Virus record (IMG/VR): IMGVR_UViG_3300032223_002507
Location: 1-22,903 of that record
Strand: one strand, 5' to 3'
DNA length: 22,903 nucleotides
DNA from: a virus
A model generated the notes under the pieces. That model had not been told where the DNA came from, searched no databases, and saw only the letters and a program-made list of their open reading frames with translations. A program made the position numbers and the translations under genes. Shown here piece after piece: positions 1 to 22,903 of the stretch (position 1 is the first letter of the stretch; the number at the start of each line of letters is the position of its first letter).

Positions 1-403
1 CTGGAATAGGAGTCACAGAAATTCTTAAAACATTTATTCTAGGCTCATATGCATTTATATTATTTAAAATTGTATTGCCTATAATTTTTCCTTTAATTGT
101 AGATACTTCTTCAAATAAAAATTGATCTAATGAAGCTCCAAAACTTGGATTTAATATTTTTTGTCCCGGTCTAGTAGTAAAAATATTATATAAAGAATTT
201 CTTATAGCATTTGTATCATAATCAACATTAATATCATTAGTTTTAACTGTATTATTTCCTATTCCAATGTTTTTAGCTATTTCCAAATCCAAATGTAAAT
301 CAGTATAAATATGTTTATTGATCGCAGTTTGTTTAGACAACTGATTTGTAGGAGAATTGACTTCTCTTGGTTTTATTAAATTATCTATGTAAATAGTAGC
401 CAT
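1..403 (-). CDS. gp25: gp25-like baseplate wedge protein, 3' end beyond window
   Basis: The minus strand is open from an ATG at 403 to the window edge, giving about 134 residues with no stop. The protein begins MATIYIDNLIKPREV. Residues from about 65 on carry the gp25/GPW family pattern: NAIRNSLYNIFTTRPGQK, then NPSFGASLDQFLFEE, then NAYEPRINVLRISVTPI. In T4 and P2-like phages this small protein sits in the baseplate wedge at the start of the contractile sheath. The N-terminus carries about 60 residues before the core domain. It is divergent from the gene at 439, with 35 bases between the starts. The downstream end is missing, so total length is unknown. The family call rests on remembered motifs, but the pattern is strong. 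Confidence 0.8.
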   Translation of the reverse strand, partial: MATIYIDNLIKPREVNSPTNQLSKQTAINKHIYTDLHLDLEIAKNIGIGNNTVKTNDINVDYDTNAIRNSLYNIFTTRPGQKILNPSFGASLDQFLFEEVSTIKGKIIGNTILNNINAYEPRINVLRISVTPIP

Positions 404-407
404 GTGT

Positions 408-421
408 GGTAAATATTTATG
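408..421. promoter_or_regulatory. palindromic late-promoter-like box between divergent genes
   Basis: The 35-base gap between the divergent starts at 403 and 439 contains the palindrome TAAATATTTA (410-419). Read leftwards it gives CATAAATA (421-414), 10 bases before the gp25 ATG. Read rightwards it gives GGTAAATA (408-415), 23 bases before the ATG at 439. Both are near matches to the T4 late box TATAAATA. The promoter function is inferred. Confidence 0.35.
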
Positions 422-438
422 ATAAAAACCTAATATAT

Positions 439-1041
439 ATGAGCAAAAAATTCAATAAATTTGAAACATTATGTGAAAGAGCGTATTCCCATCATGCAAA
501 TGGTGGTTTTCGCACAAATACTCCAGTAAAACTTCGTCCAGAATTTTTTAAGTCTGATTACTATAAAAACCACTATCAAGAAGGTGGTCCGTTTGATGTA
601 TGGTTAAAGGCTAAGATCAAAGAAAATCCAGATATTTTCTTTTTTATCCATGATATTTCTGGTGCTAGTACAAGTTCCAGTGCAAAGGATGCTAATGACC
701 TTGCTGGTTCTTATGACACTATCTTAACCTTAAAGGCAGATCCTCGTAGCTTAAGTGTTCCTACTGAATTTGCTGAATTTACAGTACCCGGTAGTTACAA
801 ATTAATTGAAGCTCTTGATTTTGGTGTAAATTTACCACCATTACAAGGAGTTCCTAACAAATATGAACGCTATGACAATTATTCACAAGGAAAACCAGTT
901 CCTGCTAATCCTGATCAATTCAAAGCATTAGGCAATCAGCCTGTGGATAATAAGCTTCCTAAGAACAATACAGCCATTCCTGCTTCACCAGCAAAGGAAA
1001 AGAGGTATTTCAAGGGACCTCTTAAGAAAAAGAAGAAATAG
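439..1041 (+). CDS. unknown phage protein with Pro-rich, poly-Lys C-terminus
   Basis: A 200-residue protein starting MSKKFNKFETLCERAYSHHA. An in-frame GTG at 406 could add 11 residues, but the ATG at 439 gives a cleaner start. I do not recognise the family. The first ~130 residues look like a compact soluble domain, with a conserved-looking segment around LRPEFFKSDYY, FDVWLKAKIKENPDIFFFI and LTLKADPRSLSVPTEFAEFTVPG. The rest is Pro/Asn-rich and ends in a run of lysines, which suggests a flexible nucleic-acid-binding or virion-internal tail. There is no signal peptide or membrane segment. It is convergent with the clamp-loader gene and overlaps its end by 20 bases. A virion or morphogenesis protein is my guess from context only. 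Confidence 0.75.
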   Translation: MSKKFNKFETLCERAYSHHANGGFRTNTPVKLRPEFFKSDYYKNHYQEGGPFDVWLKAKIKENPDIFFFIHDISGASTSSSAKDANDLAGSYDTILTLKADPRSLSVPTEFAEFTVPGSYKLIEALDFGVNLPPLQGVPNKYERYDNYSQGKPVPANPDQFKALGNQPVDNKLPKNNTAIPASPAKEKRYFKGPLKKKKK

Positions 1042-1966
1042 AGGCTTCTAAAGCCAAAATACAGCAAAAGAAGTTGATCTCATGATCAAGTACAAAGCTA
1101 TCTCTGTATAAATGTTCTCCGATATCAATTAGAAAAGACTTTTTCATCTTTTCATTAATAGTTTCAGCACTATATACATAATCAAAGAGATCTTTTAATA
1201 ATTGTGTATAATCATTATTAAATGTTTTTTCAGATTCAATAATCTTTTTTCTAATATCCAAAGAAGATGTCTTAAAAATCAATCCCTTAATAATAAAGCT
1301 AATTAAATCAGTTATTATATTATCTTCTGGAAATATTAAAGTACCAGTTACTGAATACTTTTGAAGATCATTGATAATTCTTCTAAGATCAGGATATCTA
1401 TCAGTTGTCCATTCCGCTAATTTAGCTTTTGAATCAGGATTAATTTCAACATTTTCTGATTTCAATATATGAACAATTCTAGAAATACAAGAAGTAATTG
1501 TTGGTTGTAGTTTAAAAAGAACACATCTAGAACGTATAGGTTCAATAATCTTATTAAGATAATTGGCAGTTAAAATAAAACGTGTAGTATCATGATATTC
1601 TTCCATGACATTACGCAAAATTCTAAGTGATTCTCCTGTTAATCCATCAGCTTCTTCTAGAATTACTGCCTTTTTCTTTCCATCAAATGAAGATGTTTGA
1701 GCAAAGCTAATGACCTTATTACGAATAGTATCAATACCATTTTCATCTGATGCATTAATGTAAAGATACTGACACTTTAGGATATCTTTAACAATAATCT
1801 TTGCAAGTGTACTCTTTCCTGTTCCCGGTGAACCATGAAATAACAGATTTGGAACATCAGATCCGATATTCTTAAAGTGTTCTTTAGTATCTTCATCAAG
1901 GATGATATCATCCAAAGTTTTAGGACGATATTTTTCAGTCCAAAGAGTATTATAGTGATTGCTCAT
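1022..1966 (-). CDS. gp44: sliding-clamp loader ATPase, gp44/RFC small-subunit type
   Basis: A 314-residue AAA+ clamp-loader subunit that would use ATP to load the DNA polymerase clamp. It begins MSNHYNTLWTEKYRPKTLDDI, the classic RFC-family opening. Walker A is GSPGTGKST at about 45-53. Walker B is VILEEADGL at about 101-109, with EEAD in place of the common DEAD. Sensor 1 is ILTANY near 131. The arginine-finger SRC motif is IEPIRSRC near 141-148. An in-frame TTG at 1987 would add seven residues, but the ATG at 1966 fits the family start and has a weak GGA seven bases upstream. It overlaps the end of the dUTPase gene by 17 bases, so the two are probably cotranscribed. In T4 the loaded clamp also activates late promoters, which ties this gene to the TATAAATA boxes here. 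Confidence 0.9.
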   Translation of the reverse strand: MSNHYNTLWTEKYRPKTLDDIILDEDTKEHFKNIGSDVPNLLFHGSPGTGKSTLAKIIVKDILKCQYLYINASDENGIDTIRNKVISFAQTSSFDGKKKAVILEEADGLTGESLRILRNVMEEYHDTTRFILTANYLNKIIEPIRSRCVLFKLQPTITSCISRIVHILKSENVEINPDSKAKLAEWTTDRYPDLRRIINDLQKYSVTGTLIFPEDNIITDLISFIIKGLIFKTSSLDIRKKIIESEKTFNNDYTQLLKDLFDYVYSAETINEKMKKSFLIDIGEHLYRDSFVLDHEINFFCCILALEASISSFS

Positions 1967-2351
1967 CAGTTTTCCATTCAGGTTCAATTGTTAATAATGG
2001 GAAATATGCTATTTGTGCTATATCATCTCCCTTGTTTATAAGATATCCGTTTGTTGAGTGATTGTAAAGCTTTATTTTCAATTCTCCTTTAAATGTATTA
2101 TCAAGTAATTGTGTACCAGCAATGATATTTGATTCTATATTCAGTTTTGTTATTGGTAATATTAAAGCCCATACTCCCTTTACCATATTTTCTACCTTTA
2201 AACCAGTATCAACAATAGCACTTCCCTGATCGGGTATTATCTTTGTTTCAATTGCTTTTAATATATAACCAGTATCACTTACTGATGTTCTTTTTGGTAA
2301 ATCAGCATCTTCATCTGTCTTTATAAGAGTAATTTTTGGAGCTACAAGCAT
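1950..2351 (-). CDS. dut: trimeric-type dUTPase-like protein, divergent
   Basis: A 133-residue protein of the size and pattern of homotrimeric dUTPases, which hydrolyse dUTP to dUMP and PPi. Motif 1 is DTGYIL (26-31), the uracil-pocket motif 3 corresponds to AGTQLLDNTFKGELKIKL (78-95), and motif 4 is GDDIAQIAYFP (108-118). Motif 2, usually a Ser-containing PRSxxA-like segment, reads LPITKLNI. The usual motif-3 Tyr position is not conserved. The Gly-rich C-terminal motif 5 is absent. The fold is therefore well supported but activity or substrate could have shifted. It is the first gene of a pair with the clamp loader, behind a sigma70-like promoter. Confidence 0.7.
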   Translation of the reverse strand: MLVAPKITLIKTDEDADLPKRTSVSDTGYILKAIETKIIPDQGSAIVDTGLKVENMVKGVWALILPITKLNIESNIIAGTQLLDNTFKGELKIKLYNHSTNGYLINKGDDIAQIAYFPLLTIEPEWKTDEQSL

Positions 2352-2357
2352 GTAAGT

Positions 2358-2385
2358 ATTATAGTAGACTTTTGATATTAATCAA
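2358..2385 (-). promoter_or_regulatory. sigma70-like promoter for dUTPase and clamp loader
   Basis: On the minus strand TTGATT (2385-2380) is followed after 16 bases by a perfect TATAAT (2363-2358). The ATG at 2351 lies only six bases beyond the -10 box, so a transcript starting at the normal distance would be nearly leaderless. This suggests expression by host RNA polymerase early in infection. Confidence 0.55.
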
Positions 2386-2391
2386 TAAATA
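2384..2391 (+). promoter_or_regulatory. late-promoter-like box AATAAATA
   Basis: AATAAATA lies eight bases before the ATG at 2400 and differs from TATAAATA at one position. It overlaps the -35 element of the divergent dUTPase promoter. AT-rich background makes chance matches likely. Confidence 0.3.
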
Positions 2392-2399
2392 AATTATAC

Positions 2400-2876
2400 A
2401 TGGATCAAACAAATGAAATAGATGCAATCGTAGAGCAATTACGAAGCGATGCAGTTCCTTCCCCAACAAAAGCAACAGAACAGGAAGTACAAAAGTTAAA
2501 TGATGAAAACGTAAGTGATTATGTTTATAAAAAAACTGCACAAATTATAGAATTGGGAATAGATGCCGTAAATTCATTAAAAGATAATGTGATGAACGGA
2601 CAAGACCCAAAAGAGATAGCAGCATTGGCTCAATTGATCGGTGCTACCACAAAAGCAATTGACAATCTTAATAAAATTAATCTTCAGACTAAACAACATA
2701 AAAATAATCTTGAGGTTGCCAAGGTTGAAGCATCAGGAAACAAAGCACTTGGAGTTGGTCCACAGACAAATAACATCTTAATTGCTACTAGAGATGAAAT
2801 CATGAATAAACTCTTTGATAAGAGTAGCAAAAGAGAAAAAATTGAATTATTAGAATGCGAATTCACAAAAGAATAG
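2400..2876 (+). CDS. gp16: terminase small subunit candidate (gp16-like)
   Basis: A 158-residue, mostly helical protein; T4 gp16 has 164. By eye it follows the gp16 plan: an acidic N-terminal part, then a long central helical pair (QIIELGIDAVNSLKDNVMNG, then PKEIAALAQLIGATTKAIDNL), then a C-terminal segment QTNNILIATRDEIMNKLFD. These parts match T4 gp16 in order and spacing, as I remember that sequence. Gp16 forms a ring that recognises concatemeric DNA and stimulates the large terminase gp17, which is not in this window. The gene lies on the opposite strand from the head cassette and overlaps the end of the kinase gene by 14 bases. Another helical virion protein is the main alternative. Confidence 0.55.
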   Translation: MDQTNEIDAIVEQLRSDAVPSPTKATEQEVQKLNDENVSDYVYKKTAQIIELGIDAVNSLKDNVMNGQDPKEIAALAQLIGATTKAIDNLNKINLQTKQHKNNLEVAKVEASGNKALGVGPQTNNILIATRDEIMNKLFDKSSKREKIELLECEFTKE

Positions 2877-3396
2877 CTTTTACCTGTTCTATCCTCTCAT
2901 CTATAGAACCAGTTAATGTAATCACATTTGAATTATGATGCATTATATTTAATTTTATAATAGTATCTATTTTCTTTCTATATTCCTCATCATTTTTTCT
3001 TATTCCATCCTCAACCATCTTAAATTCAATTGGAATATAAAATATAGTACTATATAAACCTATAAAGGTTTTTGCCATATAATCAATGGCATCAAATGTC
3101 TCTTTTGTAATAGATTTTTTTTCATTTAAATTGTAATATGCATATGCATATGTGTCAATAATACAACGATCTGCAAACCAATTATCAGAACTGAAATTGC
3201 TTATATGATTAGATGCGATTAAAAGCTCAGATGCATCAGAAGCATTATCATTGATATCAAAACCAATCTTTTTAACATTTCGTGCCTTACTACTATTGGT
3301 TAAACAAGCAATGCCTTTATCTATAAGAAAATCCTCTAAACCATTGATAATGGAAGTTTTACCTACTCCATGTGAACCTGTTAGAGCATATCTCAT
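2863..3396 (-). CDS. P-loop nucleotide/nucleoside kinase-like ATPase (AAA_28/NadR type)
   Basis: A 177-residue P-loop protein with Walker A GSHGVGKTS at residues 7-15 right after a short beta strand, and a DRCIIDTYAYAYYNL segment near 100 that resembles the DR-containing substrate/lid region of deoxynucleoside kinases and NadR-type kinases. Small phage kinases of this kind phosphorylate (deoxy)nucleosides, nucleotides or nicotinamide riboside. The exact substrate cannot be read from the sequence. It fits the neighbouring dUTPase as part of nucleotide supply. The start is an ATG preceded by an extended -10 promoter. It converges on the small-terminase gene. Confidence 0.7.
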   Translation of the reverse strand: MRYALTGSHGVGKTSIINGLEDFLIDKGIACLTNSSKARNVKKIGFDINDNASDASELLIASNHISNFSSDNWFADRCIIDTYAYAYYNLNEKKSITKETFDAIDYMAKTFIGLYSTIFYIPIEFKMVEDGIRKNDEEYRKKIDTIIKLNIMHHNSNVITLTGSIDERIEQVKAILL

Positions 3397-3404
3397 AACA
3401 GGAT

Positions 3405-3413
3405 ATTATACCA
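3405..3413 (-). promoter_or_regulatory. extended -10 promoter (TGGTATAAT) for kinase gene
   Basis: The minus strand reads TGGTATAAT, a TGn extended -10 with a perfect TATAAT, eight bases before the kinase ATG. A weak TTGTAA lies 15 bases upstream of the TATAAT. It matches the sigma70 class seen before the dUTPase gene. Confidence 0.5.
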
Positions 3414-3439
3414 TATTCACAATAATTACAAGTTTTATT

Positions 3440-3547
3440 TTAAGGTCTATTGATCATTATATATGCAACCAAAAACATTATTAATAATGTTAACCAACTT
3501 AATAAATCATATAGTAAATCCACTGGATTAATAGACCCTAATATCAT
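3440..3547 (-). CDS. 35-residue single-span membrane peptide
   Basis: A short open frame starts at an ATG (3547) and ends at TAA. It encodes MILGSINPVDLLYDLLSWL followed by a hydrophobic run TLLIMFLVAYIM and a short polar end INRP. It has one clear transmembrane segment of about 18-20 residues and no charged residue inside it. It lies between the capsid-gene terminator and the kinase gene, in a gap that is otherwise unexplained. I see no strong Shine-Dalgarno, but that is normal here. It could be a small phage membrane effector or a chance frame; no function is assigned. Confidence 0.4.
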   Translation of the reverse strand: MILGSINPVDLLYDLLSWLTLLIMFLVAYIMINRP

Positions 3548-3591
3548 ATTAATACTTATCTTTTTAAAGGGTACATAGGCATTTTTACATA

Positions 3592-3636
3592 CCTATATAA
3601 AAGAGAATTGCCTACCCCCTTTCGAGGATAGGCAAT
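3592..3636 (-). terminator. intrinsic terminator after the major capsid gene
   Basis: About 40 bases past the capsid stop, arms 3626-3636 and 3607-3617 form an 11-bp stem (ATTGCCTATCC with GGGTAGGCAAT, one G-U pair) around an 8-base loop. On the minus strand it is followed by TCTCTTTT. It is GC-rich compared with its surroundings and would end the head operon. Confidence 0.75.
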
Positions 3637-3675
3637 CTTTGTAAGGTCTTAGCCTTGAGTGTTACTGATCAGTTA

Positions 3676-5151
3676 TCAGAGGTAAATGGTTGATTGACCA
3701 TTAGCACCACCAGCAAAAGATCCTGTAGTGCCGAGACCCTTGACGATGATTACATGGTAGTACAGTGATGCTCCGAAGATGTAATCTACAACTCCGTAAC
3801 GGGTCATAAGACCTACGCGAGGTGCGAAGTCGTTAGGACCAACTGTACGCTGAATCATGACAGGGATGTAAGGGCAGTACACGATACCTGTGTCGTAGTA
3901 CTCTGTACCTTTGTAACCAAGCAGAGCGTACTCTAGAGGATTTGATCTTTGTCCTGCAAGATACTGTGCATCAGTACGTGTGTCGCGGTAGACATTGAAA
4001 CGTCCGCCAAGTGTACCAACCTTGGCAATGCCTGAAGGTTGGGTATTGACGTTTCCGTTCACTGCCATCCACTGGAACTCAGGGAGCATCTCTAAGATTG
4101 CACATACACGAGGTGTAGCGATAATGAAATTAGCACTACCACGGCGGTTACGAATAGCGATTCGATTTGCCTGTACGATAATCTTTGAATAGAAGTCTCT
4201 GTTTCTTTCTCCAAGCCAACGTGCGTCAGCTGAAGCAGCATACCAATATGAGTATCCGTTTACACTACCAGCATTGAGGGAAGTTTGAATCATTCTCATG
4301 ACCATTTCGCGGTCGATTTCAGCCTGAATTTCATATGACATAGCATTTGTTAATTCAGAGTCGATATCGAGACCGTTCATGTTCTTAAGATCCTGTTCAA
4401 GCTCAACTGACCAACGAGCAGCGAGGCGGCGTGTGCCAGCTTCAACTGCTGTCTTGCTGAACTCGACAGTTACTTGAGGAATGTTTCCTGTTAACTCGAA
4501 CTGGCTGAGGATAGCTGCAACACCTTGATCATTGCCTATGAAATCAAAGTCTGTACCTGAATTTCCTAAGCCTGAAAGTGATGCTGCACTTGTTCCTGTA
4601 AAGCGAGTGTCGAGTGTTTGGTAGCCAAGTTCATTTCCGTCGTTTTGACGAGGAATTGAACTGCCGTAGGAGTTAGCAGTAGTTGTTGAACCACTTGCAT
4701 AACCATCTACGCCATTAGCACCTAAACTGTCTGTCTCATAGCGGTAACGCAGAGCAAATGCCAAACCTACTGGACCACTCATTGGTTGAACACCAACGAT
4801 CTCGTTTGTGATTAATTCAGGGAATGTACGTCTGATCATTGGTATTAATACCTTTGGTAAACGTGCGTCATTCGCTGCATATGTATCACCTGATGTTACT
4901 GTGCCGGGAGGATTGTAGGTAGCACCATATGCGGATGTGCCAAGAGCACCGCCAACATATGATGGATTACCTTCCTCTAAGCACCAACGCTCTTGGTTTT
5001 CCATGAGCATTGCGGTTGTAACACGAGCATGATCATCTTCGATAGGACGAACCTTGTCTGAACTGTAGTCCAGAACTGGGGCCCACTTCTCAAGAAGTTG
5101 ACTTGCACGGGATTTGTCGATGAAACCGGGTGCGGGTTTTACATTAGCCAT
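3676..5151 (-). CDS. gp23: major capsid protein, gp23-like
   Basis: A 491-residue HK97-fold capsid protein of the T4 gp23 family (T4: 521). The N-terminal region contains LLEKWAPVL and TAMLMENQERW, the usual gp23 start, then PMIRRTFPELITNEIVGVQPMSGPVGLAFALRYRY, matching the conserved GVQPM block. NFIIATPRVCAILEM and the C-terminal LMTRYGVVDYIFGASLYYHVI also fit. A prohead-protease site LEE|G at 58-61 lies where T4 gp23 is trimmed (near residue 65). Upstream is AAGGAG, the clearest Shine-Dalgarno in the window, in an 85-base leader, and a strong terminator follows. The gene is much more GC-rich than its neighbours (28 of 60 bases in one line against 9 of 60 in a glycosyltransferase line), pointing to codon selection for high expression or separate ancestry. 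Confidence 0.95.
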   Translation of the reverse strand: MANVKPAPGFIDKSRASQLLEKWAPVLDYSSDKVRPIEDDHARVTTAMLMENQERWCLEEGNPSYVGGALGTSAYGATYNPPGTVTSGDTYAANDARLPKVLIPMIRRTFPELITNEIVGVQPMSGPVGLAFALRYRYETDSLGANGVDGYASGSTTTANSYGSSIPRQNDGNELGYQTLDTRFTGTSAASLSGLGNSGTDFDFIGNDQGVAAILSQFELTGNIPQVTVEFSKTAVEAGTRRLAARWSVELEQDLKNMNGLDIDSELTNAMSYEIQAEIDREMVMRMIQTSLNAGSVNGYSYWYAASADARWLGERNRDFYSKIIVQANRIAIRNRRGSANFIIATPRVCAILEMLPEFQWMAVNGNVNTQPSGIAKVGTLGGRFNVYRDTRTDAQYLAGQRSNPLEYALLGYKGTEYYDTGIVYCPYIPVMIQRTVGPNDFAPRVGLMTRYGVVDYIFGASLYYHVIIVKGLGTTGSFAGGANGQSTIYL

Positions 5152-5161
5152 ATTGTTATTT

Positions 5162-5167
5162 CTCCTT
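5162..5167 (-). promoter_or_regulatory. strong ribosome binding site of the capsid gene
   Basis: The minus strand reads AAGGAG, 10 bases before the capsid ATG. Most other genes here have no comparable Shine-Dalgarno, so it stands out as a high-expression signal. Confidence 0.7.
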
Positions 5168-5236
5168 TTGGGATATAGCGTTCGGGAATTGGCGGAATTG
5201 CCTTCTCCAACCTATAAATTTTTTAATAAATTATTT

Positions 5237-6121
5237 TTAAATGCCTTTAAGAGCACTAAGATATCCGTTTACTGGAGTTGATACTTCAGTGGAAGATTCT
5301 TTGATAACTTCAGCAGCAGGAACTTTAGCATCTTTGGAGATTGCTTTGCTCTTAGCCTCTTCGACTAATTTTGCTGAAGATTCATTTTCTTCTCTCTCGA
5401 ACATCTCAACGACAAACTTAAAGTTCTCCTCAATATAGTCAGGAGACTTGTCGCTCAACAGTTTACTTACATACTCTTTCTTAGCAGATGGCATTCCTTT
5501 TGACATCTGTTCTAATACGAGTGAAGACTTTACAGACTTAAGTTTTTCATTTAATTCAATGTTTTCCTTATAGGATTCATTGAGTTGATTCTTAAGTTCT
5601 TCAATTTTATCTTTTCCTAAAGTGATTACTTTCTTAACATCTTCATTTAAAGAAGATGGATCAAAAGAAATAATTTCCTTGATTTTTTCAATTTGATTAC
5701 GAGCAGCTGTATTTGCTACTGCTTCATCTAATTGAGTTTGAGGAATTGTTTTTTCGATATAGAGATCAATGAAGTTACTGATACTTTCAACAAGACTTGA
5801 AGAAAATGATTCAGCCTTCTCATTGATTGCATTGCGATAGAAAGAAACAATGTTTTCTAACTTAGCAGCATGATTTTCATTGATTGCACCAACAACCTTT
5901 TCTAATTTTGCGGAGTGATCAGTATCAATAGCTTCTAAAAGATTTTCTAACTTAGCAGCATGATCTTCGTCTTGCTTGTTAAGAGCACTTTCTACTTCGA
6001 GAGTAAGACGAGAATCTACTTTCTCGTTTACTGCACTTTCAAAAGCTTCAGCAATTGCTGTTGCTGTTTCTTCGTTGATTACAGCTGTGTCAATGTTTTT
6101 GATGATTGATGTGATATCCAT
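5237..6121 (-). CDS. gp22: prohead scaffold/core protein, gp22-like
   Basis: A 294-residue, Glu/Lys/Ala-rich, almost wholly helical protein placed between the prohead protease and capsid genes, as gp22 is in T4. It would form the internal core on which the capsid assembles and is then cut up by gp21. Six sites fit the gp21 rule (Leu/Ile)-X-Glu before Ala/Ser: IAE|A at 25, LLE|A at 63, LVE|S at 112, LDE|A at 133, LNE|S at 182 and IKE|S at 275. Residues 52-100 hold three near-identical 15-residue coiled-coil repeats built on DHAAKLENLLEAIDT. The segment LLSDKSPDYIEENFKFVVEMF near 221-241 is typical of the conserved C-terminal part. A GATAAATA box lies 14 bases before the ATG. Confidence 0.85.
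   Translation of the reverse strand: MDITSIIKNIDTAVINEETATAIAEAFESAVNEKVDSRLTLEVESALNKQDEDHAAKLENLLEAIDTDHSAKLEKVVGAINENHAAKLENIVSFYRNAINEKAESFSSSLVESISNFIDLYIEKTIPQTQLDEAVANTAARNQIEKIKEIISFDPSSLNEDVKKVITLGKDKIEELKNQLNESYKENIELNEKLKSVKSSLVLEQMSKGMPSAKKEYVSKLLSDKSPDYIEENFKFVVEMFEREENESSAKLVEEAKSKAISKDAKVPAAEVIKESSTEVSTPVNGYLSALKGI
5853..5987 (-). repeat. three 45-bp tandem repeats inside gp22
   Basis: Units begin at 5853, 5898 and 5943, each with TTTTCTAA(C/T)TT on the plus strand. The outer two are closer to each other than to the middle one. They encode DHAAKLENLLEAIDT, DHSAKLEKVVGAINE and NHAAKLENIVSFYRN. The coding period is exactly 15 residues. Confidence 0.8.
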
Positions 6122-6135
6122 AAAATTCTTATTAT

Positions 6136-6143
6136 TATTTATC
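6136..6143 (-). promoter_or_regulatory. late-promoter-like box GATAAATA before gp22
   Basis: GATAAATA on the minus strand, one mismatch to TATAAATA, 14 bases before the gp22 ATG. The spacing is almost the same as at the portal and gp21 genes (15). Confidence 0.5.
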
Positions 6144-6144
6144 C

Positions 6145-6384
6145 TTACTTCTTACCCTTTTTCTTATCTTTTTTTAAAGCCTTGAAATCAGCACCTGTGA
6201 TTTTGTCATATGGCTTTGCTGCCTTAGCAATTTTCTTTTGTGCGGGGGAAAGTTTTTCTGAGGTCTTTTTAACACGAGCTTTTACTTTTTCAGTAACTAT
6301 TGTATCAAGTGTTTTACTAGCAGAAGAGAAGTTTTTTTGGGAAACTTGAGCTATTAAATTTGAGATTAAGTTGCGAATATTCAT
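6145..6384 (-). CDS. small Lys-rich protein, possible prohead core component
   Basis: A 79-residue basic protein beginning MNIRNLISNLIAQVSQKNF and ending KITGADFKALKKDKKKGKK. The first half looks like an amphipathic helix, and the second half is a Lys/Ala-rich stretch with a poly-Lys tail. It sits between gp21 and gp22, where small core proteins can occur in T4-like phages, although T4 gp67, the classic small core protein, is acidic. No gp21 cleavage motif is visible. A role in the prohead core or in binding DNA inside the head is inferred from position and charge. The start is an ATG with GATAAATA nine bases upstream. Confidence 0.7.
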   Translation of the reverse strand: MNIRNLISNLIAQVSQKNFSSASKTLDTIVTEKVKARVKKTSEKLSPAQKKIAKAAKPYDKITGADFKALKKDKKKGKK

Positions 6385-6393
6385 TGTATATAT

Positions 6394-6401
6394 TATTTAT
6401 C
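6394..6401 (-). promoter_or_regulatory. late-promoter-like box GATAAATA before the 79-residue gene
   Basis: Minus-strand GATAAATA, nine bases before the ATG at 6384. It is identical to the box before gp22. If used at the T4 distance it would leave a leader of only a few bases. Confidence 0.4.
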
Positions 6402-6416
6402 TTTGGTTTGTGCGAA

Positions 6417-7091
6417 TTAAAGAGTTTTTAATGCATTAATGAAATTAATTACTTGTTCCTTTAAATATGCATCTGTATTTTTCTTAGGTAAGTTTGAAAT
6501 GTTCTTTTCAAATCTTTCGTAAACAGGAGCAAATTGTCCAGAATCATCTAATATCCATTGTTTGGATTCTAAGATACCATTTACAAATGCAGTAGGAACT
6601 GAAGGATCAGCAACAACGTCAACAGCTACTAATTTAAAATCAGCAACACGATTAACACCATTACTATCTTCTTCTAAACGACCTAATGCACGAGAAGATA
6701 CACCAAGTTTTACACCATCCATGATTAAGGAACGAACAATTTGTCCCATTGGTGTTGAAAGAACTTTGGATTTACCTTCAAAGATATTACCATTTTGTTT
6801 TAAATCTGTTACAACGTGACATACTCTTTCCAAATTAATATCTGGACTTGATGGGTGATTCAATTCACCAGTAGCACGTTTTGTATCAATCATTTCTGTT
6901 TGATAACGACTAACTTCTTTTATCATCTCTTCGAGTGGATAAACTCTTTTATTCTTATTAGCTTCATTAGCCATTAAGAATGGACCTTGAATATGAAGAA
7001 TAGAAGGAGTATTTCTATTTTTTTCTTCAATTAAATATTTTACTTCGTATGTTGGTTCCTCAACTAAGAGTTTGTAGACGTTATTGGACAT
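6417..7091 (-). CDS. gp21: prohead maturation protease, gp21-like (peptidase S80 type)
   Basis: A 224-residue serine protease of the T4 gp21 family, which degrades the scaffold and trims the capsid protein during maturation. The N-terminal half has the conserved block IQGPFLMANEANKNKRVYPLEEM. The catalytic His lies in TGELNHP (H79) and the Ser in LGVSSRALG (S132/S133), about 54 residues later, close to the spacing I recall for T4 gp21. An Asp in VAVDVVADPS (D158 or D162) could complete the site. ILE|S at 175-176 near the C-terminus matches the enzyme's own cleavage rule and may release a C-terminal propeptide. It is the third recognisable gene of the head cassette, behind an exact TATAAATA. 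Confidence 0.9.
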   Translation of the reverse strand: MSNNVYKLLVEEPTYEVKYLIEEKNRNTPSILHIQGPFLMANEANKNKRVYPLEEMIKEVSRYQTEMIDTKRATGELNHPSSPDINLERVCHVVTDLKQNGNIFEGKSKVLSTPMGQIVRSLIMDGVKLGVSSRALGRLEEDSNGVNRVADFKLVAVDVVADPSVPTAFVNGILESKQWILDDSGQFAPVYERFEKNISNLPKKNTDAYLKEQVINFINALKTL

Positions 7092-7106
7092 AAATGTTCG
7101 TATATA

Positions 7107-7114
7107 TATTTATA
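7107..7114 (-). promoter_or_regulatory. T4-type late promoter TATAAATA before gp21
   Basis: Exact TATAAATA on the minus strand, 15 bases before the gp21 ATG, the same distance as at the portal gene. The leader after it shows no Shine-Dalgarno. Confidence 0.65.
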
Positions 7115-7141
7115 TTTAATTATAGCTAATTTATTAAAAAT

Positions 7142-7351
7142 TTAACCCTTTCTTAACTTTTTAAGGATAGCACCTGCTACACGCTCACCAGCAGCCTTTG
7201 ATCCATAACGCTTTCCAGCTGATTTAGCAATCTTAGCAAAGTTTTTTCCGGGTTTGCCAATGTCTTTACCTTCACGAGCTTTTTTTGCGGAATAGGATTT
7301 CTTTTTTGTTTCCTCAATAATATTATTTGCTAAGATGTCGAATTTATTCAT
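7142..7351 (-). CDS. small basic phage protein with KNFxKIAKSAGKRYGSKAAGERVAGAIL motif
   Basis: A 69-residue protein, MNKFDILANNIIEETKKK, then a Lys/Gly/Ala-rich C-terminal half whose key segments are GKDIGKPGKNF, KRYGSKAAGERV and AGAILKKL. I recall similar small proteins of unknown function in many phage genomes. An in-frame TTG at 7369 would add six residues, but the ATG at 7351 is more natural. It lies between gp4 and gp21. The strong positive charge suggests DNA or core binding. No catalytic motif or membrane segment is visible. Confidence 0.75.
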   Translation of the reverse strand: MNKFDILANNIIEETKKKSYSAKKAREGKDIGKPGKNFAKIAKSAGKRYGSKAAGERVAGAILKKLRKG

Positions 7352-7379
7352 GGTTATATTTACACTCAAATTCTTATTA

Positions 7380-7844
7380 TCAATTATTTATATGCTTTTC
7401 AGTCAAAATGATAAATTTATATCCTTTTGTATTTGCCCATGCTTCTGCTGCTTTCCATTTTGTTTGATTAATAATATACTGAGTTTGTTCATACATTATA
7501 GTACTGGATTTTTTACGTTCTGATGGAATAGGTTTTATTGTTTGTTTAAATGGTTTAACTTCTATTATAAATTTCTTATTTGTCCCATCTTTATCTTTTA
7601 ATAGAACAACAAAATCTACAAAGTATCTATGTAATTTTCCATCAAGTGGGGATTGATAAGGAATTACAATTGATTCAGAACCCCATGTTATAATATTGGG
7701 ATTATTATCAAACCAACGCATTGCAGTTAGTTCTAACTTGGAACGATATATTATAGGAAAAGTACCCTTGTACTTTTGTTTATTTTTTGGCGTAAAAATA
7801 CCTTGAGTATAATTGTTATTTTTTTTACCAAGTTTGGTTTTCAT
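7380..7844 (-). CDS. gp4: head-completion nuclease, gp4-like (PD-(D/E)XK fold)
   Basis: A 154-residue protein with the gp4 (gp50) head-completion pattern: YRSKLELTAMRWFDNNPNI (from 33), WGSESIVIPYQSPLDGKLHRYFVDF (54-78) and FIIEVKPF (92-99). Residues E38, D77 and the E95-x-K97 pair form a PD-(D/E)XK-like nuclease site. In T4 this protein is needed to finish the filled head before the neck and tail join, and it probably trims packaged DNA. The gene starts inside the gp13 stop (TAATG, sharing one base), so the two are translationally coupled. That fits a shared role at the head vertex. Confidence 0.85.
   Translation of the reverse strand: MKTKLGKKNNNYTQGIFTPKNKQKYKGTFPIIYRSKLELTAMRWFDNNPNIITWGSESIVIPYQSPLDGKLHRYFVDFVVLLKDKDGTNKKFIIEVKPFKQTIKPIPSERKKSSTIMYEQTQYIINQTKWKAAEAWANTKGYKFIILTEKHINN
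7385..7392 (-). promoter_or_regulatory. T4-type late promoter TATAAATA before the small basic gene
   Basis: Exact TATAAATA on the minus strand inside the last codons of gp4, 33 bases before the ATG at 7351. It could drive the small basic gene and gp21 onward. Confidence 0.5.
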
Positions 7845-8731
7845 TAACCAACAAAAAATCTTATTGGATCTCTATCAATTTGATCTGTGAAAAGTTCTTT
7901 TTCTAACTCATCTTTTTCCTTTGTGCCTTGATTCATTAAATCAGAATAATTTACGGTTTGACCACCAAAAAGATTTGTACCTGTAAATTTTCCTCTTATA
8001 TGAGCAACTGCAATTTTGGTTTGTGCTAATGTATATCTATAAACCCAAAGTTGGCTTATAAGATATTTTAAAGGTTTTTGTACTCTACAACCTACTAATC
8101 CAAAATATGTACTACCACCACCTGATTGTGCAGGTTCTGGAATAAGCTTGAGCATTTGTGTATCAGGATCAAATCTAAGATATGGAGTAAGAGCTAAAAC
8201 CTTATCACGAGTATCAAGCCATGTTTTAAGTGCTTGCCATGTAACTAAATCATAACCAACATTACCAAGTAATTGACCAAAATATGCTTGCTGTGCAATT
8301 GTATTTTCAATTGTGAATAATGTGTTTACTCCAGTATTATTACCTTCAGCATATGAATATACATCGACTACTTTTCTATAATCGCCTAAATCAAAATCAT
8401 AACCTGCACTTAATGAACTGGTAGTACTATCAGGATTTTCTTGATTATACATTTCAGGAGAAATGTTTAGTAATCTTCCAATAGGAAGACCTACTCTTGG
8501 AATATATAAATCAGATCTAAAAATTAAAAACTCTTCTGTTGTTCCTGCAAACTTTGTGAAATATTCAATTGAAATATCAATTAATTCATAGATTTGTTCG
8601 CTGCTTATTTCAATTTGAATTAATGGTTCTCCTAATGCTCTTCTTACTCTTTGAGCCAAAGCATCATAACTTTTGATTTTTGAACCAAAAGTAGTGCTTC
8701 CATGAAAACTATTGGGAAGGACATTAGACAT
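7844..8731 (-). CDS. gp13: neck/head-completion protein, gp13-like
   Basis: A 295-residue protein. Residues 22-55 (LAQRVRRALGEPLIQIEISSEQIYELIDISIEYF) match the N-terminal gp13 pattern of an R-x-LG-x-P helix followed by a predicted helix with IDxxIEYF. The C-terminal part (YTLAQTKIAVAHIRGKF, then TNLFGGQTVNYSDLMNQG, and the ending RDPIRFFVG) matches the family's LPGG/FxG ending. Gp13 forms part of the neck that closes the portal and receives the tail. It is coupled to gp4 through a one-base overlap. A TGTAAATA box lies seven bases upstream. Confidence 0.75.
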   Translation of the reverse strand: MSNVLPNSFHGSTTFGSKIKSYDALAQRVRRALGEPLIQIEISSEQIYELIDISIEYFTKFAGTTEEFLIFRSDLYIPRVGLPIGRLLNISPEMYNQENPDSTTSSLSAGYDFDLGDYRKVVDVYSYAEGNNTGVNTLFTIENTIAQQAYFGQLLGNVGYDLVTWQALKTWLDTRDKVLALTPYLRFDPDTQMLKLIPEPAQSGGGSTYFGLVGCRVQKPLKYLISQLWVYRYTLAQTKIAVAHIRGKFTGTNLFGGQTVNYSDLMNQGTKEKDELEKELFTDQIDRDPIRFFVG

Positions 8732-8738
8732 CTTTATA

Positions 8739-8746
8739 TATTTACA
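8739..8746 (-). promoter_or_regulatory. weak late-promoter-like box TGTAAATA before gp13
   Basis: Minus-strand TGTAAATA, one mismatch to TATAAATA, seven bases before the gp13 ATG. The same octamer occurs at 7357-7364, five bases before the small basic protein's ATG. Confidence 0.25.
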
Positions 8747-8783
8747 ATTAAAGCCTATTAAAAGATTCTAATTTAAATTTTAA

Positions 8784-9062
8784 TTAAGAAGGCTCTGGAA
8801 CAACTACAATATCAGATGCAGTATCAAGAGAATTTATATCAGGTGTAATTGTAACAATTTGATTTAATTTTAAATCTTCAAAATTGATAACTTCATTATT
8901 ATTTGTAATAACTGTTCTTTGATTTATTTTGTATTTACAACGATCAATACCTTGAATAATAATATTACCATTAATAGGTTCAACTCCATTATTAAATACT
9001 GATAATAATTTTATTCTTCCTGTAAGAGCATCGTGTTTATTGTTGAAATTAGGTGCTGACAT
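8784..9062 (-). CDS. small beta-rich protein, DUF5666-like, copy 1
   Basis: A 92-residue protein with no signal peptide. Its pattern is LTGRIKLL, GNIIIQGIDRCKYKI, RTVITNNNEVINFEDLKLNQIVTITP, then DTASDIVVVP. This follows the small beta-barrel layout of DUF5666-like domains: a G-x-I strand, a V/I-x-G turn, a T-x-I strand, a DLxxxxxV strand and an A-x-I-V strand. It is clearly paralogous to the genes at 10059 and 10404. It is divergent from a glycosyltransferase, with 58 bases between the starts. A virion-surface or adaptor role is plausible, but nothing catalytic is visible. Confidence 0.75.
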   Translation of the reverse strand: MSAPNFNNKHDALTGRIKLLSVFNNGVEPINGNIIIQGIDRCKYKINQRTVITNNNEVINFEDLKLNQIVTITPDINSLDTASDIVVVPEPS

Positions 9063-9076
9063 ACTATGTGATTACT

Positions 9077-9115
9077 TATTTACTACATAGACATTTTCAA
9101 TAATTTCGATAAATA
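9077..9115. promoter_or_regulatory. divergent late-promoter-like boxes, unit 1
   Basis: On the minus strand AGTAAATA (9084-9077) lies 14 bases before the ATG at 9062. On the plus strand GATAAATA (9108-9115) lies five bases before the glycosyltransferase ATG. Both are imperfect late boxes, weaker than in unit 2. Confidence 0.35.
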
Positions 9116-9120
9116 AAATT

Positions 9121-10062
9121 ATGAATATATGGGCTGTTAGTTGTTTATTTGCTTTTACTCCTAGTCACTTTAGATCTAGAAATTATAAGATATTCAGAGA
9201 AAATTTAAAAAATCATAATGTTAAACTTTTGACGGTAGAGTTTAATCCAGAAGGTATATATGAACTTACAAAAGAAGATGCTGATATATTAATTCAACTG
9301 TCAGATGGAGATATAATGTGGCAAAAGGAAAGATTATTGAATATAGGAATAGATCATTTACCAACAGATACAGATATCGTTCTTATACTTGATACCGATA
9401 TTATATTTTCTCATGAAGATATGATTGATAGAATAGTAAAAAAAATTAATGATTATAAAGTAGTTCAATGCTATTCACATACAATGCAATTACATCCTCT
9501 ATTTTTAATGAATATAGATAAAATTAATTTTTTTAAAATAGATAATACAAAAAATTATTTTTTCCATGATGTTAATAGATCATCATTTTTAAAAGAATTT
9601 TTAGATCCTATGGGAGCACATAAAGCAGGTGAAATAGGATTAGCATGGGCATATAGATATGATGTAATTAAAAAAATAAAACTCTTTGATCATAATATTA
9701 TTGGTGCAGGAGATAATGCAACAATGTGTGCTTTCATAAGAATTTTTAAACCTTTTAACATAATAGGAACAGGAAATTCTTGGTTTAAATATTGTGATTT
9801 AGCCAGACAATATGTTGATTTAAAAGATGTAAGTTATCTTGAAGATACAATTATATATTCTTTATATCATGGAGAAGTAAAAGATAAAAATTATGTACAC
9901 AGACATGAAATAATTGAAAAACATAATTTTGATTCAACAAAACAATTAATAATAAAAGAAGGTCTTCCTTTTAAATTTGATGAAACTGTTGGTGATGAAT
10001 TAAAACAAGAAATAAAAGATTATTTTATAAACAGAAAAGAAGATGATCCATTACCTTTTTAA
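9121..10062 (+). CDS. GT-A type glycosyltransferase, copy 1
   Basis: A 313-residue protein with a GT-A layout: an N-terminal strand IWAVSCLFAF, a helix with YKIFRENLKNH, then WQKERLLNIGIDHLP and the metal/nucleotide-sugar DxD motif ILDTDIIF near 90. A second block GLAWAYRYDVIKKIKLF...GAGDNAT near 178-205 is typical of the acceptor/catalytic side. There is no signal peptide or membrane segment, so it acts in the cytoplasm. The target is unknown; fibre or other virion proteins are the nearest candidates. It is very AT-rich. It resembles the copy at 10716 throughout, including the ending YFINRKE. It is probably not a T4-type hmC-DNA glucosyltransferase, because nothing here suggests modified cytosine. 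Confidence 0.75.
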   Translation: MNIWAVSCLFAFTPSHFRSRNYKIFRENLKNHNVKLLTVEFNPEGIYELTKEDADILIQLSDGDIMWQKERLLNIGIDHLPTDTDIVLILDTDIIFSHEDMIDRIVKKINDYKVVQCYSHTMQLHPLFLMNIDKINFFKIDNTKNYFFHDVNRSSFLKEFLDPMGAHKAGEIGLAWAYRYDVIKKIKLFDHNIIGAGDNATMCAFIRIFKPFNIIGTGNSWFKYCDLARQYVDLKDVSYLEDTIIYSLYHGEVKDKNYVHRHEIIEKHNFDSTKQLIIKEGLPFKFDETVGDELKQEIKDYFINRKEDDPLPF

Positions 10063-10382
10063 AAACATCCTTTTTTTCTAAAACTATCAAATTCTGTACC
10101 TGTAAAACTACGCATAGCGGATTCCATATGATCAGGAATTATTACAATAGAAGATGCAGTATCTAAACTAGATAATGTAGGAGTAATTGCAACAATAGTA
10201 TTAAGTTTTAAATCAAAAAAATTAATTATATTATTATTAATATCAGTTATAAAAGTATTATCGTCAACACTAAACTTTATATAATCTATTCCTTGTATGA
10301 TTATGTTATTATTTAAAAATAATACTGAAATACGACCTGTAGAAGTTGAACTTAGGCTATTATAATTAGCATAACTCGACAT
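10059..10382 (-). CDS. small beta-rich protein, DUF5666-like, copy 2
   Basis: A 107-residue paralogue of the genes at 8784 and 10404. The shared core reads STGRISVLFLNNNIIIQGIDYIKFSV, TFITDINNNIINFFDLKLN, IVAITP and LDTASSIVIIP. A C-terminal tail of about 20 residues (after IIPDH) is absent from the other two copies and ends in KKGCF. It follows the copy at 10404 by 21 bases on the same strand and probably shares its promoter. Its stop overlaps the end of glycosyltransferase copy 1 by four bases. Its function is unknown. Confidence 0.75.
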   Translation of the reverse strand: MSSYANYNSLSSTSTGRISVLFLNNNIIIQGIDYIKFSVDDNTFITDINNNIINFFDLKLNTIVAITPTLSSLDTASSIVIIPDHMESAMRSFTGTEFDSFRKKGCF

Positions 10383-10403
10383 ATTAATTTAATATACCAT
10401 ATA

Positions 10404-10664
10404 TTATATGGCACTAAGAACAGTTACAATAGATGCAGTATCAAATTTTGTATTATTTGGTGTAATTGATATAAAATCATTTATACTTAAACTATCAAAA
10501 GAAATTTCATTTCCTTGAATGTCTAAAATTGATGTATTTGGTGAAATTTTATATTTTATTCTTTCAGGAGTTTCAATTACAATTCTTTGGTTTAATACAA
10601 GAGCAAAAATAGTACCTGATAAAGTATTTGAAGTACTGTTAAATGGCGGAAATATATTAGGCAT
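10404..10664 (-). CDS. small beta-rich protein, DUF5666-like, copy 3
   Basis: An 86-residue, more diverged member of the same family: LSGTIFALVLNQRIVIETPERIKYKI, TSILDIQGNEISFDSLSINDFISITP and FDTASIVTVL. The QGID motif of the other copies is replaced by ETPE, and DLKL by SLSI. It is the first gene of a two-gene minus-strand unit and is divergent from glycosyltransferase copy 2. An exact TATAAATA lies six bases before its ATG. Confidence 0.7.
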   Translation of the reverse strand: MPNIFPPFNSTSNTLSGTIFALVLNQRIVIETPERIKYKISPNTSILDIQGNEISFDSLSINDFISITPNNTKFDTASIVTVLSAI

Positions 10665-10670
10665 ATATAA

Positions 10671-10678
10671 TATTTATA
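10671..10678 (-). promoter_or_regulatory. T4-type late promoter TATAAATA, leftward
   Basis: Exact TATAAATA on the minus strand, six bases before the ATG at 10664. Transcription starting at the T4 distance would give an essentially leaderless mRNA. Confidence 0.55.
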
Positions 10679-10701
10679 CATTTTACTTTTAAATACAACC
10701 T

Positions 10702-10709
10702 TATAAATA
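10702..10709 (+). promoter_or_regulatory. T4-type late promoter TATAAATA, rightward
   Basis: Exact TATAAATA on the plus strand, six bases before the glycosyltransferase ATG at 10716. With the mirror-image box at 10671 it forms a symmetrical divergent pair within a 51-base gap. Confidence 0.55.
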
Positions 10710-10715
10710 CGATAT

Positions 10716-11654
10716 ATGAAAGTATGGGCAGTATGTTGTTATTTCAACTTTACATCAAGTCAGTTTAGATTGCAAAATTATAAGATATTCAGGGAAAATT
10801 TAAAAAAACATGATGTAAAACTTTTGACTTTAGAATTTGATATAAATGGAATTTATGAATTAAAAGAAGAAGATGCTGATGTATTAATTCAGCTAACTGA
10901 TGGTGATTTAATGTGGCAAAAAGAAAGATTATTAAACATTGGAATAGATCATTTGCCTACTGATACAGATATAGTAATGATATTGGATACGGATGTTATT
11001 TTTGGTAATGAAGATGTTATTGATAGACTTAAAAAGAGCATGGAAAAATATAAAGTTGTCCAATGTTTTTCAAAAACCATGCAATTAAATCCATATCTTT
11101 TTAAATTAAAAAATTTTGATATTTCAAAAATTGATATTACAAAAAAATATAATTTTCATGAAATTTATGATAATAATTCTTTAGTAAAAAATACCATAAA
11201 TCCTGAAAAATCATATGCAAGTTCAACGGGTCTTGCGTGGGCATATCGTTATGAAACAATTAAAAAAATAAAAATGTTTGAAGGTAAAATTGTAGGATCA
11301 GGTGATGAAGCAACAAGTTGGGCATTATTAAGATTGTTTAAAAAAAGTTTTTTAATAGGTACTGGAAATTCTTGGCTTGAATATGCAGATATGATTAGAA
11401 ATTATGTTGATTTAAGTGAAATAAGATATTTAGAAGATACTGTAATATTTTCTTTATATCATGGAGAAAAAGAAGATAGAGGATATCTTAATAGATATGA
11501 TATTTTTAATCAATATGATTTTGATTCCTCTAAAGATTTAATAGCAGAAGAAGGCAAGCCATTTAAGTTTAAAGAAAATGTTCCTTTATCTTTAAGGGAA
11601 TACATTAAACAATATTTTATTAATAGAAAAGAAAACGAGTCTTTAAATTTTTAA
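10716..11654 (+). CDS. GT-A type glycosyltransferase, copy 2
   Basis: A 312-residue paralogue of the protein at 9121. Shared landmarks are YKIFRENLKKH, WQKERLLNIGIDHLP, the DxD motif in ILDTDVIF near 90, GLAWAYRYETIKKIKMF, GSGDEAT and the ending YFINRKE. The middle part (about residues 125-175) differs most between the copies and may set substrate or acceptor choice. The enzyme is cytoplasmic by lack of any export or membrane signal. The gene converges on the Gly-rich adhesin gene with a four-base overlap of stops. The acceptor is not known. Confidence 0.75.
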   Translation: MKVWAVCCYFNFTSSQFRLQNYKIFRENLKKHDVKLLTLEFDINGIYELKEEDADVLIQLTDGDLMWQKERLLNIGIDHLPTDTDIVMILDTDVIFGNEDVIDRLKKSMEKYKVVQCFSKTMQLNPYLFKLKNFDISKIDITKKYNFHEIYDNNSLVKNTINPEKSYASSTGLAWAYRYETIKKIKMFEGKIVGSGDEATSWALLRLFKKSFLIGTGNSWLEYADMIRNYVDLSEIRYLEDTVIFSLYHGEKEDRGYLNRYDIFNQYDFDSSKDLIAEEGKPFKFKENVPLSLREYIKQYFINRKENESLNF

Positions 11655-13198
11655 AGAACTGTTAAAGCAGTTGTATGTTGAAATGGATAATTTCTTGCTG
11701 CTCCAGAATTATAAAGATATTGTATTTCTTCAATTGATAAAACCCTTTGCCAAATTCCAATTTCATCAATTAAGCCTTGAAATGGATACTTTACATTTTC
11801 TGCTCCTACATAAAAATAAGTACTACCCCATAATCCATTAACATTATTAGCAGCCACTTGTGTACCATTAATATACAAATATATGTAATTAGATTTTGCT
11901 ATACAGACATAATGATACCAAACATCATTTGCAGGATATGCTGGATTACTTGTATCTATATAAATATAAGAATTATTAGGAACCCAATAAAGACCGGGTT
12001 GACTTGATGGACCAAAAAACAACTGAGGAGTACTATTACCATCAAATATAATGCAATAATCATCTACTGTGCCTGTTCTTTTTGCCCATACTGATATTGT
12101 ATAATCTTTACTAAAATCTATAGTAGAAGATGTTTGTAAATAATCAGATACACCGTTTCCCGGTATTCCCATACTAAGACAATTACCAATTATACCGCCC
12201 GTATTATAACTAAGATTAAATCCACCACTGAGATGTGCTGTTAAATTATTAGAACCTTTAGAATCATATCTAGTTCCTGATGTTTCATCTAATTTCCAAT
12301 AAGCTAATGGATTTGTTAATCCTGTATTTTCAAAAACATGAATGTAGTTACCACCTATTGTATATTGTAAATCGCCACCTGTAGCTTTTGGTGTTGTTCC
12401 GGGGTAAGAAATAACAACAATACCATCTGCTCCATTACCAGATGGTCTAGTTTTAGCACCACCGCCACCACCACCTGTATTTGGTTGAGCATTTCCATAA
12501 TCATTATCTGGATTAAACCCGACTGCACCACCAAAACCACCACCATAAGATGCATTACCACCACCATCATAAGGAGCACGTCCATAGGTATCTACTAAAT
12601 CTCCTGCACCACCACCACCACCAGCATAGTCTGTACTAAATCCTGTAATATCAGAAGTTATACCAATACCACCATCACCTCCCTGACCAGATCCATCATT
12701 ACCATCACTTCCATTCCCCCCTGCACCACCACCACCACCTGAAGCAAGAGTACCAGAATTTATTTGTTGTGTTCCACCTCCATGTTGACCTTGACCAACT
12801 ACACCTGAGCCACCTGCAATGCCGTGATCATCAATATCACGAGTCGATGCTCCAGAGCCAGAACCTCCATTTGATGGTACATATCCCCAACTAGATCCTG
12901 CACCACCGCCATAAGCAGTTAAATTATTAAAAATAGTATTACCACCTTGTCCACCATATGTAGATGTACTGATTGAACCAGCACCACCACTACCAACTAT
13001 AATATTATATATCCCTGATGTTAAAGTTGTTGTTCCTTGGAGTACACCACCTGCACCGCCACCAGAATGTGCTCCACCGCCACCACCACCAATTATAAGG
13101 TATGATACAGTAAGATTAGAAGGAATATATAACTTTTGTGTTGGCAGTTTTTGTTGCCCATATAAACCTATCATTGATGCTTTGTTAAAATTGAACAT
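11651..13198 (-). CDS. glycine-rich adhesin with C-terminal LamG-like lectin domain
   Basis: A 515-residue surface protein. Residues about 30-270 are dominated by Gly runs (GGGGGGAHSGGGAGG, SGGGGGAGGNG, AGGGGGAGD, TGGGGGGAKT), a low-complexity pattern known from phage adhesins and fibre tips. The block ends in ADGIVVISYPG and GNYIHVFENTG, the usual end of such Gly-rich modules. From about 295 a concanavalin/LamG-type domain follows: LAYWKLDETSGTRYDSKGSN, YTISVWAKR, WYHYVCIAKSNYIYLYINGTQV and GLIDEIGIWQRVLSIEEIQYLYN. The likely role is carbohydrate or cell-surface binding at a fibre tip. It starts two bases after the repeat fibre gene stops, so the two are probably coexpressed. Confidence 0.85.
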   Translation of the reverse strand: MFNFNKASMIGLYGQQKLPTQKLYIPSNLTVSYLIIGGGGGGAHSGGGAGGVLQGTTTLTSGIYNIIVGSGGAGSISTSTYGGQGGNTIFNNLTAYGGGAGSSWGYVPSNGGSGSGASTRDIDDHGIAGGSGVVGQGQHGGGTQQINSGTLASGGGGGAGGNGSDGNDGSGQGGDGGIGITSDITGFSTDYAGGGGGAGDLVDTYGRAPYDGGGNASYGGGFGGAVGFNPDNDYGNAQPNTGGGGGGAKTRPSGNGADGIVVISYPGTTPKATGGDLQYTIGGNYIHVFENTGLTNPLAYWKLDETSGTRYDSKGSNNLTAHLSGGFNLSYNTGGIIGNCLSMGIPGNGVSDYLQTSSTIDFSKDYTISVWAKRTGTVDDYCIIFDGNSTPQLFFGPSSQPGLYWVPNNSYIYIDTSNPAYPANDVWYHYVCIAKSNYIYLYINGTQVAANNVNGLWGSTYFYVGAENVKYPFQGLIDEIGIWQRVLSIEEIQYLYNSGAARNYPFQHTTALTVL

Positions 13199-13200
13199 AA

Positions 13201-15660
13201 CTAGAATCTACCTACAGCGTAGAGACTACCATTATGTACATAAGCAAAAGCACCACTTCCTTTTCCAGATAAGCTATTGCCTATGGATACTAAAGGTAAA
13301 GCCGAAGAAAGATAAAGATAATTAGTTCCAGTATTCATTAAGGCAACACTAAATCCTTCTATAAGTGTTGATGGGAAAAGAGCAGAAAGAGTTGTAGATG
13401 TTGTATCAAGATGTACTGCTTTATTATTGTCATTTACAGTAATTGTATATGTAGATGATTGATCATTTACAGTTAAAACAGCAGAAGTAGTATTAACTGT
13501 AGTATAAACAGAATTCCATTTATTTGAATTTCCATTATTAGCATATACAATAGATGTAGAACTAATATTACCTACTACTGTTAATTTTTCATTTGGAATT
13601 GATGTAGTATCTCCTGATGCTGTAGCAAGTATATTACCAACAGGTGTTAATAATAATTTATTATTCGGATAAATAGTTACATCTTGAAGAGATCCAATTC
13701 CAAATGTTCCATTAGAATTACCTATAGTGCTGTTAACATCTAAGTCAAAATAATTTGGTGTTTGTTTTACGCCAATTTTTCCAGTAGTAATTAGATTATT
13801 AGCATTAAATGTTGTAGCAGTTGTTGTATTAATTAATGTATAGACACTATTCCAATAAATTGATGAAAGACTTAAAGTATTAACAGTAGAAACAGCTTGG
13901 TATCCCAATTTAAAATTTGCAGAATTAGTAGTAAAAACACTAAAAACATTGTTTACTGTAGAAACAGCTTGATATCCCAAAGTCCAGTTAGCACTAAAAG
14001 AGGATACTGTTGTGGATGTTGATTGCCATATACCACTGACAGATGGGGTTATATAGGCACTACCTCCTCCACCACTTCCACCCCAAGTGCCAGAGGTATT
14101 ATATACAGTGGAATAAACATTGTTCCAATAAATTGATGAGAGACTTAAATTATTAACAGTAGATACTGCTTGGTATCCCAAATTCCAATTAGAAGAATTT
14201 GCAATAAAATTACTATAAACATTATTCCAGTAAATAGAAGATAAACTTAAGTTGTTAACTGTGGAAATAGCTTGATAACCTAAGTTCCAATTAGAAGAAC
14301 TGGAAATTTTATTATCAGCAATATTTCCAGCAAGCATTGTGTTAGTAACTGTTCCTACATCAGTTGTATAAACACCATTTGTTACAGTACTTGCATTACC
14401 TGTAACATTTCCTATTAAATTTGCACTTAAGGAATCAACTACCATATTTCTATCTGTCCAATCAATATTAGCAGCAGATAATGGTTCAGTTGTTAAACCA
14501 GAAAATAATGTCCAAACACCCGGTTTTCCCTGTCCAGCTTTTCTTACTAATCCTGTGTGTTGATATCCAAGTGGAGATTGTGTAAAATGAGATACAAAAC
14601 CTGTATCTAAAACATTTCCTGTATTATTGTTATTAAGATAAATTAAATTATCACCAACAACAAGATTTTGAGCATTAATATATGTTGCTGATCCAGATAT
14701 AGTAAGATTTCCAATAATAGAAACATCACCCGGAAATACTGCACTAGTAGGAAAACTTAATGTATATGAGTTATTACCGGGAGAAGTTGATTTTGTTGCA
14801 ACTATTTGATTTGCTGTTCCATTTATATTAAAAACAGCATTATTATAAGCATTATTCCAATAAACGGAAGATACATTTAAATTATTGACTGTTGATACTG
14901 ATTGATATCCTAAATTCCAATTTGCAGAATTTGAAGATAAAATTGTCAAAGAAGCAGAATTAGCATTAAAAGTTGTATATGTACTATTCCAATAAACGGA
15001 AGATAAACTTAAGTTGTTAACAGTAGATACTGCTTGATATCCTAAATTCCAATTAGCACTAAAAGATGATACTGTGGTAGATGTTGATTGCCATACACCA
15101 CTGACAGCTTGAGTTATATAAGCACTACCTCCACCTCCACCTAAACCCCATGTACCAGAGGTATTATATACAGTACTATAAACACTATTCCAGTAAACAG
15201 AAGATAAACTTAAATTGTTAACAGTGGAAACAGCTTGGTAACCTAAATTCCATTTTGCAGAATTTGTGATAAAATTACTATAGATATTATTCCAATAAAC
15301 AGAAGATAAACTTAAATTATTGACTGTTGATATTGATTGATAACCTAAATTAAAATTAGCAGACAGTGTATTAACAGTTACATATACACTATTCCAATTA
15401 GCAGAATTTGCTACAATAAAAGTATTTAAAATATTAAATGCTGATAAATCAGTTTTTAATAATAATGCACTTAATGTTGCAAGTGAAATGGGTTTGTTTA
15501 AATCACTTGTATTATTAATTTGATCTAATCCAAGATCAGCTGGTGTTAATACAACAAGCCCAATCTTACCGTTAACACTTATAATATTGCTACCACCAGT
15601 GTTTATTACAACACTATCTTGTGGAATAGGATTAGTATTGATAATAATTGTATCACTCAT
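13201..15660 (-). CDS. long repeat-containing tail fibre protein
   Basis: An 819-residue fibre. The N-terminus has the common fibre motif VNGKIGLVVLTPADLGLDQINNTSDLNKPIS. The shaft contains eight repeats on LGYQ(A/S)(V/I)STVN, most continuing to NLSLSS(V/I)YWN. Two longer copies carry a GGGGSAYIT linker and VSG(V/I)WQSTSTTVSSFSANW. A central segment with YINAQNLVVGDNLIYLNNN resembles fibre intramolecular domains. The C-terminal SSTYTITVNDNNKAVHLD to NGSLYAVGRF looks like a beta-rich tip. A GTG at 15687 would add nine residues, but the ATG at 15660 overlaps the upstream stop (ATGA), a typical coupling. No peptidase-type chaperone domain is visible. Confidence 0.85.
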   Translation of the reverse strand: MSDTIIINTNPIPQDSVVINTGGSNIISVNGKIGLVVLTPADLGLDQINNTSDLNKPISLATLSALLLKTDLSAFNILNTFIVANSANWNSVYVTVNTLSANFNLGYQSISTVNNLSLSSVYWNNIYSNFITNSAKWNLGYQAVSTVNNLSLSSVYWNSVYSTVYNTSGTWGLGGGGGSAYITQAVSGVWQSTSTTVSSFSANWNLGYQAVSTVNNLSLSSVYWNSTYTTFNANSASLTILSSNSANWNLGYQSVSTVNNLNVSSVYWNNAYNNAVFNINGTANQIVATKSTSPGNNSYTLSFPTSAVFPGDVSIIGNLTISGSATYINAQNLVVGDNLIYLNNNNTGNVLDTGFVSHFTQSPLGYQHTGLVRKAGQGKPGVWTLFSGLTTEPLSAANIDWTDRNMVVDSLSANLIGNVTGNASTVTNGVYTTDVGTVTNTMLAGNIADNKISSSSNWNLGYQAISTVNNLSLSSIYWNNVYSNFIANSSNWNLGYQAVSTVNNLSLSSIYWNNVYSTVYNTSGTWGGSGGGGSAYITPSVSGIWQSTSTTVSSFSANWTLGYQAVSTVNNVFSVFTTNSANFKLGYQAVSTVNTLSLSSIYWNSVYTLINTTTATTFNANNLITTGKIGVKQTPNYFDLDVNSTIGNSNGTFGIGSLQDVTIYPNNKLLLTPVGNILATASGDTTSIPNEKLTVVGNISSTSIVYANNGNSNKWNSVYTTVNTTSAVLTVNDQSSTYTITVNDNNKAVHLDTTSTTLSALFPSTLIEGFSVALMNTGTNYLYLSSALPLVSIGNSLSGKGSGAFAYVHNGSLYAVGRF
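13870..15360 (-). repeat. eight fibre repeats of the LGYQ-STVN type
   Basis: Eight copies are readable in the DNA near 13885, 13960, 14160, 14260, 14890, 15020, 15220 and 15325, each around GCTTG(G/A)TA(T/A)CC(C/T)AA or a close variant. Their third-codon bases have diverged while the protein is conserved. A larger ~70-residue block including the GGGGS linker occurs twice (about 13945-14125 and 15020-15200). Confidence 0.8.
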
Positions 15661-16001
15661 CTTGTTACTTTTGGAAGAATAGTCCACTTACCACCCATAT
15701 AAGTTTTTGTTTCTCCACTAGAAAGAATTAATTTCAAATCATAAATGTAATTTCCAACTGGTATATCAACAATTTGTGGTGGTATGGTTACAATTCCACT
15801 TAATGCTGGTGTATTGATCATTATTCCTCCATTTATATTATCCAAATCTAATACAACAGGACTATCTATGGACTGCCTTACTTGCATATGGATATATGCT
15901 CCTGATAAACTTAAAGGAATACTATTTCTAAGAAATGAAATAGAGGGTATTCCATCCCAAGTATTACCAGAAATATGGGAATTTATATCAAATGTAATCA
16001 T
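15657..16001 (-). CDS. BppU-like fibre/baseplate adaptor protein
   Basis: A 114-residue beta-rich protein. Landmarks are GNTWDGIPSISFLRN, LSLSGAYIHMQVRQS, PVVLDLDN, LSGIVTIPP, GNYIYDLKLILSSGETKTYMGGKW and a final VTR. This follows the N-terminal domain of phage upper-baseplate (BppU) and related receptor-binding adaptors, with the hallmark order GAxxxMQVR ... YxYDL ... GxWxIxxxVTR. Its stop overlaps the fibre ATG by four bases (ATGA), so it probably partners that fibre, joining it to the particle. It follows the portal gene by 30 bases. Confidence 0.7.
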   Translation of the reverse strand: MITFDINSHISGNTWDGIPSISFLRNSIPLSLSGAYIHMQVRQSIDSPVVLDLDNINGGIMINTPALSGIVTIPPQIVDIPVGNYIYDLKLILSSGETKTYMGGKWTILPKVTR

Positions 16002-16031
16002 ACATTCATACTTAGTTTAAGTACGAATGTT

Positions 16032-17921
16032 TTATGCTGGAGTTTCTGGAGTAGGTGCATTACCACCAGCAGCTGCTGGTGTTTCTCCTCCAGCTGAAGT
16101 TGCTTCACCTTCTGGTGTAGCTCCTGCTTCTGGAGTTTCTGGAGTAGGTGCTCCACCTCCTCCACCGCCAAATTCTGGTATTGCTGATGGAGATGTTCCA
16201 CCTGCACCTCCTCCACCACTGCTACTAGCTTCTACACCAGTTGCAGCATTTTCAGCAGCTTCAATGTGTTCTCTCCAATTTGGACCATTTGTTTCAATTT
16301 GTGCAAGTTCCCATTTAAGAGCAGCATCTTTACGCTTCCATTCCATGTTTTCACCAATTTTAGCATCGGAATAATCAAGATAATGACGCTGTGCAAATGT
16401 ATTGGAAATACCTTCATTTTGTGACATGTCACCAAAGTTCTTAAACTTAAGTTCAAGAAGCTGTTGCTGACGAATTGCAAAGAAATTTGAAGGTTCTGTG
16501 AATCTAAAATTAAAATATGACTCATGAAGCTTGAGTTCTTTCCACCATCCTCTTAATTTTAAATGAGTTATGAAAGAATTTTTCAATCCTGTTGCCAATT
16601 GATTTTGAACACGAACAATAAATTTAGCAAATCTAAGTTCTTCTCTTAAAAGTTCTGCACCATCCTTAAATGGTTCATTTGGATTTAAACGGGTTACAGG
16701 AACTTTAAGACTCTTATAGAGTTTATTAACAAAATATAACAAATCATCAAGATTTCCAAGATTTTGTCCACCATTCATCATTTCCACATCAGACCCTACT
16801 TCACCATTTCTTCTTGCAAACCAATAAGAATCCAACATTGTTTGTGGGTTGTATTGATTACCAGCACCGGGTGCTTGTGTATTGGAATTATAAGTTTGTT
16901 TACTCCAATATTGTTGCATGAGTTGCTTTAAATATGCTTCTGCCTTTGCAGGTGGCATATTACCAACATCAATCTTAAATTTAAGACGCTCAGGTGCTCT
17001 CACCATTCTATAGATAATGATAGAATCTTCCAATAGTGAAAGTTGTTTATATGCTCTTCTGCAATTTTCGATGAATGGAATACGAATTGATTGATCTTCA
17101 TTCCAGAGTCCAGAATTCATGTAGGTAACCTGATTCCCTTGTAATGTAACAATCTGTTGTTTCAAAGCATTTACAGGACTTTGATTGCTTTGTATTTGTG
17201 AAAGTGCAGCAGCAGGATCATTTAATACACTGATTGGTTTTTGGAATACGAAATTTTCTATTACACTATTTTGAACATTGTCATAGATAGGATTAATAAG
17301 CTCACCGGGAATAGTTAAAACACCAATGATTCCTCTATCTTTTTTTTCATCATGAATTACGTTTTCAAAAAATAATTCACCTTCTGTTAAAAGGGTTCTA
17401 CTATAACCCCATCCCTTATGTTCTAAATCATAAATGCTTATAAATTTATTAAATTCTTTTAACAACTCATTTTTTACTTCTTGGGAAATATTTGTAAAAC
17501 TAGAAAATCCAAGATGAATTATTTTTCCGTTTTCATCTTTAACTATCATTTCATCGCAGATTTCATCTAAACAATCAGAAACTTCTGCATAAGAAGCCAT
17601 ACGACGATATTCTGCCAATCTACGGATCTTATCAGAATCTATATTTGCATAGATATAACGATGATAAGCATGATCAGATACAAATGAACCGGGATTATAG
17701 TGTTCACCAAAATCATTACGCATGAATGGTCCAGTGAGAACTGACTGTTGCATCAGTTTTAATTCATTTCTCTTTGCAAGTCTATCGAATAATTCGTATT
17801 TAGGATTTCCTACATCAGGAGTAACAGCACCAGAAATATATGGAAGTCTCTGAAGAATCTGAGATACAAAGTTTCTACTTGAATCAGGTGTTCTGTTAGA
17901 AGTGGATAGGATATCAGCCAT
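16032..17921 (-). CDS. gp20: portal protein, gp20-like, with Gly/Pro/Ala-rich tail
   Basis: A 629-residue portal-vertex protein of the T4 gp20 family, which forms the dodecameric ring through which DNA is packaged. Typical segments are IRRLAEYRRMASYAEVSDCLDEICDEMI (about 98-125), GVLTIPGELINPIYDN, the clip/stem region with RAPERLKFKIDVGNMPPAKAEAYLKQLM, and NKLYKSLKVPVTRLNPNEPF. The last 64 residues (566-629) are an unusual low-complexity extension of Gly runs followed by PTPETPE-type repeats, which I do not associate with T4 gp20. An exact TATAAATA lies 15 bases before the ATG. In T4 gp20 directly precedes the core/protease/capsid genes. Here 7.3 kb of fibre and glycosyltransferase genes lie between it and gp13, and 9 kb between it and the protease gene. 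Confidence 0.9.
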   Translation of the reverse strand: MADILSTSNRTPDSSRNFVSQILQRLPYISGAVTPDVGNPKYELFDRLAKRNELKLMQQSVLTGPFMRNDFGEHYNPGSFVSDHAYHRYIYANIDSDKIRRLAEYRRMASYAEVSDCLDEICDEMIVKDENGKIIHLGFSSFTNISQEVKNELLKEFNKFISIYDLEHKGWGYSRTLLTEGELFFENVIHDEKKDRGIIGVLTIPGELINPIYDNVQNSVIENFVFQKPISVLNDPAAALSQIQSNQSPVNALKQQIVTLQGNQVTYMNSGLWNEDQSIRIPFIENCRRAYKQLSLLEDSIIIYRMVRAPERLKFKIDVGNMPPAKAEAYLKQLMQQYWSKQTYNSNTQAPGAGNQYNPQTMLDSYWFARRNGEVGSDVEMMNGGQNLGNLDDLLYFVNKLYKSLKVPVTRLNPNEPFKDGAELLREELRFAKFIVRVQNQLATGLKNSFITHLKLRGWWKELKLHESYFNFRFTEPSNFFAIRQQQLLELKFKNFGDMSQNEGISNTFAQRHYLDYSDAKIGENMEWKRKDAALKWELAQIETNGPNWREHIEAAENAATGVEASSSGGGGAGGTSPSAIPEFGGGGGGAPTPETPEAGATPEGEATSAGGETPAAAGGNAPTPETPA

Positions 17922-17936
17922 ATTAGTATTATAATC

Positions 17937-17944
17937 TATTTATA
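17937..17944 (-). promoter_or_regulatory. T4-type late promoter TATAAATA before the portal gene
   Basis: Exact TATAAATA on the minus strand, 15 bases before the portal ATG, in a 52-base gap. The following leader (GATTATAATACTAAT) has no Shine-Dalgarno. Confidence 0.65.
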
Positions 17945-17973
17945 TAAAAAAACAAGATAATCCACTATTTTAA

Positions 17974-18687
17974 TTAAAAAGCACTTAAACCACAGTTTGT
18001 GCTATCAATTGTGAAATAAGGTAAAAACCCATGAACTTCTGTAACAATTGGAGTATCAGAGTTTATTACATTTATACTTACTAATCCTAAAGATTTTACA
18101 GAATTTCTAAGAATAAATGAAACATTAAAGTATTTTGTATCAGTATTATATGTTAATTTTGGATTTTCTATAAAAAATACATAATCATTCCAATTAATTG
18201 CACTGGAATAAGAAAATCTTATTCTATTTGATATATTATTAATCAATATGCCATCTTGACAGTTAAATGTTTTGAATAAGAAAATAAAATCAAAATATTT
18301 TGAACCTGCAACTTTATTAGGATCATCATAATAAGCTATTTCTGTAAAAAATACCTTTTTCTTATTTTCATCATACCAATAATCAACTGTAGTATTTTTC
18401 CTAAAATTAAAAAGATTTAATTGATTGTATGGAAGAATTGTAAAATTATCATCATTCAAATAAAGTTTTTCAAAAATACATCCAGAAGGAGTTTCTACAA
18501 ATATGGCATCATTAAAAGTATCAAATCTTGTAATTTTATTAGATGTTAATTCACTATAAAAAGTTGAACTGATATTTTGATATTTTAAATATATTGCAGA
18601 TAAAACATTATTTGCTGAATCGATATTATCTTTTAAATCTCTCAGCCAAAGTTCTCCGGGTATTTGTTTATTATGGTAATAACTCAT
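17974..18687 (-). CDS. unknown virion-type protein, 237 residues
   Basis: I do not recognise this family. It begins MSYYHNKQIPGELWLRDLKDN and has a helical N-terminus of about 55 residues, then a long, aromatic- and Asn-rich predicted beta region (for example YNQLNLFNFRKNTTVDYWYDENKKKVFFTEIAYYD and KYFDFIFLF), which resembles a propeller or beta-sandwich. There is no signal peptide or membrane segment. It sits between the PKD-like gene (five bases upstream) and the portal gene in a leftward run of surface-protein genes, so a fibre- or baseplate-associated structural role is likely by context only. Confidence 0.7.
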   Translation of the reverse strand: MSYYHNKQIPGELWLRDLKDNIDSANNVLSAIYLKYQNISSTFYSELTSNKITRFDTFNDAIFVETPSGCIFEKLYLNDDNFTILPYNQLNLFNFRKNTTVDYWYDENKKKVFFTEIAYYDDPNKVAGSKYFDFIFLFKTFNCQDGILINNISNRIRFSYSSAINWNDYVFFIENPKLTYNTDTKYFNVSFILRNSVKSLGLVSINVINSDTPIVTEVHGFLPYFTIDSTNCGLSAF

Positions 18688-18692
18688 AGAAA

Positions 18693-19373
18693 TTAATAGG
18701 CATTATCTTTGGTTGTATTTGGACTATAAGGAGTATACCCATCATGGGTAATAGTTATATTTTTAGCTATATTGGTAATATTTGCATTCTCAAAAGGACT
18801 TAATAACTTAAATGGTAAATTTGAAGTTTGTGTTTTTGAATTTGTTTTAGATATTATTGTTGTAGGATCTAATGTCCAATTTATTATTACAGGTAAAATA
18901 TATTTTGGATTTACAGTTTCAAACAAATAAAGAATATCATTATTAGGTCCAAACATTCGGGAGCCTACTAAATGTGATCTGGAAAAAAATGCATTTGCAG
19001 AAAGACTATATGTACCATCTTGAGTCTCAAAAGGGGCAGCACTTAAATTTAAATTTATTGTATATCTACTATTACGAGAAGTACTATCAATTGTATAGAA
19101 ATCCACATTTACTGTTATGGTTTTTTGGAAAGTATCAGTAAGGTAATATGAATGTGTTTTTTGAATAGAAGTAGGACTAATACCTGTATTGGTATTTAAT
19201 ACCAATTTTTGTGTTTCAGTAGTTCCATCTCCATAATCATAAACTATTTTGTTTACTTTATATGTTTTAGTAATACTAGAAGGATCTATGGTTAATACAA
19301 ATGGAGCTAATCCACTAACAGATTGGGGATTAGATCCGTCACTAAGAGTTACTGTATTATTATAAAGGCTCAC
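18693..19373 (-). CDS. virion protein with PKD-like (Ig-fold) domain
   Basis: A 226-residue beta-rich protein. The first ~115 residues carry a PKD-like pattern: SVSGLAPFVLTIDPSSITKTY, then KIVYDYGDGTTETQK with the hallmark YDYGDGT, then THSYYLTDTFQKTITVNVDF. PKD/Ig modules are common on phage tails and heads, where they bind carbohydrate or other proteins weakly. The second half has no clear family. It starts with a GTG at 19373, and no internal ATG gives a sensible protein; a GTTAAATA box lies six bases upstream. Confidence 0.65.
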   Translation of the reverse strand: MSLYNNTVTLSDGSNPQSVSGLAPFVLTIDPSSITKTYKVNKIVYDYGDGTTETQKLVLNTNTGISPTSIQKTHSYYLTDTFQKTITVNVDFYTIDSTSRNSRYTINLNLSAAPFETQDGTYSLSANAFFSRSHLVGSRMFGPNNDILYLFETVNPKYILPVIINWTLDPTTIISKTNSKTQTSNLPFKLLSPFENANITNIAKNITITHDGYTPYSPNTTKDNAY

Positions 19374-19417
19374 TAATACTATTTAACAAAATATGCCAAT
19401 TTTAAAGCTTAATTATA

Positions 19418-21541
19418 TTAAGTAACTGAAGATTTAATAACAGCAAATTGCAATACAGGAGAATCAGAGGACGTAATATTGGCATTTGCTCTTACATATA
19501 TAGTAGCAGATCCAGCGGCTGGAGTTACCATATAAGTATATTGTCCAAAATATGTACTTGATCCTCCGCTTTGATTTAATAAAACTATATCATTGGCTCC
19601 AATATAAGAATTAGTAAAAGTAAATGAAGTTAGATTGTTAGCATATACTGCTGGTCCTGATCCTAAAGTTCCTCCAGAAGCTACTAGGGTTATTGTTCCT
19701 GTAGGTTTGTTTAATGTAACTCCTGCATTTCTTAAAGAAGTTTGGGTAACCGTTCCACCAGATCCATAACCAGTAGGATAACCAAATCCTGTTGTTGTAT
19801 AGATAAAATTGTTGGAACTTACAGTTCCATTAAATGTAGAATTTCCATTATTTGCTATTGTACTTCCATTAATATTTGTAGCACCAGAAGTATTTCCTAA
19901 TGTTAATGCAGAAGTATTAGTACCAGAGTGTATATTTGTTGCAGCATTACCACTTGCAACAGTATTAATATTAACCAATTGGTTAGATCCTGTACTGTTA
20001 ATATTTGTAGGACCAAGAAGAATTGCTGCATTTGTACTACCATAAGCAGAAAGAGCAATATTTGAACTGTTTGAATCTGCAAGAACTTCTAATTTAGCAG
20101 TAGCATTACCACCACTTGTACTACCAACATTTATACCTACATTACCTGTATTAGCTACTCTTACTCTTTCAGAAGCAGTATTAGTTCCATTAGCGGCTGT
20201 TTGGAAAGTAAGATAAGTTCCTTGTGCAGAATCTGACCATGTTTCCGATGCATTTATAGTCATTCTTCCAAGAGATGTACTAGTATATCCACTAGAACCA
20301 TATCCCTGTCCTGTAATTTCACAAAGGACATTTCCTGCTGTTGTAGCAGTAGGAGTAGATACTGTACCAGCGGCATATCTTCCTGTAAATGATGATCGGG
20401 AACTACTACCAAAAGAATCTAATAATACTCTACTTGGTGTCCCTTCTGCTTGAGTTATATGTACAACAGTTCCTGTAGCTGCACTTGGTGATTGTGGTGT
20501 TGATGAGCTATTACTAATATCTAACTTAACAGCAGGTGATTTTGTATTAACTCCAAGGTTTGCAGAAGAATCAATTGTAATTGGTGTTACTTGTGATTGA
20601 TCACCAAATCTGGTTGTAAAATAAAGTTTGTTTGCAGCTTCATCGTATATTACCTGAAATCCAGATAAAAATCCATTGATAGTTCCTGCACTACCATCAC
20701 CTTGTTCACCTATAAAGAAAATTGGATTAATACCATCATTAGGATTGGTATGAACCATGTTTATATATCTGGCAGATAATATATTTGCTGTTATACTTCC
20801 ATTTGAGCTTATATCACCAACAACAGTTAAAGGAACATTAGGAGTTATTGTTCCAACACCAACATATCCCGGTCTTGAATTATGACCATCAACATAAAAT
20901 GCTATTCCAGCATCATCATAAAAAGCAGCAATTGAATTATCACCAGTTTGAGTTACTGATAATGCAGGTCCAGTTCCAATATTTCTTACAACTACTGAAC
21001 TAGAAATATTTACGATAGTATCTAGATATGTTATATAACCAAAAGCAGAAAGATCTCCTGTTATAGTAAGTCCACCATCTAAGAAAGTATCTCCCTTAAC
21101 ATCTAATACTACATTTTTTTCAGGAGCATATGGATAACTTGTAGATGGAACTTTAAAAATTCCTACTCTACTATTGAAAACATTGGAACCTCCGCCACCA
21201 GTTGAAAGAGATATAGTAGGACTATTGAATATACCAGCAACATTTCCACCATATGCATTTATACCAGTTAATGGACTATTAACAATTAAAGCTGCTTGGG
21301 GACTATAAACATTAATACCAGCTTGTCCTCCATAAACAGACAATGCAGTATTATTAGTATAGAAATATCCAGCATAACCACTAAGAGGAGCTACTGCACA
21401 AAGAGCACCTTGAAGCGAAAAATCACCTAAAAAGGGTTGTGCAGGACTTGCAATCGGATCGTGCGATGCATCAGGATTTGTTGAACTACCATATGTATGG
21501 TGATTCTTTCTATGCCATTTATTGTGAAATCTATTGCTCAT
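19418..21541 (-). CDS. large tail fibre protein
   Basis: A 707-residue fibre. The N-terminus, MSNRFHNKWHRKNHHTYG, then DPIASPAQPFLGDFSLQGAL, is a pattern I associate with fibres of uncultured aquatic phages and probably attaches to the particle. Next come short beta repeats (ALSVYGGQAGINVYSPQAALIVNSPLTGINAYGGN). Several fibre-type modules follow: GDTFLDGGLTITGDLSAFG, YVGVGTITPNVPLTVVGDISSNGSI, ANLGVNTKSPAVKLDISNSS and GNVGINVGSTSGGNATAKLEVLAD. The C-terminus is beta-rich (TYMVTPAAGSATIYVRANANI) and shows no S74 chaperone/peptidase domain. A weak GAG precedes the ATG. Confidence 0.85.
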   Translation of the reverse strand: MSNRFHNKWHRKNHHTYGSSTNPDASHDPIASPAQPFLGDFSLQGALCAVAPLSGYAGYFYTNNTALSVYGGQAGINVYSPQAALIVNSPLTGINAYGGNVAGIFNSPTISLSTGGGGSNVFNSRVGIFKVPSTSYPYAPEKNVVLDVKGDTFLDGGLTITGDLSAFGYITYLDTIVNISSSVVVRNIGTGPALSVTQTGDNSIAAFYDDAGIAFYVDGHNSRPGYVGVGTITPNVPLTVVGDISSNGSITANILSARYINMVHTNPNDGINPIFFIGEQGDGSAGTINGFLSGFQVIYDEAANKLYFTTRFGDQSQVTPITIDSSANLGVNTKSPAVKLDISNSSSTPQSPSAATGTVVHITQAEGTPSRVLLDSFGSSSRSSFTGRYAAGTVSTPTATTAGNVLCEITGQGYGSSGYTSTSLGRMTINASETWSDSAQGTYLTFQTAANGTNTASERVRVANTGNVGINVGSTSGGNATAKLEVLADSNSSNIALSAYGSTNAAILLGPTNINSTGSNQLVNINTVASGNAATNIHSGTNTSALTLGNTSGATNINGSTIANNGNSTFNGTVSSNNFIYTTTGFGYPTGYGSGGTVTQTSLRNAGVTLNKPTGTITLVASGGTLGSGPAVYANNLTSFTFTNSYIGANDIVLLNQSGGSSTYFGQYTYMVTPAAGSATIYVRANANITSSDSPVLQFAVIKSSVT

Positions 21542-21569
21542 ATTATTCTCAAGTCACAGTATTAACTGG

Positions 21570-21589
21570 AACCTTTATTTCTAAAGGTT
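21570..21589 (-). other. hairpin with GAAA loop between two surface-protein genes
   Basis: A perfect 8-bp inverted repeat (AACCTTTA / TAAAGGTT) encloses four bases. On the minus-strand transcript the loop is GAAA, a GNRA-type tetraloop. It lies 22 bases after the propeller gene stop and 28 before the fibre ATG. No U-run follows it, so RNA stabilisation or processing is as likely as termination. Confidence 0.45.
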
Positions 21590-21611
21590 ACTTTATTGAA
21601 TGTAAAAATAC

Positions 21612-22903
21612 TTACACTGGAGGAACTACATTACTGCAACATGTTGATGTAGCTTCTCCCCATGTTTTTGTAGGTGCATAACTAACATTAGTAAATACAT
21701 TTTCCAATTCTGAATATGTAACTGGATTTATACTACATACTCTAAGTGCAGGGAATGTTAAATTATAACATGACATTGCTTTCCATGACCAGCAAAATTG
21801 ACCTGCACAATTTGTAGCTGCTTGTACATTAAAGTTTTTTATATCTAAAAATTGTTTTAATTGATAAACAGCATCATAAAGTTTTGATAATTCTCTATTT
21901 AAAACTTGAGGAACATGAAGTTCATTAACGCCAATTCCAATAGTTTCATTTTCTACATCTGTTGTAAAAACTGGACGATCAGATACAGATATAGGAACGA
22001 TTGAAAAATAATTAACAACATTTGTTGATGTTTGTTCAGTTGCTATAACTAATTTAGCATTTAAAGAATCTCTAAACATTTTTATATTTTGAGTTATTCT
22101 TGTTAGTGCTCTATTATAATTTGTATCAGAAGCAAATTCATTTCTATCTAAAGTTAATTGATCCATAGACCAATATTTTGTTGGTAGTCCTTGCCCAATT
22201 TTATGAATTTCTAATATATCTTGTAATTTAATTATTGTAGTATTATTGAATAATAGCAATGAACGATTGAAAGAACTTTTACCACCTATATATGTAGTAC
22301 TAGGAAGATTTAATTGTGTAACATAATCGCCAACAGAAGAATATTTGTAAACATTATTTTGTGTTATAAAATATAAAAATTCTCCTGCTTCATCAAATAT
22401 CATTTTTAATATATTTTCAGATATTTGATTTAGTTTAAAACTAGAAAAATTATACTTTCCTAAATGATCAAAAACATATATTGTTTTTGATTTACATAAT
22501 ACATATACCAATTTAAATTCAGGATGAATTGCTATGTTAGTTGGAGTATCTGTTAAAAATTCATCTATCTGATATGTATAAATCCAATTTAAATCATTAT
22601 TAAATTCTTTTACACAATTATTATTATAATCTAAAACAAATAAACTATCATTTATATAAGATAATTCAGAAGGAGAATTAAATTTATCATTTTCATTTCC
22701 CAATCCTCCTATACTTAATGTATATGTTATATATGGAGATATATCATTCAAATTAACATCAAGTCTGTAAATTTTATTTTTTGGTGGATCTGCAACAAAA
22801 AGTATATTATCATCTGAATTAAATTCTATTGATACTGGGTTTAAAAATATATTTTGTAAATTATCTGATCCTATATAATTTATTTCTGTTGGAACTTGTC
22901 CAG
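21612..22903 (-). CDS. NHL-repeat beta-propeller virion protein, 5' end beyond window
   Basis: The frame is open to the right window edge: at least 429 residues with the start missing. A TTG at 22751 is not the true start, because upstream codons continue with SDDNILFVADPPKNKIYRLDVN, a classic NHL blade. Further blades read LGNENDKFNSPSELSYINDSLFVLDYNNNCVKEF, NIAIHPEFKLVYVLCKSKTIYVFD and MIFDEAGEFLYFITQNNVYKY, so a beta propeller makes up roughly the visible N-terminal half. The C-terminal ~75 residues are unusually Cys-rich (NCAGQFCWSW, SCYNL, RVC, STCCSN). It is the first visible gene of the leftward surface-protein block. Binding to sugar or to another virion protein is plausible. Confidence 0.75.
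   Translation of the reverse strand, partial: GQVPTEINYIGSDNLQNIFLNPVSIEFNSDDNILFVADPPKNKIYRLDVNLNDISPYITYTLSIGGLGNENDKFNSPSELSYINDSLFVLDYNNNCVKEFNNDLNWIYTYQIDEFLTDTPTNIAIHPEFKLVYVLCKSKTIYVFDHLGKYNFSSFKLNQISENILKMIFDEAGEFLYFITQNNVYKYSSVGDYVTQLNLPSTTYIGGKSSFNRSLLLFNNTTIIKLQDILEIHKIGQGLPTKYWSMDQLTLDRNEFASDTNYNRALTRITQNIKMFRDSLNAKLVIATEQTSTNVVNYFSIVPISVSDRPVFTTDVENETIGIGVNELHVPQVLNRELSKLYDAVYQLKQFLDIKNFNVQAATNCAGQFCWSWKAMSCYNLTFPALRVCSINPVTYSELENVFTNVSYAPTKTWGEATSTCCSNVVPPV

Follow-up and report, generated by a model that had tools for sequence, protein, structure and literature searches.

Pelagimyophages and cyanomyophages carry a host recognition cluster (HRC), bounded by VrlC and gp14, in which tail fibres, several glycosyltransferases, and radical SAM cassettes have been reported (PMC7029224). 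The glycosyltransferases (GTs) of this cluster are mostly of the GT8 type and have been interpreted as modifying the host O-chain; the word sulfotransferase does not appear in that paper (PMC7029224). A second precedent comes from mycobacteriophages, whose capsid and tail proteins carry glycans that are likely produced by phage-carried GTs (Freeman et al. 2023, as cited in PMC12619734). Our search of the literature on sulfotransferases in T4-like phages and on phage-encoded capsid glycosyltransferases found nothing closer. For the glycosyl- and sulfotransferases encoded in such islands of T4-like phages, the virion and the host surface are both candidate targets.

We analyzed a 22.9-kb IMG/VR virus record, the whole of which we refer to as the window. 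It contains a T4-like structural cluster that is encoded chiefly on the minus strand and includes genes for a gp23-like capsid protein, scaffold, protease, head-closure protein, neck protein, fibres, and portal. The best isolate matches of the gp23-like capsid protein are from cyanomyophages, at about 35%. Five genes lie between a Gly-rich, laminin-G-like adhesin gene and the gp13-like neck gene. Two of these code for GTs (GT1 and GT2) that are oriented against the structural operon, and three code for small orphan proteins (S1 to S3, Table 1). A sequence-only reading of this DNA had described two paralogous plus-strand GTs with a DxD motif, placed among the structural genes, each divergent from a small protein. 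The domains of the adhesin and the phrog_211 match of the neck protein agree with this placement. The divergent arrangement was found for S1 with GT1 and for S3 with GT2; S2 instead follows S3 in the same direction and runs toward GT1, with which it shares a convergent 4-bp overlap (10059-10062). GT2 and the adhesin gene are also convergent, with a 4-bp overlap (11651-11654).

Table 1. Features of the island and its flanking structural genes, in window coordinates.
Feature	Position	Strand	Evidence or remark
gp13-like neck / head-tail adaptor	7844..8731	-	phrog_211 3.5e-18; conserved edge of variable interval
S1, orphan small protein, 92 aa, immediately ahead of neck gene	8784..9062	-	ORF, family comparison, dN/dS
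Late-promoter-like ATAAATA	9109..9115	+	5 nt ahead of GT1 start
GT1, GT-A type glycosyltransferase, 313 aa	9121..10062	+	ORF, paralogy, invariant motifs, GT family 2 profile match
S2, orphan small protein, 107 aa	10059..10382	-	ORF, family comparison, dN/dS
S3, orphan small protein, 86 aa	10404..10664	-	ORF, family comparison, dN/dS
Late-promoter-like TATAAATA	10671..10678	-	6 nt ahead of S3 start
Late-promoter-like TATAAATA	10702..10709	+	6 nt ahead of GT2 start
GT2, 312 aa, sister paralogue of GT1	10716..11654	+	ORF, paralogy, tree
Adhesin, Gly-rich and laminin-G-like, 515 aa	11651..13198	-	PF21722 (Gly_rich_2) 1.9e-19, PF13385 (Laminin_G_3) 1.8e-22
Fibre protein, Ser/Thr/Asn-rich repeats, 828 aa, 26% S+T, 14% N	13201..15687	-	ORF and composition
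Portal, gp20-like	16032..17921	-	Other conserved edge of variable interval

We compared this arrangement to that of related phages. The island resembles the HRC in being hypervariable, in lying within a T4-like structural region beside the neck gene, and in combining fibres with glycosyltransferases. Through the neck protein we recovered 65 relatives (58-81%), across which a variable interval with fibres beside the neck gene, as in the HRC, was seen. The interval between portal and neck is nearly empty in four of them (L099, L046, L104, and L106), and many contain fibres alone. Other relatives carry fibres together with sulfotransferases (c14), antisense genes of a family we call c16, and a GT4-type enzyme or a PF11397 enzyme. 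c16 was antisense in all six cases counted and c14 in four of eight; the annotation of distant c16 relatives in Pelagibacter phages is putative glycosyl transferase. No member of the GT1/GT2 family or the S family was found at the 65 neck-gene loci. Judged by this gene content, the stretch from portal to neck is a site of variable cargo, and the island is one of its cargo states. The island looks like a cargo state of the already published kind of hypervariable host-recognition interval (PMC7029224) and is better viewed as such. It differs from the HRC in several respects. The interval in the window runs from portal through adhesin to neck, belongs to a divergent clade, and is small, its cargo apart from the adhesin amounting to about 3 kb. 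The bounds seen within the 22.9-kb fragment are the portal and the phrog_211 neck protein. This cargo includes two in-paralogous GTs from a family without a Pfam model, as well as the orphan S proteins.

A stepwise profile for the GT family retrieved 26 viral loci and two cellular loci. In an alignment of 22 members, N21, E40, WQKE (67-70), D91xD93, G173/W176, and H250-G251 are invariant; the DxD motif is embedded in ILDTDIIF in GT1 and in ILDTDVIF in GT2. The 22-member profile aligned with GT family 2 (PF00535, GT-A fold) domains over about 150 residues and placed DxD on DxD (hhalign E 2e-5, score 28.7). None of 100 column shuffles did as well (best score 9.0), and reversed and unrelated controls were far lower. 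Because the profile resembles GT family 2, the controls score low, and the DxD motifs align, the assignment of GT1 and GT2 as GT-A transferases is well supported at the level of sequence profiles. One cellular relative, L014, carries the family domain fused to a nucleotide-diphospho-sugar transferase domain and lies in a polysaccharide-export cluster, behind an ABC-2 exporter and beside enzymes of glycosyltransferase families 1 and 2. The earlier identification of the two proteins as GTs thus stands on the profile match, the DxD motif, and this relative.

The family is distinct from GT family 2 proper. It has conserved motifs of its own (NY..F, WQKE, GxAWA, and HG...NR.Y..R), and none of the 22 members passes the PF00535 cut-off (GT1 reached 13.3 bits against 23.3). 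Neither GT1 nor GT2 reached a Pfam or NCBIfam cut-off, and comparing the 22 members to Pfam gave no meaningful family match. By these searches, GT1 and GT2 belong to a family without any Pfam model. We found no homologue in isolate phages and no meaningful match in a sequence search of the PDB, and scanning with GT2 as the only query brought no further members. An AF2 model of GT1 from a 4-sequence alignment was poor (mean pLDDT 48). Its N-terminal part, which was better predicted, shows the strand/helix order E-H-E-E-H-E, a Rossmann-like beta-alpha-beta half containing the DxD motif. Foldseek with this poor model gave a best E of 0.017 and a weak lean to GtrB/IspD-like folds, that is, GT-A or nucleotidyltransferase folds.

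GT1 and GT2 share 59% identity over their full length and retain copies detectable in the DNA (300 nt at 79% and 230 nt at 73% identity). They form a clade with support of 98/95 that is nested with the GTs of L008 and L022 (100/100). Since the two proteins are sisters within this group, the duplication is local to this lineage, as had been proposed. Tree and sequence identity mark them as recently duplicated in-paralogues. dN/dS was 0.29/0.70 for GT1-GT2 and 0.48/1.23 for S1-S2, and these substitution patterns indicate that both families are under selection on the protein sequence.

The three small proteins form one family, as previously recognized, with S2 55% and S3 38% identical to S1. When the S2-S3 region was shuffled 2000 times, an ORF of 86 aa or longer arose only 7 times; by this and by dN/dS, S1 to S3 are real genes. 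The earlier label of DUF5666-like found no support. The S proteins have no Pfam match to DUF5666 (PF18914) at E<=10, and hhalign against 19 DUF5666 domains returned a probability of 0.5% and an E of 0.06; a faint collinear resemblance, slightly above shuffled controls, is a lead only. An AF2 model was all-beta and unreliable. Three scans of viral contigs with single sequences and profiles found no S homologue, nor did tblastn against isolate phages. A profile search of 23-26 GT loci, the 65 neck-gene loci, and whole longer records was also negative; the profile is weak, being built from three sequences, and the records closest to the window could have escaped the search, so this absence is not proof. 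Other small proteins, c20 (70-81 aa) and c35 (78-83 aa), are encoded on the late strand of relatives between the fibres and the neck gene, which is the place of S1 in the window. Going by this position, the most likely role of S1 to S3 is that of small proteins associated with the fibres, either structural or for assembly, that are read with the late operon.

We examined promoter motifs for indications of timing. Nine of the 13 copies of ATAAATA in the window lie at most 45 nt upstream of one of the 25 gene starts, compared to 0.28 expected by position, and the genes with an upstream copy include gp21, scaffold, portal, GT1, GT2, and S3. Together with TATAAATA, this motif is strongly enriched upstream of structural genes (for example at 7107-7114 -, 7385-7392 -, 17937-17944 -, and 2385-2391 +). 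Among relatives, ATAAATA occurs upstream of gp21 (17/34), the p6145 gene (13/24), and gp13 (12/37), and is missing upstream of the clamp loader (0/24), dUTPase (0/9), c14 (0/10), and c16 (0/9). We regard it as a late-type motif, the putative T4-type late promoter of a divergent clade. The gap between motif and start is 5-6 nt at GT1, GT2, and S3 versus 14-15 nt at most structural genes of the window; at gp13 of relatives, it is 5-7 nt. A simple-consensus sigma70 scan of the island gave no more hits than shuffles, and no intrinsic terminators were found. The late character ascribed to the island by the sequence-only reading is consistent with the motifs at GT1, GT2, and S3. The genes for c14, c16, and the GTs of L008 and L022 tend to have a sigma70-like TTGA-N16-TAnAAT and never ATAAATA. 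Given this difference, the GTs of the window look late and those of L008 and L022 look early, which allows timing and target to be compared side by side.

GT relatives lie directly behind an adhesin in L003-L006 and L007, and L012 has the order portal-fibre-adhesin-GT. Four IMG/VR records around L008 share the order adhesin-GT-sulfotransferases-radical SAM-GT25, and the longest continues to the portal. Large fibre-like proteins flank the GT relative of L022. In L023, the relative is inside a head-tail connector module, and in L026, it is between the head protease and major capsid genes. Members of this family, for which Pfam offers no model, are found directly beside adhesins and also in capsid modules of other phages. 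Several members adjoin nucleotide-sugar genes (e.g. GDP-mannose dehydratase) and sulfotransferase genes, not virion genes. What recurs in relatives is the neighbourhood of GT and adhesin rather than the pairing of GT and S.

The late motif and the repeated occurrence of the family in virion modules lead us to favor, with confidence just short of even, the view that the cargo GT-A pair is expressed late and glycosylates the fibre or adhesin encoded next to it. GT1 and GT2 would be transcribed late from the strand opposite the structural operon and would take a sugar from a nucleotide-sugar donor, with the metal held by the DTD motif. Candidate acceptors are Ser/Thr-rich parts of the adjoining fibre or adhesin, which would be modified before assembly. 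After duplication, the copies would be free to come to differ in the donor they use, the site they modify, or the order of sugars. We infer GT activity, donor, acceptor, timing, and purpose alike. As in mycobacteriophage virion glycosylation, the GTs are phage-carried; here the phage is T4-like and the GTs lie beside an adhesin. The sigma70-like motifs at the GT genes of L008 and L022 run counter to this reading, since they would be consistent with enzymes that act early, on the host. Action on the host is the core of a strong rival, in which the infected cell has its surface glycan, O-chain or capsule, modified by the GTs, changing the receptor against superinfection or against adsorption of progeny to debris. 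The position beside the adhesin would then reflect linkage of receptor-binding and receptor-altering genes. Published work reads the GTs of the pelagimyophage clusters in this way (PMC7029224), and the reading fits the polysaccharide-export setting of L014, the nucleotide-sugar enzymes and sulfotransferases that adjoin the GT in several relatives, and the early-type promoters, which also precede c14 and c16. However, given the late-type motif at GT1 and GT2, the host surface would be altered late in infection, two family members lie in capsid or connector modules, and the island contains no evident membrane flippase or bactoprenol-linked enzyme. We consider modification of the host surface a real possibility but a somewhat doubtful one.

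The sequence-only reading had instead proposed that GT and small protein form a repeated, self-contained system. The S proteins would be acceptors, decoration proteins, or adaptors dedicated to the GTs and duplicated with them as a unit. Both families are duplicated within one island, two S-GT pairs are divergent, the late motifs of S3 and GT2 face outward within one shared intergenic gap, and S1 and S2 are the closest S pair, as would fit duplication of a unit followed by loss. The two families were nevertheless not found together outside the window, an outcome that this reading had itself named as counting against it. The 26 GT loci, the 65 relatives, viral contigs, and isolate phages yielded no S homologue, and GT homologues are clearly present without S at other loci. 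With S homologues found nowhere else searched, the proposed system is unsupported beyond the window, and a dedicated pair seems improbable. Very improbable, in our view, is the more specific model of an enzyme-acceptor cassette in which each GT glycosylates S proteins that decorate the virion, enzyme and acceptor having been duplicated together so as to vary the sugars that coat the host-binding apparatus. DNA glucosylation is known in T4-like phages, and GT1 and GT2 might glycosylate phage DNA. This is the least probable reading: the 22.9-kb fragment contains no recognized hydroxymethylase or base-hypermodification gene, the family adjoins adhesin, capsid, or surface-sugar genes and not replication genes, and the GTs match no described family, DNA glucosyltransferases included.

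Other gene combinations were observed in the relatives. The genes for the c14 sulfotransferase and the glycosyltransferase-like c16 recur as an antisense pair (L062 6067-7811, L085 3269-5013, and L094 2754-4516) that adjoins fibres or portal, often with early-type promoters. The longer record of L085 also contains a shortened GT-family gene at its contig end. In L153, a gene that resembles adenylosuccinate synthetase by eye (8491-9486 -) lies near a truncated GT-family member at the contig end, which could point to a link with base modification. In the T4-like L008, sulfotransferases, a radical SAM/SPASM protein, a GT25 enzyme, and a c16-family protein follow the adhesin and GT (8936-14252). 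In L026, the GT-family gene and the one behind it, whose product combines GT family 2 and GT25 domains, make up a candidate capsid-glycosylation module (5777-8231).
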